From Sandaracinaceae bacterium (GTDB lineage: Bacteria; Myxococcota_A; Polyangia; Polyangiales; JAFGIB01): 64,000 nucleotides of DNA. Below the pieces are notes generated by a model. That model was given only the letters and a program-made list of their open reading frames with translations, did no database searches and was not told the DNA's origin. Position numbers and translations under genes: made by a program. The stretch covers positions 1 through 64,000 of the forward strand of contig JADGRF010000009.1 of NCBI GenBank assembly GCA_017881055.1, in the 5' to 3' direction. Shown piece after piece: positions 1 through 64,000 of the stretch; the first letter of the stretch is position 1; every line of letters starts with the position of its first letter.

Positions 1-924
1 AAGGTCGTCCAGCAGGGCAAGCCGGTCGTCATCATCGCCGAGGACATCGACGGTGAGGCGCTCGCGACGCTGGTCGTGAACAAGCTCCGCGGCACCGTCC
101 AGGTCCTGGCCGTGAAGGCCCCGGGCTTCGGCGATCGGCGCAAGGAGATGCTGAAGGACATCGCGGTCCTCACGGGCGCGAAGGTCGTCAGCGAAGATCT
201 CGGCATCAAGCTGGAGAACATCACGGTCGCCGATCTCGGCAAGGCCAAGCGCATCACGGTCGACAAGGACAACACGACGATCGTCGACGGCGCCGGCAAC
301 AAGCCCGAGATCAAGGGCCGCATCGACGCGATCCGCAAGCAGATCGAAGAGACCACCAGCGACTACGACAAGGAGAAGCTCCAGGAGCGTCTCGCGAAGC
401 TCGTGGGCGGCGTGGCGGTGATTCACGTCGGCGCGGCGACCGAAGTCGAGATGAAAGAGAAGAAGGCGCGCGTGGAAGACGCGCTCAACGCGACGCGCGC
501 GGCCATCGAAGAAGGCATCGTGCCTGGCGGCGGCGTGGCGCTGTTGCGCTGCCAGTCCGTGCTCGACGCCCTCAAGGTGCCGGAAGATCAGAAGGCGGGC
601 ATCACCGTGCTCCGTCACGCGATCGAAGCGCCGCTGCGTCAGATCTCGGCGAACGCCGGCGTCGAAGGCGCCATCGTCATCGAGAAGGTGCGCGATGCCA
701 AGGGCGCGTTCGGTTACAACGCTGCGACCGACGAGTACTGCGACTTGGTCAAGGCTGGCGTGATCGACCCGGCGAAGGTCGTGCGCTGCGCTCTGCAGAA
801 CGCGTCCTCGGTGGCGAGCCTCATGCTCACGACCGAAGCGCTGATTGCCGAGAAGCCCAAGGACGGCAAGGGCGGCGGCGGCGGTCACTCGCACGGCGGC
901 GGCATGCCAGACATGGACATGTGA
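1..924 (+). CDS. groEL: Chaperonin GroEL, C-terminal part (5' end outside window)
   Basis: The reading frame is open from base 1, so the gene starts upstream of the window. The visible part corresponds to roughly residue 240 onward of a typical 545-residue GroEL. It includes the end of the apical domain ([30 protein letters not shown]) and the equatorial domain with [20 protein letters not shown] and the nucleotide-contacting [12 protein letters not shown]. GroEL forms the 14-subunit ATP-driven folding chamber in the cytoplasm. The tail is Gly-rich but carries His ([11 protein letters not shown]) and ends in MPDMDM, in place of the usual GGM repeats. A hairpin terminator follows. groES is not in the window and may lie upstream. 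Confidence 0.98.
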
Positions 925-958
925 GCACACCCGCTCACGTGTTTCGGTGAAACGGCAG

Positions 959-990
959 AACGCCGGATCCTCTGGGTCCGGCGTTTTGCT
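959..990 (+). terminator. Rho-independent terminator after groEL
   Basis: A perfect stem (ACGCCGGA at 960-967 paired with TCCGGCGT at 977-984) encloses a 9-base loop and runs into TTTT at 984-987. It lies 35 bases after the groEL stop, which fits termination of the chaperonin transcript. Confidence 0.85.
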
Positions 991-1046
991 TTGTGGTGCG
1001 ACGACCTTGTAACGAACAGCCGATCCACTCGACCATTTCCAAGGCC

Positions 1047-2237
1047 ATGCCCGAGCTCGACCTCGCGACCGCCGTACCGGAGCCGCCGAAGCGCCGCAGC
1101 TTGGCGAAGCGAATTGCTGGCATCTCGCTGGGCGTGACGATCGCGTTGGGGATCGTGGGCTCGGCGCATCGCTATCTGTGGCTGCGCTTGGTGCACGATC
1201 CGGTCTGGCCGCGAGCGCTGGAGAGCGCAGGCAGTTGGGCGATTGGGCTCGCGATGGTCCTACTGTTTGCGTATCCGATCATCGAACGCATGCAACCGCC
1301 CCGCATCTCGCGCTTCGTCGTGTGGCCGGCGTTCGTGTGGCTGGGCGCGTGCTTCTACTTGCTGCTCGGCTTTGGTGCAGCTGACACACTGCGCGCATTG
1401 GTTGGCGCCCGCGGCCTTGCGGCTGCACGCATCGAGGCCGAGGCGGTGCTGGCTGGAACGGTCGCGCTGCTGCTCGTGGGCGCCTGGAATGCGCAGCGCG
1501 GGCCGGTGTTGCGCGAAGTCCAGCTGCAGTTACCACGTTGGCCGCGCGGGCTCGATGGCTACCGGATCGTACAGCTCACCGACATCCACATCGGTGCCAC
1601 GCTGCACAAAGAATTCGCGCAGCGGATCGTGGACATGACCGCGGCCGCTAAGCCGGACCTGATTGCGGTCACGGGAGATCTCGTCGATGGCAGCGTCGAG
1701 CATCTCGCGGACGACGTGGCGCCCTTCTCCAAGCTCGCGGCGCGCGATGGCGTGTTCTTCGTGCCTGGCAACCACGACCACTACTCAGGCGCGCGACGTT
1801 GGCTCTCGCACGTCGAGACGCTGGGCATGAAGGTGCTGCACAACTCCCACGTGGTGATCGAGCACCAAGGGCAGAGCTTCGTGCTCGCGGGCGTAGACGA
1901 TCCGACGGGCAGGCGCAGCGGCGGGCGCGGTGACGACGTCGACGCGGCCCTGCGCGGCACGCCGAGTGGGCTCGCCTGCATCCTACTCGCGCACGATCCG
2001 CGCAGCTTCACGCGCGCGCTGGCGCGGCAGGTGACGCTGCAGATCTCCGGGCATACACACGGTGGCCAGATCTGGCCGTTCGGCTATCTGGTGCTGCTAT
2101 CGACCCGCTTCGTGGCGGGCCACTACCGGGTGGGGCAGTCCCAGATCTACGTTAGCCGCGGCGCCGGGTTCTGGGGACCGCCGGTGCGACTGTTTGCGCC
2201 CTCCGAGCTCACGGTGTTGGTGATCAGTTCGGCGTGA
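1047..2237 (+). CDS. Membrane-anchored metallophosphoesterase (YaeI/calcineurin-like family)
   Basis: The protein is about 396 residues. Four hydrophobic segments fill the first ~150 residues, followed by a calcineurin-like phosphoesterase domain. The di-metal motifs are complete: TDIHIG (D179, H181), GDLVD (D211), GNHDH (N242, H243) and SGHTHGG (H336, H338). This arrangement matches membrane phosphodiesterases such as YaeI, which act on lipid or other phosphate esters; the substrate here is unknown. I chose the ATG at 1047. An upstream in-frame GTG at 993 would start within a few bases of the groEL terminator and add a sequence that does not look like protein. The 3' end overlaps the convergent gene by 14 bases. 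Confidence 0.88.
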   Translation: MPELDLATAVPEPPKRRSLAKRIAGISLGVTIALGIVGSAHRYLWLRLVHDPVWPRALESAGSWAIGLAMVLLFAYPIIERMQPPRISRFVVWPAFVWLGACFYLLLGFGAADTLRALVGARGLAAARIEAEAVLAGTVALLLVGAWNAQRGPVLREVQLQLPRWPRGLDGYRIVQLTDIHIGATLHKEFAQRIVDMTAAAKPDLIAVTGDLVDGSVEHLADDVAPFSKLAARDGVFFVPGNHDHYSGARRWLSHVETLGMKVLHNSHVVIEHQGQSFVLAGVDDPTGRRSGGRGDDVDAALRGTPSGLACILLAHDPRSFTRALARQVTLQISGHTHGGQIWPFGYLVLLSTRFVAGHYRVGQSQIYVSRGAGFWGPPVRLFAPSELTVLVISSA

Positions 2238-4122
2238 CTTGCACGCGGGTTCGTTCCAGCTGACGATCGTATTCCTGGGCCTGCAACGCCTCCTCGGAGG
2301 GATACATCGGGCGGCGCAGGCGGAGACGTTCGCCGACCTTGGGCATGACCACGCGACGCAGACCTCGCTCGCCGGGGTACAAGAACCAGTACCGCGGATC
2401 GTCGACCGAGGCGGGGAACGTGAAGCGCACTGCCTGCGGCTGGCCGAACAGCACGCGCAGGACGTCGACGCGCACACCGTCTACGCGGAGCACGTCACCC
2501 ACGTGGAAGGGCTCGTTGGCAGGTCGATAGTTCCCGCCGACGGCCATCATGGCGACGTCGCTCGTGAGCACGACGAGCTCGATGGCGTTGTCGGCGACGC
2601 GCACGAGATCCTGGGGCTGCGCCGCGCCACTGAGCAACAAGTATGACTTGGGCATGGGCCGCTGCGCCATGCGCCGCACGTACGGCAGGTACCACGCGCT
2701 CGTGAGATCCTGCGACGCGATCACCATCACGTGCTGTTGCGCGATGCGTGCCTCATCGAGCTCGGCCCGCAGCACCCAGGTATTCTCCAGCTCGGAACGG
2801 TAGCGCTGCCAGGCCGCCTCAGCGCGGTCGCGCTCGCTCGCAGCATCCACGTGGATCCAGAGCAAGACAGCGCACAGCACCAAACAGACACTGCGACCGA
2901 GCCACGACGGTCGCTTGGAAACGCCGAGAAAGAGCGCGAACAGCAGCGCTGCAATCGCAGCGTCGAAGCCGAGCGCAGCGGCGACAGTCAAGCGCGCCGA
3001 GACCATGCCGCCGGCAACGGGAATCAGCGAGAGCAGCGCGCCCCAGAGCAACCACGAGAACGACTGGGCCAGCGCGTCACCGAAGATCGCGCGAAAGCGA
3101 CGCAGGCAGAGCAACACGATGGTCAATGCGCACACGCCGATCGCGACGTGCCACACGCGCCAATCCGGGAACGCCAACCAGATACGCGCTGGGAACAGTT
3201 GCAGCTGCAGGATGTAGTCGCGCCAGGGACTGCCACCGGTGTACCAATCGGCCGGCACCCCGAACGCGAGCTCGGCAACGAGCACGGGAATGCGCCACAG
3301 CAACGCAGCGACGAAGGCGAGTGGTGCGGCGGTTGGGCTCAAATAGAAGCCTGAGCCGACAATGCCGTAGCCGAGGGCGCTGCGCACGCCGAGGTAGATC
3401 AGCGCAGTCACGACGACCGGCGCAAGACCCCGCGCGCGCGCTCGCCACGCATCGGGCCCACGCGTGGCAGATAGCTCGTACGCAGCGAAATATGCGAAGG
3501 CGCTGAAGGCGTACTCGCCGGCGCTGGCCGCGAGCACGATGAACACGATCGACAGGGCTCTGGCGACCCGCCCTGCTCGCTTGCGCCACAGCATGTGCGC
3601 ATACAACGCGAGGAACCCGAACGCCGTGGCGACGAGCGTGCTGCGGTTCGCGAGCCAACCGAGCGGCAAGCTGTGACCCTCTTCGAGCGCGAAGAGCAGC
3701 GTGGCGAGTGCCGCCATTGGCGGCGGCATGGCTTCCCACAGCACGAGGGCCACGGCGATCACGAGCAGCGCCCACCACAGAAACGAATGCCAGTGGAAAT
3801 AGCGCGCCGACAAGCCAAACGCTGCAAAGTCGAACGCGATCAGCGCGCTGCACAAAGGACGCAACATCGCCAGGTGCACGTGTGGATCGCTCCACCAGGG
3901 AAAATGTCCGCTGTCGATCAGCCGGCGCGTCTCGGTCGACGAGCCGTCGCCGAAGTTGAACATGTCGAAGCGCGAGCGCGGGACCGGGTACGCGCCGACC
4001 TGCATCGCGTGATGATCGAAGTCGTCGGCGAAGAAGCCCGCGTCGAGCAGGGGCGCGCGCAGCATGAAACCGGCGGCGAGGGCAATCACGAGGGAAAGCG
4101 GTAATGCAACGCGTTTGCGCAA
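2224..4122 (-). CDS. Polytopic membrane protein, GT-C glycosyltransferase-like (function unknown)
   Basis: The product is 632 residues with about ten hydrophobic helices over residues 1-420, then a soluble C-terminal part of about 200 residues. The first periplasmic loop contains an acidic FFADDFDHH motif directly after helix 1. That placement is typical of GT-C enzymes, which take sugars from polyprenyl-phosphate donors. This is a fold-level suggestion only, and no specific family was recognised. The start is a TTG at 4122; no better ATG is in frame nearby. It is divergent from the first spermidine-synthase-like gene (142-base gap) and overlaps the metallophosphoesterase gene tail to tail. 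Confidence 0.7.
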   Translation of the reverse strand: MRKRVALPLSLVIALAAGFMLRAPLLDAGFFADDFDHHAMQVGAYPVPRSRFDMFNFGDGSSTETRRLIDSGHFPWWSDPHVHLAMLRPLCSALIAFDFAAFGLSARYFHWHSFLWWALLVIAVALVLWEAMPPPMAALATLLFALEEGHSLPLGWLANRSTLVATAFGFLALYAHMLWRKRAGRVARALSIVFIVLAASAGEYAFSAFAYFAAYELSATRGPDAWRARARGLAPVVVTALIYLGVRSALGYGIVGSGFYLSPTAAPLAFVAALLWRIPVLVAELAFGVPADWYTGGSPWRDYILQLQLFPARIWLAFPDWRVWHVAIGVCALTIVLLCLRRFRAIFGDALAQSFSWLLWGALLSLIPVAGGMVSARLTVAAALGFDAAIAALLFALFLGVSKRPSWLGRSVCLVLCAVLLWIHVDAASERDRAEAAWQRYRSELENTWVLRAELDEARIAQQHVMVIASQDLTSAWYLPYVRRMAQRPMPKSYLLLSGAAQPQDLVRVADNAIELVVLTSDVAMMAVGGNYRPANEPFHVGDVLRVDGVRVDVLRVLFGQPQAVRFTFPASVDDPRYWFLYPGERGLRRVVMPKVGERLRLRRPMYPSEEALQAQEYDRQLERTRVQVTPN

Positions 4123-4264
4123 CGTGTGGTCCCCAAACGCGGGTTCTCTAGCCCCTCGATATCATGAACCCCCCGGGGTCCGTCGACTGCGCAGGCAGCG
4201 ACCCAGCGGAAACACTCGGGATTCCAGCCGACCCGGGCTCGTTTGAGGTAGTCTGTCTGCCCGA

Positions 4265-6721
4265 ATGCCACGCGCGCTCACGTACATCGGCATCTTTCTT
4301 ATCGCCATGGCGACCTTGATGCTGGAGGTGCTGCTCACGCGCATCACCAGCGTCAGCGCCTGGTACCACCTGGCGTTCTTCGTGATCTCGCTCGGCATGC
4401 TGGGCATGACCGCGGGGGCCGTGTTCGTCTTCGTGGCTCCGGCCCTGTTCACGCGCGAGCAGATCGCCGCGCGGCTCACGCAGTCCGCCTTGGGTTTCGC
4501 GCTGGTCGCCCCGATCTGCGTGGGCTTCACGCTGTCGATTCCGCTCGCACCGGTGAGCGACTTGATGAGCTTCTTCGCGTTGCTCGGCTGCGGCGCAACG
4601 CTGGCCCTGCCTTTCATTCTCGCGGGCATCACGCTCACGCTCGCGCTGACGCGTGCCGGTTTGCCCGCCAGCGTGGCCTATGGTGTCGATCTGATCGGCG
4701 CCGCCGTTGGCTGCTTGTCGATGCTTCCGCTGTTGGCGCACGTCGATGCGCCGAGCGCGGCGCTGTTCGCGAGCGCGATCGGTGCGCTGGCCGGCACCGC
4801 CTTTGCGATCGCCAACACGGGCCGGGCGCGCGGCGCCCTCTTGCCGATGCTCAGCGCGCTCGTGCTGTGCCTGTTGGCCAGTGGCAACGCCAGCGCGGCG
4901 TATCCCCCGTTCCGACCTGCCTGGGTAAAAGGCATCCGCGAAGTGCCCGAGTGGTTCTCGTACTTGGGCTGGAATACGTATTCGCGGATCACAGTGGACC
5001 AAGGCGGCGTGAAGCCGCCGGTGTTCTGGGCCAAAGGACGCAACACGCCACCCGAGATGCAGCTGCCGATCGAGCAGCGCGCGCTCTTGATCGATGGCGC
5101 CGCGGGCACGGTCATGACGCGCCTGGGCAGCTCGCTCGACGCGCACAGCTACCTCGACTGGGACATCACAGCGTTCGCGCACCGCTTGCGACCGAGCGGC
5201 CCTGCCGCAGTGATCGGTGTGGGCGGCGGCCGCGACGTGCTCGAGGCCATGCGCGTCGGCCACAAGCCGGTGATCGGCGTGGAGATCAACGACTTGATCG
5301 TGGGCCTGCACCGGGGACGCATGCGCGACTTCTCGGGCATCGCGAGCCTGCCCGGCGTGGAGTTGAAGACCGACGAAGCACGCTCCTTCATGGCGCGCGA
5401 CACACATCACTACGAAGTGCTGACGATGTCGCTGATCGACACCTGGGCCTCGACCGGCGCGGGCGCGTATTCGTTGTCCGAGAACGGCCTGTACACGCGC
5501 GAAGCGTGGCGCATCTTCATCAATCGACTCGCGCCGGACGGGATCTTCACCGTGTCGCGCTGGTACCTGGTGAGCTCGCCGGGTGAGACCGCGCGCATGG
5601 TCGCGCTGGCGATCGAGACGCTATGGTCGATGGGCGCGACGCAACCGCTGCACCACCTGGTGCTGCTGCAGAACGAGCAGGTCGCAACGCTGCTCGTGGC
5701 GCGCAATCCGTTCTCGGGGGCTGACATCGATCGCGTACAGGTCGAAGCGGTGCGCATGGGCTTCAACATGATCCTCACGCCGCGCAAGGTGCCGGCGCAT
5801 CCGGTACTGCGCCAGCTGGTCATGCAACGCACGCGCGACGCGCTCTGGACCTGGACCGCCAACCAAAAGCTCGATCTGACACCGCCCACCGACGCGCGCC
5901 CATTCTTCTTCTCGATGCTCAAGCCGAGCACCTGGCTGATGGACCGCACCAGCGTCGATCAGATGGACCTGAGCTTTCTCGGCAACCTGCAGGCCACCCA
6001 GACGCTCGTGTACGCGACGCTCGTGAGCGTGCTGCTGACACTCCTGACCGTACTCCTGCCGATGAGCCTGCGCAGGCGCGACTTCCCTGCGCTCGGGCGC
6101 GGCAACGTGATCGCGGCGTGCGGCTACTTCGCACTGATCGGCCTCGGCTTCATGTACGTGGAGATGGGCCTATTGTCGCGGCTCAACGTGTTTCTCGGCA
6201 GGCCGACGCTCGCGCTGGCGGTGCTGCTCGCGGGCATCATCTTCTTCACCGGCGTAGGCAGCATGGCGAGCGGTCGCATGCAGCTGGAACGCAGCAAGCT
6301 GACGACGTTCTATCCGTGGATCGCGGCCGCGCTGATCGGCGTGAGCGGCGCCGCGCTGCCAGCGACCATGCACGCCTTCGAGGCCTCCGGCACGCTGACG
6401 CGGGTGATCTGTAGCTTGCTGCTGATGGCGCCGCCGGCCTTCGGCATGGGCCTGGGGTTCCCGGTCGGCCTGCGCTTGGTCGAGAGCATGGAGACGCGCG
6501 TGCTCGCTGCCGCTGTCGGCGGCAAGGCGCGGGACAGTCACGAAGGCTCGGCACTCGGTCCGTGGCTGTGGGGCATCAATGGCGCGTGCGGTGTCTGCGC
6601 GAGTGGGCTCGCGCTCGGCACCTCGATGGTGTTCGGCGTCAACACGACGCTCGCGTTCGGCGCACTCTGCTACGTGCTCCTCCCGCTCGCCACCTCGCGG
6701 CTGCAGCGCGCCGGCTCATGA
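4265..6721 (+). CDS. Membrane spermidine-synthase-like protein 1
   Basis: The product is 818 residues in three parts: about seven hydrophobic helices (residues ~5-215), a soluble SAM-binding Rossmann domain related to spermidine synthase/methyltransferases (~225-575), then about six or seven more helices. The core shows AVIGVGGGRDVLEA (nucleotide loop), VIGVEIND (acidic end of strand 2) and SLSENGLYTREAW. Such proteins are often auto-annotated as spermidine synthase, but the double membrane domain argues against soluble polyamine synthesis. A role in modifying a membrane or periplasmic substrate is inference. The stop overlaps the next start in an ATGA, so the two are translationally coupled. 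Confidence 0.85.
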   Translation: MPRALTYIGIFLIAMATLMLEVLLTRITSVSAWYHLAFFVISLGMLGMTAGAVFVFVAPALFTREQIAARLTQSALGFALVAPICVGFTLSIPLAPVSDLMSFFALLGCGATLALPFILAGITLTLALTRAGLPASVAYGVDLIGAAVGCLSMLPLLAHVDAPSAALFASAIGALAGTAFAIANTGRARGALLPMLSALVLCLLASGNASAAYPPFRPAWVKGIREVPEWFSYLGWNTYSRITVDQGGVKPPVFWAKGRNTPPEMQLPIEQRALLIDGAAGTVMTRLGSSLDAHSYLDWDITAFAHRLRPSGPAAVIGVGGGRDVLEAMRVGHKPVIGVEINDLIVGLHRGRMRDFSGIASLPGVELKTDEARSFMARDTHHYEVLTMSLIDTWASTGAGAYSLSENGLYTREAWRIFINRLAPDGIFTVSRWYLVSSPGETARMVALAIETLWSMGATQPLHHLVLLQNEQVATLLVARNPFSGADIDRVQVEAVRMGFNMILTPRKVPAHPVLRQLVMQRTRDALWTWTANQKLDLTPPTDARPFFFSMLKPSTWLMDRTSVDQMDLSFLGNLQATQTLVYATLVSVLLTLLTVLLPMSLRRRDFPALGRGNVIAACGYFALIGLGFMYVEMGLLSRLNVFLGRPTLALAVLLAGIIFFTGVGSMASGRMQLERSKLTTFYPWIAAALIGVSGAALPATMHAFEASGTLTRVICSLLLMAPPAFGMGLGFPVGLRLVESMETRVLAAAVGGKARDSHEGSALGPWLWGINGACGVCASGLALGTSMVFGVNTTLAFGALCYVLLPLATSRLQRAGS

Positions 6722-9168
6722 CCGAAGCGCGAACGCAGACGGCCGCAGTCTTGCCGCTGGCACTGTTCAGCGTGGTGGCGCTCGCGCTCGAGGTGCTCGT
6801 CACGCGCATCCTCTCGTACAGCGTGCACACGCTGCTGCTCTACGCCGTGCTCGGCGTAGCACTGCTCGGCTTTGGAATCGCCGGCACGCTCGTCGCGGTC
6901 TGGCCACGCCTGCTCGACCGCGAACGGTTGAAAAGCGCGCTCGCGTGGTCGAGCATCGGCGCGGTCTACTCCGTGGTGCTGTCGTTTGCGTGCTTTCTGC
7001 GGATCACGTCGTCGCTGCACGCGGTCGATGCGCTCACGTTTCTGAGCGCCGCGCTCGTGACACTGCCGTTTCTCGCGATCGGCTTCGTGGTCACGCTCGT
7101 GTTGTCGGCGGCCGGCTCGACGCTGCCACGCGCGTATGCTGCCAACCTGATCGGCTCCGGCCTCGGCTGCTTCGTGCCGATCTTGCTGCTCGGTCCGCTC
7201 GACGAGCAACACCTACTGGCGGTGCTCGCCGGCGTCGCCTGGCTCGCGGCGTGGGCCTACGTGCGCGGCGCGGAAACGTCGTGGTCGGCACCGAGCGTGA
7301 TCGTTCACGCGCTCGCGCTACCGCTGGTGATTGCCGGCTTCATCTTCGCCGAGGCCGTATTCCCGCTCGCCCCCGAACCGGCACCGCTCGGACAAGTGTC
7401 GGCGATCTCCGCGTACGCCAAGAGCCACGGCATTCGGATGATCCGTCGGCACGACGCGTCGAGCGCCGTCGGTCGCATCGAGATCTTCGAGTTTCAGAAC
7501 GTGCCGGGCTACGCGAACCCCTACCCGTTCATGTTCTATGCGCAGGACTCCAGCGCAGGCTCCACGCTCGTGCACTGGGACGGGCGCACACGCTCCGCCC
7601 CGCAGCCGCCAGCGGCAGGCGCACCGATCAGCGAAGTCGCGCATCTGTGCAGCGACACGATCTACAGCGCAGGCTACTTCCGGCCGCGGCCGCGCGTGCT
7701 CGTGATCGGACTCGGCGGCGGCCCCGATCTGCTGTGCGCGCTGTATCACGAGGCCACGCACGTCGACGTGGTGGATATCAACCCGCGCACAGTCGCTGCC
7801 ATTCGCGGCCCATTCTCGGCGTTCCTCGGTCACGCGCCGCAGAACCCCGCTGTGACCTTCCACGTGCAGGACGGGCGCAGCTTCGCGCACGGCACACGCG
7901 CCGGCAGCTACGACTTGATTCAGCTGAGCGGCACGGACACCAAGCAAAACCTTGCCTCGGGCTCACTCACGCTCAGCGAAAACCATCTCTATACGGTGGA
8001 AGCGTTTCGCGACTATTTGCAGAGCCTGACGCCGACTGGCGTGCTCGCGATCATTCGTTTCGGCGAGCCCGAAGCGCTGCGTCTCGCCAACACCGCTGCA
8101 TCGGCCCTGCGCAGCATGGGCGCAACCGCTCCTCAGCTGCAGATCAGCGTCGTGCACGACGGCGTGCTCTACGGCGTGATGGTACGTCGCACCGCGTTTC
8201 CACAGGATGAGACCAACGAGCTGTTGCGCTGCCTCAGTCCCACCGCCTTCCGCGGCGTCGACGTGTTCTTCGCGAAGCTCTACGAGCTGCCGTTTCACAA
8301 GCCCGTCGAAATCGCCTACACACCGTTCGGTCCAAGCAACCCGACCTTCACCCGCTTCTTCGAGCAGGTGCAGCTCGGCGAATCGGGTCCGTTCACCGAC
8401 GCCTATCCGTTCGACATCCGGCCCACCACCGACGACCGGCCGTTCTTCTTCGACATCTTTCGCCACGACGACCTGTCCACCTTCATGCGTGCGCCGCACA
8501 TGAAGACGCTGCGCGACATCTTGTTCGCGCTCGGCGCGCTGTCGCTCGCGTTCGTGCTCGCGCCCGTGCTTTTGAGACGACAGGCGCTGCGCGGTTCAGC
8601 GCTCGTGGTTGCGCCGCTGTATTTCACGGCTATCGGGCTCGCGTACCTGTTCGTCGAGGTTTGGCTTCTGGCCCGCTTCTCCGTGTATCTAGGGCACCAG
8701 ACCCACGGGCTCAGTGTCGTGCTCTCCACTCTGCTGGTCACGACCGGGCTCGGCGCATGGTGGTCACCGCGCGCTGCACGCTCCTCACGCATGCGCGCGA
8801 CGCTCGGCGCGAGCCTCGCGGCGCTGGTGCTCGTGCTCGGTAGCTACAACCTCACGAGCATCGTCTCGGCGACGTGGTCGCAACCGTTTGTACTGCGCGT
8901 GTTGATCACCATCGCTTGCATCACGCCGCTCGGTTTCTGCATGGGCCTGCCCATGCCTTCGGGCCTTTCGTGGGCGCGCTCGGCCTATCCGGGGTCGGTC
9001 GCGCTGTGCGTCGGCATCAACGCGTTCGCCTCGGTGATTGCGACCATTGCGGTGCTGCCGATCTCGTTGTTCTACGGCTACGGCGCGGTGCTCGGCTGCG
9101 GCGCTGCGTTGTACGTGCTCGCGAGCCTGCTCGCGTTCGGCATGCGTCGCCCTACTACGCCGACCTGA
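6718..9168 (+). CDS. Membrane spermidine-synthase-like protein 2
   Basis: The product is 816 residues with the same architecture as its upstream neighbour: N-terminal helices, a central SAM-binding fold and C-terminal helices. The core carries VLVIGLGGGPDLLCAL, VDVVDINPRTV and TLSENHLYTVEAF. The second acidic residue region reads LIQLSGTDTKQN instead of the SLIDTWAST seen in the first copy, so substrate or activity may differ. The central domain is followed by TTDDRPFFFDIF, a motif present in all three copies (TDARPFFFS, TDDRPFFFYQN). The ATG at 6718 sits inside the upstream stop. The gene ends with a 14-base convergent overlap with the hemD-like gene. Confidence 0.85.
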   Translation: MTEARTQTAAVLPLALFSVVALALEVLVTRILSYSVHTLLLYAVLGVALLGFGIAGTLVAVWPRLLDRERLKSALAWSSIGAVYSVVLSFACFLRITSSLHAVDALTFLSAALVTLPFLAIGFVVTLVLSAAGSTLPRAYAANLIGSGLGCFVPILLLGPLDEQHLLAVLAGVAWLAAWAYVRGAETSWSAPSVIVHALALPLVIAGFIFAEAVFPLAPEPAPLGQVSAISAYAKSHGIRMIRRHDASSAVGRIEIFEFQNVPGYANPYPFMFYAQDSSAGSTLVHWDGRTRSAPQPPAAGAPISEVAHLCSDTIYSAGYFRPRPRVLVIGLGGGPDLLCALYHEATHVDVVDINPRTVAAIRGPFSAFLGHAPQNPAVTFHVQDGRSFAHGTRAGSYDLIQLSGTDTKQNLASGSLTLSENHLYTVEAFRDYLQSLTPTGVLAIIRFGEPEALRLANTAASALRSMGATAPQLQISVVHDGVLYGVMVRRTAFPQDETNELLRCLSPTAFRGVDVFFAKLYELPFHKPVEIAYTPFGPSNPTFTRFFEQVQLGESGPFTDAYPFDIRPTTDDRPFFFDIFRHDDLSTFMRAPHMKTLRDILFALGALSLAFVLAPVLLRRQALRGSALVVAPLYFTAIGLAYLFVEVWLLARFSVYLGHQTHGLSVVLSTLLVTTGLGAWWSPRAARSSRMRATLGASLAALVLVLGSYNLTSIVSATWSQPFVLRVLITIACITPLGFCMGLPMPSGLSWARSAYPGSVALCVGINAFASVIATIAVLPISLFYGYGAVLGCGAALYVLASLLAFGMRRPTTPT

Positions 9169-10021
9169 CGGCCGCGCCTGCACCACGAGCGAGCTTGCTC
9201 GCGAGCGCATCCGGACCTTCTTTCGCGATCGCCAGCACGAGGTGTCCCATCTTCGGGTGCGCGGGCGCGATGTCGGCTGGCAGGCCGTGCTCGGCCAGCG
9301 TCTCGGTGGCCACGGGCCCGATCGATGCAATCACGACGCGCTCGTGCAGCGCGGACAAGAGCAGAGCGCGCCGACCGCGTCGTTCCGCCACGTCCAGCAG
9401 ATGTTCCACCTGACGCCCGCTCGTAATCGTCAGGACATCGGCCTGACGCCCGCACAGCGTGTCGATCGCACCCTCGAGCGGCGCAAGATCCTCCGGCAGC
9501 GCCCACGCGTAGACGGCAACGCTCTGCACCGTGGCACCACGTGAGGCCAGGCTCGCGAGCAGCTCCGTGCTCGGCTTGCCATACTCCTGCACGAACACGC
9601 GCTGTCCCGACACGGGCACTTCGCGATCGATCACCCCCAGCAGCTCGCGCCACGTGTTCGGCTCGGGCGCGACCGCGACGGCACGCAAACCGAGGGCCTT
9701 GAGCACCGCCACGGGCTTCGGCCCACGGCAGACCAGGCGCGTCTTCGACAGCGCTGCGAGCACGTCCGCGCGCGGCCAACGCACGGCGAGCGCATCGACC
9801 AGCGTGCGCAGGCCGACGCCCGTGAGCAGCACCAGCACGTCGCACTCGCCGGCCAGAAGCCGTTCTCCGAAGGCAAGTACCTCACGCTCGTCGCGCAGAG
9901 GGATCTCTCGCATCGAGGGCGCGCTGATCGCTATGCAGCCGTGGCGCTCGAGCAAGCGCACCATCTCGATCGCATTGCGACTCTCGAGACTCACGACACG
10001 TAGCGCGGACGGCGACGTCAT
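9155..10021 (-). CDS. hemD: Uroporphyrinogen-III synthase (HemD-like)
   Basis: The product is 288 residues, close to the usual HemD length. HemD closes and inverts ring D of hydroxymethylbilane to give uroporphyrinogen III in heme synthesis. The sequence has the two-domain HemD pattern: an N-terminal VVSLESRNAIEMVRLLERHG strand-helix, VLVLLTGVGLRTL at the hinge, then ADVLTITSGRQVEHLL and VVIASIGPVATETLAEHG in the second half. HemD is poorly conserved, so the call rests on this pattern. The ATG at 10021 was chosen because sequence further upstream is low-complexity Arg/Ser. No other heme genes are adjacent; the gene sits isolated between membrane-protein genes. Confidence 0.75.
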   Translation of the reverse strand: MTSPSALRVVSLESRNAIEMVRLLERHGCIAISAPSMREIPLRDEREVLAFGERLLAGECDVLVLLTGVGLRTLVDALAVRWPRADVLAALSKTRLVCRGPKPVAVLKALGLRAVAVAPEPNTWRELLGVIDREVPVSGQRVFVQEYGKPSTELLASLASRGATVQSVAVYAWALPEDLAPLEGAIDTLCGRQADVLTITSGRQVEHLLDVAERRGRRALLLSALHERVVIASIGPVATETLAEHGLPADIAPAHPKMGHLVLAIAKEGPDALASKLARGAGAAVRSA

Positions 10022-10031
10022 GACGCCGAGT

Positions 10032-12470
10032 CTAGCGCCAAAACCGCTGCCAAAGCAGCGCAGCCACGAGATAGGCAAACGCGCCGCAGAAGAGCGTGAC
10101 CTGGGTGCCTGCGTGCAGCGACAGCAGCGTGGCGAAGATCGAGCCGAAGACCGAGGCCGCGCCATTGACGCCCCACAGCCACGGCACACGCGTGGCGTCG
10201 CGCTCAGCCACGGCGGAGAGGCCCGCGGGAAGCGGTGCACCGAGTAGAAACGCGAGAGGCGCAATCGCCAACGCCGCAAACACCGCGCGCAGCGGGAGCT
10301 CGACCGCGTGCAACGACGCAAAGAGCGCGCCGCTCGTCACAGGCAAGAGCGCCGTCAGCGCTGCGATCACGAGAAAGAACCCCGCCCCGCGCCGCTCGGA
10401 GCTGCGCAGAGAGCTCGCGAGCACGCGACTGCCGGCCCCGCCCCCGCACAGCAGCACGAACAGCACGGCCACCAACGTATAGGTCGGCTGGCCGAGGAAC
10501 AGCGTGACCCGGTGCACGAGCGCGATCTCGATGCACATGAAGCCAACACCCAAGCACGCGACGTACGCCAGATCAAAGCCCAGGCCCGCTCGTTGCCTTG
10601 TCGCGTCGCTCGCCGAGCGGCGCAACCAGATCAGCGGCAGCACGCCGCACAGCACGAGCATGACGGCCGAGATCACCAGCACTTTCGCAAGCACACGCAG
10701 GCCGTTGCCGAACAAGTGCGTGGTTTGCGCAGGCAAGAGCGCCGCGACGAAGTCCGAGAAGCGATTCTGGTAGAAGAAGAACGGACGGTCGTCGGTAACC
10801 GGGCTGGTATCGAGCGGCAACGATTCGAACGTTTGTTCGAGGGCTGCCTGCGACGGCGCGCGCACGATCGCTTGCAGCCAACGGTCCTCGGTGCGCGTCG
10901 GAACAGCTGCGTCGTGCGGAGTGAATCCGGACGCGAAGTCGAGATCGTGGAGCGCGGCCTTCCACTTCGCCAGCTCGGCTTCGGAAAAGCCGTCCGGTTT
11001 GATCACGAGGTCGTATAGCTCGGCATCGGGGCGCGCAAACCATGGCGTGTGCGCCACCGCAATCGCGCTCTCCGGCTTGCCGCCGCGCGCGAGCACCGCC
11101 CTTTGCGCCAGCGCCGTCAGCCGCGCACCCACCGCCAAGCCCGGCAAGCTCACGGTGGACACCGTGAGCACGCCTCCCGGTCGCAGGCGCGAGAGGAATT
11201 GTTCGAACGCCTGCACCGTGTACAGGCCGTTCTCCGTGAGCGCGTAGGCGCCCGCCGCTGTTGCAGCTGACGTGTCCACCATGCTGATCAAGATCACGTC
11301 GAACGTGCGCTCGGTTCCCCGCAGGTAGCTGCGGCCGTCACCCTCGACGATCTCCACGTCCTTGCGATCGTAGAGCGCGCCCGAAAATTCGCGATACGCG
11401 CCGCGCATGACGTCGCGCACGATCAACGGGTTGATCTCGACGCCGACCACGTGCCCACTGCCAGCCACGAGCGCGGCCAGCACGTCTTTCCCGCCGCCCG
11501 CGCCCACGACGCACACATCGCGCGGGCGGCCCACGACGCGGTACACGAGCGAGCTCAAGTCGCTCTGCACATAGGCGACCTTGTCGAAGTCGCCATCGAA
11601 ACGCGCAATCGAGGTGAGCGCGCTCATGTCGATCACCAAGGTCTTCTGCTCGGGCAGCGTGCCGTGAAAGCGTGGCGAGAGCCCCCAGCCGCGGAACCCC
11701 TGTTGCCCGAACACGTGGACGAGCGAGAACGAGTTCCAGCGCGTCAGCTCCGGCTTCGTGCGCGTGAGATCGACGCCCTTGGCGGCACGCAGATCCAGCG
11801 CCGAGCCACCGCCCAGCATCAACTCCAGCAGCGCACACGCACCCGCGGCGAGCACGAACAAGCGACGCACGGCAAGGCGCTCGCGCACCTCCAGCAGGAA
11901 CACGAGCGCGGACAGAGTTGCCATGCCCGCGCAGGCGCACAGGCTGACCGGGCCGCCGAGCACAGACAGCAACGGGATCGTCAGCAGGCAACCCACGCCC
12001 GCTCCAGCCAGATCCACGAAGTACACGCGCCGCACGTCGCTGCCGAAGCGCGCGATCACGCACGCCAGCACGAAGCCGCCCGACGCGAACGGCAGCACGG
12101 CCAACAGGAACACGAGCGCAAGCTTCCATGTGAAGAGCGTGAACGCGCCCGTCATCCCGCCGAACCAATCGGGCGTGACGTGCGACAAGGCGAGCGCCAA
12201 GAGCAGCGTCCCCAGGCCTTGCAGCAGCGCAAACGCAGCGCAAAAGCCCTGCCAAAACCCGCGCAGCAGCGGCGCCTGAAACGCATGCACCGCGAGCGCC
12301 GATAGGCCGGTGCCAAGCAGCGCGACCGAGATCGCGAAGAACGCGAAGTGGTACCAAATCGTGACCGAGAGCACGCGCGTCAGCGCGATCTCCGTGGCCA
12401 TCAACGATGCGCTGATGACCGCGACTCCCGTGAGCAGAGACGCGCCCGCGCTCGCTGGTCTGTCCGACAT
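10032..12470 (-). CDS. Membrane spermidine-synthase-like protein 3
   Basis: The product is 812 residues and is a third member of the family at 4265-9168, here on the opposite strand. Its N-terminal start (MATEIALTRVLSVTIWYHFAF) closely parallels copy 1 (MLEVLLTRITSVSAWYHLAF). The core has VCVVGAGGGKDVLAAL, VVGVEINPLIV, GDGRSYL and ALTENGLYTVQAF, and retains the SMVDTSAAT acidic site like copy 1. Copies 1 and 3 therefore look closer to each other than to copy 2. I chose ATG 12470; a TTG four codons upstream is also open. It starts divergently from the membrane protein gene at 12594, leaving a 123-base shared upstream region. Confidence 0.85.
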   Translation of the reverse strand: MSDRPASAGASLLTGVAVISASLMATEIALTRVLSVTIWYHFAFFAISVALLGTGLSALAVHAFQAPLLRGFWQGFCAAFALLQGLGTLLLALALSHVTPDWFGGMTGAFTLFTWKLALVFLLAVLPFASGGFVLACVIARFGSDVRRVYFVDLAGAGVGCLLTIPLLSVLGGPVSLCACAGMATLSALVFLLEVRERLAVRRLFVLAAGACALLELMLGGGSALDLRAAKGVDLTRTKPELTRWNSFSLVHVFGQQGFRGWGLSPRFHGTLPEQKTLVIDMSALTSIARFDGDFDKVAYVQSDLSSLVYRVVGRPRDVCVVGAGGGKDVLAALVAGSGHVVGVEINPLIVRDVMRGAYREFSGALYDRKDVEIVEGDGRSYLRGTERTFDVILISMVDTSAATAAGAYALTENGLYTVQAFEQFLSRLRPGGVLTVSTVSLPGLAVGARLTALAQRAVLARGGKPESAIAVAHTPWFARPDAELYDLVIKPDGFSEAELAKWKAALHDLDFASGFTPHDAAVPTRTEDRWLQAIVRAPSQAALEQTFESLPLDTSPVTDDRPFFFYQNRFSDFVAALLPAQTTHLFGNGLRVLAKVLVISAVMLVLCGVLPLIWLRRSASDATRQRAGLGFDLAYVACLGVGFMCIEIALVHRVTLFLGQPTYTLVAVLFVLLCGGGAGSRVLASSLRSSERRGAGFFLVIAALTALLPVTSGALFASLHAVELPLRAVFAALAIAPLAFLLGAPLPAGLSAVAERDATRVPWLWGVNGAASVFGSIFATLLSLHAGTQVTLFCGAFAYLVAALLWQRFWR

Positions 12471-12593
12471 GTCTGACCGCAAGCAAGCAGAACGCGCGTG
12501 CGCACGTCAACGGGTACGTGCTTCGAATTCACGTTCCGGCCCCTGCCCGCTTCCCGTGGCTCGTGTCGGTGGGCTATCAATCGTCTCAGCTTC

Positions 12594-14537
12594 GTGAACG
12601 CCACGTCCCCTAGCCCCGTGCCCGCGCCGACCGGCAGACGGCGTGACTTGCGCTTCGCACTGGCAGCGCTCGCGCTCGTGGTTGCGCACTGCGCCGCGGC
12701 CGCTTACTTCGATCCCCCGAGCGTCATCTTCGGCAAGCGCCCGATCTCGGGCAGCGACTTCGACACGCACATCGAGCAGACCTGGCGCGTGCTCGAAGGC
12801 CTCGAGACCGCCGGCAAGACCTGGGTCTACGACACGCACCTGCTCGCCGGCCATCCCAACGGCGTAATCTTCGACGCCGACAACAAAGGCTGGGAGTACC
12901 TCACGTACTTCTTCGTGAAGCTCGGCGTGCGGCGCGCCGTGGCGTTCAACCTGTTCGTGTTGCTCGCCCATCTGCTCGTGTTGCCGGTCACGTTCATCTC
13001 GGCGCGCGCGTTCGGACTCACACGCTGGGCCAGGCTGACCGCCACCGCGCTTGCCTCGTGGCTCTGGCTGTTCGATTCCTACGTGCACTGGATCTGGTGG
13101 GTCGGCACGCTCGCGTTCGCCTTCGCGTCGTACTTTGCGTTGCTACCTTTCGCGCTATTCCATCGCTATCTCGCCGATCGTCGACTGGTCCACGCGCTCG
13201 GCTGCGGCGTGACGCTCGCGCTCGCGCACCTCATCCATCCGTACACGTTTCTGATCGTGGTGATCCCGATGGGCGCGCTCTACCTACGCGCGCGGCGCAC
13301 GCTCTCCTTGCGCGATCACGCCGGCGTCGGCTTCGTCGTGCTGTTCACGCTCGCGGCCAACGCCGGTTGGCTCGCGGCGTCGCTCGCGCAATGGCACTAC
13401 ATCCTCGACTCCGGCTATTTCGGCCAGTCGCGCCTGATGCAGCTGCCGGCGGACTACTTCGGCGTTCTGCTCGATACGACCATCACCGGCATCATCGCCA
13501 CGCGCACCAGCGTGCGTTTTCTGTGCTTCGGCGCGGCCCTGGTCGTGCTCGTCGACTACGCACGGCGTCGCGACCCGCGGCTGTTGGCCTTCGTCGCTGC
13601 ACTGGCGCCTCTGCTCACGATGACCATCTTCGGCGGCTACTCGAAGATCTGCGCGCAGGTGCAACCCTACCGCTTCATCGGCCCCGCCATGTTCTTCGCC
13701 ACGATCCCAGCCGGAGAGCTCGTGACGCTGCTCGCGCGCGAGGGCGCATGGAAGACGCTGTCGGCACCGTTACGTGGCGCGCTCTGTGTGCTAGCTGCGC
13801 TTGGCGTGCAGAAGCTGAGCGGTGACGCGCTCAGCTACTTCCCCAACTTGCTTCCGCAGGTGCCGCCACTGCTCGACGGAATCCCGTCCCCGATCGACGC
13901 CACGGGCCATCCGCCCTTCGGCACCTACTGGCACATCCCCGATCATCCACTGTTCTGGGAGCTGCCGCGTTGGGTGACTGCGCACGACGATGGGCAAGGT
14001 CGCTTCCTCGTGCAAACGAGCGCCGTCGGCGAGCAGCTAGCATGGAAGACCGACGCCGAGATCCTCGGCGGCTTCGTGCTGCGCAACCTCGAGCATTCTC
14101 ACTCCAATCTTTTCCGCCGTCGGCTCGAGCGCGAGCAGACGCCCGCAGAAGTACGGGCGTACCTGGAAGCGTACGCAGTCGAGTGGGTGGTGCTGACCTT
14201 CCCCGATCCCTGGTTCGCCACGATGCCGGAGCTGTTCGAGCGCTACGCAGAAGTGGCTGGCGGCGTCGTTCTGAAGACCAAGGTTCCGATCTCGCGCTTC
14301 GAGCACGGACACGGCGAGATCAACGCGCGCACCAACCGCATCCTGGTCACGCACACCGATCCGAACGAAGACATCGTGCTGCGTTATCACTTCCACGAGG
14401 CACTCACCTGCGGGCCTCGCTGCGGCATTCAGCCCTCGAAGAATCCGGTCGGCGGCGTGCCATTCATCCGCATCCCCGCGCCGCACCCGGCGAACTTCGT
14501 CGTCCAGAACACGTACGGCAAACCGCCGGCACGTTGA
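12594..14537 (+). CDS. Polytopic membrane protein, GT-C-like (function unknown)
   Basis: The product is about 647 residues. One N-terminal helix is followed by a loop containing ISGSDFDTHIEQTWRVLEG (acidic residues after helix 1). About nine more helices run to residue ~430, then a soluble tail of ~210 residues. This resembles large GT-C-like membrane proteins, including the family annotated as 6-pyruvoyl-tetrahydropterin-synthase-related membrane proteins; I cannot assign a substrate. It is not similar in sequence to the protein at 2224-4122, although both have the same general plan. The start is uncertain: GTG 12594 is chosen because the upstream in-frame extension to 12498 is not protein-like and lies in the promoter gap. 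Confidence 0.65.
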   Translation: MNATSPSPVPAPTGRRRDLRFALAALALVVAHCAAAAYFDPPSVIFGKRPISGSDFDTHIEQTWRVLEGLETAGKTWVYDTHLLAGHPNGVIFDADNKGWEYLTYFFVKLGVRRAVAFNLFVLLAHLLVLPVTFISARAFGLTRWARLTATALASWLWLFDSYVHWIWWVGTLAFAFASYFALLPFALFHRYLADRRLVHALGCGVTLALAHLIHPYTFLIVVIPMGALYLRARRTLSLRDHAGVGFVVLFTLAANAGWLAASLAQWHYILDSGYFGQSRLMQLPADYFGVLLDTTITGIIATRTSVRFLCFGAALVVLVDYARRRDPRLLAFVAALAPLLTMTIFGGYSKICAQVQPYRFIGPAMFFATIPAGELVTLLAREGAWKTLSAPLRGALCVLAALGVQKLSGDALSYFPNLLPQVPPLLDGIPSPIDATGHPPFGTYWHIPDHPLFWELPRWVTAHDDGQGRFLVQTSAVGEQLAWKTDAEILGGFVLRNLEHSHSNLFRRRLEREQTPAEVRAYLEAYAVEWVVLTFPDPWFATMPELFERYAEVAGGVVLKTKVPISRFEHGHGEINARTNRILVTHTDPNEDIVLRYHFHEALTCGPRCGIQPSKNPVGGVPFIRIPAPHPANFVVQNTYGKPPAR

Positions 14538-14545
14538 GAAGGCGC

Positions 14546-14574
14546 TTGACCGACGGTCAGGTCCCCGCTATCTA
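14546..14574 (+). promoter_or_regulatory. Sigma70-type promoter for the porin operon
   Basis: TTGACC (14546-14551) and TATCTA (14569-14574) are separated by exactly 17 bases, a near-consensus vegetative promoter. It lies 59 bases before the porin start codon, and the Fur-like site falls just after the -10 element. Confidence 0.7.
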
Positions 14575-14583
14575 ACCGACTGT

Positions 14584-14598
14584 TGAAATCGATTATCA
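14584..14598 (+). promoter_or_regulatory. Putative Fur box
   Basis: TGAAATCGATTATCA fits the 7-1-7 Fur consensus TGATAATnATTATCA at 11 of 14 positions; the right half matches fully. It is centred about 10 bases after the predicted transcription start, a position where a repressor would block transcription. The neighbouring bases (TATCAATATCAATG) continue the A/T-rich hexamer pattern. Iron regulation is inferred. Confidence 0.5.
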
Positions 14599-14632
14599 AT
14601 ATCAATGCAATCAGCAGCGCAGGTGTTCGGCC

Positions 14633-16000
14633 GTGAGCTCGTTCCGTTCTCTACAATTCCCGGTCCTGCTTCTGCTTCTCTCGCCCGCCGGCCTGGCGCA
14701 TGCCGAGCCGCCCTCGCCTTCCGAGCCAAGCACCGGACCCGCGATCGAGCTGCCGAGCGAGCCCGCTCCCGCTGCCGTGCCAGCCGCTGTGCAGGCGTCA
14801 CCGGTCCCAGCAGACGCAGCGCCCGCAATCCCAGCAGCGCAGCCTGCCGCGCCGCAAACCGTCCCAACAGCTGCGCCCGAGCAACGCGCGTCCAGCACGA
14901 CGATCGGCGGCTACGCCGAGCTGCACTTCAACGTCGAGCGCCTGACGGGGCCCGGTGCCAGCGACTCGACCATCGATCTGCATCGCTTCGTCGTCTTCCT
15001 CGGCCACGAGTTCACGCCGAAGCTGCGGTTCTACTCCGAGCTCGAGGTCGAGCACGCGGTGGCCTCGTCGAGCGACGTCGGCGAAGTGGAAGTCGAGCAA
15101 GCCTACCTCGACTACAAAGTCGCGGGCGAGTGGCTCGGTATCCGCGCCGGCGTGTTCCTGATGCCGATCGGCATCATCAACCAGTGGCATGAGCCGCCGT
15201 CGTTCAACGGCGTCGAGCGGCCGAGCGTCGACACCGTGATCATTCCCAGCACCTGGCGCGAAGGCGGCGTCGGCCTCTTCGGCGCACCGCTGGACGGTCT
15301 TCGCTATCAGCTTTATTTGAGCGGCGGGCTGAATGCCGCGGGCTTCAGCGCTGCCGAAGGCATTCGCGAAGGTCACGGCGAGGTCGCACAAGCGCGCGCC
15401 AACGGCTTGGCCGTGAGCGCACGCCTGGAATACGAACCGATGCTCGGTGTAATCGCCGGGCTGTCTGGGTACTACGGGCACGCAGGCCCGAATGCGGAGC
15501 TGTTCGACGCCTCCGGCGCGCCGGCCAGCCTCGACGTTCCGGTCATGGGCTTCGCAGCCGACGCGCGAGCCAAGCTGCATGGCATCGAGCTACGGACCGA
15601 GTTCGCCTACTTTCACATCGGCGACACGGCTGCGTTGCGCAGCGCATTCAATGCCCAAGGCACTGCGCTCGGTCTCGATCCCGGCTCGGCCATCCTCGGC
15701 GGCTACGTGGAAGCGGCGTACGACGTGCTGCGCGCTTTCGCCCGCGACAGCGACCAAGCGCTGCTCCCGTTCGCGCGACTCGAGCGCTACGACACCATGT
15801 TCCGCATCGCCGGCCGGCCGCGCACGGCAGCCGACGCCACGTACGCCATCACGGAGTTGGCGTTCGGCCTCACGTACCGGCCCATCCCCGCTGTGGCCTT
15901 CAAAGGCGACTTCGTCTGGGCAAACCCGGACGGCCCCGGTCCAGGCGGCCGTTCCGACGCCACCGGGCGGCTCGATTTCGGCGTCGGCACGATGTTCTGA
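14633..16000 (+). CDS. Outer-membrane porin, phosphate-selective porin O/P-like
   Basis: The product is 455 residues. A signal peptide (SLQFPVLLLLLSPAGLAHA) is followed by a Pro/Ala-rich linker to about residue 85 and then a beta-barrel. Barrel features include TTIGGYAELHFNVER, DLHRFVVFLGHEFTPKLRF, VEQAYLDYK, and a terminal strand ending in aromatic GTMF. The pattern (YxELxxxxxLxRxxxxLxxxF, then AYLDY and GxxxxPIGI) is that of the O/P-type porin family and related barrels. It starts at GTG 14633. It is the first gene of a three-gene operon with an FMN-binding protein and a membrane protein, which suggests a role in taking up the substrate of a periplasmic redox step. Confidence 0.8.
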   Translation: MSSFRSLQFPVLLLLLSPAGLAHAEPPSPSEPSTGPAIELPSEPAPAAVPAAVQASPVPADAAPAIPAAQPAAPQTVPTAAPEQRASSTTIGGYAELHFNVERLTGPGASDSTIDLHRFVVFLGHEFTPKLRFYSELEVEHAVASSSDVGEVEVEQAYLDYKVAGEWLGIRAGVFLMPIGIINQWHEPPSFNGVERPSVDTVIIPSTWREGGVGLFGAPLDGLRYQLYLSGGLNAAGFSAAEGIREGHGEVAQARANGLAVSARLEYEPMLGVIAGLSGYYGHAGPNAELFDASGAPASLDVPVMGFAADARAKLHGIELRTEFAYFHIGDTAALRSAFNAQGTALGLDPGSAILGGYVEAAYDVLRAFARDSDQALLPFARLERYDTMFRIAGRPRTAADATYAITELAFGLTYRPIPAVAFKGDFVWANPDGPGPGGRSDATGRLDFGVGTMF

Positions 16001-16101
16001 AAACTGTCTCATTCCATCGACTTAGCGATAGAATTCGCAGCCTGGCGCGTCGATCTTGGTTGATCTCGGGACGGTCCGGGATTAAACACCTCGTGGGCTT
16101 G

Positions 16102-16710
16102 ATGATAACGATGTTCAAAAGCATTTTCACTTGGTTGGTCTGCGCAACCACAGTGTGCACGGTGCTGACGGCCACACTGACGGCCGCGCCGCAGCACGCG
16201 CTGGCCGAGGACTTCTTCACGCCGCGTCAGCTGCTCGCTGAACAGTTCCACGCCTCGCAGCGCGTGACGTATCTGCGCGTCGAGCCCACGAGCGAACAGC
16301 GCGCACGCGTGGAGAGTCGCATCGGTCGTGCGCTGCCGAAGGCGAGCTACACGTTCTTCATCGCGCTCAGCAACGGCAAGGTCGACGGCTATGCCCTGTT
16401 CGACGAGCAAGTGGGTCAACACGAGCCAATCTCGCTCGCCACGTTCTTCGACGCCGACGGACGCGTCACGCGCGTGGAAGTAGTCGCGTACCGCGAGCCC
16501 TATGGCGACGGCATTCGCGCCGAGCGCTTTCGCAAGCAGTTCGTCGGCCGTTCCGCGCAGAGTCACTTTCGTGCAGGCGAAGACATCGACGCAGTCTCGG
16601 GCGCGACCATCTCCTCGCACTCGATGTGCATCGGCGTGCAGCGTGCAACGGCGCTGTTCGACGAGACGATCGCGAAGCTGACTCCCGCTGCGGTGCTCGC
16701 GACGCGATGA
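16102..16710 (+). CDS. Exported FMN-binding domain protein
   Basis: The product is about 202 residues with a signal peptide (SIFTWLVCATTVCTVLTATL, cleavage near QHALA/EDFF). The C-terminal half is an FMN_bind domain as in RnfG/NqrC. DAVSGATISS contains the S-G-A-T motif whose Thr (T169) is the usual site of covalent phosphoester-linked FMN, added by ApbE-type transferases. No ApbE gene is in the window. The N-terminal half has a fold typical of these proteins (TFFIALSNGKVDGYALFDE). The start is ATG 16102 or 16111; an upstream TTG at 16060 is open but would spoil the signal peptide. It overlaps the next gene by ATGA. Confidence 0.85.
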   Translation: MITMFKSIFTWLVCATTVCTVLTATLTAAPQHALAEDFFTPRQLLAEQFHASQRVTYLRVEPTSEQRARVESRIGRALPKASYTFFIALSNGKVDGYALFDEQVGQHEPISLATFFDADGRVTRVEVVAYREPYGDGIRAERFRKQFVGRSAQSHFRAGEDIDAVSGATISSHSMCIGVQRATALFDETIAKLTPAAVLATR

Positions 16711-17300
16711 AAGATTTCGGGCGTTCGGGCAGCCGCCTTTCCGCGCTGCCGTTCCAAGCACGTCTGGTCTACTCGGTGTTCTTGGCGTTCACGCTGGCGG
16801 CGCTGGCGTTCACAGCATGGCTTGGCGAAGAGATGCTAGGCGCAGACCTCGGCCGCACCCGCGAGTACTACGCAGGTGTCAGCGACGCACCCCACCTGGC
16901 CGCGCGCGCCGAGACCGCAGGACCGACCATCGACATGCCGGCGACGGCACTCGAGCCGCCCGCGCGCGATCCGATCGCGCTGCGCAAGCTGCTCGAGGTC
17001 ACGCACTTCCATCTCTTCTCCATGCCGGTCTATCTGATGATCCTGTCGCACCTATTCATGCTGAGCGGCCTGGGCGCGCGCACGAAGACGACGTGGATCT
17101 CACTCGCGACGCTGGCCGTGCTCGTGCACATCGCAGCGCCGTGGATCGCGCGCAGCGATGCGGGCTTCGCCAAGCTGGTCTACGGATCGTCGGGCGCACT
17201 GCTCGCGCTGACGTTCCTCGTGATGAGCGGCGTAGCCCTGTTCGAGATGTGGCGTCCGCGTTCCGCGCGGCCTAGCCGGCCGCCGCGATCAGCGGCATGA
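16707..17300 (+). CDS. Four-helix membrane protein with membrane histidines (possible b-type heme protein)
   Basis: The product is 197 residues with four predicted transmembrane helices: residues ~20-40, ~103-125, ~133-153 and ~163-185. Helix 2 carries THFHLFSMPVYLMILSHLF, with three His residues on one helix, and helix 3 carries VHIAAPW. This is compatible with a b-heme or other metal site in a four-helix bundle, but the family is not recognised. A periplasmic loop of ~60 residues separates helices 1 and 2. The start overlaps the stop of the FMN-binding gene (ATGA), so the two are co-translated. The likely job is electron transfer between the membrane quinone pool and the exported flavoprotein; this is inference. 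Confidence 0.7.
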   Translation: MKDFGRSGSRLSALPFQARLVYSVFLAFTLAALAFTAWLGEEMLGADLGRTREYYAGVSDAPHLAARAETAGPTIDMPATALEPPARDPIALRKLLEVTHFHLFSMPVYLMILSHLFMLSGLGARTKTTWISLATLAVLVHIAAPWIARSDAGFAKLVYGSSGALLALTFLVMSGVALFEMWRPRSARPSRPPRSAA

Positions 17301-17302
17301 CC

Positions 17303-17346
17303 AAAACGACGACGCCCGACGAGAACGAATCTCACCGGGCGTCGTC
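17303..17346 (-). terminator. Terminator of the Cys-rich lipoprotein gene
   Basis: A perfect 11-bp stem (GACGACGCCCG at 17308-17318 with CGGGCGTCGTC at 17336-17346) is followed, reading the minus strand, by GTTTTGG. It would stop the lipoprotein transcript. It sits 2 bases after the stop of the plus-strand membrane gene and could also act on that transcript. Confidence 0.7.
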
Positions 17347-17359
17347 ACGTATCGCGCTC

Positions 17360-17432
17360 CCGCGGAGAGCCGCAGGCTGCTCCGCGGGTATCTCACTCAC
17401 CACTCCGCGGAGAGCCGCAGGCTGCTCCGCGG
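17360..17432. repeat. Two tandem copies of a hairpin-forming repeat
   Basis: A unit built on CCGCGGAG...CTCCGCGG occurs at 17360-17387 and again at 17405-17432, spaced 45 bases apart. The flanking bases are also repeated. Inside each, AGCC-GCA-GGCT pairs too, so each copy folds into a 12-bp hairpin with one bulge. They lie in the gap between convergent genes. They may be extra transcription stops or a dispersed palindromic repeat. Confidence 0.75.
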
Positions 17433-17448
17433 GTATGTCACTCAACGC

Positions 17449-18540
17449 TCACACGCCGCCGCTGCTCGTGGCCGAGTACACGCAGCGCATCGCGCCGCCA
17501 CCGGTGCCGAGGATCGCGGCGCAGGTCATGCCGTCCGGACACTTCTTGGTCTGACCGAGCATGCGCGTGCAGTTGAGACGGCACTCGCCGACCGCAGTGT
17601 TGCAGTCCGCCTTCACATCACCCGTGGGCGGCGTGTCGGTGCAATCGGCCGTGGCCTTGCACGGCTGCGTGCAGAAGCCCTGATACGACATACCGCCGGG
17701 ACCCGTGCCCGTGAGCACGCCGCCGCCGAAGCAGATCAGATCACCGGTGCAGTCGCCGGAGCCGGTGCAGGCCTTCCACTCGGCGACGTTGCCCTTACCG
17801 ACATCCTTCTGGTCGTAGAGGCAGCGGTAGCCGCCCTGGACTGCCTTGCACGACATGAACTGGGGGCACGACGTGTCGTCGAGGCCACTGCACGCCTGAC
17901 GGCAGTACTGCGTTCCGCCGCCGCCCCCGGGAAAGCCGACACCGGTGGCCGTGGAGCAGGTGAACATCGAGCCGAGCGCCGTGCAGTCGCTGTTCATCGT
18001 GCACGTCTTGGTGCAGAAGCCGACCGGCGTGGCGTTGTTTGCCGTATAGCAAGACAGGGGCGCGGTGCACGAGGTGCTGGACGCGGGGTCGCAGGCTGCG
18101 AGCTGGCTGCCGTCCGCCGGAGGCTTGGTCGGCGCGGGAGATCCGCTGCCAGCGCCGCCGCCGCCAGCGCCGCCGCTGGTGCCGCTGCCGCCGCCCTTAC
18201 CGGCCACACCGCCGTCATCACCGCTCGCTGTGGTGCCGCTGCCGCCGCCGGTGCTGCCTGCATTGCCAGCGCTGTTGCTGCCAGACGCTCCGTCGCCGCT
18301 GCCGCCGCCATTGCCCGAAGAGCCGCCACCGCACACGCAGATGCTCAGAAAGCCGTCCGTGCCGCAGGTCTGCACGCCCTTGATCCCCGCATCGCCGCAG
18401 AGGCAACCCGGGACAGGTTGGTTGGCGGCCGTCCCCGCCGGACATTTATCCCTCTTGGCCGGGCTATTGCTACCGCAGCCGACCGCGGACACGATCGACA
18501 GGGCGAATACGCCGAGGCAACACCATTTGGTCATCGACAT
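17449..18540 (-). CDS. Gly/Ser-rich, Cys-rich lipoprotein
   Basis: The product is 363 residues. A lipoprotein signal (LGVFALSIVSAVGC) ends in the lipobox SAVGC. A short Cys-containing segment follows, then a low-complexity Gly/Ser linker (~residues 60-125). The rest is a domain with many paired cysteines (CTAPLSCYTANN, CTKTCTMNSDC, CRQACSG, CTQPCKATADC), as in disulfide-rich surface lipoproteins common in myxobacteria. No catalytic motif was recognised. The start at 18540 is supported by GGAGGAGA about 9 bases upstream on the minus strand. A terminator lies beyond the stop at 17303-17346. Confidence 0.8.
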   Translation of the reverse strand: MSMTKWCCLGVFALSIVSAVGCGSNSPAKRDKCPAGTAANQPVPGCLCGDAGIKGVQTCGTDGFLSICVCGGGSSGNGGGSGDGASGSNSAGNAGSTGGGSGTTASGDDGGVAGKGGGSGTSGGAGGGGAGSGSPAPTKPPADGSQLAACDPASSTSCTAPLSCYTANNATPVGFCTKTCTMNSDCTALGSMFTCSTATGVGFPGGGGGTQYCRQACSGLDDTSCPQFMSCKAVQGGYRCLYDQKDVGKGNVAEWKACTGSGDCTGDLICFGGGVLTGTGPGGMSYQGFCTQPCKATADCTDTPPTGDVKADCNTAVGECRLNCTRMLGQTKKCPDGMTCAAILGTGGGAMRCVYSATSSGGV

Positions 18541-18780
18541 GAGTCTTCTCTCCTCCAGCCAGCAACGAGCGCGCTTCCCTTCCGAGCTTTTAATCGCGTT
18601 CTGAAGAGGCGCGCAACCGAAGTGTTCGGGATTTGCACTTACGGCTCCGGTTTTTGGACGTTGAATCACACGGCGAGCCCCTCCATCGGTCGAACACGAA
18701 CAAAAACGCGCAATTGCTGAATTGCCGGGAATCGCAACAACGCTGTTCCCAACGCGCCAGCGCCTCCACACACTGGCGCG

Positions 18781-19113
18781 ATGTGGACAGTGATTCTCTT
18801 GCTTCTGTCGAATGTGTTCATGACGTTCGCCTGGTACGGCCACCTTCGTTATAAGACCGCGCCACTCGCGACCACGATCCTGGTGAGCTGGGGCATCGCG
18901 TTCTTCGAGTACTGCTTGCAAGTGCCCGCCAATCGCATCGGCTCGCTCGCGGGGACGCCCACGGCGCAGCTGAAGACGATTCAGGAGGTGCTCTCGCTCA
19001 GCGTGTTCGCCGTGTTCTCGTACGCGTACCTGCGCGAGCCGCTGACCTGGAACGTGGGCGTCGGCTTCGCGCTGATCGCGCTCGGCGCCGTGTTCGTTTT
19101 CAAGCCCTGGTGA
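18781..19113 (+). CDS. DUF486 family small membrane protein
   Basis: The product is 110 residues with four transmembrane helices, matching the DUF486 family in length and pattern: TFAWYGHLRYK after helix 1, SWGIAFFEYCLQVPANRIG, and a C-terminal ALGAVFVFKPW. These proteins resemble half-size drug/metabolite transporters (EmrE-like), but no substrate is established. It is monocistronic and faces the sdh-terB operon, separated from it by a strong hairpin. Confidence 0.9.
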   Translation: MWTVILLLLSNVFMTFAWYGHLRYKTAPLATTILVSWGIAFFEYCLQVPANRIGSLAGTPTAQLKTIQEVLSLSVFAVFSYAYLREPLTWNVGVGFALIALGAVFVFKPW

Positions 19114-19133
19114 CGCAGCTGGGCGTCAACGCT

Positions 19134-19155
19134 CCCGCGCTCGTTCGAGCGCGGG
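19134..19155. terminator. Bidirectional hairpin between DUF486 gene and terB-like gene
   Basis: CCCGCGCTCG (19134-19143) pairs perfectly with CGAGCGCGGG (19146-19155) around a TT loop. It lies exactly between two convergent stop codons. There is no T-run, so the mechanism is uncertain. Confidence 0.6.
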
Positions 19156-19467
19156 TCAACCCAGCGCGCGCTCGATCTCGTGCAGCAGCGCGGCCTCTTC
19201 GGGTGCAATCCGATCGTCGGCCATCACGAGCGTATGAGCCGCAGCGAGCACGGCGTGCTTGTGCGGCTTGAGTAGCTCGAGGTCGGCTGCGGGTAGCGAT
19301 GCTTCGTTGCCGAGCCAGCGCTCGACCTCGGCGAGCTCACTCGCTGTGAGGCCGAGCGTGCGCGCGACGTCGCGAACCATGTCCGCTTCGGTGCGCACGA
19401 TGCGGTGATCGGCCCAAGCCACCGCCAGGAGCAGCTTCACCAGCTCGACCTGGAACGATCCCGCCAT
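19156..19467 (-). CDS. TerB-like tellurite-resistance family protein
   Basis: The product is 103 residues and all helical. It has the TerB pattern of two related helical repeats with acidic metal-binding positions: LLLAVAWADHRIVRTEADMV near the N-terminus and LVMADDRIAPEEAALLHEI near the C-terminus. TerB-like domains are small cytoplasmic or membrane-associated metal-binding modules of unclear function. The ATG at 19467 overlaps the sdhB stop by one base (TGATG), so it is the last gene of the succinate dehydrogenase operon, an unusual position for this family. Confidence 0.75.
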   Translation of the reverse strand: MAGSFQVELVKLLLAVAWADHRIVRTEADMVRDVARTLGLTASELAEVERWLGNEASLPAADLELLKPHKHAVLAAAHTLVMADDRIAPEEAALLHEIERALG

Positions 19468-20239
19468 CAGGCGGACTCGCTGACTTTCTTTTCTTCCGCT
19501 GCCGTCAGCTGCGCCTTGAGCAAGTCACGATTCAGGCGAGCGATGTGGGAGATGCTGATCTCCTTCGGGCACGCGGCTTCGCACTCTTTGTGGTTCGTGC
19601 AGCCACCAAAGCCTTCGGCATCCATCTGCGCGACCATCTTGCGCACGCGCGCGTAGCGCTCGGGCTGGCCCTGCGGCAGGTGTCCCAAGTGGCTGACCTT
19701 GGCGGACACGAACAGCATGGCCGATGCGTTCGGACAGGCCGCGACGCATGCGCCGCAGCCGATGCACTGCGCGGCGTCGAACGCGGCGTCGGCGTCGAGC
19801 TTCGGCACGAGCGTGCTGTTGGCTTCCGGAGCGCTACCGCTGCGCACCGAGATGTAGCCGCCGGCCTGGATGACGCGGTCGAACGCGCTACGGTCGACGA
19901 CCAAGTCTTTGATCACCGGGAACGCTTCCGCGCGCCACGGCTCGATCCAGAGCTCGTCGCCGTCCTTGAAGCTGCGCATGTGCAGCTGACACGTGGTCGT
20001 GGCCTTGCGCGGGCCATGCGGCTCGCCGTTCACCACCATGCCGCACGCACCGCAGATGCCTTCGCGGCAGTCGTGGTCGAACGCGATCGGATCGCTGCCG
20101 TCCGCGGTCAGCTTCTCGTTGAGCACGTCGAGCATCTCCAGGAACGACATGTCCGCGCTGACGTCGGTCATGTCGTAGTCGGCGAACGAGCCCTGCGTGC
20201 CGCCGCTCTTCTGCCGCCAGACGTGAAGCTTGAGGCGCA

Positions 20240-20243
<4 letters not shown>
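19467..20243 (-). CDS. sdhB: Succinate dehydrogenase/fumarate reductase iron-sulfur subunit
   Basis: The product is 258 residues and carries the three clusters of the family. The [2Fe-2S] ligands are in [15 protein letters not shown] plus TCQLH. The [4Fe-4S] ligands are in [12 protein letters not shown]. The [3Fe-4S] region is in [15 protein letters not shown]. It passes electrons from SdhA flavin to quinone at the membrane. The ATG at 20243 overlaps the sdhA stop. Gene order C-A-B and the sequence type indicate the menaquinone-linked class found in myxobacteria and Bacillus. Confidence 0.97.
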
Positions 20244-22162
<1,919 letters not shown>

Positions 22163-22206
22163 GGCGTTGTGAATCCGCGGCGTTGTGAATCCGGTCCGAG
22201 AAGCGT

Positions 22207-22917
22207 TCAGTGAACCAAGCCGAGCAACACCGAGAGCGGGATGCTGATGTTGCCGAGCGTGATGAAGAGCGCGAGGCCGATGGCCGCGTGCTTGATGCGC
22301 GGGTTGTACGCGGAGTGATTGATGCCGAGCGACTGGAACATGCTCCACACGCCATGGAACAGGTGGTAGCCGAGCGAAAGCATCGACACGATGTACAGGC
22401 CCGAGACCCACGGGATGCTGAAGCCGTTGACCAGGTTCGAGTACACGTCTTCGGGGCTGTGCTGATACGGACCCGGCGTGACGCCGAACGTCAGGTGCGC
22501 CAGGTGGTAGAGCAGGAAGCCGAGCAGGATCGGACCGCTCCACACCATCGTGCGCGCCGCGTAGTTAGTCGCGATGTCGCGCTTCACTTTGTACGGCTGC
22601 GGGCGAGCGGAGGCGTTCTTTGCGGTGAGGCGCAGCGCCGTAGCGATGTGCAGCACGACCGCAAGCAACAGCACGGCGCGAGCGACCCAGATCAGCCCAT
22701 GCGAGTGGTGCAGCAGGTGGCTGTAGTCGTTGATCGCTTCCGGACCGGCGAAGATCAACGCGTTGCCGATGAAGTGAAACAGCACGAACCCGACCAGGAT
22801 GGCCCCGGTCGTGGCCATCACGATCTTCTGACCGATGGTCGAGTCGAGCAGGCCGAGAGGACCGGGTGCTGCCGGGAGCGCTCGGAGGTCGCGTGAAGGG
22901 GCTGTCGTGTTTGCCAT
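22207..22917 (-). CDS. sdhC: Succinate dehydrogenase cytochrome b558 subunit
   Basis: The product is 236 residues with five transmembrane helices, as in the single-anchor di-heme class (Bacillus SdhC, Wolinella FrdC) and not the SdhC/SdhD pair. Candidate heme-ligand His residues lie in [28 protein letters not shown] and [10 protein letters not shown]. It anchors SdhAB to the inner membrane and transfers electrons to menaquinone. It is the first gene of the sdhCAB-terB operon. No clear ribosome site precedes ATG 22917. Confidence 0.93.
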
Positions 22918-23262
22918 GGGAGGAGCTCGGTTGCGCAGGCGGTGTATCCGGATTTCCCCATCGCGTGTCGGCGACTCGGACGGCTGCGTTCGCGGCGGAA
23001 GCGGTGCCGGAATATCGCCCGATATCCGCGCGCTGCTGCCAGCGTCCGAAACCGCCGCGCGCGTTCGACACCGTCGCGGGGCTACGCTGGGCTCTTACCA
23101 CACCTAAAAGCCCCGGCGATCACTTTCCTAGGGGAAAACCGGGGTTACGTATGTGTCTCGCGCGTTTCGGAACACGGGTTTGCTTCGGTTTGCCTGTGAG
23201 GGGGCGCCGGATCTAGAGTCCGGCGCTCCCGAACGTCTCGAACGGGGCGGCGTCGCGCACGC
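22918..23262. other. Intergenic region between divergent sdhC and DUF4388-type gene
   Basis: This 345-base gap holds no convincing gene. Two inverted repeats stand out. CCCCGG at 23111-23116 pairs with CCGGGG at 23139-23144; read on the minus strand it is followed by CTTTTA, so it could act as a terminator or attenuator in the sdh leader. A perfect 8-bp stem GCGCCGGA/TCCGGCGC lies at 23204-23226 with a 7-base loop. No strong sigma70 promoter was found for sdhC by eye. Confidence 0.6.
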
Positions 23263-24916
23263 GTGGGTCGAGGTTTGGAACCACTCTTTCGCACGAATGT
23301 CCCTCCGTATCGCTTGGGCGAGCTGCTCCTGCGCATCGCCGAGCAGCGGCTGACTGGACGCCTGCTGCTGACGTCGGATCTGGGCGAGCGCACGATCTAC
23401 GTGCACAGCGGCTACGCCGTGTTCGCGCACTCGTCGCAGTTCTCGGAGCGCCTCGGCGCGATCGGCGTGCGCTATGGGTTCTTGAAGCGGGAGGACGTCG
23501 CCTCGGCGCTGACGCTGGCGCGCGAGAAGAGCTGCGAGATCGGTCGCGCGTTTCTCGAGCTCGGACACCTGAACGGCACGCAGCTGTTTCGCTTGCTCGG
23601 CGCCCAGCTCGTCGAGCAGCTCGCAGCGAGCTGCGGCCCTAGCCCGATGCGCGCGCGCTTCTTGGCGAATCCCGATGCAGCAGACAAAGTCGCCATCCTG
23701 CGCGTGCATCCGATGACCGCGGTGCTGTCGGCTGTGCGGCACCTGCCGAGCAACGAACACGCGAAGATGCTGAGCGCAGTAGCGGAACGGCGCGTGGCCA
23801 AACGGCCGCTGCCTGAGCCTGCAAAACAATGGCTTCTGGACATCGGCTACCTCGGCGATCCCGAGACGCTGGCGAGTGGAGAAGGCACCACGGTGGCCGC
23901 GTTGCGCTCGCGCTTGATCGCAAAGCTGCGCGCGTCGACCCAGCAAGACTTCGATCCGACTGCGTCGCCGATTCCGCTCGACGTCCGCAAGGAGGACTCG
24001 GGCAGGCCTGCTGCGCGCAGCGTAGCGGACTACCTCACGCTCGCGCTCTTGGTCTCGGGCGCGGTCAAGCTCGCCGATGAACCGCCGAGCAGCGAGCGGG
24101 CCAGTGCTGAGCAGCCGCAGAACGCGGCCGACGGCCTGCGCGTTTCGTTGGGCTCGGCGCTGCGCTCGCCGATCGCGGAGGTGCCGGGCATGCCGTCGTC
24201 GGAGCCGCGCCCGGTGGACATCGCGATTCGTGCGTACTTGGAGGACAAGCGCGAAGCCCGTACCGCCGCGCGGCTCGCAATCTGGGGGCCTGCGGCCGAA
24301 GTTGCCGACGACGACAACCTCGAGCAGACGCTGACGCTCTACCTCACGCTCAAGCCCGAGAGCAGCGACCTGCTCGTGCTCGACGTCTTGCCCAAGGATT
24401 CGCCGGACAAGATCCGCGCCGCGCACGCGAAATACCGAGCGTTTCTGCACAAGCTCTCGGAGTCGCTCACCAGCCCCCTCGGCCAAGCGCGCCTGGCCGA
24501 GCTCGAAATGCGTGTGGACGACGCGCTGAATAACCTAATCCCGCAACCGTCAGCTGCAACGAATGCCCCGGCGCCGATCCGCGAGCCGCTGCATGCGAAC
24601 GCAGAAGCGAGCAGGCCGCGCAGCGTACCCCCCGACGGACTGCGGACGAGCTTGCCGCCCGAGATCGACGCCGAGGGCCTGTTACGCAACATCGAAGCGC
24701 GTGTGCGCGAAGGCAACTGGCAAAAGGTGGTCGAGCTGGTCGAGTCGGCGGCCAGCAAGGGCCGCGCCCTACCACCGACACTGTCGCTGGCACGAGCGTT
24801 GGCACAACGCGAGCTCACGCCGAAGCCGGCAGCGCGCGCACGCGGGCGCATCGTCGTTGCGCTGCTCGTCGGCCTTGCCTGCGGCTGGGCGCTGGCGCGC
24901 TCCGGCCTGATTCCGT

Positions 24917-24930
<14 letters not shown>
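23263..24930 (+). CDS. DUF4388-type regulatory/hypothetical protein with C-terminal membrane anchor
   Basis: The product is 555 residues. The N-terminal ~60 residues (ELLLRIAEQRLTGRLLL, RTIYVHSGYAVFAHSS) match the DUF4388 pattern found at the start of many myxobacterial signalling proteins. Helical regions follow, with low-complexity linkers around 235-285 and 430-470. A J-domain-like or tetratricopeptide-like helical stretch lies near residue 365-415 (DVLPKDSPDKIRAAHAKYRAF), and a single hydrophobic helix sits at the extreme C-terminus. The function is unknown. Start GTG 23263. The 3' end overlaps uvrA tail to tail by 14 bases. Confidence 0.75.
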
Positions 24931-27784
<2,854 letters not shown>

Positions 27785-27892
27785 GGAAAGGCGCGATCCA
27801 TAGCACACGGGCGCGAAGACTGCTCGCGCGTTCAGCCATCACAACCAGTTCCGCTTATGGTGCGTGTTCTACTTTGTTACCGTAAACAGGCC

Positions 27893-28172
27893 ATGAACTG
27901 CCCGAAGTGCCGGCACTACGAGATGGACCCCCGAGATCGCGCACGGCGTCAGCTACGAGCGCTGTTCGTACTGCCAGGGCATGTTTTACGAAGCGAGCGC
28001 GCTCGAGAAGGTCGTGCGCGAAGGCATCACCACGCGCGACTCACTCGCCTTCTCAGTGCAGTCCGACATGATGGACGGCGTGACCGCGCACTGCTTCCGC
28101 TGCCAGCTCGACATGACACCGGTCGTGCTGCAGAGCGTACGCATCGATCGCTGCAGCAAGTGCAACGAGCTA
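27893..28172 (+). pseudogene. Zinc-ribbon (zf-TFIIB-type) protein, frameshifted
   Basis: ATG 27893 starts MNCPKCRHYEMDP, the CxxC start of a TFIIB-type zinc ribbon. The frame then breaks at a run of five C's (27928-27932). Removing one C continues the protein as EIAHGVSYERCSYCQGMFYE, giving the second CxxC. A second ribbon follows in the shifted frame (HCFRCQLDM ... RCSKCNEL). Homologues are small proteins of unknown function with paired ribbons. The shifted frame runs on into sequence antisense to the convergent gene, so the 3' end also looks eroded. Either the gene is decayed, the base count in the C-run is an assembly error, or there is programmed slippage. Confidence 0.65.
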
Positions 28173-29471
28173 CAAGCGCAGCACGAGCGCGGCGCGCGCG
28201 CCGAAGTATTGATCGAGCGCGCCGCCTGCAACGCGGCCGTTCTTCTGCACGCTGGGATCGTAGGCATGGGGCGCGAAGCTCATGAAGTAGCGCTGCATCG
28301 TGCCGAGCGCCTGGAGCTCGAGCGCTTTGCTCAAGCGAAAACCGACACCGAGCTCGGCCTCGACCCCGTTTTGGATCGTGTGCGGGAACCAATCGGCCGT
28401 GGCAATCTGCCCTTGCGCGAGGCCGACCAAGAACGCGCCACGCAGCAATGCCGAGAACGCGCCGGAGACGGGAAAGCGGAGATCGGTGCCTAGGCGCAGA
28501 AAGCCGTAGCTGACATCGGGAACGCCCGAACCGAGGCCGTTCGCCTGTCCGACAGCGAAGCTGTGCAGACCATAACCCAGCACGAAACCCAACTCGCTCT
28601 GCTCGCCGAGCGGAACGCGTAGCCGTAACCCGAAGCCGAGCTCGCCCGAGCTGGTGTCGTAGTTCTGCCCTTTCGAAGCCTGTGAGCTGACACCGACCAG
28701 CAGCTCGCCGCGTAAGTCGAGACCGAGGTTCGCGGCGAAGCCGGACCGGAAGTGCGCCGCGGGGTACCAGTGCAGCTGCAACGCGAGCTTGGGCGCCATC
28801 CCCAGCGAGTAGCCGCGTAGACCCAGATAGGGATCGCTGTACGAGAAGCTGCGGGTGCTGAAGTGAGCGGCTACGGCGATGTCGAAGGCGCTCGGACGCG
28901 GGGAGCTGTCGGCGTCCTCGGCAGACTCGCTTGTTTCCACGGCCGCGACGACTGCAGGCTCCGTGGCGGGCTTGGGCGCGGCTGCCGCTGGTTCCGCGGG
29001 AACGAGCCTGTCGGGGGGCGACGCTCTGACCAGCGCCGGTCCGAACGCCTTCCAGACCTCGGCTTTGGCGAGCGTCGCCATCTTGCCGACTGGCCCCGTG
29101 AACTTCGTGCGCGCGAGCTGCGTGCCATCTTGACCCGCGAACAGCGTGAGCGTGATACGCGCGCCGCGGCCGGCTCGCTCGGTGTGACCTTCCACGAACG
29201 CAGCGACTTGCAGCTCACGCGCCACGCTGATGCGGCCCGCGACGGTGTCCAGGTCCGCATCGGTGTGGTGCGCGGCTTGCTCCGCCTGCGAGTCGTCGAC
29301 GAGCGTGACCGAATGCTCCTCCAGCTCGGCCATGACCAGCTTGCGAGCGCGCTCCCCGAACGGTCCGTCGAAGTCGCGCACGATCACGCTGTTCTGCGCG
29401 GACGCCACGCTTGCGCATGCGAACGCACCCAGCAACAACGCCGTGCCGAATGCCGCCGTGACGCGCGTCAT
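28170..29471 (-). CDS. Exported protein with N-terminal domain and predicted outer-membrane barrel
   Basis: The product is 433 residues with a signal peptide (GTALLLGAFACASVASAQ). An N-terminal domain (~25-150) contains VIVRDFDGPFGERARKLVMA, resembling periplasmic domains that compute a name or activity from argument strings. A Pro/Ala/Glu linker follows (~150-195). The last ~230 residues alternate Gly/aromatic strands and end in ARAALVLRL, consistent with an outer-membrane barrel. No family was assigned. It is co-transcribed with the upstream CX4CH lipoprotein gene through an ATGA overlap at 29468-29471. Confidence 0.65.
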   Translation of the reverse strand: MTRVTAAFGTALLLGAFACASVASAQNSVIVRDFDGPFGERARKLVMAELEEHSVTLVDDSQAEQAAHHTDADLDTVAGRISVARELQVAAFVEGHTERAGRGARITLTLFAGQDGTQLARTKFTGPVGKMATLAKAEVWKAFGPALVRASPPDRLVPAEPAAAAPKPATEPAVVAAVETSESAEDADSSPRPSAFDIAVAAHFSTRSFSYSDPYLGLRGYSLGMAPKLALQLHWYPAAHFRSGFAANLGLDLRGELLVGVSSQASKGQNYDTSSGELGFGLRLRVPLGEQSELGFVLGYGLHSFAVGQANGLGSGVPDVSYGFLRLGTDLRFPVSGAFSALLRGAFLVGLAQGQIATADWFPHTIQNGVEAELGVGFRLSKALELQALGTMQRYFMSFAPHAYDPSVQKNGRVAGGALDQYFGARAALVLRL

Positions 29472-29956
29472 GGACCACCATCCCTGGGCGGCGCGCCGCC
29501 GCCGTCGCTGCCAGCGCCGTTGAGCGTGGCCACCCAGTCGCGCACGCAGGCGAGATCGCTCGCGCTCACGGGCGTGCCCCCGAACGGCATCGCCGCGCCG
29601 CAGGGCGGCGGTGTGGTCAGCTTCTGCAGCAGCAGGCTCTGCGTTCCGTCGCTGGCAACGAACACGTGGCCGTTGCAGACCGAAGTGCTCGGCGAGGCTT
29701 TGCCGACCAGGCGACGCTCCACGCCAGGCGATGTGAGATCGACTTGCAGTGCGGGCGGGCTGTGGCAGGCCGCGCCCGCACAGCTCTTCGCGAACAACGC
29801 TGTCACGCACGCAGGCGCCGGAGCCACGTTGCTCGGTGCCGTGGCTGCGTCCGTGCCCGCGTCCGGCACAAGGAACGCGAAGCGGTCCGGGTTCACGAGG
29901 TCCCCTGCGCACGCGCTCGCGAGGCAGGCCATGCATGCGAAAAACACGACTTTCAT
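29468..29956 (-). CDS. Lipoprotein with CX4CH variant heme motif
   Basis: The product is 162 residues. The lipoprotein signal VVFFACMACLASAC places the acylated Cys at 16. ALFAKSCAGAACHSP contains C59-x4-C64-H65, a variant c-heme attachment motif (CX4CH). The flanking pattern resembles planctomycete-type cytochrome domains, with SLLLQKL and a C-terminal DLACVRDWVATLNG, as in the lipoproteins at 58.2 and 60.7 kb. Heme attachment is inferred, not shown. An alternative ATG lies at 29977. It overlaps the downstream exported-protein gene by ATGA. Confidence 0.7.
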   Translation of the reverse strand: MKVVFFACMACLASACAGDLVNPDRFAFLVPDAGTDAATAPSNVAPAPACVTALFAKSCAGAACHSPPALQVDLTSPGVERRLVGKASPSTSVCNGHVFVASDGTQSLLLQKLTTPPPCGAAMPFGGTPVSASDLACVRDWVATLNGAGSDGGGAPPRDGGP

Positions 29957-30043
29957 TCCACGGTTGGCTTGGTGCATTGCGTTCGTGGTTCGGTAGCATA
30001 CCCAGAGTGACGCAACCTGTTCCAGAGATCTGCGAGGCGCAGC

Positions 30044-31033
30044 TCAGCGGCGAAAGCGCAGCAAGTAGCTCGACCATGTAAGACCCGCGCCGACGCCAGC
30101 AACCGCAATGTCGTCGTTGCCGGTCCAGGTGTCCCAGCGCTGCGAGAGCACGCTCGGCGAGCCCGCGCCCGCCGTGTTGCCGAACTCGATCAGGTTGTGG
30201 AAGTGACGCGACTGCGGCACCTCGCACGACTCACAGACCCGTTCCAGCATACGCAGGTTGGCTTGATGGCCGACGAAGCCCCACGGACGATCCTGCGTCT
30301 GATGCACGGTCTGCAGCTCTTTCACGAGCTGCGTCATGGTCTTGATCGCGAACTTCTGGACGCTCTGACCGTCTTGCCGAAAGAAGCCATGACGCGGGAT
30401 CACGACCTTGTCGAACGACGCGGGGTTCGAGCCGAGCTTGTTGTCGAGGATCTCGGCGCGTCCGGGCTCGCGCAGCGAGACGACAGCAGCCACCGCGGCG
30501 TCACCCCAGAGCACGGCGCCATTGCGATCGCGGTAGTCGACCGTGCAGGTCAGCGTCTCGGGCACGACCATCAGTACGAAGCGCGGCGTACGCGCCGGAT
30601 CCATCATCGACAGCATGTAGAGCGGCACGAAGAAGCTGGTGCACGCGGAGTTTGCGTCGAACGCGGGCGCTTCGATGCCGAGCTCCGCGGCGATCGCACA
30701 GGCCTCCGCGGGAGACAGGAGCTCCGGCGACGAGCCGCCAGCGATCACCATGCCGATGTCCGCGGCGGTCACGCCGGCGCGCTGCATCGCGAGCTGGGCG
30801 GCACGCGCCCCGAGCTGCGCGTGGGTGTACGACGAGGCCTCGCCCGCCGCGCGCGGGTCGGCATTCTTGGTCGTACGGATGTAGTCGAGCGAGAGCACCG
30901 TGCGGCGCGAGCGGATGCCCACGCGCTCCAGAATCCAGGCGTCGCTCGTACCGATGTCGAGCGCTTCCAGGAACGGATTGGTGATCTCGGTCTCGGGGTG
31001 GAAGTGCCCGAGGCCATGCAAATGGACGCTCAA
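30044..31033 (-). CDS. 3-oxoacyl-ACP synthase III (FabH-like ketosynthase)
   Basis: The product is 329 residues, a typical KAS III length. The catalytic triad is visible: Cys131 in DANSACTSFF, His in GFVGHQANLRML and Asn in EFGNTAGAGSP. The C-terminal glycine loop AVAGVGAGLTWSS is also present. KAS III enzymes condense an acyl-CoA starter with malonyl-ACP. The GHQAN variant, where FabH has PHQAN, and the lack of nearby fatty-acid genes suggest a specialised starter or secondary-metabolite role; this is inference. Start TTG 31033, with no better ATG in frame. Confidence 0.88.
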   Translation of the reverse strand: MSVHLHGLGHFHPETEITNPFLEALDIGTSDAWILERVGIRSRRTVLSLDYIRTTKNADPRAAGEASSYTHAQLGARAAQLAMQRAGVTAADIGMVIAGGSSPELLSPAEACAIAAELGIEAPAFDANSACTSFFVPLYMLSMMDPARTPRFVLMVVPETLTCTVDYRDRNGAVLWGDAAVAAVVSLREPGRAEILDNKLGSNPASFDKVVIPRHGFFRQDGQSVQKFAIKTMTQLVKELQTVHQTQDRPWGFVGHQANLRMLERVCESCEVPQSRHFHNLIEFGNTAGAGSPSVLSQRWDTWTGNDDIAVAGVGAGLTWSSYLLRFRR

Positions 31034-31181
31034 AGGGACGGCTCCATGAAGTTCGTTGCGGGTCGCACTGCTTTGCGCCTTCTACAGCGAATTTCACCTG
31101 GGACCAAACGCCAGCCTGCCGGCATGCCAGTGAGGGCATGAAATTCCCGCGGCGGGGGTTATGCTATCTACGGAGGCCGTC

Positions 31182-32216
31182 ATGCGCTCTACGTCCCGCG
31201 GTTCTTTCACACCTGTGCTGGCGAGCGTGCTTTTGCCCATTCTGGGCTGCGCGGGCGCGCCCACACCGCCTCCGGTGAGCCCGGCTCAGCAGAGCCAGAG
31301 CCAGAGCCAGAGCGAGGAGGAGGGCGCGGCGATCGCGGCCGCCAAACAGAGCCCGATCGCCCGGCCGGAGCCGCGACCCCTGTATCCGCAGGAGGCCCCG
31401 CCGCCGGAGCCGGCCGCCGAGACCTCGCCGCCACCACCCACCTACCCGGAGGCGCAGGCGTCGAGCACGCCGCCGCCCGCAGCCGCACCCGCGCAGTCGG
31501 CAGCCGTCGCCGCCCCCCCGGCAGCGCCCGCGAACGCGCCCGCCGCTCCGCCGATCTACACGAGCGATGAGCCGACGTACGCGGCCCCTGCTCCCGATTA
31601 CGTCTGGGCGCCCGGTTATTGGTACTGGTACTCCGATCACTACGTCTGGATCGACGGTGGCTGGCTGCCGCCGCGTTCGGGTTATGTGTACGTGGGCCCG
31701 AGCTGGGTCTGGGGCGGCTACGGCTGGACCATGATGGCGGGCGGCTGGGGCTACCCCGGCACATCGGTGGTCGTGTATCCGATGTATCGCCACCGGGTGC
31801 TCTACGGCGACTCAGGCTATCGCTACGGCGGCGGCTATCGAGCCGGGTACGGCTACCGCTCGTACGGTGGGTACTCGGGCTATCGCGGCTCGGGCTATCG
31901 CGCGCCTTCGTATCGTCCCTCGGCGCAGCCGCGCCAGACGATCGTCGTGCCGCGTGGCGGCGGACGACGCACGGTCGAGTCCAGTTACTACCGCTCGTCG
32001 GCGCCGATCTACCGCGCGCCCGCGCCCTCGTATCGCATGCCGAGTCAGTCGTATCGCTACGCGCCGCAACCGCGACAGACGATCGTCATGCCGCGCAGCT
32101 CTGGTGGCTCACGCGGACCGTCGTACTCGCCTCGTCCCGCGATGCGCGGCGGTGGCGGTGGTGGGCATTTCGGCGGTGGCGGCGGCGGGCACTTCGGCGG
32201 CGGACACCACCGCTGA
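31182..32216 (+). CDS. YXWXXGYW-repeat lipoprotein with Gly/Tyr/His-rich tail
   Basis: The product is 344 residues. Lipobox PILGC follows the signal (SFTPVLASVLLPILGC). A Pro/Ala/Gln/Glu-rich spacer occupies ~25-130. A repeat region follows with DYVWAPGYWYWYSDHYVW, WIDGGWLPPRSG and WVWGGYGWTMMAGGW, the YXWXXGYW (BcpO-related) repeat type. The rest is low complexity, rich in Tyr/Arg/Ser, and ends in GGGHFGGGGGGHFGGGHHR. Function unknown; probably a cell-surface or matrix lipoprotein. The ATG at 31182 is preceded by GGAGG at 31172-31176. An alternative upstream ATG at 31161 lacks such a site. Confidence 0.8.
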   Translation: MRSTSRGSFTPVLASVLLPILGCAGAPTPPPVSPAQQSQSQSQSEEEGAAIAAAKQSPIARPEPRPLYPQEAPPPEPAAETSPPPPTYPEAQASSTPPPAAAPAQSAAVAAPPAAPANAPAAPPIYTSDEPTYAAPAPDYVWAPGYWYWYSDHYVWIDGGWLPPRSGYVYVGPSWVWGGYGWTMMAGGWGYPGTSVVVYPMYRHRVLYGDSGYRYGGGYRAGYGYRSYGGYSGYRGSGYRAPSYRPSAQPRQTIVVPRGGGRRTVESSYYRSSAPIYRAPAPSYRMPSQSYRYAPQPRQTIVMPRSSGGSRGPSYSPRPAMRGGGGGGHFGGGGGGHFGGGHHR

Positions 32217-32278
32217 GCGCACGAACGCGCGAACGCCAAGGTTGCAATCCGCGCCAGCGTCCTACACGTTTGCGCGCC

Positions 32279-33727
32279 ATGGCTAGACCCCAAGACACGC
32301 TTGCCGCGGACTCTCGCCGCGCGACGCTCGCAGTGGTGCAGATCCACGCCTACGGCTTCAACCACACTGCCATCGGCTCGATCCTCGATCCGCGTTTTCT
32401 CGAGCCCATGACGTGGCGCGGCTCGGGCTTCCTGATCCGCATCGCCAAGAAAGACGGCTACGTGCTCACGAACGCACACGTCGTGCGCAACGCGGCCAGC
32501 CTGCAGGTGATGTCGTTGATGACGAGCGAGGAAATGTTCCCCGCGGAGCTCGTCAGCATGGTCTCGACGCTCGAGCCAGACATCGCGCTGATCAAGCTGA
32601 CCGACGCCGCGCTCGATCACTTTCGCGGTCTGTGCGACGGCAAGATCCCGTTCCTGGAGTTCGGCGATTCGGAGAACGTGCAGCGCGGCACCGACGTGAA
32701 GGCGATCGGCTATCCGTTCGGCATGATGGAACCGAACATGTCGGGCGGCGCGATCTCGAACTTCATCGCGGGCGATCTCGACAACTCCGAGCGCCTGGTG
32801 ACCGACGCCGCGATCAACCCCGGCAACAGCGGGGGCCCTGCGATCGTTCCGGGCGGGCACGCCATCGGCATCAACACGTCGGTCGTGATCGACGCAGACA
32901 ACATCGGCTTCATCACGCCGATCGAATGGGCGCGCATCCTGGTGCCGCAGATGCTCGCCAACCCCGACGCGCGCTTGGCGGACATCGGCGGCATGTTCCA
33001 GCCCAACTCGGAAGCCAACGCACGCCACCTCGGGCTGTCCCACGTGGACGGCGTGATCACCATGCGCGCGCATCACGGCGGTATGCTGGAACGCGCAGGC
33101 CTACAGCATCTCGACGTGGTGGTCGGCGTCGATGGCTACGCCATCGATCGCTTCGGCACGCTGGTGCGCGACAAGCAGAAGCGTCGCCGCAACATCTACG
33201 ACGCGCTGCGTCACATCCCGGTCGGCAAGAAGGTCCGCATCGACTACATGCGCGGCGGCAAGCTCAAGCGCTCGCAGACCGAAGCCATTCCGGCGCCCAT
33301 CATCGACGTCGCATCACAGCCGATCGTGCACAAGCGCCGGTTCATCGAGTTCTACGGGCTGATCCTCCAGGACTTGAGCCTGGAGATTGCCAGCGCCTTG
33401 TCCGCGCTCTCCGGCGTCGACTATCTCTCCGGCGTCGAAGGGCGGCCGTCCACCGAGCCGAAGCTGGTCGTGACGTTCGTGATGCCGGGCTCGCCCGCGG
33501 ATGACTTGTTCTTCGCACCGGGCAACGTGATCACGCACGTGAACGGCGATCGCGTACGCGGCGCCGAGTCGTTCGTGAAGAAAGTAAAGACACGCACACG
33601 CGACTCGAACGTGGTCGTGCGCACGCAGCTCGGTGGAATCGGCGTATTCCACATGGACAAGGCCGCACGCGCCAAGCTGTACGTGCAGGCACCGCCGATG
33701 CAGACCGAGGACGCGGCCACGGGCTGA
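32279..33727 (+). CDS. Trypsin-like serine protease with PDZ-like domains, no signal peptide
   Basis: The product is 482 residues. The chymotrypsin-fold triad is complete: His67 in LTNAHVV, Asp101 in EPDIALIKL and Ser184 in NPGNSGGP. The C-terminal half contains two PDZ-like segments (GMLERAGLQHLDVVVGVDGY and MPGSPADDLFFAPGNVITHV). This is the HtrA/Deg layout, but no export signal or membrane helix is seen, so a cytoplasmic location is likely. A much longer open frame extends upstream, but it runs through the lipoprotein gene in another phase. ATG 32279 fits the protein start and lies 62 bases after the lipoprotein stop. Confidence 0.85.
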   Translation: MARPQDTLAADSRRATLAVVQIHAYGFNHTAIGSILDPRFLEPMTWRGSGFLIRIAKKDGYVLTNAHVVRNAASLQVMSLMTSEEMFPAELVSMVSTLEPDIALIKLTDAALDHFRGLCDGKIPFLEFGDSENVQRGTDVKAIGYPFGMMEPNMSGGAISNFIAGDLDNSERLVTDAAINPGNSGGPAIVPGGHAIGINTSVVIDADNIGFITPIEWARILVPQMLANPDARLADIGGMFQPNSEANARHLGLSHVDGVITMRAHHGGMLERAGLQHLDVVVGVDGYAIDRFGTLVRDKQKRRRNIYDALRHIPVGKKVRIDYMRGGKLKRSQTEAIPAPIIDVASQPIVHKRRFIEFYGLILQDLSLEIASALSALSGVDYLSGVEGRPSTEPKLVVTFVMPGSPADDLFFAPGNVITHVNGDRVRGAESFVKKVKTRTRDSNVVVRTQLGGIGVFHMDKAARAKLYVQAPPMQTEDAATG

Positions 33728-33763
33728 CAGCGGCCATCAACCTTCGTGAGCGCCGCTGTGAGC

Positions 33764-34864
33764 TCAGCGACGCTCGCGGGGGCGCTTGGCAACGAGCGCG
33801 CGTGCCCGCGAAACTGCGGCGTTCGTCGCGCGACGCGCCAGCGGACCCAGCCACTCGCGCAGCGGAGGATTGCGTGCCGCGGCAAGCAGCGCGTCGGGCA
33901 GGTCCGCGCCGCCAGTGCGCGTGAGGCCGGTGAAGCGAATCGCGGACAGCTTCGCCGTCGCGACGACGGTGTCGATCGAGTTGATCTGTCCGCTCGCGTC
34001 GATGCCGATGAACACGACGAAGCGCGGCGGCACACCCGGAGGGGGAGCGACGCGCTCGCCGATCAGCGCCGGGATGCCGTTCACCATGCGCACCGCGAAG
34101 CGCACGTTCGCGCCACCGCTGGTGGCGGTCTTCAGGTGGAACTTGATCACCTTGTCGCGGCCCTCGACGCGCTTGCGTGCCGCGAAGAACTCTCCGCCAC
34201 CGTCGTTGTGCGCGCGCACGTCCTCCGCCAGCAGCATTTCGAGCGCAGGCACGTTGTGCGCGAGCAGGTGCACGCAAAATGCTTCGAGCTTCTCGCGCGT
34301 GCGGCGTTGCTCGATGCTGGACGGCTTGCGCGCCCGCGCGTGGTAGTCGGCAATGGCGTTGTGCGCACGGTGCAGCGTGGTCTTCACGTTTGGCTCGCGG
34401 AGCGCGAGGGCATCGGCAGTCTCGCGCACCGAGTAATCCAACACGTCGCGCAGCAGCAGTACGGCGCGTTGCGTGGGAGTCAGAGCTTCGAGCGCGATCA
34501 GGAATGCAAAGCCCAGGCTCTCGAGCTCACCGAAGCGTGCTTCGACGCTGGGTGCGTGCGCGTCTGCCGGCAGCTCGATCGGACTGGGCAGCCACGTGCC
34601 GACGTAGTTGCGCCGCTTGCGTGCGCGCAACGCATCACGACTCAGATTGACGGCAACGCGCACCAACCAGGGACGCAGGTCGCTCACGAGATCGAGCGGC
34701 GGGTTCTCGAGCGCGCGCCGATACGTTTCTTGCACCAGGTCGTCCGCATCGCTCGCGGATCCCGTCATGCGATAGCACAGGCGCCACAGGTGATCGCGGT
34801 GCGGGGAGAGCTTGGCAGCAAACGTAGCTGCCACGCCGCGTGCGTCGGTAGATATCGCGACCAC
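33764..34864 (-). CDS. ECF41-type RNA polymerase sigma factor (SigJ-like)
   Basis: The product is 366 residues. Sigma region 2 (DHLWRLCYRMTGSASDADDLVQETYRRA) and region 4 (LTPTQRAVLLLRDVLDYSVRETADAL) are followed by a ~180-residue SnoaL-like C-terminal domain that acts in cis as regulator in the ECF41 group. Group hallmarks are visible: WLPSP in the linker (WLPEP type) and HNDGGGEFF (DGGG type). No anti-sigma factor gene is adjacent, as expected for ECF41. It is divergent from a carboxymuconolactone decarboxylase gene, its usual partner and target. Start GTG 34864. Confidence 0.92.
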   Translation of the reverse strand: MVAISTDARGVAATFAAKLSPHRDHLWRLCYRMTGSASDADDLVQETYRRALENPPLDLVSDLRPWLVRVAVNLSRDALRARKRRNYVGTWLPSPIELPADAHAPSVEARFGELESLGFAFLIALEALTPTQRAVLLLRDVLDYSVRETADALALREPNVKTTLHRAHNAIADYHARARKPSSIEQRRTREKLEAFCVHLLAHNVPALEMLLAEDVRAHNDGGGEFFAARKRVEGRDKVIKFHLKTATSGGANVRFAVRMVNGIPALIGERVAPPPGVPPRFVVFIGIDASGQINSIDTVVATAKLSAIRFTGLTRTGGADLPDALLAAARNPPLREWLGPLARRATNAAVSRARALVAKRPRERR

Positions 34865-34871
34865 ATCCCAC

Positions 34872-34898
34872 TGTAACCTTTCGAGGGCCCGGTTCGTG
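34872..34898 (+). promoter_or_regulatory. Putative ECF41-dependent promoter
   Basis: TGTAACC (34872-34878), a 16-base spacer, and CGTG (34895-34898) fit the published ECF41 promoter type (TGTCACA, 16-17 bases, CGTC) with two differences in the first element and one in the second. It lies 24 bases before the decarboxylase start codon, in the gap shared with the sigma gene. Confidence 0.6.
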
Positions 34899-34922
34899 AA
34901 AGGAGAGAAAGGAATCTAGATC

Positions 34923-35507
34923 ATGAATAGCCTCCCCCCAGGCCACGGCGCCCCACGCCTTGCCCCGATCGAGCGTCCGCGCTCGCTCTTGTTGTGGTTG
35001 TTCGGCGTCGTGCTGCGCGCACAGCTCGGCAAGAACATGATGCCGGCCCAGGTGATCTATTCGCGCATGCCGAAGCTGCTCGTGCCTCAGCTGCTGATGC
35101 TGCTGCTCGCGCAGCGCTTCCTGTCACTGCCACCGCTCTTGGTGCACCTGCTGCAAGCGCGGGTTTCGCTGCACAACGGCTGCACGTTCTGCATGGACCT
35201 GCATCGAGCGCTCGCGCTGCGCGAAGGGTATGGCGAAGAGAAGCTGAGCGCAGCTGTCGATACTACGTTGCCGGCACCGTGGGACGAGCGCGAACGGGCC
35301 GCGCTGGCGTTCGCGGATCAAACGACCAAGAGCGGGCGCATCGACGACAGCACGTTCGCAGAGCTGGAAGCTGCGTTCAACGAGCGTCAGATCGTCGAGA
35401 TCACGTGGCTGTGCGCGTTCACGACCTACCTGAACCGACTCGCGACACCGCTCGGCATCGGCAGCGACGGCTTCTGCGAGCTGGCGCGGGCGCGCCGGAA
35501 GCGTTGA
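34923..35507 (+). CDS. Carboxymuconolactone decarboxylase/AhpD-like protein
   Basis: The product is 194 residues, helical. It has the AhpD-type core CTFCMDLHRALALREG (redox CxxC followed by His) and the helper motif FADQTTKSGRIDD. Proteins of this family reduce peroxides or decarboxylate lactones; ECF41-linked members are assumed to be redox or detoxification enzymes. GGA at 34911-34913 precedes the ATG. A matching ECF41 promoter lies upstream, so expression is probably driven by the divergent sigma factor. Confidence 0.9.
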   Translation: MNSLPPGHGAPRLAPIERPRSLLLWLFGVVLRAQLGKNMMPAQVIYSRMPKLLVPQLLMLLLAQRFLSLPPLLVHLLQARVSLHNGCTFCMDLHRALALREGYGEEKLSAAVDTTLPAPWDERERAALAFADQTTKSGRIDDSTFAELEAAFNERQIVEITWLCAFTTYLNRLATPLGIGSDGFCELARARRKR

Positions 35508-35586
35508 GAGTGGCGACGGCTTGCACCCGCTGCGCGGTCGGGTGAAAGTCACAACGCGCATGCCGATTCGCAACGAACGCCCACCC

Positions 35587-36723
35587 ATGCAGTACCGCCG
35601 CTTCGGCAAGACCGAGCGCGAGCTGAGCGTGATCACGTTGGGCGGGATGCGCTTTGCGCACGGCTGGGATCGACCACGCGAGGAGCTGCCGCAAGCGACC
35701 ATCGACAACTGCCGGCAGTGTGTACAGCAGGCGCTCGACGTCGGCATCAATCACTTCGAGACCGCGTTCGGTTACGTGAAGAGCGAGAACGTGTACGGCC
35801 GCGTGCTGACCGAAGAGCTACGCGTCCCACGCGACCGTTATCACCTGATGACGAAAGGCGCGCCGAAGACCGCGGACGAGACCAAGAAGCTCGTCGAGAT
35901 TGAGCTCAAGGCCCTGCGCACCGATCACATCGATCTGTACGCGTACCACGGGATCAACAATGAAGAGGTCTACGGCACCGCGCTGGCCAAGGGCGGACCG
36001 GTCGAGACGCTGCTTCGGCTGAAGGAGCAAGGCGTGCTCGGCGACGTCGGCTTCAGCACGCATGCGCCACTCGCGATCATCGAGCGCGCGATCCAGACCA
36101 AGCTGTTCTCGTTTCTCAATCTCCACTACTACTACTTCTTTCAGCGCAACGCCCCGGCGGTCGCGCTCGCGGCCGAGCACGACATGGGCGTGTTCATCAT
36201 CTCGCCGAACGACAAGGGTGGGCGACTGTTCGATCCCCCAGAGCTCCTGCGCCAGCTGACAGCACCGCTTTTGCCGCATCAGTGGAACGCCCGCTTCTGC
36301 TTGAGCTCGCCGAACGTGCACACCCTGACTTTCGGCATGAACGAGCCGGCTCACTTCGAGCAGATGCTCGGGATCTTCCCGGTAAGCGCGCCGCTCGACG
36401 CCCACGACAGCGCCGTGAAAGCCCAGCTCGACGCACGACTCGCGCTCGACGCGTACTCCGGCTACGAGGGCTACGAGCTGGCAGGCGATCCTTCGGGCAT
36501 CGTGATCGCGGAAGTGCTGCGCCTGCGCCGACTCTGGAAGTGCTACGACATGCTGGGCTACGGGCGCTATCGCTACAACTTCCTGAAGAGCCCGGACCAT
36601 TGGTATCCGGGCGCGTTCGCTACGGAAGACAACCTGGCGAAGGTCGACCGCTCGCGCTTGCCGAAGGACGTCGACGTGGTCGCGTTATTACGCGAAACGC
36701 ATCGCGCCCTGTATCGAGAGTAG
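35587..36723 (+). CDS. Aldo/keto reductase
   Basis: The product is about 378 residues. N-terminal MQYRRFGKTERELSVITLGG is the classic AKR start. GINHFETAFGYVKSENVYG holds the family's active-site Asp/Tyr region, with Asp replaced by Glu (HFETAFGY for HxDTAxxY). KGAP, DHIDLYAYHGIN and GFSTHAP follow, as in the predicted-oxidoreductase branch (YqkF-like). C-terminal residues 260-378 carry extra helices and no ferredoxin motif. NADPH-dependent carbonyl reduction is expected; substrate unknown. Start ATG 35587; ATG 35560 is possible. It is four bases from the acyl-CoA dehydrogenase gene, a likely operon. Confidence 0.85.
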   Translation: MQYRRFGKTERELSVITLGGMRFAHGWDRPREELPQATIDNCRQCVQQALDVGINHFETAFGYVKSENVYGRVLTEELRVPRDRYHLMTKGAPKTADETKKLVEIELKALRTDHIDLYAYHGINNEEVYGTALAKGGPVETLLRLKEQGVLGDVGFSTHAPLAIIERAIQTKLFSFLNLHYYYFFQRNAPAVALAAEHDMGVFIISPNDKGGRLFDPPELLRQLTAPLLPHQWNARFCLSSPNVHTLTFGMNEPAHFEQMLGIFPVSAPLDAHDSAVKAQLDARLALDAYSGYEGYELAGDPSGIVIAEVLRLRRLWKCYDMLGYGRYRYNFLKSPDHWYPGAFATEDNLAKVDRSRLPKDVDVVALLRETHRALYRE

Positions 36724-36727
36724 AACC

Positions 36728-37900
36728 ATGAAGCGCGAGATCTTCACGCCCGAGCACGCGCTGTTCCGCGATCAATTTCGGCGTTTCGCCAAGCGCGAGC
36801 TGGAGCCGAAGATCGCCGAGTGGAACGCGCGTGGTCAGAGCGATCGCGAGAGCTGGCGCCGCATGGGCGAAGCCGGGTACCTCGGACCGAGCATGCCTGC
36901 CGAGCTCGGAGGCGGCGGCGGGGACTTTCTGTACGACGCGATCGTGATCGAAGAGCTGTCGTATCTACGCGCGCACGGGCTGCAGAGCTCGCTGCACACC
37001 GCCATCTGCTTACCGTACTTGCTGCACTACGGGACGCCCGAGCAGAAGCAGCGCTACCTGCGCCCGGCGATCACGGGCGAGTGCTTGGTGGCGATCGCGA
37101 TGACCGAGCCCGGCACCGGCTCCGACCTCGCCAACGTGCAGACCCGTGCCCGCCGCGACGGCGACCACTACGTGATCGACGGCGAAAAGACGTTCATCTC
37201 GAATGGACAGAACTGCGACCTCGTGATCGTCGTGGCCAAGACCGACCCGAGCGCCGTGCCGGCGCACCGTGGCATCAGCTTGATCTTGGTGCCAGCTGAC
37301 GCCCCCGGCTTCGCACGCGGAAAGAAGTTGGACAAGCTCGGGCTGCGCGGGCAGGACACCAGCGAGCTGTTCTTCTCCGAGTGCCGCGTGCCGTGTGATC
37401 ACGTGCTCGGCGAAGAGGGACGTGGCTGGAAGCAGCTCATGGCGCAGCTGGTGCAGGAGCGGCTGACCATCGCCATCGGCTCGATCGCCAGCTGCCGCCG
37501 CTCGCTCGACGACACGATCGCGTACGTGAAGGAGCGCAAGGCCTTCGGGCAGGCGATCGCCGCGTTTCAGAACACGCAGTTCAAGTTGGCGGAGCTGGCC
37601 ACGCAGGTCGAGGTTGGGCAGGCGTTCGTCGATCAGCTGCTGGTGCGGCATGCCCGCTCCGCCTGCGGGTCGACGGGCGCGAGCGAAGATCTCGTCATGG
37701 AAGCCAGCATGGCGAAGCTGTGGACGACGGACCTGCAGAAGCGACTCACCAGTGAGTGCCTGCAGCTCTTCGGCGGCTACGGCTTCATGCTCGACTACCC
37801 GATCGCGATGGACTACGCGGACGCCGCCGTGCAGACGATCTACGCCGGCACGAACGAGATCATGAAGGTGATCATCGCGCGCAAGCTGGGCCTAGAGTAG
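36728..37900 (+). CDS. Acyl-CoA dehydrogenase
   Basis: The product is 390 residues of the normal three-domain ACAD form. It shows AMTEPGTGSDLANVQTRA (flavin/substrate loop), ISNGQNCDLVIVVAK, ERKAFGQAIAAFQNTQFKLA and a C-terminal IYAGTNEIMKVIIARKLGLE. The YxGTNE region lacks the YEGT glutamate of medium-chain enzymes. That fits the long-chain/isovaleryl branch, where the base lies on another helix. It oxidises an acyl-CoA to the enoyl-CoA with FAD. It follows the aldo/keto reductase by four bases; its stop abuts the convergent PrsW-like gene with no gap. Confidence 0.95.
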   Translation: MKREIFTPEHALFRDQFRRFAKRELEPKIAEWNARGQSDRESWRRMGEAGYLGPSMPAELGGGGGDFLYDAIVIEELSYLRAHGLQSSLHTAICLPYLLHYGTPEQKQRYLRPAITGECLVAIAMTEPGTGSDLANVQTRARRDGDHYVIDGEKTFISNGQNCDLVIVVAKTDPSAVPAHRGISLILVPADAPGFARGKKLDKLGLRGQDTSELFFSECRVPCDHVLGEEGRGWKQLMAQLVQERLTIAIGSIASCRRSLDDTIAYVKERKAFGQAIAAFQNTQFKLAELATQVEVGQAFVDQLLVRHARSACGSTGASEDLVMEASMAKLWTTDLQKRLTSECLQLFGGYGFMLDYPIAMDYADAAVQTIYAGTNEIMKVIIARKLGLE

Positions 37901-38620
37901 TCAGCGCCCGTCGCGTTCGTCGTCGCTGCGCAGGCGACCCGCGAGCCAACGCAGCACGACGACACCGATCAGCGGTACGCTGATCGCGACCACGGCGGAC
38001 AGCACGATCAGCGCGGAGTTTTCGGCGGGCAACCGTTCGACGCCGAACAAGCACGCGTTGTACAGGCCGTGGATCAGAATCGCGATGCCGAGACCACCAG
38101 GCAGCCCGACGGCGCCGCTGTCGAAGCGCCTGCGTGCCCATAGATAGCCGACCACGCCACCCGCAAGCAGGTGCATCGGGCTCGCCATGTAGGCACGCAG
38201 CACGAAGCGCACGGTCAAGATCTGGAGGTTCGGCGCGCTCTCCAACATGCCGACGTTCTCCACCAGAGCGAAGCCGGCTGCGGCATGCAGCGCGTACAGA
38301 AAGGCGCCGTAGCGCGAGCGCGGACCGAGCGTCATGCGCGTGAAGAGGTAGAGGCAGAACACCTTGCCCGACTCTTCCAGCGTCGCGCTGCCGAGAAACG
38401 CTTCGAGCAGCGAGCGCTGCGGCTCCGCGGCGCGCTCCAGCACGTCCCCAAGTAGGTGCGCGAGCCAGAGCATCGGCACACAGGAAAGCGCAGCCGCCAC
38501 GAGGATGCGATAGCGCCAATTGGCGTGCGGTTCTTTGATGCGACGCTCGAAGCGCTCTGCGTACCAGAGCATCAAGAACGGCGGAATCACACCGAGCAGC
38601 GAAGCGAAGCGGTCCAACAT
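37901..38620 (-). CDS. PrsW-like intramembrane metalloprotease
   Basis: The product is 239 residues with about seven transmembrane helices. The PrsW motifs are present: TLEESGKVF (E82, E83, K86; EExxK), AGFALVENVG (FxxxEN), ASPMHLLAGG and LIHGLYNA (His of the third and fourth motifs). PrsW cleaves the anti-sigma factor RsiW in Bacillus; relatives act on other membrane proteins. The ATG at 38620 starts just before the first helix. No anti-sigma factor is encoded nearby. Confidence 0.85.
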   Translation of the reverse strand: MLDRFASLLGVIPPFLMLWYAERFERRIKEPHANWRYRILVAAALSCVPMLWLAHLLGDVLERAAEPQRSLLEAFLGSATLEESGKVFCLYLFTRMTLGPRSRYGAFLYALHAAAGFALVENVGMLESAPNLQILTVRFVLRAYMASPMHLLAGGVVGYLWARRRFDSGAVGLPGGLGIAILIHGLYNACLFGVERLPAENSALIVLSAVVAISVPLIGVVVLRWLAGRLRSDDERDGR

Positions 38621-38882
38621 GGCGGCGAAAGCCTGAGCATAGCGCGTCGTCGGGCGCGCTGGCTCGACCCGCAGCGGCCGACGCAAAAGTCGATTGCGTG
38701 CTCGAGAAGCTCGCCGGCCTGCACATGCCGCGGCTCAGGCACGAGGCCAAGGTGAGCTTCAACCTGCACTGAGGGCCGGGGCGCGGGCAGATCCGACCGG
38801 CAACCACACGCGGGCGGCCCCTCGGGCGCCGTGTTTGACCCTTTCTCTCGGGGGCGTTCTTCCGGTACGCTGCCCGCCCCGA

Positions 38883-38959
38883 GTCCCCATAGCTCAGCTG
38901 GATAGAGCGTTCGCCTCCGGAGCGAAAGGTCGGAGGTTCGAATCCTCCTGGGGACGCCA
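38883..38959 (+). tRNA. tRNA-Arg (anticodon CCG)
   Basis: A full cloverleaf of 77 bases: acceptor GTCCCCA with TGGGGAC, D-arm AGCTCAGCTGGATAGAGC, anticodon stem TTCGC/GCGAA around loop CTCCGGA (anticodon CCG), T-arm GGAGGTTCGAATCCTCC, and an encoded CCA end. It reads CGG arginine codons, common in such a GC-rich genome. Confidence 0.97.
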
Positions 38960-38989
38960 GCCCGCGGACGCCAAATTTGGGGACGCCAG
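38949..38989 (+). repeat. Duplicated tRNA 3'-end sequence
   Basis: TGGGGACGCCAG from the tRNA-Arg 3' end (38949-38960) recurs exactly at 38978-38989, with a shorter GGACGCCA copy between them (38966-38973). Such duplications can be traces of integration at a tRNA gene or of local slippage; no element lies between the copies. Confidence 0.7.
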
Positions 38990-39844
38990 ATGTGCAGACT
39001 GTTCGGCTTTCGCAGTGTGATCGCCAGCCAGATGCATCGGTCGCTGCTGGCCGCCGAGAACGCATTGGGCACGCAGAGCAATCTCCACCCCGATGGCTGG
39101 GGCGTGGCGTACTACCGAGAGGGCGCGCCGCACGTCACACGCAGCCCGACGACGGCGCTCGGCGATCAGCTCTTCCATCGCTTGAGCGGCGTGGTGTCGA
39201 GCGAGACGGTGATCGCGCACGTACGCAAAGCCACGCAGGGGGAGCTGAGCGTGCTCAACTGCCATCCGTTCCAATACGGGCGCTGGGTCTTCGCGCACAA
39301 CGGAGACATTCCCAACTTCGGCGAGCACCGCGCGCGCTTGCTCGACCACGTCCAGCCCGCACAGCGTCGCTTCGTTCTCGGCGACACCGACAGCGAGGTG
39401 GTGTTTCACCTCGTGCTCAGCCGCCTAGGCCAGGACGCGCCGATCAGCGCGCCACGCAGCGTCGTCGAGATCACGCGTGCGCTGCGCGACACCGTGGCGC
39501 TGATCCACGACGTGTGCGGCTACACGACCAGCGCATCGCGCGCCTTGCTGACCGTTCTCTTGACCGACGGCGACTGCATGGTTGCCGCGCACGGCGGCAA
39601 AGAATTGTTCCTGTCGACGCACAAGACACTGTGCTCCGATCGCGCGGTCTGCCCAAGCCTCGCGCGCGAGTGCGAAGCGCCCACACGCACCGGCCGCGTC
39701 AACCACTGCATCATCTCGAGTGAGCCCCTGCAGGGCGAGAACGTCTGGGAGCCTCTCCAACCGGGCGACGTCGTCGGCGTCGATCGCGGCATGCAGCTGG
39801 TGCGCACGCGCCTCGACGCGCGCAGCTTGGCAATCGTGAGCTGA
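38990..39844 (+). CDS. Class II glutamine amidotransferase
   Basis: The product is 284 residues beginning MCRLFGF, where Cys2 becomes the N-terminal nucleophile of Ntn glutaminases after Met removal. Supporting motifs are HPDGWGVAYY, HVRKATQG, NCHPFQYGRWVFAHNGDI and GDTDSEVVF, matching the YafJ/EgtC-like group. It would release ammonia from glutamine or hydrolyse gamma-glutamyl bonds; no ergothioneine or other partner enzyme is adjacent. The ATG follows the tRNA-Arg by 30 bases, so it may share its transcript. Confidence 0.92.
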   Translation: MCRLFGFRSVIASQMHRSLLAAENALGTQSNLHPDGWGVAYYREGAPHVTRSPTTALGDQLFHRLSGVVSSETVIAHVRKATQGELSVLNCHPFQYGRWVFAHNGDIPNFGEHRARLLDHVQPAQRRFVLGDTDSEVVFHLVLSRLGQDAPISAPRSVVEITRALRDTVALIHDVCGYTTSASRALLTVLLTDGDCMVAAHGGKELFLSTHKTLCSDRAVCPSLARECEAPTRTGRVNHCIISSEPLQGENVWEPLQPGDVVGVDRGMQLVRTRLDARSLAIVS

Positions 39845-39866
39845 CGCGGGGCGTGCTGCGTCAGCT
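39839..39866. terminator. Bidirectional hairpin between convergent genes
   Basis: AGCTGACGC (39839-39847) pairs with GCGTCAGCT (39858-39866). The stem contains both stop codons, that of the amidotransferase and that of the ferredoxin. No T-run follows on either side. Confidence 0.5.
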
Positions 39867-40262
39867 CTTGCCGGTACGCAGCGCAGTCGCTTGCGCACGC
39901 TTGTCCGGGTGTTCGTCGCAGAACGCGCTGAAGCTCTCGTCGCTGATCTCGATCTCGACATCGCCATGGATCTTGGCCTGACAGCCCAGCCGTGACGTCA
40001 TGCGCACGTCGATCGCTTTATCGAGTATGTCGAACTCCTCGTCTTCGATCTCCGAGGTGGAGTCAAAACCCTTCACGACGTACACGTGACAGGTCGAGCA
40101 GGCGCACACACCACCGCAGCGGTCGCCTTCGGGCGCTCCGGCGAGCCGCGAAGCCTGCAGGATCGTAATGCCCGCGGGCACCTCTACCTCGAGCTGCTCC
40201 TTCACGAAGCGCACGCGAAATCTCGGACCGGGCTTTGGCAGTAACTCATCAGTCTTCGACAC
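39861..40262 (-). CDS. fdx: ISC-type [2Fe-2S] ferredoxin
   Basis: The product is about 133 residues. The cluster ligands are in GDRCGGVCACSTCHVYV and SRLGCQAK, the spacing of adrenodoxin/ISC ferredoxins. Fdx supplies electrons for cluster assembly on IscU. It is the last gene of the isc operon. I chose GTG 40262, one base after the hscA stop; a TTG at 40286 would overlap hscA by 23 bases. Confidence 0.93.
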   Translation of the reverse strand: MSKTDELLPKPGPRFRVRFVKEQLEVEVPAGITILQASRLAGAPEGDRCGGVCACSTCHVYVVKGFDSTSEIEDEEFDILDKAIDVRMTSRLGCQAKIHGDVEIEISDESFSAFCDEHPDKRAQATALRTGKS

Positions 40263-40263
40263 G

Positions 40264-42198
40264 TCAGCCGTCCGTTTCTCTTCCAAGATGCCGCTCGATA
40301 CCCTGCGCGTGAGCGGTTTCGCGCTCGACCTCGCTCAAGTTTCGTCCTGCGAGCGCGCGCGCGATGCTGCGATCCATGCGCCGTCCCGCAAACGGCTTCG
40401 ACACGTGATCGAGCTCTTCGATGCGCTCGTGAATCACGCGGTGTGCGTTGCCTCGCGTTGCTTCGAGCAGACGTACGAGCGCAGCTTCGATCGCAGCGCC
40501 CTCGCCCGCTTCGAGCAGCGCAGCATCCGTCGCGAGCGCGCTCTGCGTCGCCTGCGCAATCCGATCGGCTTCGACGCGGGCCTCACGCAGCGACCGTGCG
40601 CCCACGTCGGTCTCCGCATGATCGTACGCGTCGAGCAGCATCTGCTCGATCTCACTATCGGCGAGGCCGTAGCTCGGCTTCACTTCGACTTCCTGCGTGA
40701 CCCCAGTCGTCTCTTCGTGCGCAGAGACCTTCAAGATTCCGTCCGCGTCCACGTCGAAGCGCACCGTCAGACGCGCGAGGCCTGCGGGCATCGGCGGAAT
40801 GCCCTTGAGCGTGAAGCGAGCGAGCGAGCGACAGTCCTCGGCCAGCTCGCGCTCGCCCTGCACGACGTGCAGCGAGAAGCCGGTCTGGTTGTCTGCGTAC
40901 GTGGTGAAGGTCTGCGCGGCCGACGCCGGAATCGCGGTGTTGCGCGGGAGAATCTTCTCGACCACGCCACCCATCGCTTCGACTCCGAGCGACAGCGGTA
41001 GGACATCGAGCAAGAGCACGTCGTCGCTCGGACCCTGCCCTGCGAGCAGATCCGCTTGAATCGCCGCGCCGATCGCCACGACTTGCTCGGGATCGATGCT
41101 GGTCAGGGGTTCGCGACCAAAAAGTGTTGCAACATACTCGCGCACGCATGGAACGCGGGTCGAGCCACCGACCAAGATCACGCCGTCCAACTGGGATGCT
41201 TGCAAGCCCGCGTCGCGCAGCGCTCGCCGGCAGGCAACGCCGGTGCGCTCGACCAGCGGCTTCACCCAGGCTTCGAACTCCGCACGCGTCACGCGGAACG
41301 TGATCCGCTGCGCTTCAACCACGTCCGAGGCACGGGGAACTTCGATCTCGGCTTCGACTTCGTCACGCTCGGTGAGCGCGTGCTTGATCGCGCGCGCGCT
41401 GTCGAGAGCGACGCGCACCCGCGACGCCGAGGCCGGACGCGAGCCACCGCCCGCCATCGCCAGCAGGATGCGCTCCGCCAGCACGCGATCCATGTCGTCG
41501 CCGCCGAGCTGGCTGTCGCCGCCGGTCGAGCGCACCTGGAACACACCGTGGTCCAGCACGAGCACGGTGACATCGAACGTACCGCCGCCCAGATCGTACA
41601 CGGCGAACGTCCCGTTCTGCTTGCTCGACAGGCCGTACGCGAGCGCGGCTGCGGTCGGTTCGTTCAGCAAGCGCAGCACGTCGAGGCCCGCGAGCTTGCC
41701 CGCATCTTTGGTGGCTTGGCGCTGCGCGTCGTCGAAGTAGGCGGGCACGGTGATCACTGCGCCGCCAACTTCACCGAGCGCGTCCTCCGCAAGGCGTTTC
41801 AGCTGACGCAGAATCTCCGCGCTCACCTCGACCGGGGTTACGACGCGTTCACCCGCCACCGCAAACTTCACGACCGGCCCTTCGCTGGTCGCAAAGCGAT
41901 ACGGCCCGAGCCTGCGCGTCTCGGCGTCGTCCGCGCCACGTCCCATGAAGCGCTTCACGCTGACGATGGTGTCCTCCGGCCGGTCCGCCGCCATGCGCCG
42001 CGCTTCCTTGCCGACCACCACCGCGCCGTCCTCACGATACGCCACGACCGAAGGCACGAGCGCATCCACGTCGCAGTCGAGCACGCACACCGGCTCGCCG
42101 ATCAACGGCACGTAGGCCACCAGACTATTCGTGGTGCCGAGGTCGATGCCGATCGGCCGCGCGGCCCCGGACGGATCGTGGATTTGCATCAGCGACAT
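40264..42198 (-). CDS. hscA: Fe-S assembly Hsp70 chaperone HscA
   Basis: The product is about 644 residues. It has an Hsp70 ATPase domain with [33 protein letters not shown] and [15 protein letters not shown], then the substrate domain ([20 protein letters not shown]). It is closest to HscA/DnaK by pattern, and its position between hscB and fdx identifies it as HscA. It helps transfer clusters from IscU. ATG 42198 is preferred over an upstream in-frame start at 42234. Confidence 0.95.
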
Positions 42199-42249
42199 GG
42201 TGTTGAACCGGAAAACCGAGCCCGCGTTTAGCACGCGAGCGGCCCTCAG

Positions 42250-42786
42250 CTACAGGCTCTCCTCGAAGGTGCTCACTTCGTCGAGAAACCGCTGATAGTA
42301 CTTAAGGCGCGATACCAGCTTGGCAACCGGCACGAGCTGACTGGGCGCCGCAGGCTGCGGCAGCGCCGCGAACGCCGCAGCGAGCGCCGCATGCACCTGC
42401 GTTCTCGCCGCGAGAACCTCCCCCGCCAGCTTCCGCACCAGGGCGGCATCGCGCGCCGCTTTCGCTTCGCTGAGCGCTTCCCGCAGCTCCATGACTTCCA
42501 TCAGCAGCTCGGGGTCGGCCTGCTCCCGCTCGCCGCTAGCAGCTGCAGCGCCGCCGAGCACCGCGAGCAGCGCCTCGGCGCGCTTCTGCTCGTCGCGCAG
42601 CGTGCGATAGGCCTCGTTCACCTCGACGGCTTTGCCGAGCGCGATCCGCCGCAGCGACGCGCTTGCCGCGACGTGCTTGTCCGGGTGCAACGCCTTCTGC
42701 AGGTCGCGATAGCGCTGCTCGATCTCGCTCGGATCGAGGTCGTAGCGGCGCGCGAGCCCGAGCGTGGCGAACGGATCGATGGTCAC
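42250..42786 (-). CDS. hscB: Fe-S assembly J-protein co-chaperone HscB
   Basis: The product is 178 residues. It has an N-terminal J domain with FATLGLARRYDLD and the essential HPD in KALHPDKH, then VEVNEAYRTLRDEQKRAE and a C-terminal helical bundle for IscU binding. It stimulates HscA ATPase. It lies 12 bases after iscA and 51 before hscA. An Ala/Gln/Ser-rich insert around residues 80-95 is longer than usual. Confidence 0.9.
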   Translation of the reverse strand: MTIDPFATLGLARRYDLDPSEIEQRYRDLQKALHPDKHVAASASLRRIALGKAVEVNEAYRTLRDEQKRAEALLAVLGGAAAASGEREQADPELLMEVMELREALSEAKAARDAALVRKLAGEVLAARTQVHAALAAAFAALPQPAAPSQLVPVAKLVSRLKYYQRFLDEVSTFEESL

Positions 42787-42798
42787 GCGCAGGCTCGC

Positions 42799-43215
42799 TC
42801 AGACGGTGAACGATTCACCGCAACCGCAGTTGCTCTTCTCGTTCGGGTTCTCGAACTTGAAGCCATGCTGCATGAGCTTCACCTCGTAATCGAGCACGGA
42901 ACCGCGCAAGTACACGAGGCTCTTCGGATCGACGAGCACTTTCAGCCCGTCGAAGTCGAACACGTTGTCCCGCTCGCGCACTTTGTCCGAAAATTCGATC
43001 GCATAGGATACCCCCGAGCATCCGCCGCCGCGCACGCCCAGGCGCAGCGCGGCGTCCGGCGTACCGCGCTTCACGAGCGCCTTCTTGGCCATCTCGATGG
43101 CCTTCTTCGTCAGCCGCACACCGCCATGCTCGTGCTCCGCGCTCGGGTTGCTCGGCAACACCGGCACGTGCTCGCTGGGATCCGTCTTTGCGCGTTGGCT
43201 CGAAACTAACGACAT
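42799..43215 (-). CDS. iscA: A-type iron-sulfur carrier IscA
   Basis: The product is 138 residues. The three conserved cysteines are in GVRGGGCSGVSY and the C-terminal SNCGCGESFTV. A ~30-residue unconserved N-terminal extension precedes VRLTKKAIEMAKKAL; a start inside it is possible. IscA carries clusters to [4Fe-4S] targets. It is in the isc operon, 16 bases after iscU. Confidence 0.95.
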   Translation of the reverse strand: MSLVSSQRAKTDPSEHVPVLPSNPSAEHEHGGVRLTKKAIEMAKKALVKRGTPDAALRLGVRGGGCSGVSYAIEFSDKVRERDNVFDFDGLKVLVDPKSLVYLRGSVLDYEVKLMQHGFKFENPNEKSNCGCGESFTV

Positions 43216-43231
43216 GACCCTCGAGACCTCT

Positions 43232-43621
43232 TCACTTCGTCAGCTGCTTTTTGCGGAAGTCCGCAATCGCGCTCTTGATCGCATCTTCCGCGAGCACCGA
43301 GCAGTGGATCTTGACCGGCGGCAGGTTCAGCTCTTCGACGATCTGCGAGTTCTTGAGGCCCATCGCTTCGTCGATGGTCTTGCCCTTGACCCACTCGGTC
43401 ACGAGCGACGACGACGCGATCGCGCTGCCGCAGCCGAACGTCTTGAACTTCGCGTCCTCGACCACGTTGGTCTCCGGGTTCACGCGAATCTGCAGACGCA
43501 TCACGTCGCCACACGCCGGTGCACCGACTAGGCCCGTACCCACGTTCGGATCTTCTTTGTCGAGCGTGCCGACGTTGCGCGGCTTCTCGTAGTGTTCGAT
43601 GACTTTTTCGGAGTAGGCCAT
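43232..43621 (-). CDS. iscU: Iron-sulfur scaffold IscU
   Basis: The product is 129 residues. The cluster-ligand cysteines are in GAPACGDVM, KTFGCGSAIASSS and PPVKIHCSVLAEDA. The HscA recognition motif reads LPPVK (LPPVK is exact). MAYSEKVIEHYEKPRNVG is a typical IscU start. New clusters form on this scaffold using sulfur from IscS. Confidence 0.98.
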   Translation of the reverse strand: MAYSEKVIEHYEKPRNVGTLDKEDPNVGTGLVGAPACGDVMRLQIRVNPETNVVEDAKFKTFGCGSAIASSSLVTEWVKGKTIDEAMGLKNSQIVEELNLPPVKIHCSVLAEDAIKSAIADFRKKQLTK

Positions 43622-43649
43622 GGTTATATCCCCTGAATAGAAAACAAGT

Positions 43650-44876
43650 TCAGTGAGCAGCCCACTGGATGGATTTGATGTCGATGCCTTCTTTGTGCAT
43701 CTCGTAGAGCGGTGACATTTCGCGCAGCCGTTCCACCTGACGGATCACCAGGTCGGCAACGTAGTCCACTTCGTCCTCGGTGTTGAACTTGCCGAGGCAG
43801 AACCGGATCGAGCTGTGCGCAAGCTCTTCGTCGACGCCGAGCGCGCGCAGCACGTAGCTCGGCTCGAGGCTCGCGCTGGTGCAGGCGCTGCCCGAGGACA
43901 CCGCCACGTCCTTGATGGCCATGAGCATCGCTTCGCCTTCGACGAACGAGAACGACACGTTCAAGTTGCCAGGCACACGCTCCGGGTCGTCCGCGCCGTT
44001 CAAGTGCACCATCTCCAGCTTGTCGAACAGCTTCTTCCGCAGCCGGTTGCGCAAGCCCAAGATGCGCTGCGCATCCTGGCGCCATTCTTTGAACGCAAGC
44101 TCAGCCGCTTTACCGAAGCCCACGATGGCTGGCACGTTCAGCGTGCCCGAACGCATGCCGCGCTCGTGACCGCCGCCGTCGAGCTCTGCCACGATGCGCA
44201 CGCGCGGCTTGCTGCGGCGCACGTACAACGCGCCAACGCCCTTCGGGCCGTACATCTTGTGCGCCGAGATGCTCGCCAGATCGACGTTCATCTTCTCGAC
44301 GTCGAACTCGACCTTACCCACGCCCTGCACCGCGTCGCAGTGCAAGAGCACGCCCCTCTCGCGGGTGATCTTCCCGATCTCGCCAATCGGATGCAGCGTG
44401 CCCACTTCGTTGTTCGCGAGCATGAGCGAGACGAGAATGGTCTTGTCCGTAAGCGCGCCACGCACCTGCTCCGGGGTCACGCGACCCTGCTGGTCGGGAT
44501 CCAGGTACGTGACCGAGAAGCCCTCTTTCTCGAGCCGCTTGCAGGTGTCGAGCACGGCCTTGTGCTCGGTCTTGCACGTGATGATGTGGTTGCCCTTGCT
44601 CTTGTAGAAGTTGGCAACGCCCTTGATCGCGAGGTTGTCGCTCTCGGTGGCACCGGACGTGAACGCGATTTCTTTCTCGCTCGCAGCACCGATCAACCGC
44701 GCCACCTGCTCACGCGCGTACTCCACAGCTTCTTCGCCCACCCAACCAAACGAGTGCGAGCGGCTGGCGGCGTTGCCGAACTTCTCCGTGAAATACGGCA
44801 GCATGGCCTCCACGACGCGCGGGTCGCACGGCGTGGTCGCAGCGTTATCCATGTAGATCGGGAGCTTCGGGGTCAT
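43650..44876 (-). CDS. iscS: Cysteine desulfurase IscS
   Basis: The product is 408 residues. It has [20 protein letters not shown] at the start, the PLP lysine in [13 protein letters not shown], and the catalytic Cys in [14 protein letters not shown], with the C-terminal AHSSIRF. It converts cysteine to alanine and donates sulfur to IscU. It is the first enzyme gene of the operon, 22 bases after the MerR-type regulator gene. Confidence 0.98.
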
Positions 44877-44898
44877 GTTCGTGCTTCTCGGTATGTGA

Positions 44899-45498
44899 CT
44901 AGTGCGCGTGAAAACCCGCGACCAAGTCGGGCGCGCTTTCGCCTGCTTCGTGCATGTCGCAGCTGGTGCAGGCGTGCAGCTCGTGCTCCGGGCTGCAGCT
45001 TGGACACGTCTCGAGGTAGGCCAGGCTGGAATGCAGCTCGGCCTCGAGCTCGCGCAGACGCGTGATCTGCTCGCGCGTCTCGTTCAGCTTGTCTTTGAGC
45101 AGCTCGCCGACACGCAGCATGGCGTCCGGTGCGGAGCCGCTCTTTTCCCACTGGCGCAACATGGTCTGGATGTCGGTCAGCGAGAAACCCATGTCCTGCA
45201 GCTTCGAGATCCAGCGCACGCGCACGAGCGCGTCTTCGGCGTAAAGCCGGAAGCCACCCTTCGAGCGTTCGATCGGATCGAGCAGGCCGCGCTCTTCGTA
45301 AAGATGAAGGGCACGCACGGTCTTCCCGGAGAGGCGCGCGAGCTCGCCCACCTTCAAGGTGCGCGCGAGCAGCTTTTCGCGTGTGCCCGTGCTCGTGTCT
45401 AGGCGCGTACCCAGCCGCGTACCCAAACCCACACCGCTTCCGTCGGATGGCGGCGGAAACGGACCTTGCACCTTCAGGACTGGCAGCTGGATCGACAT
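44899..45498 (-). CDS. MerR-family regulator with four-cysteine tail, first gene of isc operon
   Basis: The product is 199 residues. A MerR helix-turn-helix starts at residue ~49 ([20 protein letters not shown], then [17 protein letters not shown]). A dimerisation coiled coil spans ~130-160. The tail has C165-x2-C168-x8-C177-x2-C180 and ends His-rich (GFHAH). The cysteines could bind a metal or an Fe-S cluster. It occupies the place of iscR, the [2Fe-2S] regulator of isc in enterobacteria, so it probably controls this operon. The ATG at 45498 gives a 48-residue unconserved N-terminal extension; a later start near residue 49 is possible but not obvious. Confidence 0.85.
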
Positions 45499-45516
45499 AG
45501 CCGTTTACTCAACTCG

Positions 45517-45540
45517 AACCCTTACGCATGCGTGAGGGTT
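45517..45540. promoter_or_regulatory. 24-bp near-palindrome in isc leader (putative operator)
   Basis: AACCCT...AGGGTT with an ACGCATGCGT centre: 22 of 24 positions are self-complementary. It lies between the predicted transcription start and the regulator start codon. It is a good candidate for the binding site of the MerR-type regulator, although MerR operators are usually between -35 and -10. Confidence 0.55.
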
Positions 45541-45553
45541 GTCTCTACTGCTC

Positions 45554-45582
45554 TACATAGAAGCTGTCTCGGGCGGTGTCAA
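45554..45582 (-). promoter_or_regulatory. Near-consensus sigma70 promoter of the isc operon
   Basis: On the minus strand, TTGACA (45582-45577) and TATGTA (45559-45554) are 17 bases apart. Transcription would begin near 45547, about 50 bases before the regulator ATG. The spacer is the normal 17 bp, not the 19-20 bp that MerR activators need. Confidence 0.8.
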
Positions 45583-45674
45583 GCGGACCGGCGGCGGCCG
45601 ACACCCGTCAACCTCATGTTTTCGATGAGTTAGGCGCACCAAAACCGGGCACGCGTGTTGCGAGGAAGGTTCGA

Positions 45675-48209
45675 ATGCGGACCCTGCTTCCCGTCGCCGT
45701 CGCATTCCAGCTCGGGCTGCTCGCGGGTCCAGCGGTCGGCCTGGGTTCGTGGGCCGTGTGGATTGCACTCGCCTGCCTTGGGGTGGGCGGGGCTCTGTAC
45801 GCGGTCGCGCATGTGCAAGCCCCGGCACACACGCATTGGTCCCTGAGTGCCACGCTTGCGGTCGTCGCCGCGTTTGGAGCCGGCACTGCAGTGCACGAAC
45901 CGGAGCGCGGGCCGCCGCAGCTTCCGCCGGCCGGTATGGCGCGCTTCAACGGACTCGTCGAAGAGACGCAGTACGGCCAAGCCGGCGCCGCTCGTTCGCG
46001 CGTGCGTGTGTTCGGGGGTGCACGCATCGCGGATGGCGCGAAGCTCGCACCGGGCACCGAACTCTGGGTGCGTCCGTTTGCGTTGCCGGAAGGCGCGCAG
46101 GTCCGCGTGCTGGCGAGCATCGCGCCGCGCGTCGCGTTTCGAAATCCCACGCCGCACCCTGCGCTGCCGCTCGCCCACGGCACCGAGGGCGTCGCAACAT
46201 TACCCACCATCGATTCGTTTCAGGTCGAGCGTCACGCCTGGCCTTCGCGCCTACTCGATGCGGCGCGCTGTCAGGTTCGCAGCGTTCTCGATCGAACGCT
46301 GCCGCTGACGGCGGCAGCCGTCGCGCGCGCGTTGATCCTCGGGGATCCCGCCGCGCTCTCGGATGAAGATCAAGCCGAGGTGCGTGTCTCTGGCTTGGCC
46401 CACGTGTTCGCGGTCTCGGGCATGCATGTGACGCTACTCGCGGGCTCGTGCCTATGGCTGTTGGTGCAGATGCTCCTGCGAGTCGAGCGACTCGCGGCAC
46501 GCCTCGATGTGCGCAGGCTGGCGGCCGCGCTCGGCGTGCCGTGGACGCTCGCGCTCGCAGCCTTCACCGGTGGCTCCCCGAGCGGCTGGCGCGCCGCGAT
46601 CACCACCGCCATCGCCTGGACGGTGGTCGCGCTCGGGCGCAGGCCGGATCCGGTTGCAACCGCGTCGGCGGCCTGCCTCTTGTTCGCGGTCGTCGTGCCT
46701 GCCGATGCATTGCGACCCGCGTTCTTGCTGTCCGCGGCCGCGACCGCCGCAATCGTCGCCGCACCGCATGCAGTTGCAAGCTCGCTGCGCGATGTGCTCG
46801 TCGGCGCCGTCATGCTCAGTGTACGCACCTCGATCGCCACCGCGCCGATCGTGCTCTGGAGCTTTGGCAGCGTACCTATTGCGGGCGTGCTCGCGAATCT
46901 GCTGCTCGTGCCGCTTGGCTCGCTGCTCCTGGTCGTGAGCGCGCTGCATGCACTGGTCGCCGAGCTTTCCCCATTCGTCGCCGGGCTCAGCGCACCGCTC
47001 GTGTCGCTCGGCAGCCGGGCCTTCCTGGCCGGCTGCAGCGCCTTCGCGCGCACGGCGCCAGCGTTCACGTGGCCCGTGCTCGATCTCTTCCAGGGCGGCG
47101 TCATGTGCCTCGCAGTTTCTTCGTTGCTGCTGACACGAAGCGCGCGCGCACGCGCCTTCGTAGCGCTGTTCGGCGCGCTCGCTGTGCTCATGTTCGAGTG
47201 GCGGCTGCGCATCGTGGAACGCCCCCAGGGCACGTTGCGCGTGACGTTTCTCGACGTCGGGCAAGGTGACAGCGCGCTCGTCGACCTACCCGACGGTCGC
47301 TTGATGGTGATCGACGGCGGCGGCAGTCCCGAAGGCGGACCCGACCCCGGCGAGCGCGTACTGCTGCCGCTGCTGCGTGCGCGCCGGCGCGATCACGTCG
47401 ATGTTGCCGTGCTGTCGCATCCGCACCCGGATCACTACGGCGGTTTGCGTGCCTTGTCCGCGGCTCTGCCGATCAGCGAGCTCTGGGACAGCGGCCAGGC
47501 GGAGGCGGAAGTGGAGCTCGACACCGCAGGCACGGCCGCTCGCAAGCTGCTTGCCGATGCACGCGGGCGCGGCACGCGCGTGCTCTCTCCACACGAGCTG
47601 TGTGGACACCCGCGAAGCTACGGCGGCGCGCAGGTCGAGATCCTGTGGCCCTGTCCAAGCTACGACTCCGGCTACGATCCCAACGACAACTCACTGGTGC
47701 TGCGCATCCGCTACGGTCTGCGTACGTTTCTGTTCACGGGGGACATCGAAGCGCACGCCGAGGAACGGCTGCTCGCAGGCGCGGACACACCTCGGTTGAG
47801 CGCGGACGTGCTCAAGGTGCCACACCACGGATCGCGAACGTCGAGCGGCTCGGCGCTGCTGCAGGCGGTGGCACCGAGCGTCGCCGTGATCAGCGCGGGC
47901 GCGGTGAACCGCTTCGGACACCCGCACGCCGAGGTGCTCGAACGCCTGCACGCGCGAGTCCCCGACGTCATCGATCTCGGCTTGCGCGGCGGCACCGTGG
48001 TCAGCACCGACGGCCACGAGCTGCGCGTGCTGGACCTACGGTCAGGTGAACGGTTGACTCCAATTCCGCCGCGCGACTTCGCGCAGAGCGCTGGCACGTC
48101 GAGTCTGCGCAGCTGCACGTCGACTCAGAGCCGACCGCGCACGAAGACGGCGGCCGAGCTACTGGAAACCTCGACGTCGACACCGAACGGAGCGGCCGAG
48201 ATCAAATAA
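45675..48209 (+). CDS. comEC: ComEC/Rec2 DNA-uptake channel
   Basis: The product is 844 residues. It has N-terminal helices, the competence domain with ALILGDPAALSDEDQ and GLAHVFAVSGMHVTLLAGS, and further helices. The C-terminal metallo-beta-lactamase domain shows VTFLDVGQGDSALVDLPDG, LSHPHPDHYGG, FLFTGDIE and KVPHHGSRTSSG. It forms the inner-membrane pore for single-stranded DNA in transformation. AGGAAGG five bases before ATG 45675 supports the start; an upstream in-frame extension would run through the isc promoter. The last ~28 codons overlap the convergent gene by 85 bases and look unconserved. Confidence 0.95.
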   Translation: MRTLLPVAVAFQLGLLAGPAVGLGSWAVWIALACLGVGGALYAVAHVQAPAHTHWSLSATLAVVAAFGAGTAVHEPERGPPQLPPAGMARFNGLVEETQYGQAGAARSRVRVFGGARIADGAKLAPGTELWVRPFALPEGAQVRVLASIAPRVAFRNPTPHPALPLAHGTEGVATLPTIDSFQVERHAWPSRLLDAARCQVRSVLDRTLPLTAAAVARALILGDPAALSDEDQAEVRVSGLAHVFAVSGMHVTLLAGSCLWLLVQMLLRVERLAARLDVRRLAAALGVPWTLALAAFTGGSPSGWRAAITTAIAWTVVALGRRPDPVATASAACLLFAVVVPADALRPAFLLSAAATAAIVAAPHAVASSLRDVLVGAVMLSVRTSIATAPIVLWSFGSVPIAGVLANLLLVPLGSLLLVVSALHALVAELSPFVAGLSAPLVSLGSRAFLAGCSAFARTAPAFTWPVLDLFQGGVMCLAVSSLLLTRSARARAFVALFGALAVLMFEWRLRIVERPQGTLRVTFLDVGQGDSALVDLPDGRLMVIDGGGSPEGGPDPGERVLLPLLRARRRDHVDVAVLSHPHPDHYGGLRALSAALPISELWDSGQAEAEVELDTAGTAARKLLADARGRGTRVLSPHELCGHPRSYGGAQVEILWPCPSYDSGYDPNDNSLVLRIRYGLRTFLFTGDIEAHAEERLLAGADTPRLSADVLKVPHHGSRTSSGSALLQAVAPSVAVISAGAVNRFGHPHAEVLERLHARVPDVIDLGLRGGTVVSTDGHELRVLDLRSGERLTPIPPRDFAQSAGTSSLRSCTSTQSRPRTKTAAELLETSTSTPNGAAEIK

Positions 48210-49174
48210 ACGCCGCCGGCGAGCGCGAGCACGCCGCCTGCCAAGGCGAGGCCGCTTCCAGCGTTGAAATGCGCCTCGTGCGCACACTCCATCGGCGTAT
48301 CGAGCTTGCCGGTGCAGCGACTGTTGTTTGCCAGAGCCGCCAGCGGCAGCGCGATCAGCGGGGCCGCCGCCACGATCAAGGCGCCCGCCGCCACGTAGTT
48401 CCACGCGGATCGCGCTGCGGGCCTGCCGGACTCGTTCAAGTGAGGGGCAGGCGTCAGCGTGAGCTCGACCGGCGCCACCACACCGGACGCAACCTTCACC
48501 TCACGCTGCTCGCCTACGAAGCCGCTCAGCGTGGCAGACACCACGTGCGCGCCAGGCTTCACGCGATGCTCGCTGGGCGCGCCACCCGCAATCGCACCAT
48601 CGATGTAAACGAGACTGTCAGTTGGCACGGTCCGAACTTGCAGCAGGCCGTCGCCGCCCAGCTCGAGCGCGCTGCGCGCGGCCACGATCGCGGAGGCCAC
48701 CGCAGCCGCGACGTCGGTCCCGTTCACGCTCGCGCGTCCTTCACCCGATGCACCCGCAGCGTTGCCGAGGAGCGCGTGCACCGCCTCCGCCCGGTTACTT
48801 CCGGAATTGACGACGACTCGCAGCGTCAACGCGTACGCCGTTCGCGCGCTACGCGCGGCTTGGCCCAGGCAGAGCGCGGCGCGACACGCGGACAGCCCTG
48901 CGTCCAGACTTGTCGCATCGAGCGATGCCGCTTGCAGCTCGGCCTGCGCGATACCCGACGACGCCTGCGCACGGAACTCGGGCTGCTCGCTGGCGTTCGG
49001 AGCCAGCAAAAGCACGCTGCGTCCGTCCCCGCGCGCGTCGGCGCTGGCGACGCGCACGAAAGAAGCGGCGAGCAGCAGCGCAAGGAACCACGTGGCCGCG
49101 AGCTGTCCGACCTGCCTGGGCGACTCGCGCTGTCGTCCATGCAGCGCGTCTCGGGGAAGTCGAGCCAGGTCCAC
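48125..49174 (-). CDS. Exported PEGA-domain protein
   Basis: The product is about 349 residues. A signal-like segment (LAATWFLALLLAASFVRVASA) comes first, then a low-complexity N-terminal domain. A PEGA repeat around residues 200-265 follows (LQVRTVPTDSLVYIDGAIAG, GAHVVSATLSGFVGEQREVK). Two hydrophobic helices lie near the C-terminus (YVAAGALIVAAAPLIALPL, LALAGGVLALAGGVYLISA). PEGA domains bind surface or envelope components. The start is unsure: GTG 49174 is the nearest in-frame start before the signal, while the frame stays open to 49348. It resembles the next upstream gene in layout. Confidence 0.65.
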   Translation of the reverse strand: MDLARLPRDALHGRQRESPRQVGQLAATWFLALLLAASFVRVASADARGDGRSVLLLAPNASEQPEFRAQASSGIAQAELQAASLDATSLDAGLSACRAALCLGQAARSARTAYALTLRVVVNSGSNRAEAVHALLGNAAGASGEGRASVNGTDVAAAVASAIVAARSALELGGDGLLQVRTVPTDSLVYIDGAIAGGAPSEHRVKPGAHVVSATLSGFVGEQREVKVASGVVAPVELTLTPAPHLNESGRPAARSAWNYVAAGALIVAAAPLIALPLAALANNSRCTGKLDTPMECAHEAHFNAGSGLALAGGVLALAGGVYLISAAPFGVDVEVSSSSAAVFVRGRL

Positions 49175-49441
49175 ATCTTGTCCGGCGCCCTGGCTGCTTC
49201 GCCGAACGAGAGCGGTGGCACAACGGGCCCGCCGGCCGCCGTCGTGTGGCTCTCGCCGCCACCCGCGAGCGAAGTCAAGCTGCTCAGCAGCGCGAACGCA
49301 GAGAGACCGAGCGTCTGCGTCTTCCACCACGTGGAGCGAGCCAACCATTGCGGCACCATTCGTCGTGACGCCCGGCGACCGCGAGCGAACGGACAGGTCG
49401 TACCAGCTATCCCCAGCGCAAACAACGGACGCCGTTGTCCG

Positions 49442-50506
49442 TTAGAGTGACCCGGAAAGCGAGACAGTGCCGAAGCCAATGTCCGCATGCATGCTGCCGT
49501 CACTGGCTGCGCCCGTGTCGGTGTGGCTGCCAAGGACGAGCCAAATCACGGCTGCGCCGATCAGCGCGCCAGAGACGGCGTAGTACGCGACGCTGGGCGC
49601 CACGCTGGTGCGGCGCACCGCGCAACGTCCGGCTGCATCCGCATGGGCGCAGTAGCCGCTTCCGGTCAGCAGGCGCACGGTGGTCGCTGAAGCAATCGCA
49701 ACCCCGGACACACCCAGGGCGATCGGCAGAATCACCCAGCCGGGGCCACGCGGATCGCCGGACTGGTTAACCGCGACGGCGCCCTGCGCGCTCGGTGCGA
49801 CCGGCGTCTCGAGCTGCGCCGGCGAGAGTGCAACCCGTACGTCGAGCTTGCGGTCCGCGGCCGGCACGTCGAGCTCCTGCTCGCTCGTGAGGTAGCCATT
49901 CGCTTTCACGCGCAAGCGGTGTGGACCGGGTGTGACCGCCGCGCGATACGGCACCGTCCCGACGGGGCGCTCGTCGAGCTCGAGCTGAGCGCCCTCGGGC
50001 GTACCATCCACGCGAAGCCACGGCCCCGGACCGAGCAGCTGCAACGCTCGCGCTTCCAAGAGAGCTCGTGTGGTGGCGCCGCGAACGTCGCCGGAATCGA
50101 TCTCGGCTTCACCTTCGTACGCGTGAGCATCGCGCGCGAGAAGACGCACCCGCACCTTCGCGACAGCCGTGGTATCGTCGAGCTCGGCGGTCGCGGTCAG
50201 CTCCGCCGCGCCGGCGCGCAAGAGACGGGTCGCGCAGCCGCGATCCTCGCAGCGGTCTCCCGGCAAGCGCTTGGCCCGTGCAGCCTGGAAGTCGACGACT
50301 TCGAGCCCTTGCATCGACAGCGCATCGGTCAGCGCAGCCAGCGCCGCGACCTCGGCCGCGTGCTGATTGCTAGCCATTTGAGTCATGGCCGGCAACGGCA
50401 CGACGATCACCCGCTGAGACTGCGCGCGCGCGAGGCTAGGCGTGCCCGCGCAAAGCAGGAGCGCACTAGTGATCGCCGCTGTGATGAAAGTCCGAGCGCT
50501 CCGCAT
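49442..50506 (-). CDS. Exported PEGA-domain protein
   Basis: The product is 354 residues. A signal peptide (FITAAITSALLLCAGTPSLARA) is followed by an N-terminal domain (~30-160) with a CEDRGC pair. A PEGA repeat lies at ~165-230 (LRVDGTPEGAQLELDERPVG, GPHRLRVKANGYLTSEQELD). Two C-terminal helices follow (WVILPIALGVSGVAIASAT, VAYYAVSGALIGAAVIWLVL). It has the same layout as the downstream neighbour, so the two are probably ancient duplicates. Function unknown; envelope location likely. Confidence 0.8.
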   Translation of the reverse strand: MRSARTFITAAITSALLLCAGTPSLARAQSQRVIVVPLPAMTQMASNQHAAEVAALAALTDALSMQGLEVVDFQAARAKRLPGDRCEDRGCATRLLRAGAAELTATAELDDTTAVAKVRVRLLARDAHAYEGEAEIDSGDVRGATTRALLEARALQLLGPGPWLRVDGTPEGAQLELDERPVGTVPYRAAVTPGPHRLRVKANGYLTSEQELDVPAADRKLDVRVALSPAQLETPVAPSAQGAVAVNQSGDPRGPGWVILPIALGVSGVAIASATTVRLLTGSGYCAHADAAGRCAVRRTSVAPSVAYYAVSGALIGAAVIWLVLGSHTDTGAASDGSMHADIGFGTVSLSGSL

Positions 50507-50598
50507 GTCCAGCCCCGAGGGCGCGGCCGATCGTCACCCACCTGTTTGCGCGGAGCAAGCTCCAAAACCAACACCAAGACCTGTACACTCCGCAGCGA

Positions 50599-52521
<1,923 letters not shown>

Positions 52522-52527
52522 CCGAGT

Positions 52528-53658
52528 TCAGAGCGCTTTTTCGTACACGCGGTACTTCTTGTACAGCTTCGAGCGCATCGAGCGGATCAGCAGGTTCACG
52601 GGCGCGTTGTCTTCCAGCGTCCACGACAGCTCGCCCCACTCCACGCCCAGCTTGCGTCCGCGCTTCTGGATCTCCGCGACCATCGCGAGCGACAACGCGC
52701 CGTAGCGCTTCACGCCACGGAAGTCTTTCTTGATGCCGAGCAAGCACAAGCGCGCCGTCTTCGGCGTCTTCACCTTCAGGCGATACAACAGCTTCGCCCA
52801 CCCGAACGGAAACAGCTTGCCGCCCAGGTCGCGTGCCGCTTCGTTCAAGTTCGGCAGCGCGATGCACATGGCCGCAGGCTGACCGTTGATCTCCGCGATC
52901 AACGACAGCTCCTGTTCCAAGACCAGCTTCAACCCCTCGACGGCCTTCTTGCCCTCGGTGGGCGTGAGCGACACGTGACCCCAGTTGTCGCGCCAAGCGT
53001 CGTCTTGAATGTCGAGCACCAGGCGCAGCTCTTCTTCGATGTTCTTCGGGTTCAGCGTGCGCAGCTTCACTTCCGGCAACGCCAGGATCTCGGCGTGCGC
53101 TTTGGCCGCGCGCGGCGGCAGCTCGTCGACGTCGTAGCGCCAGCAGAACAGGTCCTTCACCTTCGTGAGCCCGCACGCCTCGACGATCGCGCCCTGGTAC
53201 GGCATGTGATGGCTCATCATGATCATGGGCGGCGTATCGAAGCCCTCGACCAAGATGCCGATCTCCTCGTTGATCGAGAGCGACATCGGCCCACGGATGC
53301 GCTTCATGCCACGCGCACGCACCCACGACTCGGCCGCTTGCATCAGCGCCTGGCCAACGGCCGGGTCGTCGATCGTGTCGAAAAATCCGAAGAAGCCGGT
53401 CTCGTCGTTCCAGCGCTTCAAGTGCTCTTGATCGACCTGCGCCGAGATGCGGCCGGCGAGCTTGCCGTCTTTCCACGCGGTGAAGAACGTGACCTCGGCG
53501 TGCTCGAAGAACGCGTTCTTGCTCGGCGAGAGCTGCTCCTTCGCCATGAAGTCGAGCGCTGGAATCCAGACCTTGTCGTTGCCGAACACGACGTGCGGCA
53601 CGCGGATGAAGTCGTTCAGGTCGCGTCCGGGTGCGTGCTGTCGAATCTCGATCGCCAT
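52528..53658 (-). CDS. GNAT-like acyltransferase-fold protein
   Basis: The product is 376 residues, soluble. It has the pattern of large GNAT-fold proteins common in Myxococcota and Bacteroidetes (N-terminal domain with FFTAWKDGKLAGRISAQVDQ, RGPMSLSINEEIGILVEGFD, MMSHHMPYQGAIVEACGL, C-terminal DFRGVKRYGALSLAMVAE). The acceptor substrate is unknown. ATG 53658 lies 28 bases after the fumC stop, so the gene is probably co-transcribed with fumC. Its stop is 7 bases from the convergent kinase gene stop. Confidence 0.8.
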   Translation of the reverse strand: MAIEIRQHAPGRDLNDFIRVPHVVFGNDKVWIPALDFMAKEQLSPSKNAFFEHAEVTFFTAWKDGKLAGRISAQVDQEHLKRWNDETGFFGFFDTIDDPAVGQALMQAAESWVRARGMKRIRGPMSLSINEEIGILVEGFDTPPMIMMSHHMPYQGAIVEACGLTKVKDLFCWRYDVDELPPRAAKAHAEILALPEVKLRTLNPKNIEEELRLVLDIQDDAWRDNWGHVSLTPTEGKKAVEGLKLVLEQELSLIAEINGQPAAMCIALPNLNEAARDLGGKLFPFGWAKLLYRLKVKTPKTARLCLLGIKKDFRGVKRYGALSLAMVAEIQKRGRKLGVEWGELSWTLEDNAPVNLLIRSMRSKLYKKYRVYEKAL

Positions 53659-53686
53659 GTGCAGTGCCTTTAGCGCGGTCGCGTTC

Positions 53687-55114
53687 CTATTTCAACTTGA
53701 GCGGCCCGACCATCTCTTCGGGTCGCACCGCCAGATCGAACTCTTCGCCTGACAGAAGCCCGAGCTCGATCACCGCTTCACGCAACGTGCCGCCAGTCTT
53801 GTGCGCGTGCTTGGCGACCTTCGCGGCGTTGTCGTAGCCAATCTTCGGGTTGAGCGCGGTCACGAGCATCAGCGAGTTGCGCAAGTTCTTCTCGAGCACC
53901 GCGCGGTTGGGCTCGATGCCCTGCGCGCAGTGGTGCTCGAAGCTCTCGCAGGCATCCGCGAGCAGCTGCACCGACTGCAAGAAGTTGTAGGCGATCACGG
54001 GCTTGAACACGTTCAGCTCGAAATTGCCCTGACTGCCCGCGAAGCCGATGGTGGCGTCGTTGCCGAAGACCTGGCACGCGACCATGGTCATCGCTTCGCA
54101 CTGCGTCGGGTTCACTTTGCCCGGCATGATCGAGGAGCCCGGCTCGTTCTCCGGAATCGTGATCTCGCCGATGCCCGAGCGCGGACCCGAGGCGAGCCAG
54201 CGCACGTCGTTCGCGATCTTCATGCACGCCGCCGCCAGCTGCTTCAGCGCGCCGCTCGCGGCGATGAAGCCATCGTGGCAGGCGAGCGCTTGGAACTTGT
54301 TCGGGGCCGAGCTGAACTGCGTGCCAGCGATCTCGGTGATCTTCTTCGCCGCCACCTCGCCGTAGCGCGGATGCGCATTGAGACCCGTCCCGACCGCTGT
54401 GCCACCGATGGCCAGCTCGCGCAGCTGCGGCAGCGTGACCTCGATCGACTTCACCGCGTTGTCGAGCTGCGCTACCCAGCCGCTGATCTCCTGACCGAGC
54501 GTGACCGGCGTTGCGTCCTGCAGATGGGTGCGGCCGATCTTGATGATCCCCATGTACTCGTCGGCCTTCTTGGCCAGCGTGTCGCGCAGCGGCTTGATGC
54601 GCGGCAAGAGGTAGTTCTCGACGCGCATGACCGCCGCGATGTGCATGGCTGTCGGGAACGTGTCGTTGCTCGACTGCGACTTGTTGACGTGATCGTTCGG
54701 ATGCACGGGCTTCTTGCTGCCCAGCTCACCGCCGGCCATTTCGATCGCGCGGTTCGAGATCACCTCGTTCACGTTCATGTTCGACTGCGTGCCCGAGCCG
54801 GTCTGCCACACGACCAGCGGGAAGTGGTCGTCGAGCTTGCCGGCGATCACTTCGTCGGCGGCGCGCGCGATCAGCTCGGCGGTCTTCGCATCGAGCACGC
54901 CGAGCTCGGCGTTAGCCTGCGCGGCACCCTTCTTCAGGATCCCAAACGCCTTGACGAGCTCGAGCGGCATGCGCTCCCAGCCGATCTTGAAGTGGATCAT
55001 CGAGCGAGCCGTCTGAGCGCCATAATACTTGTCGCTCGGGACCTCGATCGGACCCATCGAATCGGTCTCAATGCGCGTGGTCGTTGCCGTGGTCGTTCCG
55101 GTATCCCTGCCCAT
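53687..55114 (-). CDS. fumC: Class II fumarate hydratase
   Basis: The product is 475 residues. The fumarase/aspartase signature [16 protein letters not shown], the active-site region [32 protein letters not shown] and [16 protein letters not shown] are all present. It hydrates fumarate to malate, the step after SdhCAB in the TCA cycle. ATG 55114 gives a Thr-rich 18-residue lead before [16 protein letters not shown], so a later start (ATG at residue 20) is also possible. It lies head to head with the large secreted fusion gene. Confidence 0.96.
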
Positions 55115-55280
55115 GACGAAAACCTCGCTGTACGAACCCCGCGGAGTGCCTGAAGCAGAGCGCCAGGTCTCGGGGTCGGGGAGTGTGCCACAAATCCCAC
55201 CGGTCGAGGACAAGGTCTCTCGCTCGTGTGCGATCCATTGGAATGCCGGACCGAGCGCGCTACATGATGCGCGCCGACTC

Positions 55281-58148
55281 ATGGCCATCGCGAATCGCCC
55301 GCCCCTCGCCTTTCTCGTCTTGCTGCTGACAGCGGCAGTGCCGTCCAGCGTCGGGCGCGCCGCGCCCGCAAAGCCGACGCCCAGCACAAGTGAGCTGCGC
55401 AGCCAGATCAGCGCGGTCGCAGCAAATACGAAGCTGCCGCAAGGTGCGATCGAGAGCCTCGGCTACCAGCTCGACGTCGCCGATCGGATCGAGCACACGT
55501 TCGCCCCGCAGTCGGAGGCGTGGCGCGCGCGCGCCGCGCGGATGATCGAGACCGCCAAGCAGGGGCGCGACCCGTTCGTGGAAGCGCGCGCTCAGATCCT
55601 CATGCGGGGCTACGTCTCGCCGATCTCACGCGCGCGCCAGGGCTACGCGATCAGCCTGCCGAAGGACTACGACCCAACGCGCGCGTACCCGTTGATGATC
55701 ACGCTGCACGGTGGCTCGGCCAACGGCAACTTGTTTCTGGGCGTCGTGCTCGGCAACAACATGAACTGGAAAGAGTACGACGCGCACCTGTGGGACGAGT
55801 TCTCGCCGCGCGTCGCCTCGAACTTCATCATGGTCGCGCCCGATGGCTTCGGCCAAGTGCTGTGGCGCTTCATGGGCGAGCAAGACGTGCTGGACGTGAT
55901 CGCCGACGTCGAGAAGCACTACCGCGTCGACGAAGATCGCGTGGTGCTGCTCGGGCTCTCGAACGGCGGGGTCGGCGCGTACAGCCTCGGCATGCGCCAC
56001 GCGTCGCTGTTCAGCGCGGTGCTCGCCATCGCGGGTGCGCCGAGCTGGATGCAATACGTCGGCGGCGCGATCGATCCGCTGCAGACCGAGCAGCTGCGTC
56101 CGCTGTCGGCCATGTCGCTGGCCGAGAACGCCATCAATACGGACTTTCGCTACTTCCACGGCCACGTGGACCCCGGGCCGATGCATCCGGCGTTCGTGGA
56201 GGAGTTCGGCAAGCAGATCGCCACGCTCGGCGTTCCTTATAAGGAGAAGTGGTTCGACGCCGGCCACGACCTGCTCAACTTGGTGCTGCGCAACGGCCGT
56301 CTGTTCGGTGAGCTGGAAAAGGTCGTGCGTAACCGGCACCCGAAGGAAGTGCGCGTGGTCACGGGCGACTACCGCGCCAACCGTCAGCACTGGGTCACCG
56401 TCACCGGCATCGAGCGCTTCCCTGCTCTGGCCCGCGTGCGCGCCGTGGACACGGATGCGCGCGTGCACGTCGAGACCAGCAACACGACGTCGCTCACGCT
56501 CGACTTGGATGACGCGCCGCTGACGGCGACTGATCACGGGTCGCACGGGTCGCACGGGTCGCACGTGGCGCGCGTGCCGCGCGTGGCAATCGAGATCGAC
56601 GGCCAAGTCGTCTACGACGGCGCGCGTGCCGCGCTCGCTAGCCCTGTCTCGCTCACGCGCAGCGCGGGTCACTGGCAACTCGGCGCTCCTGCGATCGCGA
56701 GCGGCAAGCTGCAGAAGAAGCTCGGCTTGTCGGGCCCGCTGACCGACGCCTACTACGACGCGATGCTGCACGTGTACGGCACCGCGATTCCGGAGCAGAC
56801 CGACGCGTTGCGCAAAGCGGCGCAGGCCGGCGCGCACGGCTGGCCGCTCTGGTTGTGGCGCGTCGATCAGGAAGTGCTGGCCGATACGGAGCTGACCGAC
56901 GAGCAGCTGCATACCCATCACGTGGTCCTGTACGGAACGCCGGGCAGCAACCGCGTGCTGTCGCGGATCGAGAAGCAACTACCCATTCACGTCGAGGCCG
57001 ACGCGGTGGTCGTCGGCCCCGAGCGCTACACGGGCAAAGAGGTCGGCACGCGCTTCATCTACCCGAACCCACTCGCACCCGAGCGCTACGTGATCGTGCA
57101 GGCTGCGGTGACGACCGCCGGCGTGGCGGCGGGCAATCAGCTCCCGGACTTCATCCCCGACTACGTGGTCTACGATCAGAGAGCCACGCGCACGCGCTCG
57201 CGCCTGGTGTTCGACAGCAACCATCCGCCGCTGGCGCTCGGCGTGTTCGATCAGCAGTGGCGCCTGGACCCGACGCACACCCAGAGCGCGATGCGTGCGG
57301 CAGCCGCCAACGCAAAGCTTCCGCAGCAGCATGGACCCGCGCTGCCCGCGCCGCGCCTCGCGAGCCACATCCCCGATGGCAACGACCCCGAGAGCGCGAA
57401 GACCGACCACTACCGCTCGCACTTGCCCGTGCCGGTCGCACCTGCCCTGCCGCCGCTGCCGACCAAGTTTTCAACTGACGCAACGAGCGTCACGGGCAAG
57501 GCCGCGCGCGAGATCGCGCGACGCGTCCAGACGTTCACGAACTACCGTGCGACCATCGCAGGCGCCGCGTGGACGCTCGACGACACTGCCGTCTGGTCGG
57601 TCCGCGACGACGCAGCGTGCCTGCGCGAGCTGGACAGTCTCGGCGTACACGTGAAGGCCTACAGCGGCGCGCTGCCGACTCCGGTCGCGGTGCCGCTGCG
57701 CATCGTGGGTGACGTCGATGGCGTGACGTTCGTGATGATGCACGCAGGCGCAGGCGGGGTCGTGTCGTGCGAGCTCGCCGCGCGCTTGGCCGTGGTCGCG
57801 CAGGTCGTCAAAGCCCACGGCGTGCACACGGTCTACGTGCTGAGCGCGTACCGCGATCACCCGTACCCGAGCTTTCACACGCTGGGACTCGCGCTCGATC
57901 TCGCGCGCTTCGACACCGACGCCGCCCAGTTGATTGTGAAAACCGATTTCATCATCGATCACGAGCACGAAACCTGCGACGGGCCTGCGCCCGCGACTGA
58001 AAAAGCCCGCACGCTGCGCGCGATCGCCTGCGATCTCGCGGCCACGCACCATTTTTCCTCGGTGCTCACGCCCAATTACAACGTGGGCCATCGTGATCAC
58101 TTCCATCTCGACGTCCGGCCCGACGATCCACGCTTGTTCCTGCGCTGA
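55281..58148 (+). CDS. Secreted fusion: alpha/beta-hydrolase (esterase) plus M15/extensin-like peptidase domain
   Basis: The product is 955 residues. A signal peptide ([18 protein letters not shown]) is followed by an alpha/beta-hydrolase domain (~100-330) with [13 protein letters not shown] and the nucleophile elbow GLSNGGVG (Ser227), like PHB-depolymerase/feruloyl-esterase types. The middle carries a GSHGSHGSH repeat. The last ~170 residues are an M15/extensin-like peptidase domain: [11 protein letters not shown] (SxHxxGxAxD; H866, D873) and HRDHFHLDV near the end, the zinc ligands of VanY-type D,D-carboxypeptidases. Start ATG 55281; the frame is open further upstream across the fumC start. 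Both active sites appear intact. Confidence 0.85.
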
Positions 58149-58201
58149 GGCGCTGGCACAGTGGGCCCCTGATGCGACCTGCTTTTTGCGGAGGCCTTCC
58201 T

Positions 58202-59188
58202 ATGATTCGACTCGCGCGCCTATTGCGCCCACTGCAGCTGACAGCGGCGGTCCTGCTCGTCTCGGCTTGTGGAAGCACTAAAAACCCCGCCAACGCAGCT
58301 TGCGTGAACGGCATCTGCGGCACCGCCGGCAACGGCGGCGCAGGTGGCAACGGCTCTAGCGGCAACGGCGGCGCGGGTGGCAACGGCTCTAGCGGCAACG
58401 GCGGCGCGGGTGGCAACGGCTCTAGCGGCAACGGCGGCGCGGGTGGCAACGGCTCTAGCGGCAACGGCGGCGCGGGCGGCAACGGCTCTAGCGGCAACGG
58501 CGGCGCGGGCGGCAGCGGCGGACCGAGCTGCGTGGCCGGCGCGAACTGTCAGGAATCCTGGACCTGCACGCCCTGGCAAACCGCGGGCACGCCGAAGCAC
58601 GGGCAGGCCAGCGGCGACAACGCCGGCACGCGCACCTGCACGGATGCCTGCAGCTGCGGCACCACCAAGAGCAAGCCGACGGAGAGCGTCACGCTCCTCC
58701 CGCTCGACTTCGACTTCTATCAATGCTCGGTCGAGCCTGTGCTCGACAAGTTCTGCGCGCAGATGGGCTGTCACGGCACCGAGACTGGTCGCGCCCTGCG
58801 CATCTACGCCCGCGGCAAGTTGCGCCACGCCGGCGAGAACTGGACCTACGACGGCTGCCTGCAGACCAACGTGCACATCACGTCCGACTCGTGCATCGGC
58901 TCGGTCGAGTGCGGTTGCTACCTCCTGCCGCATTCCGACACCGAGTGGCAGCGCAACTACGACGCAGCGCGCGCGTTCGCGCTCGATGCGACCGGCACGA
59001 AGCTCGCCAACATGGATAACTCCGAGCTGCTCAAGCAGCCGGTGAGGGACGGTGGGCTCGCGCATGCGGGCATCCACATCTTCACCAAGGCCGGCGCCGA
59101 CTACGCGACGATCAAGACCTGGCTGACGGGCACAGGCAAGACAGGCCCGGGCACGGGCTGCAACAACACGGCTCAACAGTCGAACTGA
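58202..59188 (+). CDS. Gly-rich lipoprotein with CX4CH variant heme motif (module gene A)
   Basis: The product is 328 residues. Lipobox LVSAC at residue ~23. A repeat-encoded Gly/Asn/Ser linker spans ~45-105. The C-terminal domain contains YQCSVEPVLDKFCAQMGCHG with C185-x4-C190-H191, then RALRIYARGKLRHAG, and near the end ELLKQPVRDGG, HAGIHIFTKAGADYATIKTWL. This resembles planctomycete-type cytochrome domains (VQPIL..CxxCHG) with two extra residues in the heme motif. Extra Cys pairs suggest disulfides. GGAGG at 58190-58194 precedes ATG 58202. It is paired with the CXXCH gene that follows. Confidence 0.78.
   Translation: MIRLARLLRPLQLTAAVLLVSACGSTKNPANAACVNGICGTAGNGGAGGNGSSGNGGAGGNGSSGNGGAGGNGSSGNGGAGGNGSSGNGGAGGNGSSGNGGAGGSGGPSCVAGANCQESWTCTPWQTAGTPKHGQASGDNAGTRTCTDACSCGTTKSKPTESVTLLPLDFDFYQCSVEPVLDKFCAQMGCHGTETGRALRIYARGKLRHAGENWTYDGCLQTNVHITSDSCIGSVECGCYLLPHSDTEWQRNYDAARAFALDATGTKLANMDNSELLKQPVRDGGLAHAGIHIFTKAGADYATIKTWLTGTGKTGPGTGCNNTAQQSN
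58346..58510 (+). repeat. Five tandem 33-bp repeats inside the lipoprotein gene
   Basis: Five near-identical 33-base units encode GNGSSGNGGAG each. They keep the frame and form a flexible linker between the lipid anchor and the CX4CH domain. Copy number probably varies between strains. Confidence 0.9.
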
Positions 59189-59190
59189 GG

Positions 59191-59937
59191 ATGACCATGA
59201 AAAACCCCACCCTCACGCGCCTCTCCACCGCCGGTCTGATCGTGCTGGCGATCAGCATGTACGCAGGCGTCTCGCACGCCTTCCCGTCGCACACGTTCTG
59301 GCACGCCGCGGCGAGCGGCGCTTCGGGCTCGGCTGGCACGCGCCCCGGTGCAGACGGCATCTACTACACGGGTGGCACGACCGACTACGGAATGAAGTGC
59401 TCGCACTGCCACATCAACAACAAGCAGCAGCAAGGCTCGGTCTCGATCACGGTCGTGCCGACACCAGGCTGGCAGAGCGTCAGCGGCAGCGACGGATACA
59501 AGCCCGGAATGCAGTACATGGTCACGGTTAACCTGGTCGGCGCCCACCTCGGCGCCGCAATGGACGATCAGAACGGCATGAACCTGACGATCGAAGACGC
59601 CAACGGCGCGGTCGCCGGCGTCTTCACGGCCAGTATCGGCAGCAGCTCCAGCGCTGCCGCGTGCGGCACCGGAACGGCCGCGGATCCGAAGCCGTCGGGC
59701 CAACCAACCCAGGGACAGAGCACTGTCATCTACGGCAACTGCCACGGCGTTCTGGGCCTCGAACACGAAGCCGACGGCAACGCGCGCACCTCGTGGACCT
59801 TCAGCTGGACAGCGCCCGCCGCCGGCACCGGTGACGTAACGATCTTCGTCGGCGCCGTCGACGGAGACCACGACGGCACGAGCAGCCTCGACGACGACGT
59901 AGCCGAAGCCTCGATCGTCCTCAAAGAAGGCGCTTGA
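59191..59937 (+). CDS. Exported CXXCH protein with Reeler/choice-of-anchor-V-like domain (module gene B)
   Basis: The product is 248 residues. A signal peptide (RLSTAGLIVLAISMYAGVSHA) ends near residue 30. A single canonical heme motif C70-SH-C73-H74 is followed by a beta-sandwich with YKPGMQYMVTVNLVGAHLG, TSWTFSWTAPAAGTGDVTIF and VGAVDGDHDGTSS. This is the pattern of Reeler-like/choice-of-anchor-V domains. A mono-heme exported cytochrome is inferred. It starts 2 bases after the gene A stop and is clearly paralogous to the convergent gene at 59994-60668. Confidence 0.78.
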   Translation: MTMKNPTLTRLSTAGLIVLAISMYAGVSHAFPSHTFWHAAASGASGSAGTRPGADGIYYTGGTTDYGMKCSHCHINNKQQQGSVSITVVPTPGWQSVSGSDGYKPGMQYMVTVNLVGAHLGAAMDDQNGMNLTIEDANGAVAGVFTASIGSSSSAAACGTGTAADPKPSGQPTQGQSTVIYGNCHGVLGLEHEADGNARTSWTFSWTAPAAGTGDVTIFVGAVDGDHDGTSSLDDDVAEASIVLKEGA

Positions 59938-59993
59938 CCCGAAACAGTGGCGCCTGGACCGCGATCCGCGTCTCACGGGCCACGCGTCACTCG

Positions 59994-60668
59994 TTACTTG
60001 CCTTCGTGCACGAGCACTTCCGCCGTGTAGACATCGTCGTCGAAGGGGTCGGTGCGCGTGCTGTTCGGGCCGCCGGCGGCGCCGTTTCCGTCGACTACGC
60101 CGAGCGAGAACGTGACGTTGCCACGGCCCTTGGCCGGTGCGGTCCACGAGAACGTCCAGTCGGTCTCGCCTGGCGTCTGGCCGGCATCGCCTAGCGCCAC
60201 GATCTCGCCCGCGGAGTTGGTGCGGATGAAGAACTTCTGCGCGGAGGCATTGATGATGCTGCCCGCAGCGGCGCCTTTGGCGTCGAGCGCGCGAAACATG
60301 AAGCTGTTGTAGTTCGAGCGGGGCGAATCGAGCCCCTTGGTTTCCATCACGATGTGCAGCGTGAAGTCGTAGGTCTGCCCGGGCGTGTACTTGAAGTCGT
60401 TGAAGAGCGACGTCGTAAAGCTCACCTTGAGCTTGCCCGGCGCTTTGATGTGACAGGCGGCACACGTCCAGCCGTGATCGCTCTGCGCGCCCGAGTAGAA
60501 CGTGCCGCCACCACCACCGCTGTCGGGGCTGTCGTCGAAGGTTTTCGCTGCGTGGAATGCGCGGGCGACCGGCGCATGCAGGGCGTCTTCGAAGACGAGA
60601 CCACCGAGCGCGACGAGAGCGCCGATCGTGCTGAAACCCGAGACCAGCGCGTGGCTCTTGCGCTTCAT
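59994..60668 (-). CDS. Exported CXXCH protein with Reeler/choice-of-anchor-V-like domain (module gene B')
   Basis: The product is 224 residues. An N-terminal hydrophobic signal (STIGALVALGGLVF) is followed by C69-AA-C72-H73 in HGWTCAACHIK. A sandwich domain then follows (FKYTPGQTYDFTLHIV, TDWTFSWTAPAKGRGNVTFS, LGVVDGNGAAGG). It shares the motifs and order of the protein at 59191-59937. The ATG at 60668 overlaps the stop of gene A' (ATGA). It is the last gene of the DUF4266-DUF3570-A'-B' operon and converges on gene B. Confidence 0.78.
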   Translation of the reverse strand: MKRKSHALVSGFSTIGALVALGGLVFEDALHAPVARAFHAAKTFDDSPDSGGGGGTFYSGAQSDHGWTCAACHIKAPGKLKVSFTTSLFNDFKYTPGQTYDFTLHIVMETKGLDSPRSNYNSFMFRALDAKGAAAGSIINASAQKFFIRTNSAGEIVALGDAGQTPGETDWTFSWTAPAKGRGNVTFSLGVVDGNGAAGGPNSTRTDPFDDDVYTAEVLVHEGK

Positions 60669-61240
60669 AGGCCTGCATCTCCCGAAGTGGCGGAGTCGAT
60701 GGTTCCGGCGTCGAGCAGCGCGGCAAAGCGCACCTTGCACTGCGGATCATCCTGCCAGCTCGTGCCCTTCACCCACTTCTGCAGCACGGCGTAGTCTGGA
60801 TCTTTCGCATCCGTGAACACGTTGCCCTTGCCGAAGAGCGTCGCACCGCGATGGAAGTAGCCGCCGATCTTCTGATCGAGCGGCTTCATGACCAGCAAGC
60901 TCTTCTCCGGGTGCCCGAACGCCACCATCGCCCGCGCCGCCAAGTAGTTGCGATGGAGCTCGTCAGGCGTGAGCGGCGAGTTGCGTGTGTCTTCGTCGCC
61001 ACCGTAACGCAGGCGGTTACGCGCGTAGATGCGTAGGTAGCGATCGCCGGAGCCGTGGCACAAGAACATCGAGCAGCTCTTTGTCAGGATCGGCTGCACC
61101 TTGCACTCGAAGTAGATCGGATCGACGCCGGCCGGGACGCCCTTGGCGTCGAGCTTCTGGGCACAGCCAACGAGCGAAACGCAGCCAACGGCTGCGGCTG
61201 CCGCCAGCGTCAAGAGGGTCCGTAGCTCGAGCGAACGCAT
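60665..61240 (-). CDS. Lipoprotein with CX4CH variant heme motif (module gene A')
   Basis: The product is 191 residues. The lipoprotein signal ends at VGCVSLVGC (acylated Cys20 or Cys26). FECKVQPILTKSCSMFLCHG contains C56-x4-C61-H62. YLRIYARNRLRYGGDEDTR parallels RALRIYARGKLRHAG of gene A, and SLLVMKPLDQK with DYAVLQKWVKG parallels the end of gene A. It lacks the Gly-rich linker of A. The ATG at 61240 overlaps the DUF3570 stop by one base, and the stop overlaps the B' start. Confidence 0.8.
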   Translation of the reverse strand: MRSLELRTLLTLAAAAAVGCVSLVGCAQKLDAKGVPAGVDPIYFECKVQPILTKSCSMFLCHGSGDRYLRIYARNRLRYGGDEDTRNSPLTPDELHRNYLAARAMVAFGHPEKSLLVMKPLDQKIGGYFHRGATLFGKGNVFTDAKDPDYAVLQKWVKGTSWQDDPQCKVRFAALLDAGTIDSATSGDAGL

Positions 61241-62370
61241 CAGAAGTAGCCTCCCGCGCCGAGCTCGGCGACGTAGCCGAAGCGCTTGGGTAGCGCGGCG
61301 TACTCGGGAAACCAAAAACCGCAGCCGTTGACCTTGAGATCGATGCGCAGGTCGGACATCGGGCCCACGTCACCGAAGCGCAGCGTGGCGTGCGGGCCCG
61401 CGAACACGTCGTACATGGTCGAGAGCTTGCGGTCGGCGGTCATGTAGCGCATCTCGAGCGGATAGATGTCACGGTAGAAGTCGGCCTTGTGCTGCGCGTA
61501 GCCGCGCACGGAGAATGCAAGTTCCCAGGGCGCGAAGCCCACGATGTACTCGGTGCCGGCGGTGAGCGAGGTGACGCCCCAGTCGTCGCGATAGACGCGC
61601 ATGTGCGAGCGCAGCGACGTGTCCGAGAACAGCGCGTGGTTCCAGCGCAGGGTCAGCGCGTGGCGGGCACGCGTGTTCGGCATGCGCTCACCCGGCTGAC
61701 CGGACCTGCCGCCCGCGTACAAGACCTGGTCCGGCTGACTCGGATCGCGAAAGCGCGCGTAGCGATACGGACTGGCTTGGTAGCCGTCGAGGTAGCTCAA
61801 GTTGTACGCGAGGGACCACAGGTCGTTCGGGCCGCCCACGATCACCGCGTTCGCCGTGCCGCTGTACACGTGCAGCCGCTCGTGGAAGTTCGGGTCGTGC
61901 GAGCGACCGACATGGTTGTCGACGAAGCTGCCGCCGAGACCAAGCGTGAGATCGTGCACGAAGAAATCGTGCGACACGCCGAAGTTCACCGTGTTGGACG
62001 ACCAATCGTTCTCGTCCGAGAAGATGTACGAGCCGTTGAGGGTGGTCGAGCCGTCGGCGTAGGACAGGCCGCCCTCGGCTTCTTTACGGACTTCGTGCCA
62101 GCGCTTGGTCGCCGCAGCGACTACGTCGACCGAGGCCGTGGACACCACGTCGATCAAGCCGTGCGCATCGACCCCGACCTTTTCGCTGACCGCAGCCGAG
62201 GCTGCCAACACGCTGGTGTCGATGAACGTCGCGTCGTCGTCCTGATAGACCGAGTTGCGAATGCGCACGGATGTCTGTTGTTGCGCACGCGCTGGTGCGG
62301 CCGCAGCGCTAACCAGGGCCGCGCTGACGAGCGCACACGCGAATGCAATGCGCGTCAGTTGCAACCGCAT
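61240..62370 (-). CDS. DUF3570 family outer-membrane protein
   Basis: The product is 376 residues with a signal peptide (IAFACALVSAALVSAAAAPARA). The barrel pattern matches DUF3570: VRIRNSVYQDDDATFI, YIFSDENDWSSNTVNFGVS, then GYQASPYRYARFRDP, MPNTRARHALTLRWNHAL and a C-terminal GYVAELGAGGYF. DUF3570 and DUF4266 genes are known to travel together, usually with an ApbE-type flavin transferase and a thioredoxin-like gene. Here the partners are the CX4CH and CXXCH genes. ATG 62370 overlaps the end of the DUF4266 gene by 16 bases. Confidence 0.85.
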   Translation of the reverse strand: MRLQLTRIAFACALVSAALVSAAAAPARAQQQTSVRIRNSVYQDDDATFIDTSVLAASAAVSEKVGVDAHGLIDVVSTASVDVVAAATKRWHEVRKEAEGGLSYADGSTTLNGSYIFSDENDWSSNTVNFGVSHDFFVHDLTLGLGGSFVDNHVGRSHDPNFHERLHVYSGTANAVIVGGPNDLWSLAYNLSYLDGYQASPYRYARFRDPSQPDQVLYAGGRSGQPGERMPNTRARHALTLRWNHALFSDTSLRSHMRVYRDDWGVTSLTAGTEYIVGFAPWELAFSVRGYAQHKADFYRDIYPLEMRYMTADRKLSTMYDVFAGPHATLRFGDVGPMSDLRIDLKVNGCGFWFPEYAALPKRFGYVAELGAGGYF

Positions 62371-62591
62371 CCGCCACCACCCGAGCCGTAGCCGCCCGTC
62401 GAGCCCTCGCGATACAGGTACACGTGCTGCTCGAGCAGTACGGCCTCGGGATCGTCGTCGAAGCGCATCTTCGGCTTGGCGAGCGTCTCGCGCTCCCACG
62501 GCTTGGCGCCGGCGCAGCCTCCGATACCGCACGAACCCAAAAGGCCAATCACGCAGGCACAAGCCAAGGTTCGAGCACGCAGCTTGGACAT
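62355..62591 (-). CDS. DUF4266 family small lipoprotein
   Basis: The product is 78 residues: a lipoprotein signal with LGSC or GGC boxes (ACACVIGLLGSCGIGGC), KPWERETLAKPKM (typical WERGxLAxxxM pattern of DUF4266), VYLYREGSTGGYGSGGGGCGCN at the end (Gly/Cys tail). It heads the operon with DUF3570. Function unknown, probably a metal- or thiol-bearing anchor. It is too short to be found by length alone; the family motif and operon position support it. Confidence 0.85.
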   Translation of the reverse strand: MSKLRARTLACACVIGLLGSCGIGGCAGAKPWERETLAKPKMRFDDDPEAVLLEQHVYLYREGSTGGYGSGGGGCGCN

Positions 62592-62656
62592 GACAATCGC
62601 GCGCAGCTTACACCGCCCGCTTTGTGTGTCTAGCCGTGGAAACCCAGAAGGTGCTG

Positions 62657-63748
62657 TCAAAAGACGGCGCCGAGGCCAAGGCCGATCGATGCCCACGCTC
62701 CATCGAGCTCCACTACTTTGCGTTTCCCCAAAAGGCCCGACACCGGCAAGGTCACGAGGCCGGCCTCGCCTTCGGCGACGAGTCGAAACGTTCTCGTAAC
62801 GTGATAGGCCAAACGACCGAGCGTGAGCGGACCGCCGTAGGGTGCATAGAACCGTTCGCCGCGCACGAGCGCGTCTTCGGAGAGGCCTTGCACGCGCACG
62901 AAGCCGAAGCGCCCGCCGCCGCCAGCGTAGAAATCGAAGTCACCGACCTGCGAGACGAACAGCAGCGTGCCGCTGGCCGACATCAGGGCGAGCTGCACTT
63001 GTCCCTGCGCGACGCCGACATTCGTAAGACCGAAGTCGGCGCCGAGACTGAACGCGAGGTGCTCTGTGGGGCGCTGACCCGCACGCAGCGCGAACGTCGG
63101 CACGAGGCCGAGCTGACTCGACCAGCCCTCCAAGCGAAACAAGCCGAACAGCTCCCAGACCGAGCTGGCATCGATTGCAGGCGCGCGCGCGAGCGCAGGC
63201 GCGACCGCGAGTGACGGCTGGGCGGCAAGCGTGTGTGCGGCAACGGCGGCGGCGTTGCGATCGGGTGGTGGCCCGACGGGCTCGATCGCGGCCTTGTCGT
63301 TCACACGTAGCTCCACCCAGCTCGCGACGACGAACTCGGCCACCGCCAAGGCCAGAAGGCGCGTACGCGATCGCTCTTCGATGTGCGACGCGTCGAGGAC
63401 ACGCGCCATCGACTTGCGCGTGACACCGTCCTCCAGACGCAGCTCGACACCGCGGTCCGTGCATGACACGTGAACCCAGGTGAGCCCCGGCCGTGTGGGC
63501 GCGTCGGGGCTGTACTCGATCGAGGTGCCGAGCTCGATCGAGAGCACGCGTTGAAACTGCGCCGCGTCCACTGGAACGCACGGATCGATCGTAGTCGTCA
63601 CGCTGGCTGACGAACCGCCGCCGTCAGCGGCAGGCTGCGCCGCGACGCGATCGACGAGCAACACGAGGAACACAACCACGAACGCAACCACGAGCATGCC
63701 CGAGCAGAGCAGCCGAAAGCCGATCGCAGTCGTTCGCAGAGCGCCCAC
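62657..63748 (-). CDS. Exported protein of unknown function, possible outer-membrane barrel
   Basis: The product is about 363 residues. A signal-like hydrophobic segment (MLVVAFVVVFLVLLVDRVAA) is followed by a small domain with one Cys pair (PCVPVDA, VSCTDRG). An Ala-rich spacer lies near 165-195, and Gly/aromatic strands run to the end (GLGLGAVF). This resembles the two-part exported proteins at 28170-29471. The start is uncertain: GTG 63748 supplies basic residues before the signal; ATG 63697 and TTG 63772 are alternatives. It follows the gene at 63785 closely, so the two are likely an operon. Confidence 0.6.
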   Translation of the reverse strand: MGALRTTAIGFRLLCSGMLVVAFVVVFLVLLVDRVAAQPAADGGGSSASVTTTIDPCVPVDAAQFQRVLSIELGTSIEYSPDAPTRPGLTWVHVSCTDRGVELRLEDGVTRKSMARVLDASHIEERSRTRLLALAVAEFVVASWVELRVNDKAAIEPVGPPPDRNAAAVAAHTLAAQPSLAVAPALARAPAIDASSVWELFGLFRLEGWSSQLGLVPTFALRAGQRPTEHLAFSLGADFGLTNVGVAQGQVQLALMSASGTLLFVSQVGDFDFYAGGGGRFGFVRVQGLSEDALVRGERFYAPYGGPLTLGRLAYHVTRTFRLVAEGEAGLVTLPVSGLLGKRKVVELDGAWASIGLGLGAVF

Positions 63749-63784
63749 TCCGCGCAAAGCGTAACACCGCAACGCTGCGCGGAC

Positions 63785-64000
63785 CTACTCGCGTGACAAA
63801 CCGCCGTAGAGCTGCACCGCGTGCAAGCGACGCCCATTCGGATAGCTCTGCACGTACGCACGTGCGCGCAGATAGGCTTCGTGTGCATTGCCGGCCTTCG
63901 ACAGCGCTTCGACCTCGCGGGCGAGCGCGTCTTGCGCCAAGGATCCCTGCGGTGCCAGCCCGCGCGCCGTCGCGAACGACTCCGCAGCTTCGGACGGTTG
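63785..64000 (-). CDS. C-terminal end of a probable repeat-rich (TPR-like) protein, truncated by window edge
   Basis: The last 71 residues of a protein whose start lies outside the window. They are helical, with QDALAREVEALSKAGNAHEAY and RARAYVQSYPNGRRLHAV, matching the helix pairs of a tetratricopeptide-like repeat (AYVQSYPNG as the inter-repeat turn). No hydrophobic segment is seen in this part. The stop lies 36 bases before the next gene start at 63748, consistent with an operon. Confidence 0.6.
   Translation of the reverse strand, partial: QPSEAAESFATARGLAPQGSLAQDALAREVEALSKAGNAHEAYLRARAYVQSYPNGRRLHAVQLYGGLSRE

Follow-up and report, generated by a model that had tools for sequence, protein, structure and literature searches.

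Aminopropyltransferases, including the spermidine synthases (PF01564, TIGR00417), have a motif 2 of the form hhhhGGG(D/E)G (PMC11107197). In fused MFS/spermidine synthase proteins (NF037959), the spermidine-synthase domain lies C-terminal to the whole membrane part. The three-component extracytoplasmic pentofuranose systems consist of a UbiA-type polyprenyl-phosphoribose synthase (PPPRS), a MATE flippase and a GT136 enzyme of GT-C type (PMC11127046). Here we describe a locus at 2224-14537 of the window (the whole 64,000-nucleotide stretch of Sandaracinaceae DNA that was analysed) that can be compared with all three. The three related membrane proteins encoded there, copies 1, 2 and 3, resemble spermidine synthases in the fold of the soluble domain, in GxGGG and in an acidic ribose-binding motif. 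They differ in that this domain is set between two membrane blocks and is predicted to lie outside the cytoplasm, and in that they lack the motif 2 acid and the catalytic Asp and have ENxLYT and TDxRPFFF motifs of their own. Like NF037959 proteins they combine a polytopic membrane part with a spermidine-synthase domain; the SAM domains are similar in profile comparisons (probability 90-97%) and a TDD-type motif follows the domain when the sequences are compared by eye. However, the domain of copy 1 sits between two seven-helix blocks and not at the C-terminal end. As in the pentofuranose systems, UbiA-family and GT-C proteins are encoded together, but the set described here adds a reductase and a SAM-fold membrane protein, and its UbiA protein carries DxxxD. 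The best overall explanation, to which we assign a probability of about 0.45, is a membrane family with the spermidine-synthase fold whose copy 2 and copy 3 types modify a glycolipid or glycan together with the GT-C/UbiA/reductase set.

A first-pass annotation of the window had described three membrane-embedded spermidine-synthase-like enzymes, two of them translationally coupled, between two GT-C-like proteins. All three reading frames are full-length (Table 1), with transmembrane blocks at both ends of a SAM-type core, and copies 1 and 2 are indeed coupled, their ORFs overlapping by the ATGA at 6718-6721. The set is flanked by two different polytopic membrane proteins, each divergent from its neighbour (GTC1/copy 1 and copy 3/GTC2). 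It is not contiguous, because hemD, which is probably a bystander, interrupts copies 2 and 3; copy 3 lies 10 bp upstream of hemD on the same minus strand. Neither intergenic gap (142 and 123 bp) contained a sigma-70 consensus promoter, and terminator-like sites at the locus occurred only at chance level. The DDRPFFF motif ascribed to all three proteins is found in copies 2 and 3, whereas copy 1 reads DARPFFF; among 118 homologs the second column of the DxRPFFF motif is D in 68, A in 29 and E in 18. Genes in the loci were assigned with a codon-usage caller checked on the window; longest-ORF calling gave antisense artefacts at high GC. Elsewhere in the window, an ORF at 58172-59188 contains a run of short Gly/Asn/Ser-rich repeats (GGNGSSGNGGA).

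Table 1. Features of the locus (window coordinates; basis given where a model or a search supports the assignment)
Feature	Position	Strand	Basis
GTC1, GT-C-type membrane protein, about 632 aa	2224..4122	-	AF2 model and PDB fold matches
GTC1/copy 1 intergenic gap, 142 bp, presumed promoter region	4123..4264	.	
Copy 1 (C1), 818 aa: 7 TM, spermidine-synthase-fold domain, 7 TM	4265..6721	+	AF2 model, fold matches
Copy 1 TM7, residues 188-210, preceding SAM-fold domain	4826..4894	+	
Copy 1 spermidine-synthase-fold domain, residues 231-550, predicted extracytoplasmic	4955..5914	+	
Copy 1 SLIDT, residues 389-393; Ser where aminopropyltransferases have catalytic Asp; Asp392 kept	5429..5443	+	
Copy 1 DARPFFF motif	5891..5911	+	
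Copy 1 TM8, residues 569-602, then RRR	5969..6070	+	
Copy 2 (C2), 816 aa, ATGA-coupled to copy 1	6718..9168	+	
hemD, uroporphyrinogen-III synthase	9155..10021	-	PF02602 E 8.6e-37
Copy 3 (C3), 812 aa, directly upstream of hemD	10032..12470	-	
Copy 3/GTC2 intergenic gap, 123 bp, presumed promoter region	12471..12593	.	
GTC2, probable GT-C-type membrane protein, about 647 aa, start uncertain	12594..14537	+	

The structure prediction proposed in the first-pass annotation was carried out for copy 1 with AlphaFold2, using an alignment of 36 family members (mean pLDDT 92.7, pTM 0.93). The model consists of seven helices (3-210), a mixed domain (231-550) and a further seven helices (569-817); copies 2 and 3 can be aligned to copy 1 along their whole length at the sequence level. 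We regard the architecture, a spermidine-synthase-fold domain between two seven-helix membrane blocks, as nearly certain. In a Foldseek search of the PDB with copy 1, the best 50 listed matches were all aminopropyltransferases, including spermidine synthases (best E about 1e-6), and a sequence profile matched the PDB aminopropyltransferases 1UIR and 3ANX (E 1e-12), the match being confined to the SAM domain. The curated PF01564 cut-off of 22.9 bits was passed by copy 3 alone (25.3 bits; copy 1 scored 11.1 bits and copy 2 gave no match). NF037959 was not listed for the three copies (E up to 1) or for the family members searched (E up to 0.01). Classical NF037959 proteins are also encoded in the same genome (L002, L003, L005). 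Literature searches found no described family with this architecture, and the domain arrangement together with the predicted outside placement is new among membrane spermidine-synthase-like proteins.

Eight residues are invariant in the 118 homologs (Gly318, Gly320, Arg373, Glu406, Tyr410, Thr411, Asp543 and Pro546) and three more are nearly so (Asp324 98%, Glu340 95%, Asp392 96%). Gly318, Gly320, Asp324 and Glu340 are nucleotide-binding features that the family retains; Arg373, Glu406, Tyr410, Thr411, Asp543 and Pro546 are peculiar to it. The first-pass annotation had named loss of the SAM-site residues from every copy as evidence against its proposal; the SAM-type motif is kept in all three. 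The acid of motif 2 is replaced by Gly322 in 106/118 sequences, and the position that aligns with the catalytic Asp of 1UIR, in the DxxD(P) motif, is Ser389, likewise in 106/118. Copy 2 had been singled out for altered acidic-site residues. It does have Asp in place of Glu340, a minor change that leaves Asp324 and Asp392 intact, but the larger loss, that of both aminopropyltransferase acids, is common to all three copies and to the family. Because both acids are replaced while the SAM-type pocket is kept, polyamine synthesis is unlikely, and judged by these residues the copies are very probably not polyamine aminopropyltransferases. The simplest reading would be a SAM-type transferase rather than a polyamine synthase, and we give SAM-dependent group transfer an even chance of being the reaction. 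To our knowledge, no member of the family has a tested activity or an established substrate.

The position of the domain relative to the membrane was predicted from loop charge. Averaged over the 118 homologs, the loops on the presumed cytosolic side carry 2.05, 1.60, 1.81, 3.36 and 2.60 K+R and those on the opposite side 0.03, 0.45, 0.16, 0.04 and 1.28, with the same orientation in 118/118. If TM7 and TM8 both cross the membrane, this agreement makes the SAM-fold domain extracytoplasmic. No helix is more hydrophobic than TM8, which is followed by more positive charge than precedes it in 108/118 homologs. The charge flanking TM7 is not decisive (1.37 vs 1.59 K+R), which leaves helix count, loop parity and TM8 as the basis for placing the domain outside. 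From these features a periplasmic domain appears likely, and it is both the most interesting and the most doubtful point of the analysis. SAM is cytoplasmic in known bacteria, and we know of no periplasmic SAM pool; this counts against the domain being outside or else against SAM being the donor. Literature searches found no SAM transporter serving the periplasm. The copies might be SAM-dependent transferases that feed themselves, the SAM-fold domain modifying lipid-linked glycans on the periplasmic face while its own membrane half supplies SAM or a related nucleoside, but we consider this distinctly unlikely.

The first-pass annotation described both flanking proteins as GT-C-like. For GTC1 the description is borne out by an AF2 model (pLDDT 87.0, pTM 0.88) whose clear PDB fold matches are GT-C enzymes (STT3/AglB/PglB, ArnT, PMT, DPY19 and PimE); on this model GTC1 has a GT-C fold, and Asp34 of its 'ADD', an acidic residue in the first outer loop, is nearly invariant. 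The case for GTC2 is weaker: PF10131 (PTPS_related) was matched by two of four members of its family (best E 1.5e-8) and not by GTC2 of the window. Its Asp55 and His59 are invariant in nine homologs, it is linked genomically to GTC1, UbiA and the SAM-fold family, and by sequence it is a probable GT-C-type protein. PDB sequence-profile searches with GTC1 and GTC2 returned nothing relevant.

Conservation of the cluster, which the first-pass annotation had wished to see examined, was found in two other genomes of the window's genus (G001 and G002; the window's own genome is G000). The order in G002 is GTC1, copy 1, hemD, copy 3, GTC2, without copy 2. The G001 locus, from which copies 2 and 3 are both missing, reads GTC1, copy 1, hemD, GTC2; two further contigs of G001 carry copy 2-type genes, in each case next to GTC1-like ones. 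hemD stays adjacent to copy 1 in G001, G002 and G004. Proximity was counted for 64 family members against GTC1/GTC2 matches in 57 genomes of the order. A family member lay within 5 kb of a GTC1 homolog 16 times (0.76 expected), within 5 kb of a GTC2 homolog nine times (0.14 expected) and within 1 kb of another member 17 times (0.14 expected); some of these counts represent the same ancestral locus, and separate contexts include G003:C835, G005:C134, G026:C1413, G030:C65, G039:C1 and G042:C98. At the level of whole genomes, GTC2 co-occurs with the SAM-fold family in 12/13 (P 2e-5, which ignores shared ancestry).

The three types behave differently in this respect. The copy 2 type adjoins GT-C genes at 6/6 loci examined; the copy 3 type often does and is intermediate between the copy 1 and copy 2 types. 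In most genomes the copy 1 type is found on its own, and in Nannocystaceae and Alphaproteobacteria it is scattered and lacks accompanying GT-C genes; family function therefore does not require a GT-C partner. Scattering of the copies away from GT-C genes, which the first-pass annotation had said would speak against it, is thus seen for the copy 1 type and not for the copy 2 type. It is quite probable that copies 2 and 3 are functionally linked to the GT-C/UbiA set, and copy 1 is probably independent of it. Protein-isoaspartate methyltransferase genes were considered as a further partner and rejected, being linked to a few Phyllobacterium and Paraburkholderia plasmid homologs only and absent at the window locus. 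On those plasmids (L141 6333-9445, Phyllobacterium; L144 5417-8704, Paraburkholderia) a PF01135 gene directly precedes the family member, and in L141 the protein-isoaspartate methyltransferase gene overlaps it by 4 bp.

Two further genes recur at copy 2/3-type and GT-C loci, one of the UbiA family (PF01040) and one for a flavoprotein of the geranylgeranyl-reductase family (TIGR02032). The UbiA relative is a single gene in each of 16/57 genomes, 15 of which contain the SAM-fold family (P 3e-7, uncorrected for ancestry), and at most of its sites it adjoins GTC1, GTC2 or a SAM-fold gene. The window's own genome has a locus apart from the window, on contig C330 (L148 7091-14069), where UbiA and the reductase are found with a GTC1 paralog and a class I methyltransferase. 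The UbiA motifs are NDxxDxxxD and DxxxD, the latter in 15/15 sequences that cover the second motif. Identity as a PPPRS was rejected, since DxxxD takes the place of the R/E residues found in loop IV of those enzymes (PMC11127046); by its motifs a prenyl-transfer role is more likely for this protein than a pentose-donor role. Beside UbiA in three genomes (L153 6407-8563, L156 6791-8956, L158 1-2091) there is also a membrane protein of ~700 aa that looks GT-C-like by eye; the one tested had no NCBIfam match. Literature searches found no description of a UbiA/reductase/GT-C/SAM-fold module.

In a FastTree tree of 100 members, copies 1, 2 and 3 fall in separate well-supported clades, each holding orthologs from other families or orders. 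Members of the copy 1 clade occur across Nannocystaceae and Sandaracinaceae, mostly without GT-C neighbours. The tree indicates three deep clades rather than a recent triplication, so it was old paralogs that came together in the array, and a division of work among the copies, as first suggested, would fit. A family member is present in 83/239 sampled Myxococcota genomes, and the family also occurs in Alphaproteobacteria, Planctomycetota, Acidobacteriota, Nitrospinota and others, as well as on plasmids, for which the records read give only SAM-dependent methyltransferase, spermine synthase or hypothetical protein.

These data bear on what the membrane-bound domain might do. Were the copies true aminopropyltransferases, anchored in the membrane and making a polyamine or aminopropylating a surface glycan, then the fold and the weak family matches, both of which point to spermidine synthases, would be accounted for, and surface spermidine has been reported in Pseudomonas aeruginosa (Johnson et al. 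2012, as cited in PMC11107197). Both defining acids are replaced, however, the aminopropyltransferase equivalog cut-offs are missed by >200 bits, the genome has a separate, strong PF01564 match elsewhere (E 1.8e-57), and no gene for SAM decarboxylase was observed next to the set. Aminopropyl transfer, one of the reactions first suggested, is accordingly very unlikely. The active part could instead be the membrane half, as an MFS-like protein that flips or exports a lipid or lipid-linked sugar, with the SAM-fold domain acting as a ligand sensor or in substrate binding only. The fourteen helices split 7+7, charged residues within them are conserved among the 118 homologs (Arg26 99%; Glu21 or Gln; Glu633 93%), and over 160 columns the C-terminal half shows similarity (E 9e-4) to the membrane portion of a fused MFS/spermidine-synthase protein. 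A flippase is required in known GT-C systems (PMC11127046), and a protein of this kind would provide the one that is missing; no dedicated or MATE flippase gene was recognised in the loci read. The two halves also appeared related in order, as an internal 6+6 repeat, in one profile comparison of 36 sequences (E 7e-5), but the match fell to E 0.07 with 118 sequences and the repeat is only suggestive. Few parts are as well conserved across phyla as the catalytic-type pocket, which argues for chemistry, and homologs exist without GT-C genes. We hold an exporter to be unlikely.

The chemistry might also take place on the other side of the membrane, a cytoplasmic SAM-fold domain methylating a lipid intermediate that faces the cytosol and is flipped only afterwards to the GT-C enzymes. 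This would agree with the location of SAM itself and with TM7, whose flanking charge picks neither side. The catalytic motifs of UbiA-type PPPRS likewise sit in cytoplasmic loops (PMC11127046). Against it, the positive loops of 118/118 homologs put the domain outside, and TM8, the most hydrophobic helix, ends in a positive cluster; a cytoplasmic domain seems to us improbable on present evidence. That paralog expansion brought these genes together by accident, without any shared pathway, is suggested by the size of the GTC1 family (seven paralogs in this genome and 18 in G003, sometimes in tandem as in G004:C72 and G004:C152) and by the usual isolation of the copy 1 type. Yet proximity exceeds expectation by >20-fold, involves both GT-C families and recurs in separate contexts, and UbiA, with one gene per genome, joins the same loci. 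Coincidence is extremely unlikely.

We favour a SAM-dependent transferase that acts on an isoprenoid-linked glycan or glycolipid. In such a pathway UbiA and the reductase would make or tailor an isoprenoid lipid, the GT-C enzymes would transfer sugars in the periplasm, and proteins of the copy 2 and copy 3 types would add a SAM-derived group, most simply methyl, to the glycolipid or glycan; the SAM-type donor or the lipid substrate might pass through the membrane domain. Copy 1 may do a related job independent of the GT-C set. Modification of a lipid-linked or surface glycan, as originally suggested for the whole array, is thus upheld for copies 2 and 3 by the GTC1 fold, the co-localisation and the UbiA/reductase genes; copy 1 probably stands apart.

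The family is poorly annotated in the plasmid records read, yet roughly one in three of the Myxococcota genomes sampled has a member, and many other phyla have it too. The recurrent association of two of its three types points to an undescribed lipid or sugar modification at the cell membrane. If the domain is truly extracytoplasmic, one has to ask how SAM chemistry is possible there. The UbiA/reductase/GT-C/SAM-fold set would amount to a new pathway for a glycolipid or glycan, in a phylum about whose envelope chemistry little is known.
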